This document shows, in pieces, positions 1-64,000 of a stretch of 64,000 bases of DNA (positions are counted from its first letter, which is position 1; each line of letters starts with the position of its first letter). Source of the stretch: Candidatus Melainabacteria bacterium. Lineage in GTDB: Bacteria; Cyanobacteriota; Vampirovibrionia; 2-02-FULL-35-15. Made by a program: the position numbers and the translations under genes. The notes under the pieces are model-generated. The model was not told where the DNA came from. It worked only from the letters and a program-made list of their open reading frames with translations, and made no database searches. The stretch is taken from the NCBI GenBank assembly GCA_016201905.1, contig JACQBQ010000014.1, positions 1 to 64,000 on the forward strand, in the 5' to 3' direction.

Positions 1-249
1 AGTGCTAAGATGTTTGAGAAATTGTGTAAAATTAATTCAGCGGTCGAGAAGAACATCACTTGAAAATCTTCAACTCTCATCAAAAGAAAGATTTAGGAGC
101 ATAAAACCATGTCAGATTCCTTCCTTAAGTTGACACAGATGTCACAAGGTGAGTGAGCGAGACTTCGCCCTAAAAGGGCGAGGAACTTGTGCTTACCCAA
201 TAGATCATATTAAAGTGAATGAATTTTTGAGAGTGGTTGCTTGAGAAAG

Positions 250-270
250 TGCATTGCTAATGCATTTTTA
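250..270 (+). terminator. Possible intrinsic terminator at the left edge
   Basis: A 6-bp stem (TGCATT / AATGCA) with a 3-nt loop is followed directly by a run of five T on the plus strand. It would end a plus-strand transcript coming from positions 1-249 or from outside the window. That stretch holds no gene I recognise: only short open frames running in from the edge (to about 63 and 133) and small hairpins at 131-144 and 165-181. The stem is short, so this is tentative. Confidence 0.35.
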
Positions 271-277
271 TATTTCA

Positions 278-754
278 TTAGATGCGATCAAGCGCACCAT
301 GTACAGTTTTTTGCACTAAACGAAATAGCTTGTCACGATCCAACATATCTAGAAATAACTTTGCATCATCATCTGTTTTTGCAGCACTCTTAGAATATTC
401 TTCTATTGCTTCATCAAATACTATAAATATATAGGGTCTAGTCCGGGACTCTGCAAGTGGAACATATAAGTTACCAGAAGTTGTTATATTTTCTGAAGCT
501 GTTTCATCCTTAATATATTCTTCCCTTAAGTCATGAATTAATGAGCGTAATTTTTCATTATTTGTACCTTTCATATACTTTATCAAAATATTTTTAGCCA
601 AATTAGCAACTGGCTTGGTAATCTCATTTCTACATTCTTCCTGATCTATCTCTTGACTAAATGCTTTAAACCAAGTAGGGAGAGTTCTATCTTCTGATTT
701 GCAACCTAAAGCTCCACTTGCTCTTCTAGCTGTTACAGTACTAAGTCCAAACAT
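278..754 (-). CDS. Hypothetical protein, 158 aa
   Basis: I do not recognise the family. The start is well supported: an AAGGAGGT ribosome-binding site sits about 5 bases upstream of the ATG at 754. The protein looks soluble, with no signal peptide or membrane segment, is mostly charged and probably helical. Residues near 100-115 (around RPYIFIVFDEAIEEY) are the most hydrophobic part. It stands alone, with non-coding sequence on both sides, next to a decayed tRNA-Glu copy and a HEPN/MNT pair, so it may belong to a small accessory patch. Function unknown. Confidence 0.6.
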   Translation of the reverse strand: MFGLSTVTARRASGALGCKSEDRTLPTWFKAFSQEIDQEECRNEITKPVANLAKNILIKYMKGTNNEKLRSLIHDLREEYIKDETASENITTSGNLYVPLAESRTRPYIFIVFDEAIEEYSKSAAKTDDDAKLFLDMLDRDKLFRLVQKTVHGALDRI

Positions 755-835
755 ATTACCTCCTTAAATTTTTTAGATTCATCTTATCTATTAAAAGTAC
801 TACTGTTTATACTTTTAATCAAGTATTTTTATATT

Positions 836-915
836 ACCCCCCAACCGGATTTTCTGCCTTGGCAGACCTGTTGGTGGGGAACTGGTGTTACCGCCGTGAA
901 AGAGCGATGTCTTGT
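836..915 (-). pseudogene. Decayed, interrupted copy of tRNA-Glu
   Basis: The sequence matches the intact tRNA-Glu at 1655-1727. The 3' acceptor and T-arm part (836-850) and the T-arm to anticodon part (about 878-905, including the TTC anticodon context) are recognisable. The T-arm is interrupted by about 29 bases containing a TCTGCC-tt-GGCAGA palindrome, and the D-arm side is degraded. It cannot fold as a tRNA. Together with the intact gene it brackets the HEPN/MNT pair, so it is either a duplication scar or the far boundary of a small insertion. Confidence 0.75.
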
Positions 916-929
916 CCACACTATTTGAA

Positions 930-1316
930 TTAGGTATCTTTAATGTTTCCAAGTATTTTTTCCATTAAAATAGTATAAGTTTGAATCTTTGAATAAATCT
1001 CATTAGCAACTTCTTCTTTATATGTATGAGTTGTCTCATTTCTGCTATCTGTCATTTTTAAAAGACTTTCTGTTTCTTCTTCGTTACAGAGCCCCTGAGA
1101 AAGCATTTCACGAAAACAATCTTTTGGAGATCTTATATTTATTCCTTTTTTAATTTTTAAATATTCTTTAAAATATTTCCAAAAGGTATCAAATGTATAC
1201 TCAAACCTTTTAATAGTTGCATCCCTAATAATGACTGAATAAGGCTCTTTAAAAATTTCTTTTAATGAAACTAGAGCTTTTTTAGCATCTGTTTGTTTTA
1301 ATTCTAATCTTTCCAT
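930..1316 (-). CDS. HEPN-domain protein of a HEPN/MNT pair (putative RNase toxin)
   Basis: This 128-aa helical protein resembles the HI0074-type 'nucleotidyltransferase substrate-binding' family. It carries RNETTH at about residues 92-97, matching the R-x4-H motif that forms the ribonuclease site of HEPN toxins. It is the downstream gene of a two-gene unit: its ATG overlaps the end of the MNT gene by 13 bases, implying coupled translation. In described HEPN/MNT systems the MNT protein neutralises the HEPN RNase, in some cases by AMPylating it. Toxin activity here is inferred from the motif and pairing. A plain nucleotidyltransferase accessory role remains possible. Confidence 0.85.
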   Translation of the reverse strand: MERLELKQTDAKKALVSLKEIFKEPYSVIIRDATIKRFEYTFDTFWKYFKEYLKIKKGINIRSPKDCFREMLSQGLCNEEETESLLKMTDSRNETTHTYKEEVANEIYSKIQTYTILMEKILGNIKDT

Positions 1317-1597
1317 ATTTCTATGTCTTTCAATGCTTCATTTTTAAAATCTTCTGATACCTCATTAAAGTTTACTATTTCTACTTTATAAGGAATATTT
1401 GAATTTTCAATTTTTTCTTTAAGTAAAGAAATCTTGCTACTATCTATTTTACCTTTAGATATTAATCCAATGTCTACATCTGAACCAATATAATTGTCCC
1501 CCCTTGCCCTAGACCCAAATATAAATATTTTTACATTTTGGCTTTTTAGCTCGTCTAATACAAGCTTTTTTAATTGTGTAAGATATTTGTTTTCCAT
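1304..1597 (-). CDS. MNT-type minimal nucleotidyltransferase (antitoxin partner of HEPN)
   Basis: This 97-aa protein has the nucleotidyltransferase-fold signature GSRARG followed by SDVDIG at about residues 28-44, i.e. the GS-x(n)-DxD metal and nucleotide site. The length is normal for the stand-alone MNT family. It is the first gene of the pair and overlaps the HEPN gene that follows. The established role of such proteins is as antitoxin, through binding or AMPylation of the HEPN partner. The pair lies just downstream of tRNA-Glu (all on the minus strand), a common site for small mobile cassettes. Confidence 0.88.
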   Translation of the reverse strand: MENKYLTQLKKLVLDELKSQNVKIFIFGSRARGDNYIGSDVDIGLISKGKIDSSKISLLKEKIENSNIPYKVEIVNFNEVSEDFKNEALKDIEIWKD

Positions 1598-1654
1598 TTT
1601 TTGTGTAATTCATTTTTCTGACCACTGATTTCTCATCCTCTGATTCTCTGAAAA

Positions 1655-1727
1655 TACCCCCAACCGGATTCGAACCGGTGTTACCGCCGTGAAAGGGCGA
1701 TGTCCTAGGCCACTAGACGATGAGGGC
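1655..1727 (-). tRNA. tRNA-Glu (anticodon TTC)
   Basis: Read on the minus strand it folds as a complete cloverleaf: a 7-bp acceptor with two G-U pairs, the typical Glu D-arm, an anticodon loop CTTTCAC giving TTC, and a GGTTCGAATCC T-arm. The length is 73 nt with the discriminator base. No CCA is encoded. A degraded second copy lies about 0.8 kb away at 836-915. Confidence 0.95.
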
Positions 1728-1846
1728 AAAATTCAATAATCAGAAATCAGGGAATTAGAAAATCAGAAGAATCTAATGCATTAACAATTATAGGATTTGT
1801 CTGATTCATTCGGTAAATCCGATCCTGTGAAAGGAATTAGCCGAAA

Positions 1847-1871
1847 GAAGCGCAAACTTGTTTTGCGCTTC
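1847..1871. repeat. Perfect 10-bp hairpin upstream of tRNA-Glu
   Basis: GAAGCGCAAA and its exact complement are separated by 5 bases. No T-run follows on either side, so it is not a standard intrinsic terminator. It occupies the 240-bp gap between tRNA-Glu and the TPR-like gene at 1970. Similar isolated perfect hairpins crowd around the other minus-strand tRNA at 39921-39992. Confidence 0.6.
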
Positions 1872-1969
1872 ATAAACAAATGATTCTAGATTAATAAAGA
1901 AATAAATGCAAGATAAAAAACATACTAACAGCGGATTGCAATGAAACATGTAAAATTACTCTTAAGCTA

Positions 1970-2539
1970 ATGAAATCAAGAACTATAGTATTTACAGTCA
2001 TTTTAATTGCAAGCACATTTTATTTGGGTTTTTGGTGTAACTCATACTCTCAAACCTCATCAGGCAACAATATAAAACAAATTCAAGTTCCAAAAAAAGA
2101 ACCAGATCAAAAAATAAATCTCCCTGTTAGTGTTCAGGAAGATTCTCAAAACCAATTAGGCTTAATCTATTCGGTTAAAAAAATTGAAGAAGCATCTACT
2201 CTTATTAGAGATGGAAATATTCAAGAAGCTGAAAAAACACTTCTATCAATAAAAAACTGGTTAACTGAAGCGACGGATTTTCATTACAGTCTTTTTCAGG
2301 CACTAAGTAAACATTCTAAGACATTGTTTGAAAGTAAGATTGAAAAAGCACATGCATTAGACTTTGCACAGGTAAGAGATCAATCTTATTTTTTACTGGC
2401 TAAAGTTTATATAATTCAAAATAAATTTAAAGATGCAGTGAAACTCCTTGTGGAAATTGTAAAATCGCAGCCTGATTCAGCTCTAGCTCGTGAAGCTTAT
2501 AAAGCATTGCAGGAAATAAAGTTTTCGGATAAAACATGA
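1970..2539 (+). CDS. Secreted or membrane-anchored TPR-like protein
   Basis: The 189-aa product begins with a hydrophobic segment (about residues 6-24) that can act as a signal peptide or anchor. A short polar linker and an all-helical region with TPR spacing follow (for example residues 60-90 and 130-185, with A-x-A and FKDAVKLL patterns). TPR proteins hold other proteins together; no enzymatic motif is visible. The gene is alone on the plus strand, convergent with the pilus/sugar-transport run. Family and partner are unknown. No strong ribosome-binding site is visible before the ATG. Confidence 0.6.
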   Translation: MKSRTIVFTVILIASTFYLGFWCNSYSQTSSGNNIKQIQVPKKEPDQKINLPVSVQEDSQNQLGLIYSVKKIEEASTLIRDGNIQEAEKTLLSIKNWLTEATDFHYSLFQALSKHSKTLFESKIEKAHALDFAQVRDQSYFLLAKVYIIQNKFKDAVKLLVEIVKSQPDSALAREAYKALQEIKFSDKT

Positions 2540-2557
2540 ATTGTCTTAATTTTCTTA

Positions 2558-2623
2558 GCAGGCAGGTGTGCCCGAAAGTTTCGTATCCCGAAGGGTGAAA
2601 GAAACTGAAGGGCACCCTGCTGC
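2558..2623. repeat. Large imperfect palindrome between convergent genes
   Basis: About 66 bp can fold into one long stem: GCAGG...GTGCCC pairs with GGGCAC...CTGC with two bulges, and an inner AGTTTC/GAAACT stem lies inside. It sits between the convergent genes ending at 2539 and 2662. A run of A follows on the plus strand, but no T-run follows the stem in either direction of transcription, so it looks more like an interspersed palindromic element than a classic terminator. Termination by stem strength alone is possible. Confidence 0.6.
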
Positions 2624-2661
2624 AAAAAAATTAAAAACTGTAACTTTATGATGTATATAAA

Positions 2662-3486
2662 TCATTCTTTAATCCCAGTCATAGCAATTCCTTGCACAAA
2701 AGTTTTTTGAGCTATGAAAAATATTAGAATTATTGGAAGAATAATAATTGTAGTAGCAGCCATTAGCATTGCCCATTCGGTCCCTCCATGCTGAGCTTTA
2801 AACTGCTGTAGTACAAGTGACAATGTATATTGTTTTTGATCAATTAGATAAACTGAAGGTTTCATTAAATCATTCCAGGAAATGAGAAATTGAAAGAGGG
2901 CTACTACTGAGAGAGCAGGTTTTGAGAGCACTAGATAAATTTTTCTGTAAATTGTAAATTCAGAACATCCGTCAATAGAGGCAGCTTCATGCAGTTCATG
3001 TGGAATGGTCATGAAGAACTGTCTGAGTAGAAATATGTAAAAAGCATTGCCGCAAAAATATGGAGCTATTAATGGCAGGTAAGTTCCATACCAGCCAAGC
3101 TTTTGAAAAATAATAAACTGTGGTATTAAAGTTACCATCTCTGGAAGCATCATGGTGGACAGTGTTATGTAAAAAAATAGATCTCGAAATTTCCATTTTA
3201 AAACCGCAAAAGCATATGCTACTAAAGAGCATGAAAATAAGACACCAAGAACATTAACTGCTGAAAGTATAAGCGTATTTTTAAATGCACACAAAAGATC
3301 AACATATTGAAATGCTTTTATGTAATTATCCCAGGCAATAGGATTTGGAATCCATTTAATGTTATATGAATAAATTTGTTCTGGTGTTTTTAATGACGTT
3401 GATATCATCCAGAATAAAGGAATCAGAAACAATATGCTCAGGCACACCATAAAAAAATGTGTTAGGAGTTTAGTCGAAAATCTCAT
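2662..3486 (-). CDS. Carbohydrate ABC transporter permease (MalG family)
   Basis: This 274-aa inner-membrane protein has about six hydrophobic segments and the EAA loop of binding-protein-dependent permeases (EAASIDGCSEFTIYRKI, about residues 167-183), which docks on the ATPase. Length and N-terminal layout fit the MalG/UgpE/LacG group, which import sugars or glycerol-phosphate with a MalF-type partner, a MalK-type ATPase and a solute-binding protein. The ATPase lies in the same run at 6208-7344, but two pilus genes separate them. The MalF-type partner and the binding protein are not in the window. It starts 5 bp after the PilM-PilN gene ends. Substrate unknown. Confidence 0.9.
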   Translation of the reverse strand: MRFSTKLLTHFFMVCLSILFLIPLFWMISTSLKTPEQIYSYNIKWIPNPIAWDNYIKAFQYVDLLCAFKNTLILSAVNVLGVLFSCSLVAYAFAVLKWKFRDLFFYITLSTMMLPEMVTLIPQFIIFQKLGWYGTYLPLIAPYFCGNAFYIFLLRQFFMTIPHELHEAASIDGCSEFTIYRKIYLVLSKPALSVVALFQFLISWNDLMKPSVYLIDQKQYTLSLVLQQFKAQHGGTEWAMLMAATTIIILPIILIFFIAQKTFVQGIAMTGIKE

Positions 3487-3491
3487 AGTGA

Positions 3492-5078
3492 TTAAGTCTT
3501 CGGGTCAGTTTTTAATGGCTTGTCTTCTTTATTTTTATTTAGGGCAAGTTGTTTTTGAACATTTATATTTGTAGAAACCTGAAACTCTATTATATCTACT
3601 CCATCTTCTTGGGACTTCTTCAATGCAATAATTTGAGCTTTATCTAGAAGCTTTGCAGTATAATTTAAATTAATTGAAAAGTTAGCAACAGCATCGACGT
3701 TTAATGCTCTTCCAAAAATATTAATCGTGTCATTCCTGGCTTCCAGTCTGTCAATCCATAGTTCTTTTGGAGCCATATCGCCAATTTCACGCAATATCTT
3801 TGACCAGGGTTTTCTTTCATCAATCAATCCTGAAAAATATTCAGATTTAAGATTTAGAACTTTATTTGTCTTTTCGAAATTTAACAATTTTGTCAGGTGA
3901 TTTTGAACTAAATTAATTCTGCTTTCAGAGATAGACTCTTTGGCTTGGACATTGGGTGCTAAAAAGTTTTGAATAAACAGATTGATAAATATTGAGAACA
4001 AAATTACTAGTGCCGAAGCCAGGATAAATTTTGAAAATAGTGGATCAAGTGAATTTATAAATGTAAAAGGCAGTTTCATCTCTTTGACTTTGTTGGTCTG
4101 AGCTTTAGAAATATCTTTAAAAAGATCTTTTATTCCTTGTGTTTTACTCTCAGTTTTTGGTTTACTGGCAAGCAGTAAATTAGGTATTGAGTATGGGAAG
4201 TTATTGCTTGCTGCTAAACCCATACCAAGAGAAGTAATAATTTCACTGAGGCTGTTTCCTTGCAGAACTCTACCAGAATCAATAATATTTTGTGGAAGAG
4301 AGAAAGGCTGAATATTGTAAGGTATTTGAGATAGATTTGTTTCCTTGACAAAGGTGCCGGCAGTAAGGATTTTAGATATCTGCGCGCCTGCTAGTTGAGC
4401 TTGAATATAAGTCATCGATTGAAAGACTTGATCACTTAATTGGTGTGTTAAGAATAAGTGTTCATAGATGGGTTCTTGCCCTGACCAAACGACCAGCTCT
4501 GATCTTATTTGTGAAATCCAGAGTGTAGCAGTTAAATTGTTACTGGGCGTTGAACTGAAAAAAGATCCTAAGCCTAAAAATGAAGGACTTAAGGAAATGA
4601 GTTTTAGATTGCTGTTATTAGAAATAAGTTTTGCAATTTCTACCAGAGTCCTTTTAATGGAAATTCCTAAAACATCAAATCTTGTGATCCCATCAAGATC
4701 CTGTCTTCGAGTGTTGTTTAATGGTATCCATGTAACAATTTCATTTTCAGGATCTACATTAGCTTCCTGCGCTACTATCGAAATTATTTCATTTTGTGGA
4801 ATTGAAGCTGGTATTGTTACCGGAAGCAATTTAAAATATTGCATTGAATAGCCGATGGCACACTCTTTGGTTTTAATATTGAAGGCTTTAAGATTTTGTT
4901 TAAACAATGTTACTGTTTTATTTATGTCCTGTAAAACAGGAATATTTAACCTAAAGCCGCTTGTTATATTGATAGTATTTTTTGCAAATAAAATTTCTGA
5001 TGCAACAATATCATTTTCTGAGATTTCTATGCCCAATACTCTGTTTAGTTTTTTAGGATTGTTAGATTTAAAAACCAT
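3492..5078 (-). CDS. pilM: PilM-PilN fusion protein (type IV pilus alignment complex)
   Basis: The N-terminal part (about residues 1-300) looks like a PilM-type actin-like fold, starting with an IEIS nucleotide-binding-like strand. A single membrane segment (about 343-365) and a coiled-coil plus PilN-like ferredoxin-fold domain follow. In known systems PilM is cytoplasmic and binds the N-terminal tail of membrane protein PilN; here one chain would carry both. I start it at the ATG at 5078, which overlaps the preceding stop as TAATG; the frame extends upstream only to a TTG at 5105. It is adjacent to a prepilin peptidase, supporting a pilus or pseudopilus role. Domain calls are by pattern, not by search. 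Confidence 0.75.
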   Translation of the reverse strand: MVFKSNNPKKLNRVLGIEISENDIVASEILFAKNTINITSGFRLNIPVLQDINKTVTLFKQNLKAFNIKTKECAIGYSMQYFKLLPVTIPASIPQNEIISIVAQEANVDPENEIVTWIPLNNTRRQDLDGITRFDVLGISIKRTLVEIAKLISNNSNLKLISLSPSFLGLGSFFSSTPSNNLTATLWISQIRSELVVWSGQEPIYEHLFLTHQLSDQVFQSMTYIQAQLAGAQISKILTAGTFVKETNLSQIPYNIQPFSLPQNIIDSGRVLQGNSLSEIITSLGMGLAASNNFPYSIPNLLLASKPKTESKTQGIKDLFKDISKAQTNKVKEMKLPFTFINSLDPLFSKFILASALVILFSIFINLFIQNFLAPNVQAKESISESRINLVQNHLTKLLNFEKTNKVLNLKSEYFSGLIDERKPWSKILREIGDMAPKELWIDRLEARNDTINIFGRALNVDAVANFSINLNYTAKLLDKAQIIALKKSQEDGVDIIEFQVSTNINVQKQLALNKNKEDKPLKTDPKT

Positions 5079-6211
5079 TAGATTGTAATCATTATAATAA
5101 AACAAGCTACTGAAAGAAATGGAACAAAAGGAATATATTGTGAATGCTTTTCTTTTGAACTTTTAGTTGAAGCCTCAACAGCTCTAATTGTAAAATGACT
5201 TATTATAGCTAAGAAAGATGCAATAAATAACGTTAAGAATGCAGTCTTGAAGCCTAAAAAGACACTAATCAAAGCAAAAACTGTAATATCGCCTCCTCCT
5301 ATTGTTACTTTAGTGTTGTCGGGTTGGCTTACCTCCTCTTTGTCTTTATTGGAAAAAGAGTTAAAGAAATAAATTAATATCTCACAGACAAAATATATTA
5401 TTCCAACACCAGTAAACAAGAAATGTAACTTTTCAATATTGTGTTCTAAGAAAAATAATTTATAAAATTGATATAAAAGAACCAAAAGTAATATTAACCA
5501 TGAAGCCATTGATAATTTAGAATTTATTTTAAGCTTGGCAAGTAAAAAATAAGAAATTAGTGGTATGAAAATGAAATAAATGCTTTGGTTAAAATGAAAA
5601 AAAACAAGCCAGATTATTAGCGGTATGGAAACCAAGTTTATATTGAGCTTAAATCGTTTTATTAATGTAGAAAAAAAGTAAAGTAAGTCCATGAAAATAA
5701 AAGCAATACCAAGATGTGCAAAAGATAAGTACAGGGTCTCTCTGTGTAGAAAAAAACGAGAAATAAGAATAAATATAATTGCTGAGTAAGTAATTGTATG
5801 GGGAATAATCCTGTGCTTTAAATCAAACATAGAAAGCAGTATTAGAACCATGGTGAAAACCAGTGCAACAGTGATTTCCCGATAACAGTCATTTTTTGTC
5901 CATCCGGCGACAAAGACTGCCAGTGCTGCAAATGCAGTAACTACTTCTGAATAAAAACAATAAACATCAATCTTAGTCTTACAAAAAAAACACCTTCCGC
6001 CTAATAATAAAAAACTAACAATAGGAATATTCTGCCACCACGATAGATTTTTTTTGCAGTGAAAGCAGCAAGAAGGTCTAAAAATAAATGATTCATTGCT
6101 TTCGTAGCGATCAACCACAACCTTAAAAAAACTTCCTAAGCAGGAAGCTATTACAAAGATTAATGATCCTGAAATTAAAAATTCAAAACTAAATAATGAC
6201 ATAATACTCAT
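5078..6211 (-). CDS. pilD: Prepilin peptidase / leader peptidase (PilD-like)
   Basis: A polytopic membrane aspartic protease that cleaves and usually N-methylates type IV prepilins. The N-terminal cytoplasmic loop has paired CxxC motifs (C49/C52 and C74/C77). The catalytic aspartates are D130 in FDLKHRIIP and D308 in GGGD, the second inside the conserved GxGD motif. At 377 aa it is longer than the usual 250-290: extra hydrophobic segments lie between the two aspartates (about 190-290). Its ATG overlaps the stop of the ABC ATPase gene (ATGA), so the two are translationally coupled although functionally unrelated. Confidence 0.93.
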   Translation of the reverse strand: MSIMSLFSFEFLISGSLIFVIASCLGSFFKVVVDRYESNESFIFRPSCCFHCKKNLSWWQNIPIVSFLLLGGRCFFCKTKIDVYCFYSEVVTAFAALAVFVAGWTKNDCYREITVALVFTMVLILLSMFDLKHRIIPHTITYSAIIFILISRFFLHRETLYLSFAHLGIAFIFMDLLYFFSTLIKRFKLNINLVSIPLIIWLVFFHFNQSIYFIFIPLISYFLLAKLKINSKLSMASWLILLLVLLYQFYKLFFLEHNIEKLHFLFTGVGIIYFVCEILIYFFNSFSNKDKEEVSQPDNTKVTIGGGDITVFALISVFLGFKTAFLTLFIASFLAIISHFTIRAVEASTKSSKEKHSQYIPFVPFLSVACFIIMITI

Positions 6212-7344
6212 AGGTTTATTCGAGCACCAGAATCACCATGAAAATAATGTGCCTTATCTAAATTAATTGACACATTGATTTGAATGTTTCTTTCATAACT
6301 GTGATTTTCAAATACTTTAATTGAGAATGGAGCTTTATTATTTTTGGAATCTGGAGAAATAGCATTTGCATAAATTAAATATTCGTTGCCCAGCATTTCA
6401 AGCAGGTCTATTGTCGCCTGGAATATGATTTCTCCTGATTTTTGTTCATTTCTGGTTTCTATCGACAGAAGTGAAATATTCTCAGGCCTTATACCTAAAA
6501 TAATATTTTTATTCAGAAGATTTTTTTCCTGAAAAGACTTAACAAGATTATCCTTAACTTTTAATTTAAGAACCCTGCCAAGAAATGCAACCTTTGAATC
6601 ATCGATAAGTTTGAAATCAAAAAAATTCATTGCAGGGTTTCCAATAAACCCAGCGACAAAAGTGTTCACAGGATTGTTATAAATATCATTTGGTGTACCT
6701 ATCTGTTGGATTCTTCCTTTATTTAAAACAGCGATTTTATTTCCCATGGTAAGGGCTTCGATTTGATCATGGGTGACGTAGATAACTGTTGAAGACAAGG
6801 TTTTATGCAGTTTTAAAAGTTCTGCTCTCATCTGTGTTCTAAGTTTTGCATCTAGGTTACTTAAAGGTTCGTCCATTAAAAAAAGTTGTGGTTTCCTTAT
6901 TATTGCTCTGCCAAGAGCGACGCGCTGTCTTTCACCTCCGGAAAGTTCTTTAGGTTTTTTCATTAGATAATTTTTTATGCCAAGAAGCTCACTGGTTTCA
7001 TTTACTGCTTTATCGATTAAATCTTTACTTGTATTTTTCATTTTTAGAGGGAAAGCAAGATTTTCATAGACATTCATATGTGGATACAGAGCATAATTTT
7101 GAAAAACCATTGCTATATCACGATCCTTTGGAGGGAGATTATTTATTCCTTTGCTATTGATTTCAATTTCACCAATGCTCGGAGTTTCTAAGCCTGCAAT
7201 GATTCGTAAAATTGTTGATTTCCCTGAACCTGACGGACCAACCAGAACTATAAATTCACCTTCAGAGACTGTTATATTAATATCGTCTAAGATTTTAGTA
7301 TCTCCAAAGCTCTTTGAAATATTTTTTAATTGAAGTTTTGTCAT
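6208..7344 (-). CDS. Sugar ABC transporter ATP-binding protein (MalK/UgpC family)
   Basis: A 378-aa nucleotide-binding subunit. Walker A GPSGSGKS is at 36-43, the Q-loop at Q82, signature LSGGE at 134-138, Walker B LFLMDEP at 154-160 and the switch histidine H192. The C-terminal third (about 235-378) corresponds to the TOBE/regulatory domain typical of MalK, which sets this subfamily apart from short ABC ATPases. It should energise the MalG-type permease at 2662-3486. It overlaps the prepilin peptidase gene by 4 bp and lies about 75 bp downstream of the bioF-like gene. Substrate is not deducible. Confidence 0.93.
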   Translation of the reverse strand: MTKLQLKNISKSFGDTKILDDINITVSEGEFIVLVGPSGSGKSTILRIIAGLETPSIGEIEINSKGINNLPPKDRDIAMVFQNYALYPHMNVYENLAFPLKMKNTSKDLIDKAVNETSELLGIKNYLMKKPKELSGGERQRVALGRAIIRKPQLFLMDEPLSNLDAKLRTQMRAELLKLHKTLSSTVIYVTHDQIEALTMGNKIAVLNKGRIQQIGTPNDIYNNPVNTFVAGFIGNPAMNFFDFKLIDDSKVAFLGRVLKLKVKDNLVKSFQEKNLLNKNIILGIRPENISLLSIETRNEQKSGEIIFQATIDLLEMLGNEYLIYANAISPDSKNNKAPFSIKVFENHSYERNIQINVSINLDKAHYFHGDSGARINL

Positions 7345-7421
7345 CCCAGTTTCTGTTGGTTTAATAAAGTACTGTTCTATTTTACAGCGTTAGAGTTTTG
7401 AAGTAAAAAATCAGGTTATGC

Positions 7422-8627
7422 TTAATGCCTTACTTCCAGTGAGAGAGGTTCCGCCTTTATATCTTTAGATAGGTGATCAAATGCTTTAATAACATAGTTA
7501 ATATCATCTTCACTGTGCGTTGCTATTGGTGTAAGTCTTATTCGTGGTTTTTTTACAGATGGTGGTCTAATTGCTGGTGCCCAGATGTGGTATTCATGAA
7601 AAAGCCTATCTGAAATATGCATGACTTCTTCAGTAGTATTAAAATAAATGCAAATTATTGGTGTAATAAATTTATTGAGCTTTAACTTATAATTCTTTTT
7701 TAAGCCAGTATATAAAAGTTTTGCATTTTGCCAGAGCTTTTCTTTTCTCCAATTACCATCCTTTATTAATTCAATTGATTTTAATATTGCTCCTGTTATT
7801 GCAGGGCTTGTGCTTGTAGAAAACATAAATGAACGAGCTTTGTTCTGGAGAAGATCAATGACTTCCTTTGGCCCGGCACAGAATCCACCTTCTATACCAA
7901 TAGCTTTTGAACAAGTCCCGATTTTAAGAGGAAAGTATTGTTGTAGGTTTAGCTCTTCAAGCAGTCCTGAATTATTTTTTCCAAAGATACCTGTAGCATG
8001 TGCTTCATCTACAAGTGTTATGCAATTATATTTTTCAGCAAGTTTTGCTATTTCTTCCAGTGGTGCAATATCACCGTCCATACTAAAGACTGAATCTGTG
8101 ACTATAAAACTTTTTTTGTATTTGTCTTTGTTATTTAGTAATAATTCTTCGAGATTCTTACAGTCATTATGATTGTAAATAAATTTATTTGCTCCTGACA
8201 GCTTTATGCCATCGATGATAGAGGCATGATTTAATTCATCAGAATAAATAGCATCTTCTTTACTCACAAGTGCAGATAAAACACCTACATTGGCTGCATA
8301 ACCCGAAGAAAAAAATATTGCACTTTCAGTTCCTTCGAATTCAGCTATTGCTTTTTCTAGCTTTACATGAAGTTCTGTAGTGCCACTTAGCAGCCTTGAG
8401 CCTGTAGAACCTACTCCATACTTACTGGCAGCTGATTTATTTGCATTAATAATTTCAGGATGATTTGCTAATCCTAAATAATTATTAGAACCAAATTGTA
8501 AAACTCTTTTTCCACCTGCCAGCTCTGCCCATGGGCCACCTGCAGTTAAAATTGTTTTTAGTTCACGTCTTAGACCTTGTTCGGTTAATGAATGGAGCTC
8601 TTCATTTATAAAAGTAAAATCGTTCAT
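7422..8627 (-). CDS. bioF: 8-amino-7-oxononanoate synthase-like alpha-oxoamine synthase (PLP)
   Basis: A 401-aa PLP enzyme of the BioF / KBL / serine-palmitoyltransferase group, which condense an amino acid with an acyl-CoA or acyl-ACP. Visible are the stacking H134 (ELNHAS), the DEAH motif at 207-210 and the PLP lysine K241 in GTCSKAIG. BioF and KBL usually have a GT-x-GKA context here; the S before K is more like serine-palmitoyltransferase types, so glycine C-acetyltransferase or a sphingolipid-like enzyme remain alternatives. No other biotin gene is in the window. Its start overlaps the end of ubiX by 4 bp, so they form one transcript. Confidence 0.78.
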   Translation of the reverse strand: MNDFTFINEELHSLTEQGLRRELKTILTAGGPWAELAGGKRVLQFGSNNYLGLANHPEIINANKSAASKYGVGSTGSRLLSGTTELHVKLEKAIAEFEGTESAIFFSSGYAANVGVLSALVSKEDAIYSDELNHASIIDGIKLSGANKFIYNHNDCKNLEELLLNNKDKYKKSFIVTDSVFSMDGDIAPLEEIAKLAEKYNCITLVDEAHATGIFGKNNSGLLEELNLQQYFPLKIGTCSKAIGIEGGFCAGPKEVIDLLQNKARSFMFSTSTSPAITGAILKSIELIKDGNWRKEKLWQNAKLLYTGLKKNYKLKLNKFITPIICIYFNTTEEVMHISDRLFHEYHIWAPAIRPPSVKKPRIRLTPIATHSEDDINYVIKAFDHLSKDIKAEPLSLEVRH

Positions 8628-9298
8628 TGAAAAATTGCTGGTTCTCTGGATTCTTCCTTCCAGCGTTTAAACATGCTGTGTTCTATTCCAAAAAGATCTA
8701 AAGCTTTGCCCACAACAAAATCTACTAAGTGAATTAATTCTTTTGGTTTATGGTAAAAAGCAGGTGAAGCTGGAGCAATTATGGCTCCCATTTTACTTAG
8801 CTTTAAAAGATTTTCTAAGTGAATAGTGTTAAATGGCATTTCACGTGGTACTAAAACTAATTTCCTTCTTTCTTTTAAGCAAACATCTGCTGCTCTGGTT
8901 ATTAAATTGTCTGATGTGCCGCTGCTAATAGCACCAAGAGTTCCCATTGAAGTAGGAATTATAATCATGCCAAGCGTTCTGTAAGACCCGCTTGAAATCG
9001 ATGCTGCTATGTCATTATGTGCCCAAGTATTTAGAAGCACTCTCTGTATTTTTTTATTATTTTTTAATTCTAAATAAGATAATACTTGTTCTTTTAATAT
9101 TTCTGGGTTTAGTGATAAGCTTACATTGAGTTCATCAAGCGCAACCTTAGAAGCACTTTCAGAAATCACCAGTTCAACCTTATAATTGTTCTCAAGCAAA
9201 AACTGAAGTATTCTAATTCCATAGATAGTTCCACTTGCTCCAGTAATTGCAATAGTAATAGGAAACTTTAAATAATTTGAATCAGTAAGATCGTTCAT
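8624..9298 (-). CDS. ubiX: Flavin prenyltransferase UbiX/Pad1
   Basis: A 224-aa member of the UbiX family, which attaches a dimethylallyl unit to FMN to make the prenylated flavin used by UbiD decarboxylases. The N-terminus has the family's FMN-binding AITGASGTIYG motif (about residues 17-27), and later segments such as PREMPFN (about 146-152) are typical. It is the first gene of the minus-strand run, diverging from the radical-SAM gene. No ubiD is visible here; the cofactor would serve quinone synthesis or another decarboxylase encoded elsewhere. Confidence 0.92.
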   Translation of the reverse strand: MNDLTDSNYLKFPITIAITGASGTIYGIRILQFLLENNYKVELVISESASKVALDELNVSLSLNPEILKEQVLSYLELKNNKKIQRVLLNTWAHNDIAASISSGSYRTLGMIIIPTSMGTLGAISSGTSDNLITRAADVCLKERRKLVLVPREMPFNTIHLENLLKLSKMGAIIAPASPAFYHKPKELIHLVDFVVGKALDLFGIEHSMFKRWKEESREPAIFQ

Positions 9299-9301
9299 GA
9301 T

Positions 9302-9330
9302 TTGCTTTCCTTATATAAGAGTAATATTAT
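9302..9330 (+). promoter_or_regulatory. Sigma-70-like promoter for the radical-SAM/RNase gene block
   Basis: TTGCTT (9302-9307), a 17-bp spacer and TATTAT (9325-9330) fit a housekeeping promoter, with transcription expected near 9337 and a roughly 30-nt leader to the ATG at 9368. Its position argues against using the upstream TTG at 9302 as the start of the next gene. Confidence 0.5.
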
Positions 9331-9367
9331 AGCGAAGTCTATAAAAAACATAGTAAAAGAAGTAAAA

Positions 9368-12160
9368 ATGCAGGAAACAATTTTAAAAAATAATGAAATG
9401 CAACATTTCTTGGATACACAGGAAAAAAATACTTATTACAACCTGGTTAATAACCTTTTACTAAAGGTACAAAAGCCAGGTCAATATCTTGGGATTGAGT
9501 GGGGACATCTGGTAGGAAGAGAAGCTGAAGTAAAAGTACAAGAAAAAAACAATTTAAAATCCTGGACTGACACCAGAATACATGCTGCATTAATTTACCC
9601 TGATTTATATGAACTTGGAATGGCCAATTTTGGTACAAAGATTTTGTACCAGATTATAAACAGCCATAAAGATTTTTTATGTGATAGAGCATATGCTCCC
9701 ATGAAGGATATGGAAGAGCTCTTGAGAAAAAACAATTTTCCACTATGGGGCTGGGAAAGCTTTCAGCCATTAAACAGATTTGATCTTTTGGGTGTTTCGC
9801 TTTCTTATGAACTTTCTTATACAAATGTATTAAATATTCTTGAACTTTCAGGTCTTGAAGTTTTGTCAAAAGATAGAAAGAGTTTGTTTCCATTAATATT
9901 TGCAGGTGGACCTGCAACATTTAATCCAGAACCAATGGCTGATTTCATTGATTTTTTTATAGTAGGTGATGGTGAGGAAGTAATCATTGAAGTTTTGGAG
10001 TTAATAAAAAATGAAAAACAAAATGATCTTAATACTGCAAAAGATGAATTGCTTTTAAAGATTGCTCAAATATCCGGTATTTATGTTCCAAAGTTTTATA
10101 CTCCTAATCCAAATGAAAATTACTTGCCAAAACCAGTCCCTGACTTAGAAAATAAAATCCCTAAGAAAATTACAAAGAGAGTTGTAAGTTTAACTGACTT
10201 AAATCAGCCTATTAGTGGACCTGTGCCTTATCTTTCTTCCGTCCAGGACAGACAAACAATGGAAATCAGACGTGGATGTGATCGTGGCTGCAGATTTTGT
10301 CAGCCAGGATATGTATACCTTCCTGTTCGTGAACGAACCCCGGAACAGCTTGTAAAGCTTTCTACAGAAGCTTTAAAAAATACTGGATATGATGAATATT
10401 CTTTGCTTTCACTTTCAGCAAGTGATTATACTCAGCTGCATGAAGCAGCTCTTAGTTTAAATAATGCTCACGCAGAAAAAGGAATTTCGTTATCGATGCC
10501 GTCCCAGAGAGCAGACAGGTTTGATCTTAAAATTGCAAATGAGTTAAATACTGTAAGAAAGTCCGGGATTACACTGGCTCCTGAAGCTGGTACTGAAAGA
10601 CTACGTGAAGTAATTAATAAAGGGCTTAAAGAAGAAGATATAAAAAAAGCAATTGAAAATGTTTATGATAGTGGGTTTAACCGCGTGAAGCTGTATTTTA
10701 TGATAGGGCTGCCGACAGAAACATTTTCTGACCTTGATGGCATAATTGAACTTTTAAGATGGACTTCTAATCTTTCAAAAATAAAAAATAAAAGACCTTT
10801 GGATATAACCTGTACAATATCTACCTTTGTTCCTAAAGCATTTACACCGTTTCAGTGGTTTAGTCAAAATACAAAAGAAGAGTTTCAGGAAAAAATAAAT
10901 TACTTAAAACAAAAAGTAAAAGAATACAGACTAAGAAATGTAAAACTTAACTGTACTGACCCAAAGATTGCTTTGCTTGAAGCAGTTTTAAGTCGTGGTG
11001 ACAGGAGAATGTCAGAGCTGGTTTATAAAGCATATAGAAATGGTGCAAAGTTTGATGCATGGGATGAGTGTTTAAATATGGAAGCCTGGCAGTTGGCAGG
11101 TAATGAAATAGGCTTGGACTTGCATTGTGAAGCGACAAGGCATAGAGAGGTTGGTTCTTTAAGTCCTTGGGATGTAATTGACAGTGGACTTTTAAATAAG
11201 TTTTTAATTGAAGAATATAATAAAGCAGTTAAAGTTTCAGAAACTGCTCCATGCACAGAAAACTCTTGTCATGCATGCGGGGTCTGTTTTGAACTTGGAG
11301 TTTTAAATGAGGTAACAGTTGACAGGTCAAAAAATAATAAGTTTGTAAAAACAATAAGCCAAGCAACCGTCAATTCAAAGCCCATCTCTCATGACAAACT
11401 ACCATCAATATCTAAAACTTCTTTGCCAGTTAAAACAGTTCAGAAGATTGAAATTGTTCACACTAAAAATTCTGCTCTTCGTTTCATTTCTCATTTAGAT
11501 ATTCAAAGACTTTTTGAAAGAGCATTGAGAAGAGCTGAAATTCCTATCTCTTTTTCGGAAGGTTTTAACCCTCGCCCAAAAATGCAATGGCTTATGCCTT
11601 TACCGCTTTATTATGAGAGTGACCATGAACTTATGCATTTAGAATTGTCAGGCTTGGTTAAGGATTTAGACTTACAGGTTCTGCTAAATAAGCAATTACC
11701 CGAAGAGATTCAAGTCAGAACTGCTAAAAACGTTGATTTGAGGGAAAATTTACCTAATATTGAAAATGTTAAGGTTTTATATAAAGTTTTGACTTGTAAC
11801 CCTGTTTTATGGGAAAAATATATATGTGAGGCTAAAACTGCAATAGATAGTTTTCTGGCGCAAAACTCTTTAATTCTAAAAGTTTTCAAAAAGCATCAGG
11901 ATAAAAAAAATCAGTCTGAGAAACAATTAGATATTAGACCTCTTGTAGAAAGGATAACAATTTTAAATTCAAATCCATTTGAACTGGAGTTGTTGTTAAT
12001 CGGAAACACTAGAGCAGAGTTGGTTTTAGATTTCATCACAAAACAAGTTTTAGGTTCAGAAAAAACTGAGACAGAAAATGTAGAAAATCTTCAAAACAAT
12101 TTTTTCCAATGGCAGGAAAATTGGAAGATAAAAAAAGAGACAGTTATTAATCGGAGCTAA
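9368..12160 (+). CDS. B12-binding-like radical SAM protein fused to DUF2344 (TIGR03960 / TIGR03936 type)
   Basis: A 930-aa protein from the ATG at 9368; an in-frame TTG at 9302 lies inside the likely promoter. The N-terminal half resembles the cobalamin-binding-like plus radical SAM family TIGR03960, with the cluster motif C304-x3-C308-x2-C311 (GCDRGCRFC). A short Cys-rich stretch follows near residues 630-650. The C-terminal part from about 693 is the DUF2344 domain, recognisable by HLDIQRLFERALRRA and GFNPRP. The fusion is usually next to RNase E/G, as here, which suggests a role in RNA modification or processing. The substrate is not known to me. Confidence 0.9.
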   Translation: MQETILKNNEMQHFLDTQEKNTYYNLVNNLLLKVQKPGQYLGIEWGHLVGREAEVKVQEKNNLKSWTDTRIHAALIYPDLYELGMANFGTKILYQIINSHKDFLCDRAYAPMKDMEELLRKNNFPLWGWESFQPLNRFDLLGVSLSYELSYTNVLNILELSGLEVLSKDRKSLFPLIFAGGPATFNPEPMADFIDFFIVGDGEEVIIEVLELIKNEKQNDLNTAKDELLLKIAQISGIYVPKFYTPNPNENYLPKPVPDLENKIPKKITKRVVSLTDLNQPISGPVPYLSSVQDRQTMEIRRGCDRGCRFCQPGYVYLPVRERTPEQLVKLSTEALKNTGYDEYSLLSLSASDYTQLHEAALSLNNAHAEKGISLSMPSQRADRFDLKIANELNTVRKSGITLAPEAGTERLREVINKGLKEEDIKKAIENVYDSGFNRVKLYFMIGLPTETFSDLDGIIELLRWTSNLSKIKNKRPLDITCTISTFVPKAFTPFQWFSQNTKEEFQEKINYLKQKVKEYRLRNVKLNCTDPKIALLEAVLSRGDRRMSELVYKAYRNGAKFDAWDECLNMEAWQLAGNEIGLDLHCEATRHREVGSLSPWDVIDSGLLNKFLIEEYNKAVKVSETAPCTENSCHACGVCFELGVLNEVTVDRSKNNKFVKTISQATVNSKPISHDKLPSISKTSLPVKTVQKIEIVHTKNSALRFISHLDIQRLFERALRRAEIPISFSEGFNPRPKMQWLMPLPLYYESDHELMHLELSGLVKDLDLQVLLNKQLPEEIQVRTAKNVDLRENLPNIENVKVLYKVLTCNPVLWEKYICEAKTAIDSFLAQNSLILKVFKKHQDKKNQSEKQLDIRPLVERITILNSNPFELELLLIGNTRAELVLDFITKQVLGSEKTETENVENLQNNFFQWQENWKIKKETVINRS

Positions 12161-12261
12161 GAATTAATTTTGGGTTTAAGTAAATAAAAATTGAAGGAGC
12201 ATCAGGTAATAAAGAGTTGCTTTGATTCTGCTTACATTAAGGAAAGGGAAAAAGAAAAAAT

Positions 12262-13917
12262 ATGAAATCGTTAATTATATCTGAAAAGGACAAAATTGCT
12301 GCAATCATGGAAAATGAAAAAGCAATCGAATTTTTTATAAACAGAGGGGATTTATTGTTAGGTGATATTTATACTGCAAAAGTTGAAAATATTATGCCGA
12401 GTATTGAGGCAGTCTTTGTCAATCTTGGAAATAACAGGATGGGATTTTTACACGCAAGTGACATACCTGGTCAGGGGAACTTGTATGATAGGGTACAGCC
12501 AAATCAAAAACTAATGGTTCAAATAGTAAAAGAACCTACAAGCAATAAAGGACCCAGGGTAAATACTGCAATTAGTCTGCCTGGAAGATTTTTGGTTTTG
12601 ACCACAGAGAATACCAATGTATCAGTAAGTAGAAAAATTGTTGACTATCAGGAAAGAAATCGTTTAAAGGCTATGGTTACATTACTGAAGCCACCAGGTG
12701 TAGGTATTGTAGTCAGAACAGAAGCTGAAGGTAAGGATGAATATGATCTTGAAGAAGATTTTAAGACACTTTGGGATCTATGGAAAGAAATAGCGGACAA
12801 GCATGAAAATCATAAGTACTCAGGACTGGTCCATAGAGATCAAGACTTTATTTACAGGGTAATTAGAGATGCTTACACCGCTGAAATTGATGAAGTGGTT
12901 TTAGATACTACGCAAGGTCAAATCAGGACCCAGCAAATCTTAAAAAACTGGACAGGCAAGGATTTAGAAATTACTGTACACAAAGAAGGTAATATCCTTT
13001 CAGCTAGAGGTGTAGAAAGAGAAATTTTAAATGCTCTTCAAACCAAGGTTGAGTTGCCAAGTGGTGGTTATTTGTTTATTCAGACTACTGAGGCAATGAC
13101 TGTTGTAGATGTGAACTCAGGAAGATTTACAAGCTCCAGGACTTTAAGAGAAACTGTCCTGAAGACAAACCTAGAAGCAGCTCATGAAGTTGCAAGGCAG
13201 CTTAAGCTACGAAATATTGGTGGTGTAATAGTAGTTGATTTTATTGATATGGATGATAGAAAAGATCAGATTTCTGTTCTTGAGGCATTTGAAAATGCAC
13301 TAATGACTGACAGGGCAAAACCTCAAATTGGTCAGTTAAGTGATCTTGGTCTGGTTGAGCTAACCAGAAGAAGACAAGGGCAAAGTTTGCTTGAAACCTT
13401 TGGACATCAGTGTAATAGTTGTAGTGGTACGGGTCTAGCTTATGAAATTAATTTAAATGGTGAAATAAGAAGACAAAGACAAGATGGTCAAGGTCAAGAT
13501 GACAGGCAGCACGATCGCAATGACTGGCGTAATCAAAGAAACCGTAGAGGCGGAATGCAAAACAGAAGATATGATCAAAGAGGAGGACGCAGCAGGCAGG
13601 ACTCATATAGATCGCAAGGCAGCCCTGTAGATGATTCCGAAGCTAAGCCACCAAGAGATGAAGCAGCAGAACCACAAGTGGAAGAAGAATTAGTTGATTC
13701 TGTCGAATCTACTGTAGAGGGAGATACCGATCAAGCAGAATCTCAAAATGAATTTGATAATGAGTTTGATCAGGATGCTGAAAATGAATATGAAGATGAT
13801 GCTGGCGAAGATTCTGAAACTGAACAAGATTCATATTCTCAAGATGCAAAATTTAATGTAAAACCTGATGATGTTTCTGGTGTTTTTACATTGACTCCAA
13901 AAGAAGATCGTGAATAA
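12262..13917 (+). CDS. rng: Ribonuclease E/G family protein
   Basis: A 551-aa endoribonuclease. An S1-like RNA-binding domain (about residues 35-115) precedes the RNase E/G catalytic domain with metal-binding aspartates near D283 (VVDVNSG) and D326 (VVDFIDM). The zinc-link CNSCSG (C384/C387) allows tetramer formation in E. coli RNase E. From about 405 the tail is disordered: first arginine/glutamine/glycine-rich (RNA-binding type), then strongly acidic to the end. That makes it a short RNase E-like form rather than plain RNase G. It probably shares a transcript with the upstream radical-SAM gene and with folC 2 bp downstream. Confidence 0.93.
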   Translation: MKSLIISEKDKIAAIMENEKAIEFFINRGDLLLGDIYTAKVENIMPSIEAVFVNLGNNRMGFLHASDIPGQGNLYDRVQPNQKLMVQIVKEPTSNKGPRVNTAISLPGRFLVLTTENTNVSVSRKIVDYQERNRLKAMVTLLKPPGVGIVVRTEAEGKDEYDLEEDFKTLWDLWKEIADKHENHKYSGLVHRDQDFIYRVIRDAYTAEIDEVVLDTTQGQIRTQQILKNWTGKDLEITVHKEGNILSARGVEREILNALQTKVELPSGGYLFIQTTEAMTVVDVNSGRFTSSRTLRETVLKTNLEAAHEVARQLKLRNIGGVIVVDFIDMDDRKDQISVLEAFENALMTDRAKPQIGQLSDLGLVELTRRRQGQSLLETFGHQCNSCSGTGLAYEINLNGEIRRQRQDGQGQDDRQHDRNDWRNQRNRRGGMQNRRYDQRGGRSRQDSYRSQGSPVDDSEAKPPRDEAAEPQVEEELVDSVESTVEGDTDQAESQNEFDNEFDQDAENEYEDDAGEDSETEQDSYSQDAKFNVKPDDVSGVFTLTPKEDRE

Positions 13918-13919
13918 TA

Positions 13920-15143
13920 ATGCAAAATGGCTTGTCACTTGGCGACCGACAGGTTATAAGGTTTGGTCTTGAAAGAGTTAAAGCCTGTCTTGGTTTTCTT
14001 TCAAATCCGCATGAAAAATTTAAATCTGTTTTAATTACAGGCACTAATGGAAAAGGGTCTGTTACTTATTACCTTTCAAACCTGTGTTGTAAGTATTCTG
14101 ACTACAAAGTAGGAAGATATATAAGTCCTCATTTGATTTTGTGGGATGAGAGATTCGTAATTAATGAAAAAACTGTTGATTCTCGTTTACTCGAAGAAGT
14201 TTCAAAAGAAGTCTTAAGCAAAATTAAAGAATTTGAAAGAGTCAGTAATGAAATTCTTACCGAGTTTGAAATCTATACGATAATTGCATTTTGTCTATTT
14301 GCTAAAGAAAAAGTTGACATTGCATTTTTAGAAATTGGTATGGGAGGAAGACTAGATGCTACAAATGTTGTAGATTCAAGAAATGTTTTATGTTCAATAA
14401 TAACTAATGTATCGCTCGAGCATGTAGATTACCTGGGAAACACTCTTGAAAAAATCGCATATGAAAAAGCTGGAATCATTAAAGAAAAAAACTATATCGT
14501 AACTGCAGCAGATAAAGTTTCATTAAAGGTAATAGAAGAAGAGGCAAAGAATTTAAATGCCAATCTGGTTTTTATTGCCAATGGAAAAAACAGCTTTTAT
14601 ATTGATAAAAATATTGAAATTGCACTTAAGGCATGGGAGGTAATATCAAAACAAATCAAAACAAACTCTAATCATGCTGATAAAAAAGAATTTTTAAAAT
14701 TATTGCAATTTCCCGGGAGATTTCAATTTATTTCTGAACATAATTTACTTTTAGATGGCGCTCATAATCCACAGGCAGCAGAAGAGCTTAGAAAACTGCT
14801 AAGTGAAAAATTTAATGATAAAAAGATTGTTTATATCTTGGGAATACTTGACAAGGATTACGAAAGTTTTATAAACAATTTAATCCCACAAGGTAGCCAT
14901 GTGGTATGTACAGAACCAAAATCAAACAGAGCTACAAAAAAGGAGATACTTGCAAGGATAATTATGAATAGTGGTTCTCATGCAACTTTAGCTGATAATT
15001 TACAAGATGCTATCTGCAAGGCAAAAAAAATAAAATGTGATTTAATAGTTATTACTGGCTCATTGTATTTAGTAGGTGAAGCATTGCAGTTATTTAGTGT
15101 TGAGTCTGAAAATGTCATTCCCACAAAAGTGGGAATCCAGTAA
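13920..15143 (+). CDS. folC: Folylpolyglutamate synthase / dihydrofolate synthase
   Basis: A 407-aa Mur-ligase-family enzyme that adds glutamate to folates (and usually to dihydropteroate). The ATP-binding loop GTNGKGS is at 41-47; GRLDATN and the LLDGAHNPQ motif that marks FolC are also present. It starts 2 bp after the RNase E/G stop. The last nine residues, VIPTKVGIQ, are encoded by an interspersed palindromic repeat (15114-15192) that has replaced or extended the natural C-terminus; the stop codon lies within the repeat. Confidence 0.93.
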   Translation: MQNGLSLGDRQVIRFGLERVKACLGFLSNPHEKFKSVLITGTNGKGSVTYYLSNLCCKYSDYKVGRYISPHLILWDERFVINEKTVDSRLLEEVSKEVLSKIKEFERVSNEILTEFEIYTIIAFCLFAKEKVDIAFLEIGMGGRLDATNVVDSRNVLCSIITNVSLEHVDYLGNTLEKIAYEKAGIIKEKNYIVTAADKVSLKVIEEEAKNLNANLVFIANGKNSFYIDKNIEIALKAWEVISKQIKTNSNHADKKEFLKLLQFPGRFQFISEHNLLLDGAHNPQAAEELRKLLSEKFNDKKIVYILGILDKDYESFINNLIPQGSHVVCTEPKSNRATKKEILARIIMNSGSHATLADNLQDAICKAKKIKCDLIVITGSLYLVGEALQLFSVESENVIPTKVGIQ

Positions 15144-15192
15144 AATGAAGATTGGATTTCAATGTTGGATTCCCAGTCAAGCCGGGAATGAC
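15114..15192. repeat. Interspersed palindromic repeat (GTCATTCCC ... GGGAATGAC)
   Basis: A 79-bp element bounded by GTCATTCCC and GGGAATGAC. Its two 26-27-bp arms are near-perfect inverted repeats of each other, and each arm carries a smaller TTCCCA/TGGGAA palindrome. Repeats of this type are scattered through many bacterial genomes and often add 'VIPTKVGIQ' to open frames, as they do here for folC. No protein is encoded, so movement would need a transposase supplied in trans. Confidence 0.85.
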
Positions 15193-15246
15193 AAAAATAT
15201 TAGCGAAACCAGTTAAGCGGTTGGCAAAATAAAGAAAAGGAGAAAC

Positions 15247-15792
15247 ATGATTACTCAAGCACATTTGGAAATTGGAAGTAAAATACCTGATTTTAATTTA
15301 CCTGGAGTAGATGGTAAAAACTATTCTCCGGATGAATTCGCTAAATCAAAAATATTGGTGATTATGTTTACATGTAATCATTGTCCATATGTTCAAGCAT
15401 ATGAAAACAGACTAGTTAATTTACAGAAGGATTTTAAGGCTAATGGTGTGGACTTCATTGCAATAAATGCAAATGATGAAAAAAATTATCCAGAAGATAG
15501 TTTCGAGAACATGATTAAACGAGCTCAAGAAAAAAAATATAACTTTCCATATCTTCGAGATAGAACTCAGGAAGTTGCAAAAACTTTTGGTGCAAGCTAC
15601 ACCCCGGAAGTTTTTGTTTTTGATCAAAATAGGATTCTTCAATATCACGGAAGGATAGATGATAACTGGCAAGAACCAAGTAAAGTAACAAAACAAAATT
15701 TAAAAGAAGCACTAGAAGCAATACTTACTAATAAACCAGTTGATAGAGCAAATACTCAGGCTATAGGATGTACAGTAAAATGGGCTAATTAA
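15247..15792 (+). CDS. Thioredoxin-like / AhpC-TSA-type redox protein
   Basis: A 181-aa protein with a thioredoxin fold: strand ILVIMFTCNHCPYV at about 36-49 carries CNHC, a CxxC-type redox site, and a cis-proline region SYTPEVFVFD is near 117-126. It belongs to the redoxin group often annotated 'thioredoxin family protein', longer than thioredoxin because of an N-terminal extension. There is no clear signal peptide, so it is probably cytoplasmic. A good AGGAG ribosome-binding site sits before the ATG. The substrate (peroxide or protein disulfide) cannot be told. Confidence 0.85.
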   Translation: MITQAHLEIGSKIPDFNLPGVDGKNYSPDEFAKSKILVIMFTCNHCPYVQAYENRLVNLQKDFKANGVDFIAINANDEKNYPEDSFENMIKRAQEKKYNFPYLRDRTQEVAKTFGASYTPEVFVFDQNRILQYHGRIDDNWQEPSKVTKQNLKEALEAILTNKPVDRANTQAIGCTVKWAN

Positions 15793-15825
15793 TTGCGTCT
15801 AGGCACTACGATATAATCTGAACAA

Positions 15826-17019
15826 TTATATTGATTTTAAATCTAGTCCAAAAATTTTAATAAAACCTTCTGCTGCACTTTGATCAAATAAATCACCTTT
15901 TCCATATGTGGCTAATTTGTGTTTGTAAAGTGAAAAAGATGATTTTCTTCCTACAATTGTTACGCTACCTTTAAATAGTTTTAAGCGAATTATTCCGGTA
16001 ACTCTTTTTTGGACATATTTATTAAATTCATCAATTGCTTTTCTAAGAGGATTAAACCAGCGGCCATCATAAATTAGCTGTGCATATTTTTGATCTAAAA
16101 AAGATTTAAATATAATGGTTTCTCTAGTATTTGTTAGTGACTCTAGATCTTTGTGAGCCTTTAGCAGTACAACTGCTGCAGGTGATTCATAGACTTCCCT
16201 GCTTTTAATTCCGACTACTCTATTTTCGATTTGATCAATTCTGCCTATTCCGTGATTTCCAGCAATCTGGTTTAGTCTTTGAATTAGCTTTAGTCCATCT
16301 AACTTTTTCCCATTTAGTGTTATAGGTACGCCATTTTTAAATCCAATGGTTATATAAGCAGGCTTTGCAGGAGCAAGTTTTTGATTTTTAGTTAATGCAT
16401 AAGCATCTTCAGGAGGCTCTTTCCATGCATCTTCTAAAATACCGCATTCTACAGATCTTCCCCAAAGGTTTAAATCTACACTGTACGGTGATTTTTTCTT
16501 TATTGATATTGGAATATTGTGTTTTTTTGCATATTCAATTGATTTTTCTCTTGTCATTTTCCATTCACGTGCCGGAGCAATAATTTTTAAGTGAGGTGCC
16601 AGTGCCATTGTTGAGACATCAAAGCGAACCTGATCATTTCCTTTACCGGTACAGCCATGTGCAATTGCATCTGCTTTTTTTGTCTTAGCTGTTTGAACTA
16701 AAAGCTTTGCAATTAGTGGCCTAGCAAGTGCTGTAGCTAAAGGATAATCTCCGTAAATTGCATTTGCAAACAGCGCAGGCCAAATGTACTCGTTTACAAA
16801 CTCTTTCTTGGCATCTATGACTAACGATTCAGACGCTCCAATTTTTAGTGCTTTTTTTTGTATGGGACCAAGCTCATCACCTTGCCCCAGATCAATTGCA
16901 AGTGCAATTACTTTTTGGGCTCTATTTTCAAGAAGCCAGTGTATTGCAACTGAAGTATCCAAACCGCCTGAATAAGCCAGAATGACTTTCTTATATTTTG
17001 ATTTATTTGTTGAGATCAT
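15826..17019 (-). CDS. argG: Argininosuccinate synthase
   Basis: A 397-aa enzyme joining citrulline and aspartate with ATP in arginine synthesis. The N-terminal ATP-pyrophosphatase loop AYSGGLDTS (about 15-23) and the HGCTGKGNDQVRF motif (about 117-129) are diagnostic, and the length is normal. It is convergent with the thioredoxin-like gene and divergent from uppS, 22 bp apart, so the two starts share a very short promoter region. No argH is seen nearby. Confidence 0.96.
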   Translation of the reverse strand: MISTNKSKYKKVILAYSGGLDTSVAIHWLLENRAQKVIALAIDLGQGDELGPIQKKALKIGASESLVIDAKKEFVNEYIWPALFANAIYGDYPLATALARPLIAKLLVQTAKTKKADAIAHGCTGKGNDQVRFDVSTMALAPHLKIIAPAREWKMTREKSIEYAKKHNIPISIKKKSPYSVDLNLWGRSVECGILEDAWKEPPEDAYALTKNQKLAPAKPAYITIGFKNGVPITLNGKKLDGLKLIQRLNQIAGNHGIGRIDQIENRVVGIKSREVYESPAAVVLLKAHKDLESLTNTRETIIFKSFLDQKYAQLIYDGRWFNPLRKAIDEFNKYVQKRVTGIIRLKLFKGSVTIVGRKSSFSLYKHKLATYGKGDLFDQSAAEGFIKIFGLDLKSI

Positions 17020-17041
17020 AATCTGCTAGAATATCACATAA

Positions 17042-17782
17042 ATGAAAGACCTTCTTCCAAAATTTAAAAATACAGAATCAGTTAAGAAAATATTACCTGT
17101 ACATATTGCTGTCATCATGGATGGTAATAGACGCTGGGCTCAGAACAAGAATTTTCCTGCTATGTTTGGGCATAGAGAGGGGGTTCAGGCATTAAAAAAA
17201 ATTACAAGATATGCAAGTGATATAGGGATAAAGTACCTTACTGTTTATGCTTTTTCCACCGAAAACTGGAATAGGAAAAAAGATGAAGTTGATTTTTTAA
17301 TGTATCTAATTCAAGAAGCTATTCAAAATGAATTTGAAGAAATGCACCAAAATAATGTGAAATTAAATGTTCTTGGATTTTATGAAGACTTACCTAAGCC
17401 ACTCCCTAAAGTACTAAATGATGCTGTGAACAAAACGAAAAATAATAGTGGCTTAAATCTTCAAGTAGCAATTAACTATGGCAGCAGAGCTGAAATTGTA
17501 CATGCAGTAAAAGAAATTGGAAAAAAAATATTATCGAATGAAATTAAAGTTGAAGATATAGATGCTGAATTGATTTCTGCAAATCTGCTAACAAAAAATA
17601 TTCCTGATCCGGATCTTTTAATTAGAACAGGTGGCGAACAAAGAATTAGTAATTATTTGCTCTGGCAGTGTGCATATACTGAGTTCTACTCTACTGAGGC
17701 ATTGTGGCCTGCTTTTGATTCAAATGAACTGGACAAAGCTATTGAAGAGTTTAATAGAAGGCATAGAAGGTTTGGAATCTAA
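17042..17782 (+). CDS. uppS: Undecaprenyl pyrophosphate synthase (cis-prenyltransferase)
   Basis: A 246-aa cytosolic enzyme that elongates farnesyl diphosphate to the C55 lipid carrier for cell-wall and surface glycans. IMDGNRRWA at about 25-33 includes the catalytic D27; FSTENW (about 73-78) and DLLIRTGGEQRISNYLLWQ (about 195-213) complete the substrate-binding set. Just after its stop comes a 26-bp copy of the prfA 3' end (see the repeat at 17783-17969). Confidence 0.96.
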   Translation: MKDLLPKFKNTESVKKILPVHIAVIMDGNRRWAQNKNFPAMFGHREGVQALKKITRYASDIGIKYLTVYAFSTENWNRKKDEVDFLMYLIQEAIQNEFEEMHQNNVKLNVLGFYEDLPKPLPKVLNDAVNKTKNNSGLNLQVAINYGSRAEIVHAVKEIGKKILSNEIKVEDIDAELISANLLTKNIPDPDLLIRTGGEQRISNYLLWQCAYTEFYSTEALWPAFDSNELDKAIEEFNRRHRRFGI

Positions 17783-17969
17783 ACTAAGGTTTGTAACTGC
17801 TGCCTTTGGTTTTTTGATCACAGCTGGCACTGCGGTGACGTTGCTCCTCGTGCCAGCTGTGTATAGAACGCTCGACTGGACTGAATAAATCAGTTCCAGT
17901 CTCGCTTTATGGGACAGTTCGAGAATTTGGTTAGTTAATCTACACTAAGGTTTGTAACTGCTGCCTTTG
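17783..17969. repeat. 26-bp direct repeat of the prfA 3' end bracketing two hairpins
   Basis: The 26 bases at 17783-17808 are repeated exactly at 17944-17969, where they encode the last residues of prfA. The 135 bp between them contain a perfect 12-bp stem (CACAGCTGGCAC, 17819-17830, with 17850-17861) and a second hairpin (17874-17901). The pattern suggests a local duplication or a small inserted element. The hairpins may also act as a terminator for the convergent uppS and prfA transcripts. Confidence 0.85.
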
Positions 17970-19016
17970 ATCTTCTGCTATGCAGGCTTCAATAATAGGA
18001 TCTGCATCTCCTTCAAGAGATGCATCTAAAGTAAAATTTTCATTTAATCTGTGATCGGTAATGCGATTATCCTTATAATTGTAAGTTCTGATTTTTTCAC
18101 TACGATCGCCAGTGCCTACCTGCATTTTACGCTTAGCATAGATTTCTTTTTGTTGTCTTTGAAGCTCCATGTCGTATAGTTTTGTTCTAAGTAATTGAAG
18201 CCCTTTGTTTTTATTTTGTAGTTGACTTCTTTCTTCTGTACAGTGCACCATTATTCCTGTAGGTTTATGAACTATTCTTACAGCAGTTTCTACCTTATTT
18301 ACGTTTTGACCGCCAGCACCGCCTGATCTCATGGTGGTTATTTCAAGATCATTTGGCTCAAGTTTTATATCTACCTCATCCACTTCAGGCATAACTGCTA
18401 CAGTGACAGTGCTTGTATGAACTCGCCCCGAAGCTTCAGTCACTGGTACTCTTTGTACTCTATGTACCCCGGATTCAAATTTCAGTTTGCTGTAAACATT
18501 TTCACCGGTAATTTCTACTATTACTAATTTATATCCGCTAATATCTCCAGCATTAGAATCAACGATTTTTGTTCTCCAGCCCTGCTTATCTGCATACCTT
18601 GTATACATCCTCAGAAGATCTCCTGCAAATATGGATGATTCTTCACCGCCTGCTGCAGCACGGATTTCAAGCATTATATCTTTTTCATCATTTGGATCTT
18701 TTGGTAAAAGTAAAACTCTAAGCCTATCTTCAATAGCAATTAACTCTTTTGTTATTCCTTCTATCTCAGATCTGGCTAAGTCTATTAGTGAAGCATCTCC
18801 TTCATTTTTTATAATTTCTTTTGCACCCTCTAGTTCTTTGTTATAGGATTTAAATTTTTGGTATAGATCATAAGTTTCTTGTAGTGATTTTTTAGCTTTT
18901 GATACTTTTTTTAACTGCTCTTGATCTCCATATACTGCAGGATCAGCAAGCTTTTTATCAAGCTCGTTATAAGTCTTTTCAATGTCGTCTAGTTTTTTTA
19001 TTAAAAGGGCATCCAT
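17940..19016 (-). CDS. prfA: Peptide chain release factor 1
   Basis: A 358-aa class-I release factor. The GGQ motif (235-237, in [10 protein letters not shown]) triggers peptidyl-tRNA hydrolysis, and the PxT stop-codon recognition motif is PVT at 191-193, which marks RF1 (UAA/UAG) rather than RF2 (SPF). Full normal length. Convergent with uppS; the 3' terminal 26 bp are duplicated just beyond the gene. No prmC methyltransferase is adjacent. Confidence 0.97.
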
Positions 19017-19327
19017 GATTAAGAGTCTATAAGCTTACGAATAATGAGAAGTTAGACTAAAAATTATAAACTATGCTGGACATATTTATGTTCTAGAGTT
19101 ATATTGGCAGCAGAAAAGCAATAAAAGAATGAGAATATTATTCGTATTCAATTTCAGCTAAAACCATATTATGAACAGTATTTCCATAGTTAAATTTTAG
19201 CTATTGGTTTGGTTAACGTTTTTCATAAGCTCAAAATGAGTCTGGATATGGTGCCTAGAAGCTCAAGCCCTTTACTTTAGAAATTATCTATGTTATTTTA
19301 ACCTATAAGTAAATAAGATAGAAATAT
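19017..19327. other. 311-bp intergenic region, no gene seen
   Basis: This gap separates the divergent prfA (minus) and Tat-signal gene (plus), so it should hold both promoters. I see AT-rich sequence without a convincing -35/-10 pair, hairpin or small reading frame. Confidence 0.5.
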
Positions 19328-20065
19328 ATGCTTGAGATCCCATCAGATCCAAATAATAGGCTTGAACCTTATTTTAGAAATCTTGTAGCTGCAAAGAAAA
19401 ATCAAAAGGCTAATAAGACAGATAGAAGAGAGTTCTTAAAAACTGCTACTGTTGGACTAGTAGCAGGAGTAGCCGGTTACATCGGTATTTCCTCAGTAAA
19501 TAAATTTTTGACAGGAAAAGAATTAGATTTACTGAAAAAAGAAATTGAAAGGCATAAGGATGATTTTATTTGGAGGTTAAAGAAATTAAATGAAGAAACC
19601 CCTAGCTTTTTAGATTTAATAGCTGACTACAGACTACAGTTCTTACAAAGTCCTGATGATAAAAGAAGAATTAGACAACTTTCAGAAAATATACAAAGAA
19701 AAATTGGAACGGATTTTTCAATTAGACTTGATGCAACCATTGAAGGAATTAGTTTTATAAGACAAGTATTTATTAACAATAATATTGACTTCGAAGGATT
19801 GACATCTTACCCAATAGCTAATTTCTCACAATTTCGTCGTTACTACTATAAACTTAATTGGACAGCTAGAGTGTGCAGAGAACTAGTTGAAAAAATAAAA
19901 AACTATAATGAACTAGCAAAATCAATAGGCGAACCTCATTATAGTCCGTGGATTAATGAAGATAAATTAAACCGCGCCAAAGAAGAACTATGTTTAACTG
20001 CTGATTGCTTAGTACCTTATGATTTAATTGCAGAGAATCGTTTAAGAAGAATATGGGGATTTTAA
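19328..20065 (+). CDS. Tat-signal-bearing hypothetical protein, 245 aa
   Basis: I do not recognise the family. About 37 residues in, a twin-arginine motif DRREFLK is followed by a hydrophobic stretch TATVGLVAGVAGYIGI (about 44-59), the layout of a Tat signal or N-in anchor with an unusually long n-region. The remainder is helical, rich in charged and aromatic residues, with no metal-site or catalytic motif apparent. It is convergent with a Rieske oxygenase gene 25 bp away; a functional link is possible but unproven. Confidence 0.6.
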   Translation: MLEIPSDPNNRLEPYFRNLVAAKKNQKANKTDRREFLKTATVGLVAGVAGYIGISSVNKFLTGKELDLLKKEIERHKDDFIWRLKKLNEETPSFLDLIADYRLQFLQSPDDKRRIRQLSENIQRKIGTDFSIRLDATIEGISFIRQVFINNNIDFEGLTSYPIANFSQFRRYYYKLNWTARVCRELVEKIKNYNELAKSIGEPHYSPWINEDKLNRAKEELCLTADCLVPYDLIAENRLRRIWGF

Positions 20066-20090
20066 GTAAGTTAAGGGTTAGGAAAATCAT

Positions 20091-21410
20091 TTATCCTTTT
20101 TTAGCTTCAACAACGATTTGTTCTAGTTCCAGAACCATCCATTTCTGAAAAGCAAACTTAAGTATTTCCGGTTTTAGAAAATGACCAAAATTATCTATGT
20201 CATCTCCTAAATCATTCTCAACTCCAAGTTGTGCGTTTTCACATCTATCTCTGTCCTCATATTGAATCCTTTTAGAACTTGCTTTATATTTTCCACTTAA
20301 AGACATATCCCACCCAAATAATTTGAGCAATTTTTTTAGAATTCCAAGTTTGTGCCAACCAGGAGGAAAGTGGAAACCAAATGTAACCACTGTATCTTTT
20401 CTATCTATAGGACGAACAATATTTGTATCAATAGAATCCATATTAATTGCACGAGGAGGAAGAGGAATATTTCTATCTCTGTTTTGTTTATAGATATTTA
20501 TTGCTGCTGTTGGAGGTAGCTTAAAGTAGTAAGCCATTGCTCCTCCAGGTATCCCAGATGTTTCTTCTTTTACAGGGCAAGTTTGCAGACTGGCAGGACC
20601 AAAATATTGACACTTATATTCTGGAAGCACTAAAGTTTTTGCAAGTGTTTTAAAATGAGTCTCTAGTATATGAGCTGCATCACAATAGTTTCCATCAAAT
20701 AATGCAAAATGACATTTTAGCGAATCATTCCATTCTTCATCATCTGTCTGAAATGATGATATATCCATATCTTTAGTTATTTCATTTAAAGGTGCAAGCA
20801 TAGCCTGAAGACGATTTTTCTCAAGTTCAATTTGTTCTGGTCTATTGCGCAAATCCTGCATAAGTACAAATACAAGTGGACCCCATGTATCAACAACATA
20901 TTTTGTAAGCGGTGATTCATCGTTAATCTTAAACTTCATTCCATGATAAAAACACTTTAATATTTTTTTATTATTATCAAGTCTTTTTACAGCAGATAAG
21001 TTTCCTTTTTCAGGATACTCAGGAGGAGCTACCAATATTTTCTTTTCATGTGTGCATCTATTCTTGAAAGCATGAAGTTTACCTTTCTCATCTTTTATGA
21101 CAAGCAATAAACCGCCAGCAAAATTCAATGTTATGTAATCAAATGGTTTAACCAAATCTTTCGTGTGCCCGACTGCTAGCCAGTTTTGCCTTAGCATAAC
21201 TCTTAATGCTTTCCAAACCTGCTCACCATAGAATTCTGCAGGAAGTGCTTTAGCAGATTGGAAGTGTTCTAAATCAAAATACAAACCTTGCTTAAGTACT
21301 TTAACGGTTTTCTCAAGCTCATCAACATTGCCAAGGTTTGGGTTTTTACGAAAAACATAACTTTGAGCTACTGTTGGCAGTGCTATCCGTTGTACAGGAT
21401 CAATAGCCAT
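20091..21410 (-). CDS. Rieske non-heme iron oxygenase
   Basis: A 439-aa protein from the ATG at 21410, which has GGGAGG 5 bases upstream; the longer TTG start at 21422 would swallow this site. The Rieske [2Fe-2S] motif is C119-T-H121 and C153-F-Y-H156 with 31 residues between the pairs. The mononuclear iron site is suggested by NYCDAAH247ILETH252. This matches the alpha-subunit / PaO-type oxygenases that hydroxylate or demethylate aromatics, sterols or choline-like substrates with electrons from a reductase. No reductase or ferredoxin gene is adjacent. Substrate unknown. Confidence 0.88.
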   Translation of the reverse strand: MAIDPVQRIALPTVAQSYVFRKNPNLGNVDELEKTVKVLKQGLYFDLEHFQSAKALPAEFYGEQVWKALRVMLRQNWLAVGHTKDLVKPFDYITLNFAGGLLLVIKDEKGKLHAFKNRCTHEKKILVAPPEYPEKGNLSAVKRLDNNKKILKCFYHGMKFKINDESPLTKYVVDTWGPLVFVLMQDLRNRPEQIELEKNRLQAMLAPLNEITKDMDISSFQTDDEEWNDSLKCHFALFDGNYCDAAHILETHFKTLAKTLVLPEYKCQYFGPASLQTCPVKEETSGIPGGAMAYYFKLPPTAAINIYKQNRDRNIPLPPRAINMDSIDTNIVRPIDRKDTVVTFGFHFPPGWHKLGILKKLLKLFGWDMSLSGKYKASSKRIQYEDRDRCENAQLGVENDLGDDIDNFGHFLKPEILKFAFQKWMVLELEQIVVEAKKG

Positions 21411-21665
21411 AAAACCTCCCAATTATCTTTTTCGCTTAAAGTTTAGACTGCTTAAGAGTATAAACGAATTTAGAATCAAATTAAAGTACTTACGTGTTCT
21501 ATTTGTTTATTGGTTTTGGAGATTATAGTAATAAAATCAATGTGCTTTAAAACAATATTTAAAATTTGGCTATTAATTGTTAGCTCTTAACCAAATCAAG
21601 GGTTATACCTGATTCACAAGTTATCAGAATTATCCTAATGTTAGCCATATAAAAAATTTAGAAGT

Positions 21666-22241
21666 ATGGAAATTAATATGAGCACAGCATTAATACCGAC
21701 AGAAACGATTGAAACAAAAATATTTTTTATACGTGGCAAAAAGGTGATGATTGATAAAGACTTAGCTGAACTTTATAAAGTTAAACCTATAGCTTTAAGG
21801 CAACAAGTTAAAAGAAATAAAGAGCGCTTCCCTGATGATTTTATGTTTCAACTTACAAGTGAAGAAGTGGAAAGCATGGTATCACAAAATGTGATACCTT
21901 CAAAACAAAGTCTGGGAGGGCATTTGCCTTATGCTTTTACAGAACAAGGTGTTGCAATGCTTTCTAGTGTACTTAACAGTACAAGAGCAGTAATGGTAAA
22001 TATTCAAATCATGCGTACATTTACTAAGCTTAGGGAAATGATTGAAACCCACAAAGATTTAAAACGAAAGATTGAGGATATGGAGAAAAAGTACGACAAG
22101 CAATTTCAAGTTGTGTTTGAAGCTCTAAAACATTTAATTGAACCAATTGAAAGACCTAAAAGAAAAGTCGGATTTTATGTAGCTGATGAAGAAATAAAAA
22201 GCCTGAAAAATTACAAAGGAATCAAGTTTTATGATGAATGA
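21666..22241 (+). CDS. ORF6N (KilA-N-like) domain DNA-binding protein
   Basis: A 191-aa protein with the ORF6N domain of phage antirepressors over about residues 10-100: FFIRGKKVMIDKDLAELY, then QQVKRNKERFPDDFMFQL and YAFTEQGVAMLSSVL. A coiled-coil (about 115-155) and a charged tail follow. Such proteins are common in prophages and mobile islands but also occur as isolated chromosomal genes. Its position next to the plasmid-like element marks the accessory region. DNA-binding and regulatory function are inferred from the family. Confidence 0.88.
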   Translation: MEINMSTALIPTETIETKIFFIRGKKVMIDKDLAELYKVKPIALRQQVKRNKERFPDDFMFQLTSEEVESMVSQNVIPSKQSLGGHLPYAFTEQGVAMLSSVLNSTRAVMVNIQIMRTFTKLREMIETHKDLKRKIEDMEKKYDKQFQVVFEALKHLIEPIERPKRKVGFYVADEEIKSLKNYKGIKFYDE

Positions 22242-22344
22242 AACTCGGGAAGCACTGAACAATTATCGAACTTTCATAAGAAACAATTTTATCAAGGTTA
22301 TTGAAATGGAAAAGCAATGTAGAAGGTTAAAGCTGGTGGCGTAG
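22231..22344 (+). CDS. Possible 37-aa coupled small protein
   Basis: A short frame beginning MMNETREALNNYR overlaps the ORF6N stop (ATGATGAATGA) and runs to a TAG at 22342-22344. It is basic and would be helical. Translational coupling is plausible from the overlap. There is no family evidence and the frame may be chance. Confidence 0.25.
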   Translation: MMNETREALNNYRTFIRNNFIKVIEMEKQCRRLKLVA

Positions 22345-22535
22345 GTCTCTAATCTAGGGCACTCGGACTTAAAAACTACACAAGGATACTTGATGACTAG
22401 TCAAGAAGAAGTAGTAAGGGAAATGTAGAATTGGTAGTATCCACTTTATTTAAACAATTATACATATAATAGTGGTGTATTCTAATCACTCCTGAAAGAA
22501 TCCTTATAATAGTTTCTTCCAGAATTATCGAGAAC

Positions 22536-23379
22536 ATGTATAATTTCAAAATCAAAAGTAAAAAGATATTTCCTTATTTATTGCTTTGCCTACACACTAT
22601 TTCAATAGTCTCACTGGTTTGCCTATACAACAACTATAACTATGAAGAAAGGTTATGTAATGCAATTGTTTCACAGGTAATCTCTGAAGGAATGACACAA
22701 AAACAAAAAGCACTTGCCCTATTACACATAGCTCACAAACTATTGCAGCCAAGAGCAGAGATTCTTGGCAATATCGATCCAAGTCAAGAACTTTTTGATA
22801 ACCGCTTACTAGAAGCAGGAAGTTGCGGCGATTTTACAAATGTTCTTGCAAGGCTTCTTCAAAAAGTAGGATTCAAAGTTAGAATTGCACAAATGCTACA
22901 CAAAGAACAAAAACAGAACAGAACAGAACAGAACAGAACAGAACAGAACAGAACAGAACAGAACAGAACAGAACAGAACAGAACAGATTGAAGCATGTCA
23001 TATTTTACTAGAAACACAAATAAGTGGCAAATGGGTAGTATTAGATCCTTCTTTGGATTTAGCTTTTGAAAAACCCGACGGCAGTTTAGCAAGCTTTGTT
23101 GAGGTAAAAAAAAATTGGGATTACTATAGTCGCCACTTACCTCCTGACTATTCTATAAATGATCTAAATTATGAAAATGTTAGATATACCAATTGGTCGA
23201 AATATCCTATAATTACGCCAGCCATTAAGTCAATCCTATCTTTTTTTATAGGAAAAAGAACTGATGAGATATGTTTATCAATGTACTTTTTGAATCAATA
23301 TCAAAACTGGTTGATAATGACTTTGTTATTTTATTTAATACTAGTAATTATTACTATTAGATTTTTACAAGCAAATTGA
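22536..23379 (+). pseudogene. Membrane transglutaminase-like protein, out of frame at a (GAACA)14 tract
   Basis: Frame one (22536-22991) encodes a membrane anchor (about residues 11-31) and the start of a transglutaminase-like core with the nucleophile C97 in GSCGDF, then runs into the repeat and stops at 22989. The other frame resumes immediately after the repeat with ACHILLE (catalytic His) and WVVLDP (catalytic Asp), and ends with a second membrane segment near the C-terminus. One more repeat unit (15) or two fewer (12) would join the halves into one protein of about 280 aa. It is thus a switched-off phase-variable gene or a recent frameshift. Its substrate is unknown. Confidence 0.8.
22916..22985 (+). 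repeat. Pentanucleotide tract (GAACA)14
   Basis: Fourteen perfect tandem GAACA units (70 bp) lie inside the transglutaminase-like gene, between the codons for the catalytic Cys and His. In any forward frame the tract encodes repeating EQNRT without a stop. Since 5 is not a multiple of 3, gain or loss of one unit changes the downstream frame: counts divisible by three restore the full protein. Confidence 0.97.
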
Positions 23380-23458
23380 CAACAGTAAGATTAACAAAAA
23401 GCAGGTGGATAAGCAAGCACACTTATATTTCTTCCACTTCTATAACCTTGCAAAACCT

Positions 23459-23474
23459 TGTACAATATTGTGCA
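23459..23474. promoter_or_regulatory. Operator-like palindrome at the initiator gene start
   Basis: TGTACAATATTGTGCA is a 16-bp inverted repeat with one mismatched pair, overlapping the ATG at 23474. Two ACCTTG repeats spaced 10 bp apart (23445, 23455) precede it, and a DnaA-box-like site (8 of 9 matches, minus strand) is at 23404-23412. Such an arrangement suits autoregulation of a replication gene, but this is inference from position. Confidence 0.4.
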
Positions 23475-24670
23475 TGGAAATGCAGCACTTAAAAGAACTA
23501 GAACTTATATTCCTAAAGTTTATCTCTCTGGAGAAATATAAAATTGTAGACAACAAGCTTGTCTTTAACTTTGATTTATTGCAACCATTAATTGCAGATA
23601 ATGAAAGAGACTGCGTGAAAAGCCTTTCCAGGATTGAAAAAGAACTTGGAATAAACATTACTTTAGCACAGGACGAAAAGCATGTAATCGTTGAAAACAA
23701 GTTAATTGACAATCCTTTTACAAGCACAGAACGCAGTTCGATTTACACGTACAATTTATTCAATATACTGAATTCAAAATCAATGTCAGATACTTGTAAT
23801 TTAATAGACACAAACGATATTTTTTCACCACTTTCTAAAGGACGCCGGCTTATAATCAGCAACCAGCAGTCACATATCTTAAATCTTCTATTAACTTTCA
23901 ATGATATGAGTTTAAAAAAAGTTAATGATTACCTATCCGGCTATATAAAACAATTTGAAAATGGTAATTTACGCACAATAGCAAGAAATTATTATAAAAA
24001 AGAAACTCACTTTGAACTTCTTATGAAAGTTCTAAGTTCATATAAAGACCTTGAACCAAAGAACCTTTATATTCCTGGAAGTACTGTATATTCGTACGCA
24101 CAGTCCATACCGACTGGCAAGCACGACTTCTTTCAATACAGACCTATTGAATACATTATGCTAATGGAACAAAAAAAGCATTTAGTAATAAAAGATATTA
24201 CAGTATATAAAAAACAAGAAGTTAATAACATTGGAAATAATAAAAATAGCAGAATACAAGCTAATTTTCTACCCCCGTTTATTCCATGGGGAATTACAGT
24301 TGACCTTCTGAGAACACCAGAAGAAATTAAATCCGTTGAAGGATACTGGACAAAATACGGCCCACTTGCTTTAAGAGAAGATGTAATGCTTGCAAGAAAT
24401 GGTGAAGTAGAACACAATTTTAGTTTAGACCAGAAAGCATTTAAAGCATTACAGTGGTTTGCTGTTAATCCTGAACAAGATATTCATTCAACAAGGTTAG
24501 AAGAATTAATAGGCGAAAAAGGTCAGTCTGCAACTGAAGAACAAACACATAGCAGAATGAATGACTTTGTAAGCAAAAGAATTAGAAAACCACTTAAATT
24601 AAATGAGCCAGGTTCAAAAGTAAAAATAGCTGGTTCAGATGGTACTTTTAAACTTATCTACACCCCATAA
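23474..24670 (+). CDS. Candidate plasmid replication initiator (unrecognised family)
   Basis: A 398-aa protein from the ATG at 23474; the open frame extends upstream to a GTG at 23405, and neither start has a clear ribosome-binding site. I do not recognise a family. The sequence alternates helices and strands, with a basic C-terminal segment (SKRIRKPLKLN) near the end. The initiator role is inferred from context: it is the first gene of the co-oriented block, has a palindrome at its start, and is followed at once by 22-bp iteron-like repeats, the layout of iteron plasmids. A transcriptional regulator is the main alternative. Confidence 0.5.
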   Translation: MEMQHLKELELIFLKFISLEKYKIVDNKLVFNFDLLQPLIADNERDCVKSLSRIEKELGINITLAQDEKHVIVENKLIDNPFTSTERSSIYTYNLFNILNSKSMSDTCNLIDTNDIFSPLSKGRRLIISNQQSHILNLLLTFNDMSLKKVNDYLSGYIKQFENGNLRTIARNYYKKETHFELLMKVLSSYKDLEPKNLYIPGSTVYSYAQSIPTGKHDFFQYRPIEYIMLMEQKKHLVIKDITVYKKQEVNNIGNNKNSRIQANFLPPFIPWGITVDLLRTPEEIKSVEGYWTKYGPLALREDVMLARNGEVEHNFSLDQKAFKALQWFAVNPEQDIHSTRLEELIGEKGQSATEEQTHSRMNDFVSKRIRKPLKLNEPGSKVKIAGSDGTFKLIYTP

Positions 24671-24678
24671 AATATATA

Positions 24679-24754
24679 TTCCAACGCTTTGTTATTAATT
24701 TTCCTACGCTTATAAACTAATTTTCCAACGGTTTAGTACTGTACTTTCCAACGG
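24679..24754 (+). repeat. Iteron-like direct repeats, 22-bp period
   Basis: TTCCAACG/TTCCTACG occurs at 24679, 24701, 24723 and 24747, spaced 22, 22 and 24 bp. The next bases are also similar (GCTT, GCTT, GGTT, GGTG). Repeats of about 20-22 bp, two helical turns apart on one face of DNA, in AT-rich sequence next to an initiator gene are characteristic of iteron-controlled plasmid origins. Confidence 0.65.
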
Positions 24755-24771
24755 TGCAGCCATGCATAATC

Positions 24772-24975
24772 ATGTACATGGTTGGCAAACTTTATAACAA
24801 CACAGCATTTTTAGAAAAGACTATAAAAGTATGGCAGCCGTACTCTGAAAAGCCACTGACTTTTGAGGACGCAAGAGAAATAATCCATAACACAGTTGGT
24901 GCCTACAAACTGCTAATTAAATGGGAAATGGAAAGACAGAAGAAAAGTAATGCTACAGGAGAAAAAGAAAAATGA
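24772..24975 (+). CDS. Small hypothetical protein of the element, 67 aa
   Basis: No family recognised. It is mostly helical with a lysine-rich tail. I chose the ATG at 24772; the frame extends to a GTG at 24754, which lies within the last iteron-like repeat. No ribosome-binding site is obvious. Its stop overlaps the start of the next gene as ATGA, so the two are coupled, which supports it being real. Confidence 0.5.
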   Translation: MYMVGKLYNNTAFLEKTIKVWQPYSEKPLTFEDAREIIHNTVGAYKLLIKWEMERQKKSNATGEKEK

Positions 24976-27446
24976 GTGAAGCATTTCAGGAAGGTATGAA
25001 AGAAGGAAAGATTCGGCAAGCTGATGAAAAGTTTAAGCCTGCACAATTAAAGGACTTTGAAAAGTCAGGACTAAGAGAAGAAACTGTTAGAAAAGCCGGC
25101 TACAGGTCACAAGAGGACGGCTGGGAAGTACCAATTACTAATCCAGATACTAAAGAAGCTTACTACTACAGAACAAGACTTGATAAACCGATAAAAACAA
25201 AAGATGCTAAAGGTAAGGAAAAAGAAATAAGATATTTAACTCCTGCTGGTTGTGAACCACACTTATATTTCAGCTTACAGACAGACAATTGGTCAGAGGT
25301 GTTTTCAATTCCTACAATTCCATTACTGCTTACAGAAGGTGAAAAGAAAGCAGATAAAGCAATTCAGGAAGGCTTTATTGCTGTTGCTGTATCAGGGGTA
25401 TGGTGTTGGTCAGAAAACCATGAACCAATAGATGACTTAAAACGCATTTGCACAAAGAACAGATTAATTCCTATTCTCTTTGATTCAGATTACAAAGATA
25501 AACCACAAGTACAAAAAGCAATTAAAAAACTTATGGAAGCTATAAAAAGCTTTGGTGCTATTCCTGTTGACTGTTCATTACCTGGACCAGAAAAAGGGTT
25601 AGATGACTTTCTCGTAGCAAGAGGCAAAGAAGCCCTGAAAAAACACATTCATGACTGTATTAAAGCATTTATTCCTTCTTATGAAAAAGAAAAATATTAT
25701 TTACAGGAAGCTATTAAATACTTATCCGGTGATGTTATAAGAAATAACTTTTTACCGGCAGTAAATAAAGCTGGCTTAGTAGGTGAAGAAAAAAATGCAG
25801 TAATCTGCTATGTAGCAGCTTGTTCAAGGTGCAGTAAGGATATGAATGGTTCACTACATGCTACGCTGCTTGGTCCTTCTGCTGGTGGAAAATCTTCAAT
25901 TGCTGAAAAAGTATGCGAACATTTTATAACCGAAAAATATTTTAAGGAACGGGCAAGTTTTACAGCAGCAGCATTTTATCGAGGTGAAGAAAACTCACTT
26001 AAATACAAATGTATTCTAATTTCAGAAGTTACGTACTTAGACCAGGAACAGGAAGATATTAGTGCATTACTCCGTACATTAAAAACAAGAGGTAAAGCAG
26101 AAAGAGAAGTAGTAACTAAAAAAGGTGGAGAACTTGTTACGGTAGTTTTAAAAGCTGAAGGTCCATGTAGCTTTATAGGTACGACTACTTCCTTTGCTGG
26201 CAAAGATGAAGATGTAAACAGAGATATTTTTACTGCACCAGATGATTCAATGGAACAAACACAAAGGATAAGGAGTATAAAAAATCAGAAGCTTATTAAA
26301 TATAATCCAGGACTAGATAAGTGGATACTGGAAAATAAAAATACTCAGGAAACGGTACAAGACCTGTTAATTAAACATATTCCTGTATTTGTTGAGATTC
26401 CTTATGCAAATAGAATTAACTATCCGGACAGAGAAGAACGGGCAAGGCGTGACGGTGACAAAATTGACAAAGCATTACAAGCTATTTCTCACATAAACAT
26501 GCTGAACCGAAAAATAAAGCTGCTTGACGCAAAGTCAATAATTGAAGATATTAAAAAGTTTGTACAAGAATACAATTTTAAAACTTTCGATTCACATGCT
26601 GTTCTTTCGATTCAAAACCTAGAATTAAGCCACGACTCTAAAGAAAAACAAACAATTAACAATCAAAACAACTGTACTTCTGAAGTTCAAGAATTAAAAG
26701 ATAATTACGAAGTTGTAGTCGGACTTGACGGAGAACACGTAGTAATTGACAGTCCGGATTCATTTTTAAATTACGGAATACTTGAGGAGTTTGCATACAG
26801 AAGGAAATATAATTTTGTTCTTGTATCTGATGAAAGAGACTTTAGCCTTTTACAGCAATACTTTGGACCTTCAATAGAAGCTTCTTATAACGAACTTGGT
26901 CATAACCTAACAAGATATTACAGGGTTCTTGTTAAAGAAGCTGAAAGAACTGATGACTACGAGTTTACCGCAAGTAGGTTTGCAAAGTTAGTAAAGCAGA
27001 GTGATACCTGGACAAGAAAAATATTAAACCAGCTTGCAGAAAAAGACTTTGCTGAATTACTTAATCCTGGCAAAAAACCTCTTAAGTTCAAAATAAATAA
27101 AAATAAATTATCTGATTCATTTGACACAGAACCAAACTTCAAAGAATACAGGCTTTATTTAAAAGAGCCAGGTGAAAATCCGGAACCTTGTTGTTTTGAT
27201 TCTGAATATTGCAGAATTACAAGGCAATTCTTTATAAAACCAAAGAATGAAATCAAAACAACTGAACTTAAATCCGAACTTCCGAATGTACCGATTGAAT
27301 CTGTAATGCAGCAGCAGGAGATTGCTAATAGCAAAGAATTGCACCTGGAAATAACTCAGCTTGGAGTTTTTAAACCTAGAATACCAGAACAAAGTTTGGT
27401 TGAGAAAGTGAGGGAAATAAATGTCGTTAAGCCAGTACAAAATTAA
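24972..27446 (+). CDS. DUF3854/Toprim-like domain fused to P-loop ATPase (replication-type protein)
   Basis: An 824-aa protein. The N-terminal third matches the DUF3854 pattern: LLTEGEKKADKA (E122) and ILFDSD (D171, D173) give the acidic Toprim-like triad, ending with LDDFLVARG (about 210-218). A second domain has a Walker A loop GPSAGGKSS at 301-309, with ILISEVTYLD further on as a possible Walker B. The last 200 residues are less conserved-looking and may bind DNA. Toprim plus P-loop suggests a primase/helicase-like role in plasmid replication, as in phage primase-helicases, but no helicase signature is certain. It overlaps both neighbouring genes. Confidence 0.75.
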   Translation: MSEAFQEGMKEGKIRQADEKFKPAQLKDFEKSGLREETVRKAGYRSQEDGWEVPITNPDTKEAYYYRTRLDKPIKTKDAKGKEKEIRYLTPAGCEPHLYFSLQTDNWSEVFSIPTIPLLLTEGEKKADKAIQEGFIAVAVSGVWCWSENHEPIDDLKRICTKNRLIPILFDSDYKDKPQVQKAIKKLMEAIKSFGAIPVDCSLPGPEKGLDDFLVARGKEALKKHIHDCIKAFIPSYEKEKYYLQEAIKYLSGDVIRNNFLPAVNKAGLVGEEKNAVICYVAACSRCSKDMNGSLHATLLGPSAGGKSSIAEKVCEHFITEKYFKERASFTAAAFYRGEENSLKYKCILISEVTYLDQEQEDISALLRTLKTRGKAEREVVTKKGGELVTVVLKAEGPCSFIGTTTSFAGKDEDVNRDIFTAPDDSMEQTQRIRSIKNQKLIKYNPGLDKWILENKNTQETVQDLLIKHIPVFVEIPYANRINYPDREERARRDGDKIDKALQAISHINMLNRKIKLLDAKSIIEDIKKFVQEYNFKTFDSHAVLSIQNLELSHDSKEKQTINNQNNCTSEVQELKDNYEVVVGLDGEHVVIDSPDSFLNYGILEEFAYRRKYNFVLVSDERDFSLLQQYFGPSIEASYNELGHNLTRYYRVLVKEAERTDDYEFTASRFAKLVKQSDTWTRKILNQLAEKDFAELLNPGKKPLKFKINKNKLSDSFDTEPNFKEYRLYLKEPGENPEPCCFDSEYCRITRQFFIKPKNEIKTTELKSELPNVPIESVMQQQEIANSKELHLEITQLGVFKPRIPEQSLVEKVREINVVKPVQN

Positions 27447-27855
27447 AGAGTTAGAGTTTTTAGCTTCAGGACTAAAGCTTGAGCCGGATACTCTTGTTGA
27501 AGCATTAATTTCTTTAGGCTTTAAAGAACCAAAGCAAAAAGAAGTTGTAGTAGAAGAAGTTAAAAAGCTAACACCAGAAGAAAAAGTAGAAGCAATTGAA
27601 GAAGAAGCTTTAAATAAAGGCTGGACTTATGCACAGCTTTGGACTACTACTACCAATTCTGATTACAGCAAAAAAGGATTAGTTTATTTTGTAACAGACA
27701 GTACAACTATTGGAGAAGTTACAGAGAAGCATATTGTTTTGCTTCACGAGAGGCCTGTAGGAGTTCCAGTTATCAACAATTTCTACAACATGCTTGTAGA
27801 GCAGCCTTGGGTTACAAAAGTTACGACAGAAGAAAACAAGGGGGTATGCCAATAA
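27421..27855 (+). CDS. Hypothetical protein of the element, 144 aa
   Basis: Unrecognised. It starts at an ATG 26 bp inside the end of the preceding gene, so its translation is coupled. The N-terminal 35 residues are helical; residues 36-62 are very rich in K, E and V (probably a coiled linker); a more globular part with conserved-looking tryptophans (GWTYAQLW, EQPWVTKV) follows. No catalytic motif is seen. Cytoplasmic by appearance. Confidence 0.6.
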   Translation: MSLSQYKIKELEFLASGLKLEPDTLVEALISLGFKEPKQKEVVVEEVKKLTPEEKVEAIEEEALNKGWTYAQLWTTTTNSDYSKKGLVYFVTDSTTIGEVTEKHIVLLHERPVGVPVINNFYNMLVEQPWVTKVTTEENKGVCQ

Positions 27856-27863
27856 CTTAAGTT

Positions 27864-28229
27864 ATGAAATGTAAGTTTATAAAAGATGATACAACCTTGT
27901 GCAACGCAAATGCTATGAGTGATAGTAAGTATTGTTACCTACATAATCCAGATATTTCAGAAGAAGAAAAATTAAATGCACAGATAAAAGGTGGCAAGGG
28001 AAATACGATAAAAATTACTGAGCCGCTTGAACCTGTTGCTGTAGAAAAAGTAGAAGATATAGTAAAACTTCTGGCTGACACTATAAACAGAGTAAGGTCT
28101 GGTGAAATGGAAATAAAAGTAGCTAACTGTATTGGTTATTTAAGCGGTCACCTTACAAAGGCACTTGAAATTGCAGAATTAGAAAAAAGAATTGAAGTTG
28201 TAGAAAGGGTGGTTTTAAACAGAAAATGA
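27864..28229 (+). CDS. Small protein with N-terminal Cys/His zinc-knuckle pattern, 121 aa
   Basis: The first 30 residues read CKF-x7-LCNANAMSDSKYCYLHNP, with three cysteines and one histidine placed as in short zinc-binding motifs of phage and plasmid proteins. The rest is helical with a coiled C-terminus. Zinc binding is inferred from the pattern. The stop overlaps the next ATG (ATGA). Function unknown. Confidence 0.6.
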   Translation: MKCKFIKDDTTLCNANAMSDSKYCYLHNPDISEEEKLNAQIKGGKGNTIKITEPLEPVAVEKVEDIVKLLADTINRVRSGEMEIKVANCIGYLSGHLTKALEIAELEKRIEVVERVVLNRK

Positions 28230-29095
28230 AAGATATTACACAAGTAGTAAAAAACGGTAATTTAACAGCAAAGGAACGGGCTTTGGTCTATATTAATGCT
28301 GAGATTGAAAAGGACAAGACTGGCAAAGAAGTTCTTACAGCAGAGGATATAAAAGCAATTAAAAATCCAAAGGCTTTTATAAACGATTCATATATTGATA
28401 CCTACAACAACCATATAGAAACTTGGCGAGCAGTTATTGTTTTAGGAATTGACGCACAAATACTTTTTTCAAAAGCAACATTAGTATTTCAAGGGTTACT
28501 TGTTACAGCTTCATTTATTGCTAAAAGTACTGTTTATAGTCTTAAGCTAGAGGAGTTTGTAAAAAACATTGAAAGTTCTGATGAAACAATTAAAGAAAAA
28601 GCAGATGTTTATTTTGAATTATCATATCGTTTTATTGACGACTTGAAACCGTTTACAGTTGTTAACGGCAAAAATAAATCTAGCAGTAAAAGTAAATTAA
28701 AAGTTATTGAGCTGTCAGAATCTTCTAAAAAAGCAGTTTACATTCAAAGGGAATATTTCATTGCATTTTATGAGGCTTTGCTTACATACCAGGATATTCT
28801 GAAAAAAGTTTCCAAAGCATTAGATACTGACGTTTGTTACAAGGTCAACGAATACATAAAAGCTTTGAAGGAAAACGCAAAAAATTACAACAAAATAATT
28901 GATATGGTGTTAGTTGATTACCATACTGACAAAAATGCACATGATGAAAAGTTGCAGGTACAGGATAAAACATTTAAAACACGAGAGGACGTATATTTAG
29001 ACTTAGAAGATTTAAAAGTAAATCAAAAGGTGTTTGAAGAAAATATTGGATATTTTGAACAATTTTTAGGTAAAGGGTTTTGGGAAGGTAATTAA
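28226..29095 (+). CDS. Hypothetical protein of the element, 289 aa
   Basis: No family recognised. It is almost wholly helical, rich in Lys, Glu and Tyr, with one mildly hydrophobic stretch (about 70-108) that may be a buried helix rather than a membrane segment. No catalytic or nucleotide-binding motif is visible. It is coupled to the upstream zinc-knuckle gene by a 4-bp overlap and followed 15 bp later by the MerR-type gene, so it belongs to the element's operon. Partitioning or structural roles would be guesses. Confidence 0.6.
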   Translation: MKDITQVVKNGNLTAKERALVYINAEIEKDKTGKEVLTAEDIKAIKNPKAFINDSYIDTYNNHIETWRAVIVLGIDAQILFSKATLVFQGLLVTASFIAKSTVYSLKLEEFVKNIESSDETIKEKADVYFELSYRFIDDLKPFTVVNGKNKSSSKSKLKVIELSESSKKAVYIQREYFIAFYEALLTYQDILKKVSKALDTDVCYKVNEYIKALKENAKNYNKIIDMVLVDYHTDKNAHDEKLQVQDKTFKTREDVYLDLEDLKVNQKVFEENIGYFEQFLGKGFWEGN

Positions 29096-29110
29096 AAAAG
29101 GAGAAAAAAT

Positions 29111-29302
29111 ATGAATGAATTAGAAGATAAAAAATTAATTAAAGTGAAAGAAGCTTCAGAGTTACTGGACATTAATCCAGCTACACTAAGACGCTGGGAT
29201 AAGCTAGGTAAGCTTCTGGCCAAAAGACACCCGATAAACAATTACAGGGTTTATAATGTAAAGGATATACAAGCTTTGAAGGAAAAAATAAATGCAAAAT
29301 AA
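29111..29302 (+). CDS. MerR/excisionase-type helix-turn-helix protein
   Basis: A 63-aa single-domain DNA-binding protein: IKVKEASELLDINPATLRR is the MerR-type helix-turn-helix, followed by WDKLGKL and the wing region NNYRVYN. The same domain forms the N-terminus of IS607-type serine transposases. Here it is a separate small gene overlapping the serine recombinase by 11 bp, so it could act as a directionality factor or as the recombinase's DNA-binding partner. A good AAGGAG site precedes the ATG. Confidence 0.85.
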   Translation: MNELEDKKLIKVKEASELLDINPATLRRWDKLGKLLAKRHPINNYRVYNVKDIQALKEKINAK

Positions 29303-30770
29303 AGCTGTGGCGTACGCAAGAGTTAGTTCAAGAGAACAGCAAGAGGAAGGTTTTAGTATACCTTCGCAATTGAAACTTGTAAGAGAATACGCTGATAAAA
29401 ATAAATTGAACCTTATAAAAGAGTTTGCTGAAGCTGAAACTGCAAAAAAGGCTGGCAGAACAGAGTTCAATAAAATGCTTTTATTCTTAAAAGAGAATCC
29501 TGATATAAAAATTGTTGTTGTAGAAAAGACCGACCGTCTTTATCGCAACTTCAAGGACTATATAATTTTGGAAGATTATGACCTTCAGATTCATTTAGTA
29601 AAAGAAAATCAAATACTAAGTAAAGATAGCAAGTCACATGAAAAGTTTATACATGGAATTAAAGTTTTAATGGCTAAAAATTACAGTGATAATCTGTCTG
29701 AAGAAGTAAAAAAAGGGAAGCAGGAAAAAGTTGAGCAAGGCGGTTACCCGTATATTGCACCGCTTGGTTATCAGAATACTGTAATTTCTGTCAATGATAA
29801 AAAGAAAGAAAATGGAATTGTACCTAAACCAGAGGAAGCAAGATTAGTCCGGGCTTTGTTTGAGCTTTATGCTACAGGGAATTATTCGCTTTTTACATTA
29901 CGTAAAAAAGTTATAGAAGAAGGATTAACTGCTTGTTTAAAAACTAAAAAAATACCTACAAGTTCAATTGCACGGGTGCTTCAATCACCGGTATATTACG
30001 GTGCTATTCCATACAAAGGGAAAATATATTCAGGCAACCATGAGCTGATTATAAGCAAAGAACTTTTTGATAAAGTGCAGGACATTTTAACTGGTAAAGG
30101 AAAGAAAAAAGGAAAAGCAAGAAGAAGTTTTCCTTATACAGGACTTATGGTTTGTGGGGGCTGTGGATTATCCATTACAGCAGAGAAGAAAAAAGGTAAA
30201 TATGTTTATTACCATTGCACAAATTACAAAAGAAATTGTAATAAAAAGAGTATTAAAGAAGAAAAAGTTGAAATTAAGTTTGCAGAATTGTTAAATGGAA
30301 TGCACATGGACGGTGAAAGATTGGAATGGCTTAAAGAAGGACTTAAATTAAGTCATGAAGAAGAAGCTGGTTACAGAGAAGAAATGATTGCTTCACTTGA
30401 AAGAGAATGTAAAACTATAAGAGAAAGAATTGACAAAGCTTATATTGATAAAATTGACGGGAAAATATCCGAAGCTTTTTGGTTACAAAATAATGAAAAG
30501 TGGGAGAAGCAGGAAATAGATTTAATAAAAGCTATCGAACTTCATAAAGAAGCAAATAAAAACTACATGAATGCAGGAATTACGCTGGTAGAAGCTGCAC
30601 AAAGAGCTTATAATAATTTTCTTGAAAGAAATGTTGAAGAAAAACGTGAACTTTTAGATTTCATGCTATCGAACTCAGTGCTAACAGGCCAAAACCTAGT
30701 CAGTACGCTGAAAGAACCATTTTCTTATTCTGCTGAATGTGTAAAAACTGGAAACATTCGGAGACGGTGA
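29292..30770 (+). CDS. Large serine recombinase (integrase of the element)
   Basis: A 492-aa site-specific recombinase. The N-terminal resolvase domain has YARVSSREQ with catalytic Ser at about S12; the 'recombinase' domain (about 155-270) follows, then a zinc-ribbon (CGGCG ... YYHC ... RNC, about 285-320) and a coiled-coil C-terminal region. Large serine recombinases integrate and excise phages and mobile islands at short attachment sites. The last four codons and the TGA stop coincide with the 3' end of tRNA-Ser, so the gene end lies across the element-chromosome junction. The length is complete. Confidence 0.95.
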   Translation: MQNKAVAYARVSSREQQEEGFSIPSQLKLVREYADKNKLNLIKEFAEAETAKKAGRTEFNKMLLFLKENPDIKIVVVEKTDRLYRNFKDYIILEDYDLQIHLVKENQILSKDSKSHEKFIHGIKVLMAKNYSDNLSEEVKKGKQEKVEQGGYPYIAPLGYQNTVISVNDKKKENGIVPKPEEARLVRALFELYATGNYSLFTLRKKVIEEGLTACLKTKKIPTSSIARVLQSPVYYGAIPYKGKIYSGNHELIISKELFDKVQDILTGKGKKKGKARRSFPYTGLMVCGGCGLSITAEKKKGKYVYYHCTNYKRNCNKKSIKEEKVEIKFAELLNGMHMDGERLEWLKEGLKLSHEEEAGYREEMIASLERECKTIRERIDKAYIDKIDGKISEAFWLQNNEKWEKQEIDLIKAIELHKEANKNYMNAGITLVEAAQRAYNNFLERNVEEKRELLDFMLSNSVLTGQNLVSTLKEPFSYSAECVKTGNIRRR

Positions 30771-30846
30771 GATTCGAACTCACGTGACAGTTGCCCGTCA
30801 AACTGATTTCGAGTCAGTCCCGTTACGACCACTTCGGTACGTCTCC
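30759..30846 (-). tRNA. tRNA-Ser (anticodon CGA)
   Basis: On the minus strand an 88-nt cloverleaf with a long variable arm forms: acceptor GGAGACG/CGTCTCC, anticodon loop CTCGAAA giving CGA, and T-arm AGTTCGAATCT. The 3' end overlaps the last 12 bp of the serine recombinase gene on the other strand, making this the likely integration target of the element to its left. Confidence 0.95.
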
Positions 30847-30872
30847 ATGGTATTTTATTGTAAACTATTACT

Positions 30873-31382
30873 GTGCAAACTAGTGAATTAAAGCAAATTA
30901 TTAAAAACATAAAGCTTCTTATTCTAGATGTAGATGGGGTTTTAACGGATGGCTCACTCTTTTATGGGAAAGATGGCGAAGCATTGAAAAGATTTAATGT
31001 ACGCGATGGTCAAGGAATAAAACTTGCTCAGGCATATAGTCTAGAAATCGGGATAATTAGTGCTCGTGAATGTGAAATTGTAAAAAACAGATTTAATGAA
31101 CTTGGTGTTAAACATATTTATCAGCACTGTTATGATAAAGCAAAAAAAATTAAAGAATTATCTAGTGAATTAAACATTGCTTTAGAAAACATTGCTTATA
31201 TTGGTGATGATATTTTAGATGTTCCACCACTTGAAATAGTTGGTTTGCCAATATGTCCAAAAGATGCTCATCCATCAGCATTATTAAAAGCAAAACTTAT
31301 TACAGAATCAAAAGGTGGAAATGGCTGTGTAAGGGAAATTATTGATTTGGTCTTGAAAGAGCAGGGGAAGATACAAATCTAG
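30873..31382 (+). CDS. kdsC: 3-deoxy-D-manno-octulosonate 8-phosphate phosphatase (KdsC-like HAD)
   Basis: A 169-aa HAD phosphatase. DVDGVLTDG near residues 19-27 has the DxD nucleophile pair in the form typical of KdsC/KDO8P phosphatase, and GDDILDVP (about 110-117) is motif IV. The small uncapped size matches the tetrameric KdsC family. It would supply KDO for LPS, in keeping with LptC/LptA-like genes at 42-44 kb. It starts at GTG 30873, just beyond tRNA-Ser. The stop overlaps that of alr on the opposite strand. Confidence 0.88.
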   Translation: MQTSELKQIIKNIKLLILDVDGVLTDGSLFYGKDGEALKRFNVRDGQGIKLAQAYSLEIGIISARECEIVKNRFNELGVKHIYQHCYDKAKKIKELSSELNIALENIAYIGDDILDVPPLEIVGLPICPKDAHPSALLKAKLITESKGGNGCVREIIDLVLKEQGKIQI

Positions 31383-32479
31383 TCCCTTGTGTACACTCTA
31401 GGTAATCTCATTCTTAGACGACATATTAATTCATATGTAATAGTATTTAATTTTTCTGCCCAGTCAGAAATAAGAAGTTTTTTATCTATTAAAGTAATTA
31501 CATCTCCAACTTTTGCATCTTTAATCTCAGAGATATCAAACATCATTTGATCCATTGTTATGTTACCGACTTGGTTGATTTTAACTTCATTATATAAAGC
31601 GTGAATCCTATTAGAAAGATTTCTGTCAACACCATCAGCATAGCCAATTGGTACTGTAGCTATTAAGCTGTCTTTTTTTGCTCTCCATGTTCTGCTATAG
31701 CTTACTGACTCATCTTTTAAAACTTTATGGATTTCAGTAATTCTCCCTTTTAAGGAAATTAGTGGCTCAAGAAAATTAAACTCTTGTCCGTAAAGTGCTA
31801 TTCCAATTCTTACCAAGTCATATCTGAACTCTGGATAGTTAATAGTTGCATAACTGTTTGCAATGTGCTTTTGAACATGAATATCATTGAGGTCTTTTAT
31901 TACTTGATCAAACCTTTCTTTTTGAACTTTAGAAAAATCATAATTGCTTGCATCTGACAGATGAGAAAATATCCCATCTAGTTTTAGTTTTTTTGAATTT
32001 CTAATTCTTTCAATTACACTACTTGCTTCAGCTGGGCTTATTCCTAGCCTGTTCATGCCAGTATCAATTTTTACTTGTACTGATATTTCGTTTTCTACGG
32101 TTTTGTTAAAATCTTCAATTTGTTTTAATTGATCGACTGAATAAATTGTTATTGATAACTCATTTGTATAACAGCTTTCAAATGACCAAAAAGGAGTTGC
32201 ACCTAATATTAAAATTGGAACTTTAATTCCTGCTTTACGAAGAGCAATACCTTCGTCTACAGTAGCTACTCCGAAAGAATATACTTTTAAACTCTGTAAT
32301 ACCGGTGCAATAGCTGTTGCGCCATGTCCATAGGCATCTGCTTTTACAACTGCCATTATATTGGTTTTTAATAATTCTTTTAGCTTCTTAAAATTTCTTT
32401 CCAGTGCTGACAAGTTAATTTCAACCCAGGCATCTCTTTGGGTAGATGTTATAGATTGAGTTCTGTGAGTTACTGTCAT
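31379..32479 (-). CDS. alr: Alanine racemase
   Basis: A 366-aa PLP enzyme making D-alanine for peptidoglycan. The PLP lysine is K46 in AVVKADAYGHG. The C-terminal domain has the SYSRTW ... VPIGYADG segment that supplies the catalytic tyrosine region. Normal length with an ATG at 32479. It is convergent with kdsC; the two stop codons overlap (CTAG). Confidence 0.96.
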   Translation of the reverse strand: MTVTHRTQSITSTQRDAWVEINLSALERNFKKLKELLKTNIMAVVKADAYGHGATAIAPVLQSLKVYSFGVATVDEGIALRKAGIKVPILILGATPFWSFESCYTNELSITIYSVDQLKQIEDFNKTVENEISVQVKIDTGMNRLGISPAEASSVIERIRNSKKLKLDGIFSHLSDASNYDFSKVQKERFDQVIKDLNDIHVQKHIANSYATINYPEFRYDLVRIGIALYGQEFNFLEPLISLKGRITEIHKVLKDESVSYSRTWRAKKDSLIATVPIGYADGVDRNLSNRIHALYNEVKINQVGNITMDQMMFDISEIKDAKVGDVITLIDKKLLISDWAEKLNTITYELICRLRMRLPRVYTRD

Positions 32480-32539
32480 TTGTTATATACTAGCATTTTT
32501 ACATTGGTATGCTACTAAGATTAGGAATGGACTATTTGT

Positions 32540-32634
32540 GTCATTGCGAGGAGCGATAGCGACGAAGTAATCCCAATTGCTTTTTTGAAAGTCGATCGGG
32601 ATTGCTTCGCCCACTGAGGTGGGCTCGCAATGAC
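32540..32634. repeat. Interspersed palindromic repeat (GTCATTGCGAG ... CTCGCAATGAC)
   Basis: A 95-bp element with perfect 11-bp terminal inverted repeats GTCATTGCGAG/CTCGCAATGAC and longer imperfect complementarity inside (GCGACGAAGTAATCCC with GGGATTGCTTCGC). This belongs to a widely scattered class of non-coding palindromic repeats in bacterial genomes. It lies between alr and purH, divergent genes, so it sits in their shared promoter region. Confidence 0.85.
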
Positions 32635-32704
32635 GTATTACCTTTGAAAAATTGTTAGTAAGTTATAATTAATTGGTCTTTTGAAAATAGTGAACTGCAA
32701 GAAA

Positions 32705-34270
32705 ATGAAAAAATTAGCCTTAATAAGTGTTTATAAAAAAGATGGAATTGTTGATTTTGCAAGTCAACTGACTGAAAAATATAATTATGAAATTCTTTCA
32801 ACTGGTGGTACTGCCGAGCTCTTAAGAAAGAGTAATATACCTGTTACTGAAGTTAGTGAGTTAACTAATTATCCTGAAATGTTGGAAGGCAGAGTGAAGA
32901 CTTTACACCCTGTTGTTCATGCGGGTCTCTTAGCAAGGCGCGATAAGCCAGAACATATGCAAACCATTGCTAAGCATAAAATAAGACCTATTGATTTGGT
33001 GGTTATAAATCTTTATCCATTTGAAGAAGTCTCTTCAAAACCAAATGTTTCACTTGAAGAAGTAATTGAAAATATAGACATAGGTGGACCTTCAATGATT
33101 CGCAGTGCTGCAAAAAACTACCCAGCAGTAACTGTAATTTGTGATCCTTTTGAATATTCATTGTTATTCAAAGAATTCTCAGAGAATAGTGGACAGACAA
33201 CTTTAAGTTTTAGAGAAAAACAAGCAGCAAAAGCATTTGAAAGAACAAGCTCTTATGATATGGCAATTACAAATTTTCTTTCAAACTGTCATAAGCATTC
33301 TGCAAATGGTGCAAAAGGATTTTTCCCGGATAATATAAGTCTAAATTTAAAATTACAACGAGTCCTTCGCTATGGTGAAAATCCCCACCAGAAAGCAGCG
33401 TTGTATCTTCCTTTGAATTCTAAAGCAGGCTTGGCAAATGCTCAGCTTCTACAGGGCAAAGAACTTTCATTTAACAATTATTTAGATCTAGAGTCAGCTT
33501 GGAATATAGCATCAGAGTTTAATATTCAGACACCAGTAGCTGTTATAGTCAAACACAATAATCCATGCGGTGTAGCAATTGCACCTGATTTGTGCCATGC
33601 ATATGCTGAAGCATTTAATGCGGACTCAGTAAGTGCATTTGGTGGTATTGTTGCATTTAATGGCAGGGTAGAAGCTAATCTTGCAGATGAACTTACAAAA
33701 ATATTTCTTGAAGCAGTAATTGCACCAGATTACTCTACTGAAGCCATTGAATTATTTAAACGAAAACCTAATCTAAGAGTTTTAAGGATTACACCAGCAA
33801 CCAGTCAAATAAACGGACTGGATATTAAAAGCATAGGACAGGGATTTTTAATTCAGGACATTAATGAAAAAACACTGGAACAGGAAAATCTAAAAATAGT
33901 TACCAAGAAAAAACCTACAGAAGAACAAGTTTTAGATTTAATTTTTGCATGGAAAGTTTGCAAGCATGTAAAATCTAATGCAATTGTTGTTGCTAAAGAA
34001 GGAAAGACAATAGGAATTGGTGCTGGGCAGTCAAACAGAGTTGCCTCTGTAGAGATTGCACTTAATCAGGCAAATTACAATGCTAAAGATGCAGTCTTAG
34101 CATCTGATGCTTTTTTCCCCTTTAAAGATAGTATAGAAATTGCAGCTTCTGCAAAAATATCAGCAATCATTCAGCCAGGCGGTAGTATAAAAGACCAGGA
34201 AGTTATTGATGCTTGTGATAAATATGGAATTGCAATGATGTTTACTGGTATGAGACACTTTAGGCATTAG
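32705..34270 (+). CDS. purH: Bifunctional AICAR formyltransferase / IMP cyclohydrolase
   Basis: A 521-aa enzyme performing the last two steps of IMP synthesis. The N-terminal cyclohydrolase domain shows STGGTAELL and [15 protein letters not shown]; the C-terminal transformylase domain has [11 protein letters not shown] and [10 protein letters not shown], and ends with [10 protein letters not shown] start at the ATG at 32705 because [10 protein letters not shown] is the usual N-terminus; an in-frame TTG lies at 32681. glyQ follows 38 bp later on the same strand. Confidence 0.96.
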
Positions 34271-34308
34271 CTTTTGTAGTTGATTTTCAAAATGATATCA
34301 TTTCTAAT

Positions 34309-35184
34309 ATGGCACTGACATTTCAAGAACTCTATCTAACACTAAATCAATTTTGGTCTGATCATGGCTGTGTAATTATGCAGCCATATGATATTGAAAA
34401 AGGGGCCAGTACAATGAACCCTGCTACTTTTTTATATGTGCTTGGTGATAAACCCTGGAATATGGCATGTATTGAGCCTTGTAGAAGACCAACAGATGGC
34501 AGATATGGTGATAATCCAAACAGGCTGCAGCATTACTTCCAGTACCAGGTAATAATGAAACCATCTCCGGATGATATTCAGGATATTTACTTATTGAGTC
34601 TGGAAAAAATTGGGATTAAAACAAAGGAACATGATATTAGATTTATAGAAGATGATTGGGAATCTCCTACTCTTGGGGCTTGGGGAGTTGGATGGGAAGT
34701 TTGGCTGGATGGTATGGAGATTACACAGTTTACTTATTTTCAGCAGGCAGGCGGAATAAATTTAAAACCAGTTTCAGTTGAAATTACTTATGGGCTAGAG
34801 AGAATTGCAATGTACCTTCAGGATGTTGACAATGTTTTTGATCTTCTCTGGACAAAAAATGTTAAGTATCATGATATCTATAAACGAAATGAATATGAAC
34901 AAAGCAAATACAATTTTGAAATTGCAAATATTGATTCCCTCTTAAAACGTTTTGATATTTACTATGATGAAGCAAAACTTTGTCTTGAAAATAAATTGCT
35001 AATGCCTGCTTATGATTATATTTTAAAGTGTTCGCATGCTTTTAACTTGCTTGATTCACGTGGTGCGGTTAGCCGTGACGAAAGAATGGCATTTATCTTA
35101 AAAATTAGAAAATTAGCAGAACAGGCAGCTAAACTTTATTTAAACATAGAAGATAAAAGTAATTACTCACCTACCCGGAATTAG
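34309..35184 (+). CDS. glyQ: Glycyl-tRNA synthetase alpha subunit
   Basis: A 291-aa catalytic subunit of the bacterial alpha2beta2 Gly[16 protein letters not shown] and [16 protein letters not shown] are strongly conserved signatures, and the length is normal. The beta subunit gene glyS, usually the next gene, is not here: an unrelated hypothetical gene on the opposite strand follows. A small hairpin (35187-35206) lies just after the stop. Confidence 0.96.
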
Positions 35185-35186
35185 AG

Positions 35187-35206
35187 AGCCCAATTTTATG
35201 TGGGCT
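35187..35206 (+). terminator. Weak hairpin after glyQ
   Basis: AGCCCA and TGGGCT form a 6-bp stem with an 8-base loop three bases after the glyQ stop. No T-run follows, so termination would be weak or factor-dependent. It lies between convergent genes. Confidence 0.3.
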
Positions 35207-35210
35207 AAAA

Positions 35211-35528
35211 CTATGCAACAGCAAGCAGTCTAAGCGTCATTATTTGTCCTGTTGTAGGATCTAATACTGTGTAATATACTGCTTCTTCTTCAAGGTCGCC
35301 TTCTTTATCTACAAGAAATAAAGATGAGAAAGATTTTTTTTGATTTCTATCAGCTTTTTTTGTTCTTGTTAAACGAGTTCTTTCGTTAGTTGCTGCAGCG
35401 ATATCTTCTTTAGAATTTCCTTTTGTTCTTGCAAGGTCGTGAAATGCCTCTTCTCCATTATTGCCTTTTGTAGCAGCAAGTGGTGCTGGTGGGTTTCCCT
35501 GTCCTGTTGATATACGCTCTATTGTCAT
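35211..35528 (-). CDS. Hypothetical protein, 105 aa
   Basis: Unrecognised. The N-terminal 60 residues are polar, Thr/Asn/Arg-rich and probably disordered; the last 35 (FSSLFLVDKEGDLEEEAVYY and on) look like a small beta-structured domain ending in hydrophobic residues. No signal peptide. A TAAGGA site lies somewhat far upstream of the ATG. It is alone between glyQ (convergent) and the acyltransferase (divergent). It could be lineage-specific. Confidence 0.5.
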   Translation of the reverse strand: MTIERISTGQGNPPAPLAATKGNNGEEAFHDLARTKGNSKEDIAAATNERTRLTRTKKADRNQKKSFSSLFLVDKEGDLEEEAVYYTVLDPTTGQIMTLRLLAVA

Positions 35529-35660
35529 ATTTGTTGAGTTTCCTTATTTATTCCCTTATTTGCTTAATGTATAATTATTAATCGGTAATTTATTTAAGTG
35601 CAATATTAATGACTGAACATGGTTAAAATTAGGTAAAATAATTTATAATTATAAACACCT

Positions 35661-36425
35661 ATGTTAAGCAGAATTGAAGCAAAATTAGTAAAAATATCAC
35701 AGTCTTTCTTTTATTTTTTTGTATGGATGACCCATTATTTGCTATTTTCTCCTTTTTTATCAATTAAAGTAATAGGAAAGGAGAATATCCCTAAAAGGGG
35801 TAGGTTTATCCTGGCTGGCAACCATAAAAATTTCTTAGATGGCTATTTCCTCTCATTTGCTATAGGCCCGTTTAAAAAAGTAAGTTTTGTAATTGCTAAA
35901 AGAGCGTTAAGACCAAAACCCCTGCAAATTCTTGCAAGATTAATAGGATCTGTGTTGATTGGTAATGAAATTGAAGAATATCAAAGAGCAATAAAAAAAT
36001 TAAACAGAATTTTATCTCATGGTGGTTGTATAGGGATTTTTCCGGAGGGTGATGTTTCTAATCGTTCTACTCCTAGGAAATTTAAAGGTGGCGTAGCCAG
36101 ACTTTCTTTGGATTCTACTACTAAGGTTGTGCCTATATATCTTACAGGTACATATAACTTACGTTATTTGAAGTATTGGCTTAAAAGACCAGAAATTTTG
36201 ATAAAAATTGGTAAACCTGTAGAACTCTATAAGTATGCTTCAGTTTATGGGAATAATTTAGATGAGATGGCAGCTTTTCTTAGGGAAAAAATCATTGAGT
36301 TGGCTGAATTAAATGAAATTAAAAAAAATATAAATTTAGATCTCAATAATTCGTCTGATTCTGAACCTCTTTTAAATATCCTTAATGAACCTAAGCGAAA
36401 ATCTCATGTAAGTGTTCTGGATTAA
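35661..36425 (+). CDS. 1-acyl-sn-glycerol-3-phosphate acyltransferase-like protein (PlsC family)
   Basis: A 254-aa membrane-associated acyltransferase. The catalytic H-x4-D is NHKNFLD (H55, D60), and the phosphate-binding FPEGDVS is at 127-133. A hydrophobic N-terminal segment (about 15-35) anchors it to the inner membrane. It would acylate lysophosphatidic acid in phospholipid synthesis; other glycerolipid or lipid A acceptors cannot be excluded. An alpha/beta hydrolase gene follows 53 bp later and may share the transcript. Confidence 0.88.
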   Translation: MLSRIEAKLVKISQSFFYFFVWMTHYLLFSPFLSIKVIGKENIPKRGRFILAGNHKNFLDGYFLSFAIGPFKKVSFVIAKRALRPKPLQILARLIGSVLIGNEIEEYQRAIKKLNRILSHGGCIGIFPEGDVSNRSTPRKFKGGVARLSLDSTTKVVPIYLTGTYNLRYLKYWLKRPEILIKIGKPVELYKYASVYGNNLDEMAAFLREKIIELAELNEIKKNINLDLNNSSDSEPLLNILNEPKRKSHVSVLD

Positions 36426-36478
36426 ACGACAAAGGTTTTTTTAGAAAAAATTGTGCCTTAAAAATATTGAGGTTTAAA

Positions 36479-37234
36479 ATGTTACTAGCTTATTTTGATA
36501 ATAAGAAAACCGGACCAATTGTTTTATTCATTCATGGTACTGCAAGTGCTAATGAAATGTGGGAAAGGCAATATAAGCTCTTAAGCAAATCGCACTATAG
36601 AGTAATTGGTATTGATCTTAGGGGACATGGCAAGTCAAAGGATCCTGGAGGTACATGTACCATCGATGAGCATTTGCATGATTTGAAAGAGACGATTGGT
36701 TCTATAGCAGTTAAAGAGCCAATGATAATAGTTGGACATTCATTTGGTGCCGTGCTGGCTGTTAAGTTTGCTGAAAAATATCCTGAATTAGTAAGCAGAC
36801 TTCTTCTTGTAAGTTTGCCTGCAAGAGTACCAAAAATTTTACAACAATATTATAAATGGCTTTTAGGAAAACCAATTGAGTTCTTAAAGAAAAAGATTAA
36901 GTTTATTTTGAAGTTGCCATTTAAAAAGAGGTTTAAGTTAGCAATCAGTACTGATTTAAATATTATTAGACAAATATGGAGAGACTCGCTTAACTGGGAT
37001 TTTTTAAAGTCTGTGCCAAAAGTAAATTGTCCGGTTTATTTATCAGTAGGAAGATTTGATTATGTTGCTTTAAATAGTATGGTAAAAAAACTTCATAATG
37101 AATTGCCAAATTCAAGCTATAAAGTCTTTAACTGGTCAAGTCATACATGCATGGAAGATCAGCCACATGAATTTAATAAATGGATTCTAACGGTACTTGC
37201 ATTACCAATGATTCAGCAGGTTTTAAAGTCATAA
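36479..37234 (+). CDS. Alpha/beta-fold hydrolase
   Basis: A 251-aa protein from the ATG at 36479, which has TGAGGT upstream; a TTG at 36467 overlaps that site. FIHGTA near residue 18 forms the oxyanion region, GHSFGA gives nucleophile S88, GRFD near 198-202 the acid, and SSHTCMED near 223 the catalytic histidine. This is the esterase/lipase/peroxidase-like superfamily, and the substrate cannot be told. The insertion between core and lid (about 115-155) is very basic. Placement after a PlsC-like gene hints at lipid metabolism. Confidence 0.85.
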   Translation: MLLAYFDNKKTGPIVLFIHGTASANEMWERQYKLLSKSHYRVIGIDLRGHGKSKDPGGTCTIDEHLHDLKETIGSIAVKEPMIIVGHSFGAVLAVKFAEKYPELVSRLLLVSLPARVPKILQQYYKWLLGKPIEFLKKKIKFILKLPFKKRFKLAISTDLNIIRQIWRDSLNWDFLKSVPKVNCPVYLSVGRFDYVALNSMVKKLHNELPNSSYKVFNWSSHTCMEDQPHEFNKWILTVLALPMIQQVLKS

Positions 37235-37238
37235 TCAA

Positions 37239-38381
37239 TTATCGTAAAAATATCTCTTTTGCAATGATTAATCTTTGTACTTGCGAAGTACCTTCATATA
37301 TTTGAAATATTTTTGCATCACGCATTAGTTTTGCAACAGGATATTCATTTGAATAACCATAACCACCAAAAACCTGGACTGCATCGGTGGTTACTTTCAT
37401 TACGGTGTCTGCAGCAAATCTTTTGGCAAATGCTGCAAGCTTTGTGTTTCTTATCTTATTGTCAATTGCCCAGGCTGCTTGCCATGCTAAAAGTCTGCTA
37501 GCTTCAATTTCACACGCCATATCAGAAATAATAAAATTTATACCTTGATGCATGGCAATAGGTACGCCAAATGATGTTCTGGTTTTTGAATATTCTATTG
37601 CATGTTCCATTGCTGCTCTTGCAACTCCAATAGCATTGCTTGCAATTCCAGGTCTTGTGTGATCAAAAGCTTTCATTGCAATTTTAAAACCATCACCTTC
37701 TTGTCCTAGTAAATTTGCTTTTGGCACTTTTACTTCTTCAAAAGTAACAGCATGAGTAGCAGAAGCTCTTTGACCCATCATATCTTCTTTTTTACCGACT
37801 TTAATCCCTGGAGTATCAGCATCAACAATAAACGCACTCATACCTTTATGACCTTTGCTTGGATCTGTTTTTGCTAAAACATAAAACCATTTAGCAACAC
37901 TTGCGCCAGTAATCCATTGCTTTGAGCCATTTAAAATATATTCATTACCGATGAGCTTTGCTGTACTTTGAATACCTGCAACATCAGAACCAGCCTGTGG
38001 CTCAGTAACAGCATAAGAAGCAAAAGTTAATTCTTTTGTCATCATATCGAGATATTTTTTCTTTTGCTCTTCATTCCCTGAAATTATTACTGGTGCAGTA
38101 GCAAGGTGGTTTACAGCAAATGCAGTGCTTATACCGGAGCAGCCCCATGAAAGCTCTTCAGCAATTATTACTTCGTCTAAAACTTTTAAACCAGTACCGT
38201 TGTATTCCTGTGGAATATTTAAGTTCATAAGACCAACTTCAAATGCTTTTTTTGCAATTTCCATTGGAAACTTACCATGCTTGTCGTGTTCTTCTGCATG
38301 TGGCCTAATTTCTTTAGCTGCAAATTCTTTCGCTAGTTTTTGAAGCTCTTTTTGTTCATCTGTCAAACTAAAATCAATCAT
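37239..38381 (-). CDS. Acyl-CoA dehydrogenase
   Basis: A 380-aa FAD flavoenzyme that makes enoyl-CoA from acyl-CoA. The family signatures [14 protein letters not shown] (about 120-133) and, near the C-terminus, [17 protein letters not shown] and YEGTSQVQR are present; E in YEGT (about 364) is at the catalytic base position of short-chain enzymes. Length normal. It is a single gene without ETF or thiolase neighbours, so chain-length preference and pathway (fatty acid or branched amino acid breakdown) stay open. Confidence 0.93.
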
Positions 38382-38512
38382 CTCTTAGCAATTCCTTAAT
38401 TCTTACTTTTGCTATTATATTTTATTTTTGAAGTAAGAAGCCCTAAAATCCTTTTTAAATGTGTATTTGGACTTATTTTGTGGTATCATTTTAATTTAGA
38501 AGTACAAATAAA

Positions 38513-39085
38513 ATGGCAAAATTAAAAATTGTAGAATACGGAGACCCTGTCTTAAGGAAAGTTACAAGTAGGGTTATTAAGTTTGATAAATCTTTAAGAA
38601 AGCTTGTAGAGGATATGTTTGAAACAATGTATGCCTCAGAAGGTATAGGGTTTGCTGCCCCACAAATTGGAGTTAGTAAAAGAGTGTTGGTTTTAGATGT
38701 GGAGTATCCATCTAAAAGATATATTGATCAACAGACAAAAAAAGAAGTTAGCTCTTATAATCCACTTGTACTTATTAATCCTGTTATTATCCAAAAAGAA
38801 GGTGAGCTTATTTCAAAAGAAGGCTGCCTAAGCTTTCCAAATGTTTATTTTGATGTAATTAGGCATAAAAAAATTATGGTAAGGTATCAGGATTTATTAG
38901 GGAAGGAACGAAGACTTCTTGCTGAGAATGATTTACTTTGTAGGTGCATTCAGCATGAGATAGATCACTTAGATGGAAAATTGTTTGTTGACAAGCCATC
39001 TGATGTTGCTGAAATGAAAAAAGCAATTGCTGAAGCTGGCTTTGGAAATGTTGTTTCACCACCACCTGCTGTGTTGATTGGTTAA
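38513..39085 (+). CDS. def: Peptide deformylase
   Basis: A 190-aa metalloenzyme that removes the formyl group from nascent N-formylmethionine. All three family motifs are present: GIGFAAPQ (44-51), EGCLSFP (103-109; metal ligand C105) and QHEIDH (147-152; H148, catalytic E149, H152). It is followed by a plausible intrinsic terminator at 39135-39157. The usual partner fmt is not adjacent. Confidence 0.96.
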   Translation: MAKLKIVEYGDPVLRKVTSRVIKFDKSLRKLVEDMFETMYASEGIGFAAPQIGVSKRVLVLDVEYPSKRYIDQQTKKEVSSYNPLVLINPVIIQKEGELISKEGCLSFPNVYFDVIRHKKIMVRYQDLLGKERRLLAENDLLCRCIQHEIDHLDGKLFVDKPSDVAEMKKAIAEAGFGNVVSPPPAVLIG

Positions 39086-39098
39086 AACAGTTAAAAAC

Positions 39099-39127
39099 TT
39101 GACTTAGGTGTATTAAAAGTATGTAAT
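39099..39127 (+). promoter_or_regulatory. Sigma-70-like promoter pattern after def
   Basis: TTGACT, a 17-bp spacer and TGTAAT lie just after def. The predicted start (about 39134) falls directly at a hairpin with a T-run (39135-39157), so either this promoter is a chance match or it makes a very short terminated transcript upstream of the 67-aa gene at 39365. Confidence 0.35.
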
Positions 39128-39134
39128 TATAATT

Positions 39135-39157
39135 TCAGGAATGTTCCTGATCTTTTT
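39135..39157 (+). terminator. Intrinsic terminator after def
   Basis: TCAGGA and TCCTGA form a 6-bp stem around ATGT, followed by TCTTTTT. It lies 50 bp past the def stop on the same strand. Confidence 0.55.
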
Positions 39158-39364
39158 AGCTTTTGTATATAGAATTTATTGTTGATATATATAATTTCTT
39201 TATGATATTTCCCTTGAATTCGTTCCTAAAGTTTAAATGTAACAATTTAGTAAGATAAAAATGAAGATAAGATTAAGCTCTTATTAGAAATCTTAATTCT
39301 TCCTGTAGTATGTTTGTTTGAACGGAAATAGATAGAAATAAAGAGTGAGAGTAATAACAAAAAA

Positions 39365-39568
39365 ATGCCAGCCTTAATGAAAAAAGAAACCAGACCAGTT
39401 GATGTAGTTGAAATTACTACTGCAATACCACAGGATCAATTAAACACACTCAGACAAATGATCATGAGGTATATCCTGGATAATAATAAAGAAGAAGTAG
39501 CTTATAAGCTCCTAGATTTAACACATACCAGACTAAGAGATGATGTACATCTCTGGGTTAATAAATAG
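39365..39568 (+). CDS. Small hypothetical protein, 67 aa
   Basis: Unrecognised, soluble and probably all-helical, with two amphipathic helices (about 25-40 and 43-58). The 280-bp gap upstream contains the def terminator and could hold its own promoter. No strong ribosome-binding site is present, though a GAGAGT stretch lies just upstream. Conserved-looking but without a functional clue. Confidence 0.45.
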   Translation: MPALMKKETRPVDVVEITTAIPQDQLNTLRQMIMRYILDNNKEEVAYKLLDLTHTRLRDDVHLWVNK

Positions 39569-39589
39569 AGAATTAAAAGTCAGAGTTAT

Positions 39590-40208
<619 letters not shown>

Positions 40209-40222
<14 letters not shown>

Positions 40223-42161
40223 CAACCTTTGCTTCTTTTTCAAAGTCTTTAATTTTTACCGGGTTTGGTGCTTCAGATGGTATTGGCAAAATAAATTCAA
40301 ATATACTGCCTTCCCCTAATCTACTCCTTACAGATATTTTCCCGTCATGTTGTTCAACTGATTTTTTAACTATAGTTAGACCTAAGCCTGTTCCTTTTAT
40401 GGTATGTACTTTGTTTTCAACTCTGTAAAATCTTTCAAAAATTAATGGTAGATGTTCTTCTTCAATTCCAATCCCGTTATCAATCACTTTAAATACCATA
40501 GAGTTACTTTCTTTATGAACTGATAGCTTTATCATGCCATTGCCTGGAGTGTATTTAATGGCATTTGACAATAAGTTTATTAAGATTCTCTCTAAGTTTT
40601 CTTGATTTATATTTAGCATTGGTAGTTCTTCTGCTATGTCTTTTATTAACTTTATGGATTTTTTTTCTGCTAGAACAAAAATTGATTTTAAGGCATATTC
40701 AATTGCTGGATATATTTCTTGTAACGTGAGATGCAGCTTTGTGCTTAGGGATTCAAGTCTTGATAACTCCAGTACATCGTTTACAAGATTACTCAATCTG
40801 TCGGTTTCTTCATTAACTATGGATAAAAATTCAACTTTTGTGGGTTCATCAATTTTTTCGCTATGAGAACACAGAGTGTCTACATAACATTTTATACTTG
40901 TTATTGGAGTTCTTAATTCATGACTTACATTACTTATAAACTCCTGCTTAATGGATTCGATTTCTGCCTCTTTTGTTCTGTCTTGAATGACTAGTACAGC
41001 GCCAAGTTTGTCATTGTTTGAATCATACAAAGGTGTGATAATTAATCTTAAATTTTTGTTTTCTCTTTCAAACTCAAAATTTGCATATTCTGAAATGTGG
41101 GTTACAGCCTCTGATTTTATACTGTTTAGGTAGCCAAAGATCTGATCACTTGGTCTTACGTTCCATACCTTTATAAAATTATGCCCGATTAATTCGTCGC
41201 CGGATCTATTTAAAAGCCTTTTTGCAGCAGGGTTTACTATTTGTATAATACCTTCTCTGTCCAAGACGATTACACCATCAGCTATGGACATTACTACAGA
41301 TTCAAATTTATTTCTTTCAGAGCTGAGTGTTGCAATATTAGACTCTTCGTATTGTTGTAATCTCTTTGACATTTTATTAAAGGCTTTTACAAGCTGAGAT
41401 AGTTCTTTTCCCAGAAAACCTTTTAACGGAAGTTGAAAGCCAAACCTGCCTTCAGTAATTGCTTTTGCACCTTTTTCTAATTTTCTTAATGGTCGGGTTA
41501 TTATTAATGAGTTAACAATTGCTCCAATTACGGACAAAATCCATACCAAAAGAAATATCTCAAATAAAAATACTAAAAGTTCTTTTTTTGAGCCTACAAT
41601 AGTAAAACCGGCATCTGGGATACCAGCCCAAACCCAGCCCAAAAAATTTGAATTATATTGTATTGGTTCTGCAATGGTTAGTATTTTGCCGCTCTTTGTA
41701 TATGACACCTTTATAAAAGGTACGTGCATTGGCGGTGATATTTTTTGTGCCCCATTTTTTGTAATTTCATACAGATCAGCAAATTTACTTTTGCATAAAA
41801 TATTTCCAGCATTATCTGTAAAAGCAACATAAACAATTTCAGTGTGCTCTTTTGAAAAATCGTTTATTAATTCAGTAAGTTTATCTTTGCGGTTAGATTT
41901 GCTGTTGTAGTCAAGAAGTAATACCTGACTGCCTAACTGGGATAGTATTTGAGTGGTTTTAAGGTTATTGTTTAGCATAACAATTTGCCGATCAATATTA
42001 GACTGAATATTCTGGATTATAAGAAATGCGCAAAGAGTAATAAATACTGAGATGCTAAATATTGTTACAACTATGAGTTTGGCTTGAAAACTTAAACCGT
42101 TGATAAAGTGTTGTATCTCTAGTGAAATACGTTTAATACTGTGCTTTAGAAAACTATTCAT
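40209..42161 (-). CDS. Membrane sensor histidine kinase (HAMP-PAS-HisKA-HATPase)
   Basis: A 650-aa sensor of the PhoR/VicK type. TM1 (about 27-48) and TM2 (about 197-220) bound a periplasmic sensing domain. HAMP (about 221-273), a PAS domain (about 283-390), HisKA with phospho-acceptor H414 in SNVSHELRTP, and an ATPase domain with NLLSNAIKYTP, DNGIGI and GTGLGL follow. No response regulator gene is adjacent. It is the last gene of a run with lptC/lptA-like genes, which suggests a link to envelope state. A hairpin overlaps its 3' end. Confidence 0.93.
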
Positions 42162-42189
42162 GTATAAAATTATACATTAGTAAGCGTTA

Positions 42190-43167
42190 TTACTTCTTAA
42201 ATATTAGTGTTTTTGGTCTGATGTTAGCTCTTGTGTTACTTGTTAATTTTTTATCTTTAAAGTTAAAAACAACCTCTTCGGAAGAAATTTGCTTGTCTTC
42301 CTGTGCTACATTTGCATTGCCTTTAAAGAGTATCCTTTCAGGGTTGTTGGTAGCTTTATCCCTAAGCAGTGTTGCTTCAGTGCTTTCTCCTTTTGTTTCT
42401 TGATAGGTTATTAGTACTTTCTTTGCTTTTGATTTAGCAACTACTGTTCCGGTAGCCTTCTCAATGAACAAGTCTTCCGCATTTAAGTAAACGAGATCTT
42501 GTTCTGATTTTTTACTTTTTTTATTTGCCCATACTTTACTGTTTACATTTCCTGTGGCCCATAGGTCATTTGTATTTAGATCAACAATAAATTCCTCTGC
42601 GCTGGTAATGTTTGTAGGCTGCTCTATATGTGCTGGCTTTATATAGCCGGTAAACACTGCTTCACTAGGTTTTTTGCTTTTGTAAATTATTCTTACCTCG
42701 TCTGATGTAACTTTAGTATCTTGATAAAGGGTAGTTATATTGCCTTTGGCATTTGCATTTTCACCGCTCCAGTGTAATTCTTGGTAGTCAGAGAATATGG
42801 TAATCCAGTCATTCTTTTTGTCTTTAAGTTTGGATATTGTGCTGCCTTCTGCATGAATGGTTTTATCTTTTATAGACACTTCTATTTTATCTGCTTCAAG
42901 CATTCTGTCTTTTAGCTTTAGCTTAGCTCTTCCTGAAAATATTGCTTTATTTTGTTCACCATCCTTATCATTTTCAATAACTCCGCCTGGAGCCTCAATA
43001 ATGGCTTCCTTATAGTTAATAATTACATTTCCCATGATTTGAATTTGCTCTTTATCTGCCTGTAGTAAATCAGCATGCTTTATTTCAATTTCTTCTGCAG
43101 GAGAAATTTCACAAAATAAAAAAATAGAGAAGAGTAGAAATATAAAAATTAATTGAAGATGTTTCAT
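42190..43167 (-). CDS. lptA: LptA/OstA-like periplasmic LPS transport protein
   Basis: A 325-aa exported protein with a signal peptide (about 1-27). The N-terminal half matches the OstA-like beta-jellyroll: ADLLQADKEQIQIMGNV and LEADKIEVSIKDKTIHAEG. A second OstA-like part (about 225-320) makes it longer than E. coli LptA (about 185 aa). LptA bridges the periplasm and carries LPS to the outer membrane. It begins at the base after the LptC-like stop. Together with kdsC this points to an LPS-bearing diderm. Confidence 0.8.
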   Translation of the reverse strand: MKHLQLIFIFLLFSIFLFCEISPAEEIEIKHADLLQADKEQIQIMGNVIINYKEAIIEAPGGVIENDKDGEQNKAIFSGRAKLKLKDRMLEADKIEVSIKDKTIHAEGSTISKLKDKKNDWITIFSDYQELHWSGENANAKGNITTLYQDTKVTSDEVRIIYKSKKPSEAVFTGYIKPAHIEQPTNITSAEEFIVDLNTNDLWATGNVNSKVWANKKSKKSEQDLVYLNAEDLFIEKATGTVVAKSKAKKVLITYQETKGESTEATLLRDKATNNPERILFKGNANVAQEDKQISSEEVVFNFKDKKLTSNTRANIRPKTLIFKK

Positions 43168-44217
43168 TTATATTTTGTCTTGTTGTTTATGTAAAACAAC
43201 TGTTCTAACGTTTCCCAGCGCTTCAACTTTATCTGTAGTAACGTTGTATACGATCTTATCAGCAGTGATTTCCCTATCTCCTTGTAAAGCTTTTGGCTTT
43301 CCTGTGATTACAATTATTGATTCGTTTTCAAAACTTAAATTGTTACCGTAACACTGGGTTTCCCCATGAATAATTAGTACATTGTTTTTGGCATAGATTT
43401 TTTTATCAGGTTTAAGCAACAAATAACCAGCTTTAAATGTTTTATCTTCTGATGTGTAGGTTACGTCACTTGTGGCTTCAATGTCTCCATCCTTTTCCCA
43501 CTTTATGGTGCCTGCTTGTAAGCTACTACTTTTTCCACTTTTTAAGTTATTCTTTAAGATTATTTTGCCACCCATTGAAACAGTTGCTTTTTTTAGCTCT
43601 CCGTTTTTTTCTTTTTCTATTGATACTTCTTCTCCCGAGAGAATAATATCTTTAAAGGATGCTTCTTTTAATTTCCTGACAATGATTTTGGTTTGATCGT
43701 CATTAATTAGTGCATTATCTCCACTTACAGTCCCACTGTTTCTTAGAACTAAATTAAACCCTTTCTGTGCTTCAATAGAAGTACCCATTCCTAAAGCAAC
43801 TTGACTACTATTCAGTGAAAAATCTCCATCTTCATTTTTTGCTGTAACCTCTCCAAATAAATAAATTTCTTTTGTAGATGCATTTGCTTTAGCAAAAGGA
43901 GCATTGAGTATAAAGATCACAGCATTGTTTTTATATACTTCAGCATTTACATCTTTTATTAATGCGGCTTGTAAATTTTCTTCAGTGGTTCCTTCTTTAG
44001 CGGTTAACTTCCATCTTAGTTGACCGGTCTTTGAATCTATTTCCTTTAAGTTGTATTTTGCAGCTTGTGCTTCATATACTTGTTTCTTAGAATTGATTTC
44101 TTTTTCCGATTTTTTTACAAGTATATTGCCCCTTATAAATGAAATAGCAAAAAGAATAATTACTCCAATAATAATGGCTAAGGGAACTAGTTTTGTTAGA
44201 TTCGTTTTTTTTATCAT
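43168..44217 (-). CDS. lptC: LptC-like protein with OstA-like C-terminus
   Basis: A 349-aa bitopic protein: one membrane anchor (about 12-30), then a periplasmic LptC-like beta-jellyroll including SKTGQLRWKLTAKEG (about 64-78). The C-terminal part (about 280-349) again has OstA-type repeats ending in REITADKIVYN. The usual LptC is about 190 aa, so this is an extended form of the kind seen in cyanobacteria-like lineages. It should connect the LptBFG exporter to LptA. The next gene is the LptA-like gene with no gap. Confidence 0.78.
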   Translation of the reverse strand: MIKKTNLTKLVPLAIIIGVIILFAISFIRGNILVKKSEKEINSKKQVYEAQAAKYNLKEIDSKTGQLRWKLTAKEGTTEENLQAALIKDVNAEVYKNNAVIFILNAPFAKANASTKEIYLFGEVTAKNEDGDFSLNSSQVALGMGTSIEAQKGFNLVLRNSGTVSGDNALINDDQTKIIVRKLKEASFKDIILSGEEVSIEKEKNGELKKATVSMGGKIILKNNLKSGKSSSLQAGTIKWEKDGDIEATSDVTYTSEDKTFKAGYLLLKPDKKIYAKNNVLIIHGETQCYGNNLSFENESIIVITGKPKALQGDREITADKIVYNVTTDKVEALGNVRTVVLHKQQDKI

Positions 44218-44294
44218 TCTTAAAATTGAAATTCAGTTTTGTAGGATTAAATTCTAGCACTGTATTACATAGTAAACTCATTGAGAGTATAAGA

Positions 44295-45089
44295 CTAATG
44301 TCCGAGTGATCTTAATAAAAGCGCTTGTGAGATTTCTGTTATTCCTTCTTTGAGCTTTCCTTCTTTAATATGTAACTCACCCAAAAAGAAATAAGGTGCT
44401 GGATTGTTTGGATCTTGTTTTGTGACTTCAGTCCAGAGTTCTCTTGCTTTGGTAATTTCATCCATTTGTTCAGCAAGTATGAATGCATAATAAACTTTTG
44501 CCCAGGTGTCGCCAGGATTAAGTTTTAATAACTCTTTAAAATAAGAAGTGCTTAAATCAAGGTTTTCTTTTATAAGTGGATTCTTTTCACTAATTAAAAG
44601 TGCTTTATTAAATAAGTTTATGCTTGAAGAATTTTTATCACTTTTCTTTGATTTGCTCTCTTCGTTTTTTTTAATATCCTTGCTGATTAGATAGGCTTTT
44701 AAATAATGACTAAAGGCTAGCCTGTATCTGATATTGTTTAAAGTTGGATTGGTTTCATGATTCTTTAACATTTCTTTGTATTCATTTATTTTGTTGTCAA
44801 TGATTACAACTCCTCCGGTTTTTCTGATAAGTTTTTTCGTCTTTCTAAGTTCTTTTATTGCTTCTTCGACAAGGCTGGTGTGGCTTAATGCAATTGCTAG
44901 ATTAAAATGTGCTTCAGGATTATCAGGATATTTTAGAACCTGTGCTTTTGCGATATTTATATCATCTGTTAATGCAATATCTTCTGTTTCTGTGCTTATA
45001 TGGAGCGGGTCTTCGCATTTTGCTTCTAATATAAATGCTTGATAGAAGAAGGTCATTATAATTAAAAATATTCTGATTTTATTATTCAT
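44295..45089 (-). CDS. Exported TPR protein, 264 aa
   Basis: A signal peptide (about 1-24) is followed by TPR helices: NPEAHFNLAIALSHTSLVEE near 56-75, then GDTWAKVYYAFILAEQ and NPAPYFFLGELHIKEGKLKE near the C-terminus. A lysine-rich linker sits about 140-155. The cysteine after the signal peptide lacks a good lipobox, so it is probably soluble periplasmic rather than a lipoprotein. Its ATG overlaps the proC stop (ATGA), and the LptC-like gene follows 77 bp later. A scaffold role in envelope assembly is a guess from context. Confidence 0.75.
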   Translation of the reverse strand: MNNKIRIFLIIMTFFYQAFILEAKCEDPLHISTETEDIALTDDINIAKAQVLKYPDNPEAHFNLAIALSHTSLVEEAIKELRKTKKLIRKTGGVVIIDNKINEYKEMLKNHETNPTLNNIRYRLAFSHYLKAYLISKDIKKNEESKSKKSDKNSSSINLFNKALLISEKNPLIKENLDLSTSYFKELLKLNPGDTWAKVYYAFILAEQMDEITKARELWTEVTKQDPNNPAPYFFLGELHIKEGKLKEGITEISQALLLRSLGH

Positions 45090-45895
45090 TGTTTGTTTAA
45101 TTCTACCGCTCTATTTTTTGCTGCTTTAACTGCTGAATGAATAATATCACACAATTTATTCTTCTCGAAAACCTTAAGTGCAGCCTCAGTGGTACCTTTT
45201 GGTGATGTAACTGTTTTTCTAAGGGATGTCGGCGATATTTTATTTTTTGATAATAATTTCATTGTTCCAAGACCTGTCTGCAAAACCATTTCTGAAGCCA
45301 GCCTTTCATTTAAGCCCAGCTTTGAAGCACTATTTGCTAAATACTCGATCAAATAACAAAAATATGCTGGTCCAGAACCTGAGATTGCAGTTACTACATT
45401 AAAATATTGTTCTTTAAGTTCAATGATTTTTCCGCTTGACATAAAAATATTTTTTATTAGACTTTTTTGATTCTTAGAGATGTATTTATTTAGTGCTATT
45501 GCACTCATACCTTCTCCAATCTGGCATGGTGTATTAGGCATGACTCTTGCAATTGGCTGACCTTTTGGAAGTAGCGATGCTAGTGTTTTAAGTGTTATGC
45601 CAGCTGCAATAGAAACAACAGCAACACTTTTTGGAGTAAGGTACTTTAGTTCTTTGGCTACTAGGTGTATTTCATTTGGTTTTACTGCAAGTATGATTGC
45701 ATCAAACTTATTTTTTCTTATTATAATTGTTAGACTGTTGAGCGCTTGATATTTGTTCTTTCTTAAGAACTTAGTTCTTTTAAGATTGGTTTCTACAAAA
45801 ATAATCTTTCTTTTTTTATAAATACCTTTGCTTGTAATGCCATGGGCTATTGCAAAACCCATATTTCCACCACCTACGATTAGAAGTTTTTTCAT
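45086..45895 (-). CDS. proC: Pyrroline-5-carboxylate reductase
   Basis: A 269-aa NAD(P)H enzyme for the last step of proline synthesis. The N-terminal Rossmann loop is IVGGGNMGFAIAHG. ARVMPNTPCQIGEG (about 118-131) and SGSGPAYFCY (about 161-170) are family signatures, as is the C-terminal TVTSPKGTTEAAL. First gene of the minus-strand envelope run and divergent from the aminotransferase gene. Confidence 0.95.
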   Translation of the reverse strand: MKKLLIVGGGNMGFAIAHGITSKGIYKKRKIIFVETNLKRTKFLRKNKYQALNSLTIIIRKNKFDAIILAVKPNEIHLVAKELKYLTPKSVAVVSIAAGITLKTLASLLPKGQPIARVMPNTPCQIGEGMSAIALNKYISKNQKSLIKNIFMSSGKIIELKEQYFNVVTAISGSGPAYFCYLIEYLANSASKLGLNERLASEMVLQTGLGTMKLLSKNKISPTSLRKTVTSPKGTTEAALKVFEKNKLCDIIHSAVKAAKNRAVELNKQ

Positions 45896-45972
45896 TTAAA
45901 TACTTTTAGCATTTAGCTATTAAGATTGTAGCTCATAATTTGCTTTGGTCCCTTGCAGATCGTAATTACTTG

Positions 45973-46001
45973 CTGACAGTTGAAAAATATTTTGTTAGAA
46001 T
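45973..46001 (+). promoter_or_regulatory. Sigma-70-like promoter of the aminotransferase-tyrS-kinase operon
   Basis: CTGACA (45973-45978), a 17-bp spacer and TAGAAT (45996-46001) each match the consensus at five of six positions. Transcription would begin near 46008, about 28 nt before the ATG at 46036. Confidence 0.65.
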
Positions 46002-46035
46002 AGAACTCTTATATTTTACTTGTAGTTTAAATTAA

Positions 46036-47247
46036 ATGGCTATTCCACCTGCAAATAAAGATAAAAAGTTTTTAAGATTAGCTGATAGATTAAGCTATGT
46101 GCCAACATATATTTTTGCTAAGTTAGATGCTGAAAAGCAAGAATTACAAAAAAAGAATATAGATGTTATTGATTTAAGTCTAGGGAGCCCTGATCTTCCT
46201 TCTCCAGGTGTTGTAATAGACGAATGCATTAAATCGCTTAAAGATCCGACAAATTACAGGTATCCGCCTTTTCGGGGGCAAACAAAATTTAAAGAAGCTG
46301 CAGCGGATTGGATGAAAAGAAGGTTTTCAATTGAGCTTAATCCTGAAAGCGAGATACTTCCTCTGTCTGGATCAAAAGAAGGGATAACTCATTTAGCCCT
46401 GGCAATGATAAATCCTGGTGATATAACAATAGTTCCTAGTCCGTATTACCCTGTTCATGCAAGAGGTACTTTGCTTGCCGGTGGACAAATTCATGAGCTT
46501 CCTCTTTTGGGAAAAAACAAGTTTCTTCCTGAGCTGGAATCTATTCCAAAAGAGATTCTTGATAAAGCAAAATTATTTTTTATAAGCTTTCCGAATAATC
46601 CTACCGGAGCAATTTGTGACTTTACTTTTTTAGAAAAAATTACCAGATTATGTATTAAACATGAAATTGTTTTAGTTAGTGATTTGGCATATTCAGAGCT
46701 TACGTTTGATAATTTTGTTGCATCAAGTATTTTACAGGTAAAAGGAGCAAAAGATATTGCTGTTGAATTTCACACGCTTTCAAAAACCTACAGCATGGCT
46801 GGCTGGAGAATAGCTTTTGTGGCTGGTAATAAAGATGTAATCAATGCACTGTATGAAATTAAAACTAATACTGACTATGGCGTTTGTAATATTGTCCAGT
46901 CAGCCAGTGTTCAGGCATTTTCAATACCTTTTTCTGAGCATAAAAAGACAGCAAGGATTTATCAAGAAAGACGTGATGTAATGCTTCAAAAATTAATTAA
47001 ACTCGGATGGAATATTCCAAAGCCTGGTGGTGCTATGTATATTTGGCTGCCAGTTCCAAAAAAATATAAAACAAGTTTTGATTTTTCTCATGATCTTTTG
47101 CACAAGGCTCATGTTGCAACTATTCCAGGTGGCTCATTTGGTACGTATGGCGAGGGCTATGTAAGAATTGCACTTGTTGACAAAAAAGAAAGATTAGCAT
47201 TGGCTGTGGATAGAATGGAAAAAGCAGGACTTGTATATCAAAGCTGA
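46036..47247 (+). CDS. Class I/II PLP aminotransferase, LL-diaminopimelate aminotransferase-like
   Basis: A 403-aa fold-type I aminotransferase. The N-terminus RLADRLSYVPTYIFAKLDAE followed by VIDLSLGSPDLPSP is that of the DapC/DapL and AlaC group. FPNNPTGA binds PLP and the Schiff-base lysine is in TLSKTYSMAGWR (about 255). LL-DAP aminotransferase is the route to lysine and peptidoglycan in cyanobacteria-related lineages; an alanine or aspartate aminotransferase role is the alternative. First gene of a five-gene co-oriented block. Confidence 0.8.
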   Translation: MAIPPANKDKKFLRLADRLSYVPTYIFAKLDAEKQELQKKNIDVIDLSLGSPDLPSPGVVIDECIKSLKDPTNYRYPPFRGQTKFKEAAADWMKRRFSIELNPESEILPLSGSKEGITHLALAMINPGDITIVPSPYYPVHARGTLLAGGQIHELPLLGKNKFLPELESIPKEILDKAKLFFISFPNNPTGAICDFTFLEKITRLCIKHEIVLVSDLAYSELTFDNFVASSILQVKGAKDIAVEFHTLSKTYSMAGWRIAFVAGNKDVINALYEIKTNTDYGVCNIVQSASVQAFSIPFSEHKKTARIYQERRDVMLQKLIKLGWNIPKPGGAMYIWLPVPKKYKTSFDFSHDLLHKAHVATIPGGSFGTYGEGYVRIALVDKKERLALAVDRMEKAGLVYQS

Positions 47248-47263
47248 GATATAATTATCGTTG

Positions 47264-49321
47264 ATGTTTGTCAAGAACCATAAGCAAAAGATTTTAAGTT
47301 CCGAGAAATATTTATGGGCATATGCATACATAATATGCTTTCTGTTGTCTTTGTTTCTCCTTAGTTCTAGTAACATTTGTTTTGCAAAAAAACAAAATGA
47401 ACTTTATCCAATAATTTATTTTGAGCAGGGCGTTAGGTATCATAAGCAAGGCGATTTAAAGAGTGCAGTTTTATCCTTAAATAATGCATTAACATTAAAT
47501 CCAAATGATTTATCCACTCTGGTTGAACTGGGAGAGGTGTTTATTGAGCTTTCAAAGTTTGATCTTGCTATTTCTACCCTCCAGCACGCTGTGAGCTTAG
47601 CTCCGGATGATGCTTTGATACATGTTCTTTTAGGGAGTGCATATCTAGAAAATAAAAAACACAATGATGCCATTTCAGAATTTAAGCTTGCAGTAAAGCT
47701 TGAACCTGAAAATACTTTGCTTAGAAGTAATGTAGGATTGGTTTGTTCTTTAACTGGTGATCATAAATGTTCTGTTGATAATTTAGGGAAAGTGGTTCTT
47801 GCTTACCCATTCCAGTTACGTGTAAGGGCTGCTTTGGGTACTGCTTATCATTCGATGAAAGACTATGCACTGGCTAAAGAACAGTATAAGTTTGTACTTG
47901 AATATGAACCTGATAATCTTTCACTGTGGTACAACCTTGCTAAGTCTGAGGTGGCTCTTGGAAATTATACTGATGCAAAGGAAAGTATTAATAAAGCTAT
48001 TTCAATAGACAGCTCAGTCAGTGAATTGTATTTAGATAGAGCTGTAATTAATTACAAGCTTAATGATTTAGAAGGTGCACAAAACGATTATTTGACAGCA
48101 CTAGGGCTTGATCCTTTAAATCCTTCAATACCTTCTGAGTATGGTACTTTTTTGTGGAGAACAGGTGCTTACTTAAAAGCTAGTGAACAGTTTGATAAGG
48201 CACTGAGTTTGGAAACTGATAATAAAGACTTTATGATGTACAAGGCTTATTTATTGCAGCTTGCAAAACAGGATAAAAATGCAATTTCAGCATGGCAGAA
48301 TGTTTTAAACGAAGACGCTGAAAATCAATTAGCTTTATTTAATTTGGCTAAGCTTTACCAGGAAAAAGAAAGTTATAGCAATGCAATTGATCTTTATAAA
48401 AAAATACTAGTAATAAAAGAAAAACTGAAGGAAGAAGACCTTGAAACCAAATCGGCGCTAGCATATTGTCTCCAAAAAAATAAGAATTTTGATGAAGCCA
48501 GATCTATTTATGAGAACTGCTTGAGTGTTAAACCTGATGATCCTGTTGTTCTTTTTAATCTTGGGATTTTGCTGAACGACGAAAAGAATTATAAAGATGC
48601 AGTTGTAAGTTTAGAAAAGTCAATTAAAAATGGTTTCTTACCGCAGGCTAAAGCATATCAAGCATTAGTCCTTGCATACTCTAGCTTAAATGATGTTCCT
48701 AGTCTTAAAGCCACATATAAAAATTGGCTTGGTGTTGATAAGGATAATGTCGAAGCAAGAATTGCATATGCGAAATTTCTAGCTAAGAACGGTGATTCTC
48801 ATGAAGCAATTGATCAATATCGTGTTGCAGCTGCATTGGATAATACTTCTAAAAGCAAATATAAGCTTGCACAATTTTTACTTGAGCAAAAAGATCTCTA
48901 TGGTGCAGTTGGTCAATTACAAGAATATTTAAAGCTTGAACCAAATGATTTAAATGCTTTAATACTTTTAGCAAATTCATATAAAGACTTAGGTATACAA
49001 GAGGAAGCAATAAATACCTATAAAAAAATTATATCGCTTCAATATGATAATCATCTGGCTTATTACAATCTTGGTCTCTTATATCAGAATGATAAAAAAT
49101 ATGAAGAAGCTCAAAACTGCTTGCTAAAAGCTATTGAGTTAAATGAAAAGTATTCACCGGCTTATTATGCTCTGGGACTTTCATATATAGCTGGTAACAA
49201 TGGTGTTAAAGCTAAGGAATTATTTCAAAAGTATCTTGAAATTGATCCAAATGGTGAGTATAAAGCTAATGTAGAAGCTAGGCTTAAAGAGTTAAGTTCA
49301 AAAACTCAACCGCCAGCATAA
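47264..49321 (+). CDS. Large exported TPR-repeat protein, 685 aa
   Basis: I start at the ATG at 47264, one codon inside a TTG. A cytoplasmic stub of about 17 residues precedes a hydrophobic segment (about 18-40), consistent with a signal or anchor. The rest is an almost uninterrupted array of some 15-18 tetratricopeptide repeats, with clear units such as ALFNLAKLYQEKESYSNAID and AYYALGLSYIAGNNGVKAKE. It would form a long superhelical scaffold in the periplasm. No catalytic domain. Just 16 bp separate it from each neighbour, but its role beside an aminotransferase and tyrS is unclear. Confidence 0.85.
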   Translation: MFVKNHKQKILSSEKYLWAYAYIICFLLSLFLLSSSNICFAKKQNELYPIIYFEQGVRYHKQGDLKSAVLSLNNALTLNPNDLSTLVELGEVFIELSKFDLAISTLQHAVSLAPDDALIHVLLGSAYLENKKHNDAISEFKLAVKLEPENTLLRSNVGLVCSLTGDHKCSVDNLGKVVLAYPFQLRVRAALGTAYHSMKDYALAKEQYKFVLEYEPDNLSLWYNLAKSEVALGNYTDAKESINKAISIDSSVSELYLDRAVINYKLNDLEGAQNDYLTALGLDPLNPSIPSEYGTFLWRTGAYLKASEQFDKALSLETDNKDFMMYKAYLLQLAKQDKNAISAWQNVLNEDAENQLALFNLAKLYQEKESYSNAIDLYKKILVIKEKLKEEDLETKSALAYCLQKNKNFDEARSIYENCLSVKPDDPVVLFNLGILLNDEKNYKDAVVSLEKSIKNGFLPQAKAYQALVLAYSSLNDVPSLKATYKNWLGVDKDNVEARIAYAKFLAKNGDSHEAIDQYRVAAALDNTSKSKYKLAQFLLEQKDLYGAVGQLQEYLKLEPNDLNALILLANSYKDLGIQEEAINTYKKIISLQYDNHLAYYNLGLLYQNDKKYEEAQNCLLKAIELNEKYSPAYYALGLSYIAGNNGVKAKELFQKYLEIDPNGEYKANVEARLKELSSKTQPPA

Positions 49322-49337
49322 TTGTTCAAATGAAAAA

Positions 49338-50558
49338 ATGAGTGTTATTCCAAAACAATTTATTAATCAGGCACATGAACTAACAGATTTAAGAGGAGCC
49401 ATTGTTTTGCCATCAGGCTCACAGGAACTAGCAAGACTTCTATGTGATGCTCAGAAAGAAAAAAAACAATTAAGAATTAAATTAGGAATTGATCCAACTA
49501 ATACTGATTTGCATTTAGGTCATACTGTATGTTTGTATCTTTTGAAAAAGTTTATAGAGCTTGGGCATAAACCTGTTTTGATTATTGGAGGTTTTACTGC
49601 AGCTGTTGGTGATCCAAGCGGACGTAATGAAGCAAGACCTCCTTTAACTTATGAAGAAGTAAATGAAAATGCAAAAACTTATTTAAATCAGATTAGTAAA
49701 ATACTTGATCTGAAAAAAATCGAAATTATAAATAATTATGACTGGCTAAGCAAGTTAAGTTCTGCTGATATGGTAAGACTTTCTCAATTGGTTACAGTAA
49801 ACCAATTGATAGATAAAGAAGCTTTTGGTACAAGGATTGCAAGTGGTCAGCCTTTATATTTGCATGAGGTTTTGTACCCAATGTTACAAGGGTATGATTC
49901 AGTTTATGTAAAAGCTGATATTGAAATTGGTGGTGTTGATCAAACCTACAATGTTCTTTTTGGTAGACGTATTCAAAAGCACTTTAAACAAAAAGAACAA
50001 CTAGTGATTTTACTTCCACTTCTTATAGGGTTAGATGGTACAAAAAAAATGTCAAAAACATTTAATAACTATATTTCTTTAAATGATTTACCAGATGATG
50101 TTTTTGGTAAAGCTATGAGCATGCCTGATGAGTTAATCATTCAGTACTTTAATCTGGTGACAGATCTCTCTGCAAAAGAAATCAAGGATTTTGAAAATAG
50201 CTTAAATGCAGGAACTAACCCAAAAGATGTAAAAATGGCACTTGCCCATAAACTAGTTTCTTCACTGTATGAAAACTCAGTTGCTGACAAAGCAAAAGAT
50301 GATTTTATTAAGCAGTTTAAGATGAATGAGATACCTGATTCGGTTAGTGAGTTTTTGCTAGATAAGTCAGTAAAAATCATTGATTTGATGTATATGGCTA
50401 ATATGGTACCTTCCAAGTCGGAAGCTAAAAGATTAATTGAAGGTGGTGGAGTAAAACTCCAGTCAAGCAGGATAAATAATCCTAATTTTTTAATTACAGA
50501 AAGTCATAAAAATTCAATCTTGCAAATTGGTAAAAGAAAATTTGTAAAAATTGTTTAA
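49338..50558 (+). CDS. tyrS: Tyrosyl-tRNA synthetase
   Basis: A 406-aa class I synthetase. The HIGH motif appears as HLGH (59-62), the KMSKS motif as KMSKT (about 235-239), and the C-terminal 65 residues form an S4 RNA-binding domain (SKSEAKRLIEGGGVKLQ). The motif forms and length fit the second bacterial TyrRS group (TyrZ-like). The unusual neighbours (TPR protein upstream, sensor kinase 22 bp downstream) suggest operon organisation of convenience. Confidence 0.95.
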   Translation: MSVIPKQFINQAHELTDLRGAIVLPSGSQELARLLCDAQKEKKQLRIKLGIDPTNTDLHLGHTVCLYLLKKFIELGHKPVLIIGGFTAAVGDPSGRNEARPPLTYEEVNENAKTYLNQISKILDLKKIEIINNYDWLSKLSSADMVRLSQLVTVNQLIDKEAFGTRIASGQPLYLHEVLYPMLQGYDSVYVKADIEIGGVDQTYNVLFGRRIQKHFKQKEQLVILLPLLIGLDGTKKMSKTFNNYISLNDLPDDVFGKAMSMPDELIIQYFNLVTDLSAKEIKDFENSLNAGTNPKDVKMALAHKLVSSLYENSVADKAKDDFIKQFKMNEIPDSVSEFLLDKSVKIIDLMYMANMVPSKSEAKRLIEGGGVKLQSSRINNPNFLITESHKNSILQIGKRKFVKIV

Positions 50559-50580
50559 ATTACGGAATCATTAAAAACAC

Positions 50581-52047
50581 ATGGCTAAGAATAAGCAAAT
50601 TACAAAAATTAAAGAAATTTGCCTATCTGCTTCTGCTTTGGGTGAGGAAGAGATAAGCAGACTTGAAAGTATTCTGGATAATTTTCAGTTTATTTGTGAT
50701 CTTCTGGCTACTGATTTGATGGTATATGTAGAAGCCAAGAAAGCAGATCATTATGTGCTTGTTGATATTAAAAGGCCTCATGGACATCCTACTTTGTTTT
50801 TGGAAAGCTCAGTTGGAAGTTTGGTCAGTATAAAATCAGAACCATTTATAAAAAAAACTTTTGAAAGTGGGAAAAAATCTGTAGGTGTTTATGGTGTGAT
50901 GATTGCTGGCAGACCGACTCAACAGGTGGTTTATCCGATTTATCACTATGAGAAAATAATTGCAATTATTTCGTTTGAAAAAGATCTTTATCTGACTGAA
51001 AGCCTGCTTGGTAAGAACTGGAATAAAGTTGCTGATGATTTGGTCGGGGCTTTAAACCAGAAAAGACACAGATTGAAACACTGGCCAAAGCTTGTAGGTC
51101 AGGAAGGTTTTATTTTAACTGATAACAGTGATCAGCTTCTTTATGTAAGTTATATGGCACAAAATCTTTTAGTTTCAGTTTTAGGTATTAGAGAAAAGAC
51201 AGCAGGCAACAAACTTTCTGTTCTTCTTAAAGATTTTCATCCAGAAGTATTGGACACCGAGCCTGTAATTAACCTAATAAAAAAGCGTTATTCTGGAATT
51301 GGTGGGACTTTGCAAATAACGAGTTTTGATTTGTCTGAAAATAATAAAATTCATGTTTTGCGGGATATCTCAGAATTGTCTCTAAAAGAAAAAGAAATTA
51401 AAGTAAAAGGTGCGCTGGTAAAGGAAATTCATCATCGTGTAAAAAATAATTTAAATGCGGTTGCTGCTCTTTTAAGAATGCAATTGCGAAGATCGAACGA
51501 TCAGGCTGTTAAAGAAGCCTTTAGCCAAGCAATATTAAGGCTTGATAGTATTACGCTTGTTCATGAATTTCTTGCTCAGGCTGACAATGTTCAAATAGTT
51601 GCAGTTGGTCAATTAATTAAAGATATTGTAAAGAATTTACAGCGTACTTTAGGGTATGAAGATAAAAAAATAAATGTTACGATTAATTGTCCTAGTGATT
51701 TTTTCCTTGACAGTGAACAGGCAGTAAGTATTGCACTGGTTGTTAACGAGCTTATCTCTAACTGTTATGAGCATGCATTTATCAATATTTCAGTTGGAGA
51801 AATTGTAATAGATATTACATTTGATGATAAATCAGATGACAGCTTCATTTTAGTGGTAAAAGATAATGGAGTAGGTTTGCCAAATGATTTTAATAAGGAT
51901 AAACCATCAAGTTTAGGCTGGCATATTGTAAATATTCTTGTTACTGAAGACTTAGATGGTAAAATTTGTATAAATAATTTAGGTAGTAAAAATGGTGAAA
52001 AGGGTACTGAAATAAAAATCGAAGCAAAGTTCCATGCAAAAAAATAA
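50581..52047 (+). CDS. Cytosolic sensor histidine kinase (HisKA_2 type) paired with ANTAR regulator
   Basis: A 488-aa soluble kinase without membrane segments. The N-terminal domain (about 1-160) resembles the 'H_kinase_N' GAF-like sensor of EutW-type kinases, followed by a PAS-like domain (about 170-265). The phospho-acceptor is in EIHHRVKNN (H284/H285), the HisKA_2 hallmark, and the ATPase has NELISNCYEHAF and DNGVGLP. This architecture is found with ANTAR regulators, and the next gene encodes exactly that, overlapping by 14 bp. Signal unknown. Confidence 0.92.
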   Translation: MAKNKQITKIKEICLSASALGEEEISRLESILDNFQFICDLLATDLMVYVEAKKADHYVLVDIKRPHGHPTLFLESSVGSLVSIKSEPFIKKTFESGKKSVGVYGVMIAGRPTQQVVYPIYHYEKIIAIISFEKDLYLTESLLGKNWNKVADDLVGALNQKRHRLKHWPKLVGQEGFILTDNSDQLLYVSYMAQNLLVSVLGIREKTAGNKLSVLLKDFHPEVLDTEPVINLIKKRYSGIGGTLQITSFDLSENNKIHVLRDISELSLKEKEIKVKGALVKEIHHRVKNNLNAVAALLRMQLRRSNDQAVKEAFSQAILRLDSITLVHEFLAQADNVQIVAVGQLIKDIVKNLQRTLGYEDKKINVTINCPSDFFLDSEQAVSIALVVNELISNCYEHAFINISVGEIVIDITFDDKSDDSFILVVKDNGVGLPNDFNKDKPSSLGWHIVNILVTEDLDGKICINNLGSKNGEKGTEIKIEAKFHAKK

Positions 52048-52636
52048 CACTAATGTAAAAACAAGAATACTAATAGCTGATGATGAAGCTCTTATACGCC
52101 AGGATGTAAAAGAGATATTGACTGAAGTTGGATATGAAGTTGTTGCTGAAGCTAAAGATGGATACCATGCATTAGAACTTGCAAAACTTACGCTGCCGGA
52201 CTTAATGATATTAGATATTAAAATGCCGAATATTAATGGACTTGAGGCTGCTGAAGAAATTCAAATTGCACTAAACAAAAGAATACCAACAGTAATACTT
52301 ACAGCTTACAATCAAATAGAACTTGTTCAAAAGGCAGGTGAGGTTGGAGCATTTGCTTTTTTAACTAAACCTGTAAAACCACAGGACTTAATTGCTTCAA
52401 TTGAAACTGCAAAATCGCGAGCCAGAGAGCTTGAATCTCTTCATCAAGATATTTCTGATCTGAAAGAAAAACTAGAAATTAGAAAACTGGTTGAAAAAGC
52501 AAAGGGTCTAATCATGAAAAAATTGAACCTTGATGAGCCTGAGGCTATGCACTACTTACAAAAAAAATCCATGGACGATAGAGTGTCCATCAAATCAGTT
52601 GCTGAAAAGATAATTCGTGAAGGGGTTAAAGCTTAG
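52034..52636 (+). CDS. Response regulator with ANTAR RNA-binding output domain
   Basis: A 200-aa regulator. The receiver domain has the acidic pair D16/D17 and phospho-site D61 (ILDIKMP), the conserved T in ILTAY and K in LTKPVK. After a coiled linker the ANTAR domain (about 145-198) reads VEKAKGLIMKKLNLDEPEAM. ANTAR proteins bind paired hexaloop hairpins in nascent RNA and prevent termination. Its gene overlaps that of its presumed kinase. I did not recognise a paired-hexaloop target within the window, so the regulated genes are unknown. Confidence 0.94.
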   Translation: MQKNNTNVKTRILIADDEALIRQDVKEILTEVGYEVVAEAKDGYHALELAKLTLPDLMILDIKMPNINGLEAAEEIQIALNKRIPTVILTAYNQIELVQKAGEVGAFAFLTKPVKPQDLIASIETAKSRARELESLHQDISDLKEKLEIRKLVEKAKGLIMKKLNLDEPEAMHYLQKKSMDDRVSIKSVAEKIIREGVKA

Positions 52637-52640
52637 CCTT

Positions 52641-53087
52641 TTATCTTGTTCTCTTTTTTGTTTTTGCGCTGTGTTTTTTATTATAACCTGAGTATGTTCT
52701 ATTTTTTACTGTTCTGTTTTTATCTAACGAAGTAGTAACTTCTTTTAAAACAGCAACTGGTGTAGAAATAATTTCTCTGGCTGATTTGAGTAGGGTCTTA
52801 CCTTCTTTTTGCAGCTTTTTGTATATTTTTGCTTTTTCGATTTCTGATTTTTTTTGTAGCTTTTGAATTATTTTTCTTGTTTCTTTTGTTTTAATTTCTC
52901 CGCTTTCTTCAAGTTCTGTAAGTAGTTTCTTGATTATTTTTTGTACATCATTATAAATGCCGGTTGCAGCTTTTTTTATTGAATCCTTTGATGCAGCAAC
53001 TCCAATGCCAGTCAATATTGCTTTTTGAATTAATTTAAGTCTGTCTTTGCTGTTTATAAAGTTGTTTGTAAGTAATTTATTTTTCAT
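52641..53087 (-). CDS. Phasin-like / coiled-coil protein with basic tail
   Basis: A 148-aa, Lys-rich protein. The N-terminal AILTGIGVAASKDSIKKA and the following helical region (KKLLTELEESGEIKTKETRKII) resemble the 'polyhydroxyalkanoate synthesis regulator phasin' family, and the C-terminal 30 residues are strongly basic (PhaF-like DNA-binding tails look similar). No PHA synthase is in the window, so granule association is only a family-based suggestion. It ends 5 bp from the convergent ANTAR gene and lies 28 bp downstream of mazG on the same strand. Confidence 0.65.
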   Translation of the reverse strand: MKNKLLTNNFINSKDRLKLIQKAILTGIGVAASKDSIKKAATGIYNDVQKIIKKLLTELEESGEIKTKETRKIIQKLQKKSEIEKAKIYKKLQKEGKTLLKSAREIISTPVAVLKEVTTSLDKNRTVKNRTYSGYNKKHSAKTKKRTR

Positions 53088-53115
53088 AATTTTAAAGTAT
53101 AGCCTGTTGTTTAAG

Positions 53116-53892
53116 CTATTCCTCTCCTTCTTTTTTTATGTCTTCCCATATTTTATTAAGTTCTGAGGGTGAAATTTCCTTTAATTCCTTATTTGTTTTG
53201 TTCCTTACAATGTTTTGTACCCTGTTAAATCTCTTTATAAACTTTTTAATACCATTATTTAGGCTTTCCTCTGGGTCTAATTTATACCATCTTGAAATAT
53301 TTACAATCATAAATAATAAATCACCTAGCTCTTCTCTTTGTTTGTCTTTATCATTTAAGTTAATTGCTTCTTTTAATTCATTTGTCTCACTGTCTAACGA
53401 TTTCCAAAGATCAGATTCTTTTTCCCATTCAAAGCCATCTCTGGCTGCTTTTTTTGAAACCTTCAATGCTTTTAGTAGTGCTGGTAATGAATTTGGTATT
53501 CCCTCAAATATAGTTTTTTTATTTGGTTTCTCTTCTTTTTTTAATTTTTCCCAATTATCTAAAACTTCTGCAGTATCCTTTACAACTACATCAGAAAATA
53601 CGTGAGGATGCCTTGAAATCATTTTTTTATTTATAAAATCAACAAGCTCGTCAAAAGAAAACTGATTGTTCTCTTTTGCTATCTGAGAATGTAAAACCAC
53701 CTGAAGCAATACATCACCAAGCTCTTCCATTAAAGCTTTTGAGTCATCGTTATCAATTGCATCAATTGTTTCATATGCTTCTTCTATCAAATATCGTTTT
53801 AATGTTTTGTGAGTTTGTTCTTTATCCCATGGACATCCGTCAGGAGCTCTTAGCTTTGCAACTGTTTTTATAAAATCTTCAATTGGCTTCAT
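53116..53892 (-). CDS. mazG: Nucleoside triphosphate pyrophosphohydrolase MazG
   Basis: A 258-aa all-alpha NTP pyrophosphatase with two MazG domains. The first has LRAPDGCPWDKEQTH then LIEEAYETIDAID and MEELGDVLLQVVLH (metal-binding E-x2-E and E-x2-D); the second has REELGDLLFMIVN. This full-length form hydrolyses NTPs to NMP and PPi and is linked to house-cleaning and ppGpp control in E. coli. Nothing suggests a mazEF pair here. Confidence 0.95.
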   Translation of the reverse strand: MKPIEDFIKTVAKLRAPDGCPWDKEQTHKTLKRYLIEEAYETIDAIDNDDSKALMEELGDVLLQVVLHSQIAKENNQFSFDELVDFINKKMISRHPHVFSDVVVKDTAEVLDNWEKLKKEEKPNKKTIFEGIPNSLPALLKALKVSKKAARDGFEWEKESDLWKSLDSETNELKEAINLNDKDKQREELGDLLFMIVNISRWYKLDPEESLNNGIKKFIKRFNRVQNIVRNKTNKELKEISPSELNKIWEDIKKEGEE

Positions 53893-54111
53893 TTTATTTG
53901 ATGAATATTAGGAAATAGGGGTAGCCTGTGACCTGTTTTAGATTTTAGGGCTAATCCTAATAAACATCAAATCTTTATTGCCTTTTGTTTTTTTTGTTAT
54001 TAATTCCTCGAAATCTTGCTTTAACTTTAACTTTTCATAACCTTATAGGTCTATTCTTGGACTTGAGCTTTACGGCTTGTTTTTAAAACTTATGTCTGGA
54101 GTAAGGTTAAA

Positions 54112-54939
54112 ATGAAAAAATTAAGCACTAAAAAATTATTTTCTAAGGTGTTTCTTTGCCTGTTACTTGCTTTAATATTTGTCTTCAATATATCGCTGCC
54201 AATTTTTTCTGCAGATAGTGCTGACATTACTGCAAGCCCTAATGTAACTCAAAATACTGTAACACTTCAGGCTAATAGTCCGATGAATAATAACCCTGTT
54301 TGTTTGTTGGTTGGCTTGAGTAATAATGAACTCTCATATAGAGAACTTTCAAGCCTGTCAGGGTTTGAATTATTTAGTGTGCCTTACAGAGCAGATATTA
54401 AAACTCTTATTGAACAAATTAAACCAAGTCAAATTATAATTAAACATCCAAGTGGATTTGTAGGATTATATTCTGTAGATGGTCAACTAATTAGAGGTGT
54501 TCAAACAACTACATCAAGTGAATTTGCTGCTAATCCAGGAGCAATTCCTCCAAGCATAATTCAGCCGACAGAAGCAAATCCGATTTATGAAAATGTTTAT
54601 TATCCAGGTTCGCAAACTGGTGCAGTGCCTCATGGAGGAGTAGGTTATACACCTTCGCCTAAAGGAAAAGGATTTGCAAGGCATTTGTTAAAGATAGCTT
54701 CATTTGGACTTTTAGTCCCATTTCAATATCCAAACTATTTTAGAAATAACACTCTTAGTGGTGTTAGTATATTGCATAATAAAAACAGTCTATTTACTAG
54801 CTTGCTTGTTCCTGCAATACCAAGTAGTGTAAGTGCTGCTGCATCATATGCTGATTCTAGGTTTGATGCTTCTGAGTATGAGCAGGGTAGGACTCAGCCC
54901 AGAGATTATATGTTCCAGCCTGTTATTGAAGGATATTAA
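54112..54939 (+). CDS. Secreted hypothetical protein, 275 aa
   Basis: No family recognised. A signal peptide (about 12-34, ending near FSADSA) is followed by a Thr/Asn-rich stretch, a small alpha/beta region (about 60-130 with GLSNNELSYRELSSLSGFEL and IKPSQIIIKHPSGFVGLY) and a Pro/Gly/Tyr-rich region. A hydrophobic basic patch (about 188-205) lies after it. A surface or envelope location is likely. It is alone on the plus strand between mazG (divergent) and hslO (convergent, 1 bp apart). Confidence 0.6.
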   Translation: MKKLSTKKLFSKVFLCLLLALIFVFNISLPIFSADSADITASPNVTQNTVTLQANSPMNNNPVCLLVGLSNNELSYRELSSLSGFELFSVPYRADIKTLIEQIKPSQIIIKHPSGFVGLYSVDGQLIRGVQTTTSSEFAANPGAIPPSIIQPTEANPIYENVYYPGSQTGAVPHGGVGYTPSPKGKGFARHLLKIASFGLLVPFQYPNYFRNNTLSGVSILHNKNSLFTSLLVPAIPSSVSAAASYADSRFDASEYEQGRTQPRDYMFQPVIEGY

Positions 54940-54940
54940 G

Positions 54941-55828
54941 TTAATTTCTGTTAAGCAGTATATTTAATTCTTCTTTTTGTACCATGTAAACATTGTTACA
55001 AAAATGGCATCTGCCTTCAGCATAGCCTACAGTATCAATTATTTTTCTGATTTCATTTTTTCCTAATGATGCAACTGCACTTTCAAATCTGTTTTGACTA
55101 CAACCGCAATGAAAACATAGTCCTTCAAACTCAAGTAGCATCTCGACCTCAAAATCAGCGAGCGCTTTCCTTATGATTTCTTCAAGGTTTAAACCTGATC
55201 TTAGTAATATTGAAAATGGATCTAACTTTGAAACAGTTTCTTCGGCTTTTTTTATGTCTTCTTTACTTGCTTGAGGCATTGTTTGAATTAATATTCCACC
55301 TGCTTGTAAAACCTTGCCGGAATTAGGTTCTAAATAAACCCCGCATGATAAGTAAGAAGAAATTTGTTCAGAACTTGCAAGATAATTTACTACATCTTTA
55401 GCAATTTCACCTGAAACAAGTTCTACAGAACTTTTATATGGTAGTCCTTTCTCAGTATCATAACTTACATGTAAATATCCTATGTTTCCAACAGCTTTAT
55501 CAATGTCTACATATCCTTTTTTGTCAAAGCATTCTACTTTAGGATTAGCAACATATCCTCTTACTGTTCCTTCATTACTTGAATCAACAATAATACTGCC
55601 GAGTGGACCATTGCCTTTTATGTTTAAAGTTAAATGACCTTTTGTTTTTCTAAGTGTATAGCAGAGTAAAATCCCAGATGCACAGGTTCTTCCTAAAGCA
55701 ACTGTTGCTGTATGGGATAAATTATGTCTTTGCCTAGCTTCTTCAGTTATAGTACTTATTGAAACTGCAATTGCTCGAAATGCACCGTTTTTTGTAAAAG
55801 CTTTTACTAAATAATCACTGTCTGGCAT
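54941..55828 (-). CDS. hslO: Redox-regulated chaperone Hsp33
   Basis: A 295-aa holdase activated by oxidation. The C-terminal zinc centre is complete: C-G-C in FHCGCSQNRF (about 238-240) and CHFC in EGRCHFCNNVY (about 271-274). The N-terminal domain has typical GRTCASGILL and KGNGPLGSIIVD segments. Normal length. It diverges from tRNA-Gly. Confidence 0.95.
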   Translation of the reverse strand: MPDSDYLVKAFTKNGAFRAIAVSISTITEEARQRHNLSHTATVALGRTCASGILLCYTLRKTKGHLTLNIKGNGPLGSIIVDSSNEGTVRGYVANPKVECFDKKGYVDIDKAVGNIGYLHVSYDTEKGLPYKSSVELVSGEIAKDVVNYLASSEQISSYLSCGVYLEPNSGKVLQAGGILIQTMPQASKEDIKKAEETVSKLDPFSILLRSGLNLEEIIRKALADFEVEMLLEFEGLCFHCGCSQNRFESAVASLGKNEIRKIIDTVGYAEGRCHFCNNVYMVQKEELNILLNRN

Positions 55829-55856
55829 GAGATTAGAGAATATGATAAATTTACCA

Positions 55857-55885
55857 TTGACTCCGTTTTAATGGTGAAATAATTA
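55857..55885 (+). promoter_or_regulatory. Possible promoter of tRNA-Gly
   Basis: TTGACT, a 17-bp spacer and TAATTA lie about 64 bp upstream of the mature tRNA start. The -35 is good and the -10 poor. Confidence 0.35.
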
Positions 55886-55948
55886 AATGAATAGTAAGCT
55901 AATAAAGACCAGAAAGAACGATGTCATTTTAGAGCTAGAAGTAAAAAC

Positions 55949-56020
55949 GCGGAAGTAGTTCAGTGGTAGAATGTCTCCTTGCCAAGGAGAAGGTCGCGGG
56001 TTCGAGCCCCGTCTTCCGCT
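55949..56020 (+). tRNA. tRNA-Gly (anticodon GCC)
   Basis: A 72-nt cloverleaf: acceptor GCGGAAG/CTTCCGC, anticodon loop TTGCCAA giving GCC, and T-arm CGGGTTCGAGCCCCG. No CCA is encoded. Confidence 0.95.
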
Positions 56021-56183
56021 AGTCTTAAGAGATCAACAACAATAAATTTTGTCGCGATTTGTCGCCTGGAAGTTTTGAAAATAGTGGCTTAATTGGATTA
56101 CATATTGCTTTTCATATTTAATATTGTTATTGTATTGAAAATATAGGAAATAAATTAAGTCCTTAATTAAGGAGAAGATAATC

Positions 56184-56669
56184 ATGGCAAAGATAGTAAT
56201 TACTAGTGCTTTACCAGCTACACTTGCTAAATATAAAAAAGCATTTGGGGAAAGAGTTATGGATTCAAGTGACAAGATGATTCTAGTAAAAAAAGTTACT
56301 ACTAAGGAAAAAGCTGAGTTATCTGCTGATTCAGATATTCAAATATTTAGTAAAAGAGGAGTAGAACTATCAAACCAATCTGGGACTAAAGAAAAAGAGA
56401 AAGAGGCTAATAGACCAGAGATACTTGGACCAGGATCAGAGATACTAAGGATGTGTAGAGAAAGAGAGGCTAATAGACAAGAGATACAAAGGATATGTAG
56501 AGAAAGATTAGTAGAACTATCAAGGACATCTGCAGCGCCTAAAGGAAAAGAAATGTCAGTGATAGAAAGAGACATGCTAGCAAGAGAAAAAGAAGAAGAA
56601 GAAGCTCTCTGGAGTAAAGTCAATTCAAGAGATGCTTATGGCTATTTTCTTCCGAGTGACTTTAAGTAA
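56184..56669 (+). CDS. Hypothetical coiled protein with internal repeat, 161 aa
   Basis: No family recognised. A TAAGGAG site precedes the ATG, so expression is likely. Residues 1-40 form a compact start; from about 58 the protein is highly charged with an imperfect internal duplication: EANRPEI and EANRQEI, RMCRERE and RICRERL, VELSNQS and VELSRTS. It looks like a repeat-expanded coiled region. No signal peptide. It is located after tRNA-Gly with about 160 bp of AT-rich sequence between. Confidence 0.6.
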   Translation: MAKIVITSALPATLAKYKKAFGERVMDSSDKMILVKKVTTKEKAELSADSDIQIFSKRGVELSNQSGTKEKEKEANRPEILGPGSEILRMCREREANRQEIQRICRERLVELSRTSAAPKGKEMSVIERDMLAREKEEEEALWSKVNSRDAYGYFLPSDFK

Positions 56670-56909
56670 ACCTTAAGACTATAAGATAATTTTCTTTTCA
56701 GATTAAACCAAAAAATAGCTTAAATAATCTAATTAAAAACAACGGACTTCACCAGATATCAAATTATTGCCACATGCCTAAATATGCGTGGACTTCATGA
56801 AGCTCAAAATAATGTAGGGCATATACAATGTAAATAAAATTAGGTATGATCAATGGTGAGTAATAAAAGTGCAACAGATGCGACACCATGATTAAAGAAG
56901 GATTGCATA

Positions 56910-58133
56910 GTGGCTACTGATACAAGAACAGAAAAAATTACGTTTAAAGATGGAAAGATTATAGTGCCGAATAATATAGCGGTTCCATATATTGAAGGTG
57001 ATGGAACAGGTCCTGATATTACAAAAGCAACCTTGAAAGTTTTAAATGAGGCATTAAAGAAAGTATATAAGGGTGAAAGAAATATTACGTATTATGAGGT
57101 ATTAGCAGGGCAAAAAGCTTTTGATAAAACAAAAAGCTGGTTGCCTGATGAAACAGTTAAAATCATTCGTGATTATAAAATTGCAATTAAAGGACCTTTA
57201 GCTACTCCTACAGGTGGCGGTATTAGAAGTTTAAATGTTGCTTTAAGACAAGTTTTTGATCTGTATTCATGTGTAAGGCCAATAAAATACTTTGAAGGTG
57301 TACCAACACCTACTAAGCATCCGGAAAAAGTCGATCTTATTATTTTTCGTGAAAATACTGAGGATGTTTACAGTGGGATAGAATTTAAATCTGATTCAAA
57401 AGAAGCAAAACAACTTTCTGACTTTTTAAAATCTCTTGGACATGAGATTAGAGTTGATTCTGGGATTGGAATTAAACCAATTTCAAAGTTTGGCAGTAAA
57501 CGTCTTGTGCGAAAAGCAATTGAATATGCCATTAAAAATAAGAAGCCATCAATTACTTTAGTACATAAAGGAAATATTCAAAAATTTACTGAAGGGGCTT
57601 TTTGCCAATGGGGCTATGAACTAGCAAAAGAAGAATTTGATTCTTTTATTGTTACAGAAGAAGATGTAAATAAAAAATATAATGGCAAGAGTCCAGAAGG
57701 GAAGATTCTGCTTAAAGATCGCATTGCAGACAATATGTTTCAGCAGTTATTAATCAGGCCTGATGAATACTCTGTAATTGCGACGACAAATTTAAATGGT
57801 GACTATTTATCAGATGCTTGTGCAGCCCAGGTTGGTGGTTTAGGTATTGCACCCGGTGCAAATATAGGTGATGAAATTGCTATATTTGAAGCAACTCACG
57901 GTACTGCACCAAAGTATGCAGGTCAGGACAAAGTTAATCCAGGTTCAATGATTTTATCTGGTGTAATGATGTTTGATTATTTGGGCTGGGAAGAAGCATC
58001 AAAGCTGATAGTTAATGCATTTGCTAAAACAATTAAACAAAAAAAAGTAACTTATGATTTGGAAAGGCAAATGACAGGAGCTACTCTATTAAAAACCAGC
58101 CAGTTTGCCGATGCCATTATTCAAAATTTTTAG
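56910..58133 (+). CDS. icd: Isocitrate dehydrogenase (NADP-type)
   Basis: A 407-aa enzyme oxidising isocitrate to 2-oxoglutarate. [13 protein letters not shown]-type N-terminus ([12 protein letters not shown], about 25-36), [18 protein letters not shown] (substrate phosphate loop) and [13 protein letters not shown] mark the E. coli-type homodimeric enzyme, and [11 protein letters not shown] lies in the cofactor site. It starts at GTG 56910, supported by an AAGGA site 8 bases upstream. No other TCA-cycle gene is adjacent. Confidence 0.95.
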
Positions 58134-58144
58134 AACTCTTTTTC

Positions 58145-58561
58145 TCAAGCAAAAGCCAGTTCATTTAATTTATTTTCTGCTTTCCTGTTTTCCTTATCTT
58201 GATCAACCGTTGCACTAAGTAAATCATACATTCTTCTAAGTAGTGCAAGTATTTGAAACTTTTTGAAAATAGATTTATTTGGATCAGTGTTTGAATTTGG
58301 GTTTGTTATGCTGTTTGTCAATTCTTCTTCAACACAAACTTCAGAGCGAAATAACCCAGCCATAAACTTTGATATTCCACTGTACCCGCTGCTTGGATTT
58401 GAAGGATTAATTTGTGGAAATGGATTAGGTGGAAGTTCACAATTACAAGAAGGGTCAACATCTTGAGCAGGTGGCATATTTGCTGTGCCTCTTCCCCTTC
58501 TACCAGTGCCAAGAACTCCTTGACATGCCCTGCCTATAGCTCCTACTGTTAATCCGCCCAT
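58145..58561 (-). CDS. Hypothetical protein, 138 aa
   Basis: Unrecognised. The start is firm: AGGAGGG lies just before the ATG at 58561. The first 30 residues are glycine- and arginine-rich without a true signal peptide. The middle is Pro/Asn/Ser-rich with CNCE and a further cysteine (SEVCVEEEL), and the last 45 residues are an amphipathic helix. Mostly disordered in appearance. It ends 11 bp from the convergent icd gene. Confidence 0.55.
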   Translation of the reverse strand: MGGLTVGAIGRACQGVLGTGRRGRGTANMPPAQDVDPSCNCELPPNPFPQINPSNPSSGYSGISKFMAGLFRSEVCVEEELTNSITNPNSNTDPNKSIFKKFQILALLRRMYDLLSATVDQDKENRKAENKLNELAFA

Positions 58562-58697
58562 TTTGCTACCCTCCTTGTAAATTCCCTAACAAATAAAAGC
58601 TTAAAATAAGAACGTTATGGTTTTATAAAGGAAAAACGTATGACTTCTTTAAATTTTTACAAGGTAAAAATAGAGTTAATTAATGGTTATGGTTTTG

Positions 58698-60224
58698 TTA
58701 ATTAAAACCCTTGCTGATTAACTGGTTTTTGGTTGAAATGCTGCTTGTTGTCTTACCTGCAATTTTTAACAGTGGATTACTGTAGGCAGTGATTATAAAT
58801 ATTGCAATTACTGAGATTAAAATTGCAGAATTTAACTCATTTGATTTGCCAAGCGATTCTTTATTTGAATCCATATTTAATACTGCATTAGAGGGTTTGT
58901 CTACAATCATAAGCTTTACAATAAGTGAATAATAATAAATAGATAAAATTGTTGTTATAAGAGCAATTGAACCTAAAACAATTCCTGCAAACCCACAGTC
59001 AAAGCTTGATTTAAACAGTATAAATTTTGCAATGAAACCTGCAGGTGGAATTGGTAAACCTGCCAGATTAAATAAGCATACAGAAAATGCAAATGCAAGT
59101 AAGGGCCTTTTTTGAGATAAGCCGCTATAGTCACTTATAGAGTCTGAGTTTGCTTCATTTCCAAATGCAATAATACACAAGAAAGCACCAAGATTCATTA
59201 TTGAATAGATAATCAAATAAAAAATGCTGCTTGTAATCGTCTCAGTTCTAAAGAGTGCAAGCCCAATTAAAATGTAACCAATTTGAGCAATTGAGGAGTA
59301 TGCCATAAGTCTTTTAATTGATGACTTATTTATAGCTTCACCTAGTGCTACAAAGTTTCCAATAATCATTGATAAGACTGAAATAGTGATAATCATTGGT
59401 TGCCATAGGTTACTTGTAAAATCAAAAAGCGTGATTATGAGTCTTAAGCTTATTGCGAAACCACTAGCTTTTGATATTACTGATAAAAATGCAGTCGCTG
59501 GAGTAGGTGCACCATCATATACGTCTGGAGACCACATGTGAAATGGAGCACTTGCAAGCTTAAATCCTAAGCCAGCGACGATTAATATTAATAGAACTAC
59601 AATTATTGAACTGTTTAGATTTCCGTCACCAGAGAGCTGTAATAATTTATATTTTATTTCTTGAAATTGAGTTGCTCCTGTAATTCCATAGAGAATTGAA
59701 AGTCCAAATAAAAATATAGCTGAAGCACTTGCACTGTTTAATAAATATTTTATTGAGGCTTCATTGCTCCTCAAATCATATTTTGAATATCCAGCTAATA
59801 ATATTGAGCTTAAACCTAATGTTTCCAGTGCAATAAACAATGTAATTAGATCATTTGCTCCGACTAAAAATAGGCTACCAAGTACTGCGCTGAGCAATAT
59901 AATCATGAACTCGCTTTTATGTATAAAACCGTTAGTGTATTTTACTGAGCCAAGTATTAGTAAAATTGCAGTTGTTAGAATTAAAAGTCTAAATACAACA
60001 CTTAAATTGTCTGCAATAAACATTCCACTAAGGATTTGTACTGGCTCAGTTATATTGAGCTGGTTTTTGATAATGTGCACACAGCCTGTAAACATTAACA
60101 GTGTTGAAGTTATCCATATAATATCTTTATACTTGCTTGTACTGAGAAATACAGCTATAACAATGGCTGAAAGCACTAATAGCTCAGGATAAAGTATTGA
60201 GATAAGATCTTTAAACCACAACAT
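58698..60224 (-). CDS. nuoN: NADH-quinone oxidoreductase subunit N (NuoN/NdhB)
   Basis: A 508-aa polytopic inner-membrane subunit of complex I / NDH-1 with about 14 hydrophobic segments. The proton-channel core is visible in the KLASAPFHMWSPDVYDGAPTP segment and the following lysine-bearing helices, and LAGLPIPPAGFIAKF is characteristic of subunit N. It closes the nuo operon in many bacteria, but no nuoL or nuoM is adjacent here: the upstream side opens into a divergent unknown gene. Either the operon is split, or this one gene is relocated. Confidence 0.93.
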   Translation of the reverse strand: MLWFKDLISILYPELLVLSAIVIAVFLSTSKYKDIIWITSTLLMFTGCVHIIKNQLNITEPVQILSGMFIADNLSVVFRLLILTTAILLILGSVKYTNGFIHKSEFMIILLSAVLGSLFLVGANDLITLFIALETLGLSSILLAGYSKYDLRSNEASIKYLLNSASASAIFLFGLSILYGITGATQFQEIKYKLLQLSGDGNLNSSIIVVLLILIVAGLGFKLASAPFHMWSPDVYDGAPTPATAFLSVISKASGFAISLRLIITLFDFTSNLWQPMIITISVLSMIIGNFVALGEAINKSSIKRLMAYSSIAQIGYILIGLALFRTETITSSIFYLIIYSIMNLGAFLCIIAFGNEANSDSISDYSGLSQKRPLLAFAFSVCLFNLAGLPIPPAGFIAKFILFKSSFDCGFAGIVLGSIALITTILSIYYYSLIVKLMIVDKPSNAVLNMDSNKESLGKSNELNSAILISVIAIFIITAYSNPLLKIAGKTTSSISTKNQLISKGFN

Positions 60225-60402
60225 TGTATTGTGATTATAGAGCTTTTTAACTTATTTAAATATTTAGAACGAATAAAAGTTATAAAGTAATTTATGTAAG
60301 ATATATTAATATTTTATTGGCTAAACTGGGAATAAAAACAATTAGGAGCAAATTTAAGTAAATTAGGTAAAAAGGTAATTTGAAGTAAAAAGGTTATAAA
60401 AA

Positions 60403-61302
60403 ATGAAGACTGTTTTAAAAATGTATTTTATATCATATGCTTGTTTGTCTTTAACATTAATTTTTATAATTTTGTCTTGTTTAATTTGTCAGGCTCAGAC
60501 TACTTTGCCAAAAGATTTACCTAAGTCAAAAGATGTAAGTATTAAAGAAAGTTCTCAAAATGTTGATATGGATGGACTTGCAAAAGATGCATCAGATAAA
60601 TCTCAGGAAGACAAAGAGAAGGTTATAGATCCAAGTGAAAACTATAAACTGATTGCAATTTATTTAATTGCTAATAAGCCAAGGGCACTAATTAAGAATT
60701 TGGCAATACCCGATGAGGCTCCTAAAGAATATCAGGTTGGTGACTTTTTAGATGAGTTCCAGACAATTTCAGTTTCAAAAATTTCTTTTAACCCTACTGC
60801 TAGGATTGAACTAGTAGATCAAAATGGATTAAGTTATTTAATAAAACCTCACAGTATTGATGTAAAATCACTACCCAGTTCTCCTAAAACTACTTTTTCT
60901 AATAGAGCTGCCCCTACTTATTTTTCTGGAGGGAATACTAAGTCATCTTCAAAAAGAAATCAAGCTGCTGCAAATGATGTTCCTGCTTCTAGTAGTACGC
61001 CTGCTGCTACAGCTCCAGCACCTAGTAGTACGGATACAAATAAAAAAGAAGAAGAAACTGTTGAAACAGCAGTTAAAAAAGATGAAACGTCCAAACCAGC
61101 AAGTGAAGTAACAGCTCAATCAAACCAAACGGCACCAGCTGCACAGTCACTTCAGTCCGTTACAACAGGAACGCAGGCAGCTGTTTCAGTGCCACCTATG
61201 CAAAAAACAGCGGCACCAGATACCACGGCTAAGTCTCCAGCTGCTGCATCTACACCTCAAGATCCACTAAGCAGACCGACAGATCCATTTCAACGGCAAT
61301 AA
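60403..61302 (+). CDS. Secreted Ala/Pro-rich protein, possible PilP/GspC-like component
   Basis: A 299-aa protein with a signal peptide or anchor (about 10-33). Residues about 85-150 form a small beta domain (NYKLIAIYLI, YQVGDFLDEF, ISVSKISF, ARIELVDQNG) reminiscent of the homology-region fold of PilP/GspC proteins. The last 130 residues are low-complexity Ala/Pro/Ser/Thr. The assignment is tentative: it rests on this pattern and on the PilB/GspE gene 1.6 kb downstream on the same strand. If not pilus-related, it is an unknown envelope protein. Confidence 0.5.
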   Translation: MKTVLKMYFISYACLSLTLIFIILSCLICQAQTTLPKDLPKSKDVSIKESSQNVDMDGLAKDASDKSQEDKEKVIDPSENYKLIAIYLIANKPRALIKNLAIPDEAPKEYQVGDFLDEFQTISVSKISFNPTARIELVDQNGLSYLIKPHSIDVKSLPSSPKTTFSNRAAPTYFSGGNTKSSSKRNQAAANDVPASSSTPAATAPAPSSTDTNKKEEETVETAVKKDETSKPASEVTAQSNQTAPAAQSLQSVTTGTQAAVSVPPMQKTAAPDTTAKSPAAASTPQDPLSRPTDPFQRQ

Positions 61303-61310
61303 AATCCCAA

Positions 61311-62621
61311 ATGAAGAAACTAGACTGTAATTTTGAAAGAAGGAGAAAAGAATTTGTTAGCCAGCTGCCAGAATATTCTATCGCTATTATTCCAAACAAA
61401 TTAATTTCAATTCGTTCAAATGATGTTGAATACAAATACCGACCTGACAGTGATTTTTACTACCTGACAGGTTTTGACGAACCTAATTCGATTTGTGTTC
61501 TTGTTAAAGAAAAACGAGAGTTTACTTATCTTTTGTTCGTTGAAGGTAAAGAGCAAGAGAAAGAAATTTGGGTTGGAGAAAAAGCTGGTATTCAAGGTGC
61601 AAAATCTATTTATAAAGCTGACAGTGCTTACTTGATTACACAGTTTGATGATGTATTGAAGAAAATCATCTCTGGTATGGAACATATATATTTCCCGCTT
61701 GGAAAAAATAAAGAATTAGATTTAAAAATAACTTCTCTTCTTTCCGAGAGTAGAGCAAATGTAAGAAGTGGAATTAAAACACCCAGAGCAATTTTTGATC
61801 CAAGAGATCTTATTCATAAGATGAGATTGATAAAAGATAGTTATGAGATTGATTGCATGAAAAAAGCTGCTGACATTTCAAAAAATGCCCATGTTTTAGC
61901 TATGTCATATGCAAAGAATGGAATGTTTGAATACGAATTGGAAGCAATTATTGAATATAAATTTAGAAAAGAAGGTGCTATTGGACCAGCTTATCCATCA
62001 ATCGTGGGCTCGGGGAAAAATTGTACAATTTTACACTACATAAAAAACAATAAAAAAATTCAGAAAAATGATTTGTTGTTAATTGATGCTGGTTCTGAGT
62101 ATGACTATTATGCTTCTGATTTAACCAGAACTTTTCCTGTAAATAAAAAGTTTAATAGTATTCAAAAAGATATTTATCAAATTGTTTTAGAAGCACAGAC
62201 TAAAGCAATCGAACAGATTAAGCCTGGGAAGAGGTTTATCGACTCACATAATAAAGCAGTTGGTGTATTAGTAGAAGGTTTAAAAGAGCTTAGGCTATTA
62301 AAAGGAAGTATAGGCGAAATTATAAAAAAAGGAAAATATAAAAAGTTTTTTATGCACAGAACTGGACATTGGCTCGGTCTGGATGTCCATGATGCAGGTC
62401 CATATATTGATAACAATGGCAATTCTATAAAATTGGTACCAGGCATGGTAATGACTGTTGAGCCTGGCATATATATATCCGAAAACTTGGAAGATGTTCC
62501 AGAAAAATTTAAAGGGATTGGAATTAGGATTGAAGATGATGTGTTGGTAACAAATGGTGGCAATAAAGTTTTAACTTATGGTACTCCGAAAACCATAGAT
62601 GAAATTGAAGCATTTAGTTAA
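61311..62621 (+). CDS. pepP: Xaa-Pro aminopeptidase (aminopeptidase P)
   Basis: A 436-aa metallopeptidase cleaving N-terminal residues before proline. The AMP_N domain (about 1-130; YRPDSDFYYLTGF) is followed by the pita-bread domain with dinuclear metal ligands: DAGSEYDYYASDLTR (two Asp, about 262-276), HRTGHWLGLDVHD (His, about 346-358), VEPGIY (Glu) and RIEDDVLV (Glu). Cytoplasmic. It begins 8 bp after the preceding secreted-protein gene, so the two share a transcript. Confidence 0.95.
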   Translation: MKKLDCNFERRRKEFVSQLPEYSIAIIPNKLISIRSNDVEYKYRPDSDFYYLTGFDEPNSICVLVKEKREFTYLLFVEGKEQEKEIWVGEKAGIQGAKSIYKADSAYLITQFDDVLKKIISGMEHIYFPLGKNKELDLKITSLLSESRANVRSGIKTPRAIFDPRDLIHKMRLIKDSYEIDCMKKAADISKNAHVLAMSYAKNGMFEYELEAIIEYKFRKEGAIGPAYPSIVGSGKNCTILHYIKNNKKIQKNDLLLIDAGSEYDYYASDLTRTFPVNKKFNSIQKDIYQIVLEAQTKAIEQIKPGKRFIDSHNKAVGVLVEGLKELRLLKGSIGEIIKKGKYKKFFMHRTGHWLGLDVHDAGPYIDNNGNSIKLVPGMVMTVEPGIYISENLEDVPEKFKGIGIRIEDDVLVTNGGNKVLTYGTPKTIDEIEAFS

Positions 62622-62873
62622 AGTTATTAACATGAAATTAAGAAGATAAGAATCCCTTATATGCATTAGATATTAGCCTTACATTCTCAGAATTTTGTTA
62701 ATTTAGGTTAATTGCATTATAAAATTAGGATTTTTAACTGCAATTTATAAGATTTTTTGATTAGAATGTTATTTTTACCCTAGAATTGTAAATAATAAAA
62801 TTAGTACTTAATTTAGTTAAAATCATTCTATGCTCCGATAATTCTAAAAAACTAAAAAGGGAATAATGTTTAT

Positions 62874-64000
62874 ATGGCTACAGCAAATCCAACCAGAGCA
62901 TCACTAACTCAACTGTTAAAAAATGGCAAGACCTCACTCAATGAGGCACTAAAGCTTCTTGTTGATGCTTCAGGGGCTTTGAACTTTGAATATTTGGATA
63001 AAAATTTACTTTCAGCTATGCCTTCTTCCTGGCCAGCTGAACAAGCAATACCACTATTATTTTGGAATAACAAGCTGTATGTTGGTGTGCCTGAGAATCA
63101 TGAAACATCCTTGAGAAATAATCTTTCCGAATTTTTAAATGGCTGCCAAATTGAATTCTCAAACATAAAAGCAGACAGTTGGAATAAATGGTTTGCACTT
63201 ATAGGCAAAACTACAGCAAATGTTCCTACGGCTCAGGCTACTCCTTATGACACAAAGGTCCAGCAGGCACAAGGACTACAGCAAAAAAGACTACCCCAGC
63301 AGCAGCAGGTTCAGTCTTCAGCACCACCAGCTAGTGCGCCACATGCAAAACTTGGTGCAGAACTTGAAGCGACAATTGACAGAATCCCCATCAGGCAAAT
63401 AATGGCTACTGATGAAGGAGCAATTGCAAATGATGTTAGGGCACTAATGGGAGAAGCTTTAAACCAAAGAGCCAGTGATATTCATTTTGAACCGACTACA
63501 AAAGGTTTAATAGTTAGGTTTAGAGTTGATGGAATATTAAGAGATATCTGTAGATATTTTTCTACAGTTCAGGACTTAAGAAAAGTTGTTATTGCCCGAA
63601 TAAAAATCATTGCTGATTTAAATATTGCTGAACAAAGACAACCTCAGGATGGTCGTGTTACTGAAGTTTTGGGTGGGCAAAGAGTTGATCTTAGGGTCTC
63701 TACTCTACCGACACTGCATGGTGAAAAGTGTGTTATAAGAATACTTCCGCATGAAAATAACTTTAGTAACTTATTGGACTTAGGTATACCAAAAGCAAGA
63801 CTGGCTATATATGAAGAATGGTTAGGCAGAAGCCAGGGCATGATATTAATTACAGGCCCAACAGGTTCAGGAAAAACAAGCACTCTGTATACAAGTCTTG
63901 CAAAACTAGTTGACACGACAAAAAATGTTGTAACGGTTGAAGATCCTGTTGAATACCAATTGGCAAGAGTTAATCAGGTTCAGGTAAATGTTAAGGCTGG
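62874..64000 (+). CDS. pilB: Type IV pilus / type II secretion ATPase PilB/GspE (5' part, cut by window edge)
   Basis: At least 375 residues are visible and the frame is open to the right edge. An N-terminal regulatory domain (about 1-125) and a Gln/Pro/Ala-rich linker (about 126-155) lead to the ATPase core: DIHFEP (about 202), the arginine-rich segment RLDLRV-like (VDLRVSTLP), Walker A GPTGSGKTS (about 328-336) and the Asp-box EDPVEYQ near 350. It powers pilin assembly. The ATG at 62874 is the in-frame start; an AAGGGA site lies 13 bases upstream, and an out-of-frame ATG at 62866 opens only a 13-codon frame. The signatures fit PilB/GspE better than retraction ATPase PilT. Confidence 0.9.
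   Translation, partial: MATANPTRASLTQLLKNGKTSLNEALKLLVDASGALNFEYLDKNLLSAMPSSWPAEQAIPLLFWNNKLYVGVPENHETSLRNNLSEFLNGCQIEFSNIKADSWNKWFALIGKTTANVPTAQATPYDTKVQQAQGLQQKRLPQQQQVQSSAPPASAPHAKLGAELEATIDRIPIRQIMATDEGAIANDVRALMGEALNQRASDIHFEPTTKGLIVRFRVDGILRDICRYFSTVQDLRKVVIARIKIIADLNIAEQRQPQDGRVTEVLGGQRVDLRVSTLPTLHGEKCVIRILPHENNFSNLLDLGIPKARLAIYEEWLGRSQGMILITGPTGSGKTSTLYTSLAKLVDTTKNVVTVEDPVEYQLARVNQVQVNVKA

Follow-up and report, generated by a model that had tools for sequence, protein, structure and literature searches.

A GAACA repeat between the two out-of-frame halves of a predicted membrane transglutaminase-like gene suggests phase variation in a Melainabacteria bacterium

The window analyzed here, a stretch of 64,000 nucleotides from a draft genome of a Candidatus Melainabacteria bacterium, carries on its forward strand a gene that is divided into two overlapping open reading frames by a perfect pentanucleotide repeat. 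ORF1 (22536..22991, +) begins with an ATG at 22536, encodes an N-terminal anchor and the half of the protein that holds the catalytic Cys, and in the assembled, OFF reading terminates at a TGA (22989-22991) directly past the tract. ORF2 (22885..23379, +) is open in frame +1 across the tract as far as the stop at 23377-23379 and encodes, after the tract, the catalytic His and Asp, an RYTNW motif and a C-terminal membrane segment. The two frames are out of register in the assembled 14-copy state and would be joined in one copy-number class modulo 3, as with 12, 15 or 18 copies; the frame arithmetic of a preliminary description of this DNA is thus borne out by the frames of ORF1 and ORF2. Codon log-odds derived from 30 further genes in the window were positive in both claimed frames (0.21 bits per codon in the N-terminal part, 0.13 in the C-terminal part), while every other frame scored -0.41 or lower and contained stops. 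Beyond the hinge formed by the tract, no further frameshift or stop was found in the gene. Separately, an A9 run at 23106-23114 in ORF2 (codons EVKKNW) is a possible second slippage site in the same gene.

The tract had been described as a perfect 70-bp (GAACA)14 array between the codon for the Cys and those for the His and Asp, and we located it there, at 22916-22985 (+). Read in the AACAG register, it comprises 15 perfect units (22912-22986, 75 bp), and TRF called it at 22912-22987 with 100% matches. Translation also bore out that it encodes the peptide EQNRT in all forward frames. In 100 dinucleotide-preserving shuffles, the window never gave a run of even four consecutive GAACA copies, and a scan of both strands found the array to be unique in the 2.28-Mb draft genome. 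The number of units lies far above the cut-off of five pentanucleotide units applied in published phase-variation screening (PMC6321876). A 356-kb sample of the genome that includes the window contained, besides the GAACA tract, a single other long perfect array, the heptamer (TAGCTTA)8, which is situated between convergent genes (L250:1559-1614, G000 contig 1) and is not a frame switch.

When the two frames were joined, the read-through protein passed the Pfam cut-off of 23 bits for Transglut_core (PF01841; E = 4.4e-5, 24.2 bits), a comparison that had been proposed as a check and came out in favor of the original assignment, whereas ORF1 alone remained below the cut-off (E = 0.013, 16.2 bits). 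The catalytic residues correspond to a TGC codon at 22824..22826 (+; C97) and a CAT codon at 22999..23001 (+; H137), both invariant in all 14 rows of an alignment with homologs, and a GAT codon at 23044..23046 (+; Asp152), conserved in 13 of the 14 rows. Translation further revealed an N-terminal hydrophobic segment (22569..22628, +) preceded by KIKSKK, in a layout shared with homologs, and a conserved C-terminal hydrophobic segment (23308..23367, +). Since basic residues precede the first membrane segment and, in homologs, follow the second, the orientation suggests that the catalytic domain faces the periplasm. Structural comparison was less informative: an AlphaFold2 single-sequence model reached a mean pLDDT of 42.6, too poor for a fold search, with a helix-strand order that fits a papain-like fold but too weakly to support one, and a PDB profile search gave nothing significant (best hit PeiW, E = 0.16). 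A Pfam scan returned no match to the BTLCP family model. Taken with the frames joined, the product is a well-supported member of the transglutaminase-like (PF01841) superfamily and a predicted enzyme.

Homologs of this protein were reached solely by sampling genomes of other phyla via their GAACA loci. The first, from a Chitinophagaceae MAG, shares 36% identity (E = 1.4e-34); a search of Bacteroidota then matched 4 of 396 genomes, two of them strongly, and within one Bacteroidota family 11 of 120 genomes gave strong profile scores. The 13 uninterrupted homologs collected, all from Bacteroidota genomes (L224-L226, L232-L241), align end to end with the window protein in the 14-row alignment and share with it the RYTNW-type motif and both terminal hydrophobic segments. 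They thereby back the earlier claim that joining the frames would yield a complete Cys-His-Asp set with a membrane segment at each end. Taken singly, 9 of the 14 rows match Transglut_core weakly, at E < 0.05. Within the aligned stretch, all 13 homologs are free of stops, frameshifts and multi-base tandem repeats; a T9 run was noted near the start in two of them. In a tree of the 14 sequences, the branching point of the window gene was not resolved. Closer to home, a search of 289 genomes of the same class with the joined protein found no relative, and a search of 194 genomes of that class with the family profile found no clear one. A peptide scan of a genome contig collection and direct protein searches of plasmids, phages and IMG/VR also yielded no relatives of the window protein. 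A multi-spanning membrane protein (L003) and other weak matches in the class were dismissed as chance; once the joined query or the profile is used, they disappear or remain weak.

The alignment also places the tract within the protein. Where this loop is cleanly readable, homologs have 8-10 residues between an RxxQM strand and the catalytic His, and the EQNRT repeats of the window protein occupy exactly this loop, in keeping with the preliminary description, which had the tract encode a loop. Because the homologs have a loop of this length here, the tract appears to have grown in a natural, tolerant hairpin just before the catalytic His. This position makes it plausible that the repeat would be tolerated as a loop in a hypothetically active ON form, although that form would be about 20-25 residues longer beside the active-site His, which could impair the enzyme.

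Most homologs adjoin genes for GT2/GT9/GT1 glycosyltransferases, AsnB-type amidotransferases, WcaJ-type sugar transferases, ABC exporters or MBOAT acyltransferases, and the context of most of them is an exopolysaccharide or capsule cluster. These Bacteroidota proteins thus resemble the window protein over nearly its full length, with the same two-anchor architecture and catalytic residues, but their genes have no tandem tract, keep the frame intact and lie mostly inside polysaccharide clusters. As a side observation, an AsnB-type amidotransferase gene is next to or near the transglutaminase-like gene in several Bacteroidota clusters (L230, L273, L274, L275, L276), and the two products may have an amidated sugar or linker as their common target.

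The surroundings of the window gene are of another kind. Its upstream neighbor is an ORF6N gene encoding a phage-type anti-repressor (21666..22241, +), and on its other side follows a block of genes of unknown type, a gene for a DUF3854 replication-type protein (24972-27446) and a large serine recombinase gene (29292..30770, +), the likely island integrase, whose end overlaps a tRNA-Ser(cga) (30758..30847, -). No polysaccharide cluster surrounds the gene within the window. The DUF3854 protein has relatives across the class, and contig 10 of the genome contains a second, partial match to it. The tRNA-Ser, which forms the island border, adjoins a KdsC-like gene, a pairing kept in eight relatives, and in one relative of the same family (G003) the interval between the Rieske gene and the tRNA-Ser lacks all of these genes and carries others instead. 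On this basis, the window gene is on a variable island. The island is probably an integrated element; a search for direct repeats as attachment sites gave no convincing pair, and its exact ends were not located.

Such a location raises the alternative that the gene is decaying cargo, inactivated recently when the tract expanded after arrival on the island, with no cycle between ON and OFF. The assembled copy is indeed out of frame, the class genomes searched hold no relative carrying the gene, its presumed polysaccharide partners are absent locally, and GAACA arrays also occur in non-coding DNA, one example being 16 copies upstream of a Nudix gene. Yet both halves have retained their codon usage, open frames and the near-invariant residues of the family without a second lesion, and a pentamer tract of 14-15 units is expected to be mutable, so that the change would be reversible by the same process that caused it. 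We therefore regard recent inactivation as unlikely.

The anatomy of the locus corresponds instead to what is used to recognize phase-variable genes: an in-ORF tandem repeat whose unit is not a multiple of three, present in at least five units; copy numbers of which some give a full-length frame and others a premature stop; and coding sequence preserved on both sides of the tract. From this anatomy, in a single assembly (a draft of 59 contigs), we infer the label phase-variable; a flank-specific search of IMG/VR for another allele found none. The reading we favor, and hold to be fairly probable, is that of a translational phase-variable contingency gene on a variable island, assembled in the OFF state and encoding an enzyme that faces the periplasm and has surface polysaccharide as its probable substrate.

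Two further explanations were considered. In the first, ribosomal or transcriptional frameshifting would produce full-length protein from the out-of-frame copy, or the halves would be made separately and assemble. A shift anywhere in the tract would be tolerable, given that the same peptide is encoded in three frames, and a TTG at 22885 could start ORF2. However, the required shift is +1, a -1 shift meets a stop, and the A5 run ahead of the tract does not form a canonical slippery heptamer; programmed frameshifting was judged unlikely. Promoter-like sites are not clearly above chance, and the homologs are single uninterrupted proteins. Overall, we consider this explanation very improbable. In the second, to which we give equally little credence, the assembled unit count stems from an assembly error or reflects a majority consensus, and in the organism the gene would normally be in frame. 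A perfect 75-bp repeat is a known weak point of draft assemblies such as this one, but typical reads are longer than this tract, and its flanks are joined cleanly inside a 139-kb contig; even under this explanation, a mutable hinge would remain at the locus.

Under the favored reading of a translational switch, slipped-strand mispairing in the GAACA tract would lead to the gain or loss of five-base units. One copy-number class in three would join the frames and give the full-length protein (ON), while in the other two classes, including the assembled 14 copies, translation would stop just after the tract (OFF), leaving a truncated product that has the Cys and lacks the His and Asp. The ON product would be a membrane-anchored enzyme of the transglutaminase/papain-like superfamily with a transmembrane segment at each end, its Cys-His-Asp domain predicted to face the periplasm and its EQNRT repeats forming an extended loop that immediately precedes the catalytic His. 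Given the exopolysaccharide and capsule clusters in which the homologs are encoded, its substrate would probably be a surface polysaccharide or a protein of the polysaccharide export machinery. Switching would then give part of the population a different surface coat. The switching itself, an active ON form, the membrane topology, the substrate and the resulting phenotype are all put forward here as predictions from the gene and its relatives.

The proposed mechanism resembles simple-sequence-repeat phase variation as known from type III mod phasevarions and the contingency genes of Haemophilus and Neisseria. These systems and the window gene share a non-triplet repeat inside the ORF, a premature stop when out of frame, a mid-gene position and enough units by published cut-offs. 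The targets differ: phase variation classically affects restriction-modification genes (PMC5149525), and repeat-switched products include methyltransferases, adhesins and glycosyltransferases, whereas the window gene encodes a predicted transglutaminase-like membrane enzyme. A near precedent for the repeat itself is the CACAG pentamer of the Pasteurella haemolytica mod gene, as cited in PMC6321876 and PMC5149525. On the side of the enzyme, the best-studied parallel is the HvyA protein of Caulobacter. In this exported transglutaminase-like protein, the Cys, His and Asp are important for keeping capsulation in check, and through this HvyA determines how sensitive the cells are to a phage (PMC4241560). 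HvyA and the window protein are alike in being exported (by prediction, for the latter) and transglutaminase-like with a Cys-His-Asp set, and HvyA affects surface polysaccharide and phage sensitivity. HvyA, however, is periplasmic with a signal sequence, belongs to the BTLCP (bacterial transglutaminase-like cysteine protease) family and is controlled through the cell cycle and proteolysis, whereas the window gene carries a DNA repeat and has no BTLCP match. By analogy, the window protein, though outside the family of HvyA, may work in a similar place. A bolder extension, which we offer only as a tentative possibility, is that the island is mobile and brings with it a periplasmic transglutaminase-like enzyme under phase variation, which would remodel the surface polysaccharide of the host at random and leave some of the cells with changed phage sensitivity or attachment. 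This would be the earliest case of repeat switching in this enzyme class, and from a lineage for which phase variation has hardly been described, if at all.

In line with the preliminary description, which knew of no such case, none of the open-access papers searched connects phase variation with a target of the transglutaminase-like kind. The mechanism is classic; the target family looks new for it. Repeat-based phase variation would extend to an enzyme class without cases described in those papers. The locus also brings to attention an uncharacterized family of membrane transglutaminase-like proteins in polysaccharide clusters.

The repeat unit itself occurs far beyond this genome. GAACA arrays of at least five units are present in many phyla and on viral contigs, and many of them are intergenic or in frame. 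The 16-copy array upstream of the Nudix gene, in class relative G069 (L066:1501-1580), shows that the repeat also grows outside coding hinges. Some arrays, by contrast with those that are intergenic or in frame, sit exactly between two out-of-frame halves of one gene. Frame hinges of this type were identified in a type III-like DNA methylase of Pelistega (L122), a type ISP enzyme of Altererythrobacter (L107, 22 copies), an HsdS gene (L191, 13 copies), a GT8 glycosyltransferase (L216) and a heptose-type kinase (L169), all from genomes unrelated to that of the window. With at least 120 codons required on each side, hinge placement was observed for 6 of 76 GAACA arrays in genomes, compared with 1.8% of random positions; on viral contigs, the hinge frequency was not above chance. 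The HsdS (L191) and type ISP (L107) genes have the same unit, the same EQNRT peptide and the same hinge layout as the window gene, with the difference that their products are DNA-modifying enzymes and the window product is a predicted envelope enzyme. The PADLOC HsdS profile (PDLC03126) independently matches the EQNRT tract of the window protein itself. We regard these hinges in restriction-modification and glycan genes as the strongest outside evidence that the window tract would be a switch and not mere debris. Since GAACA recurs as a frame hinge in such genes of unrelated bacteria, switches of this type can be mined directly. The hinge loci L107, L122, L191, L169, L216, L187 and L039, which include a viral cytosine methylase, are probable phase-variable loci judging by their layout. 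Finally, the Spirochaeta MAG LUC14_002_19_P3 bears GAACA arrays on at least seven contigs (L134, L140, L146, L151, L164, L173, L179), a possible multi-locus system.
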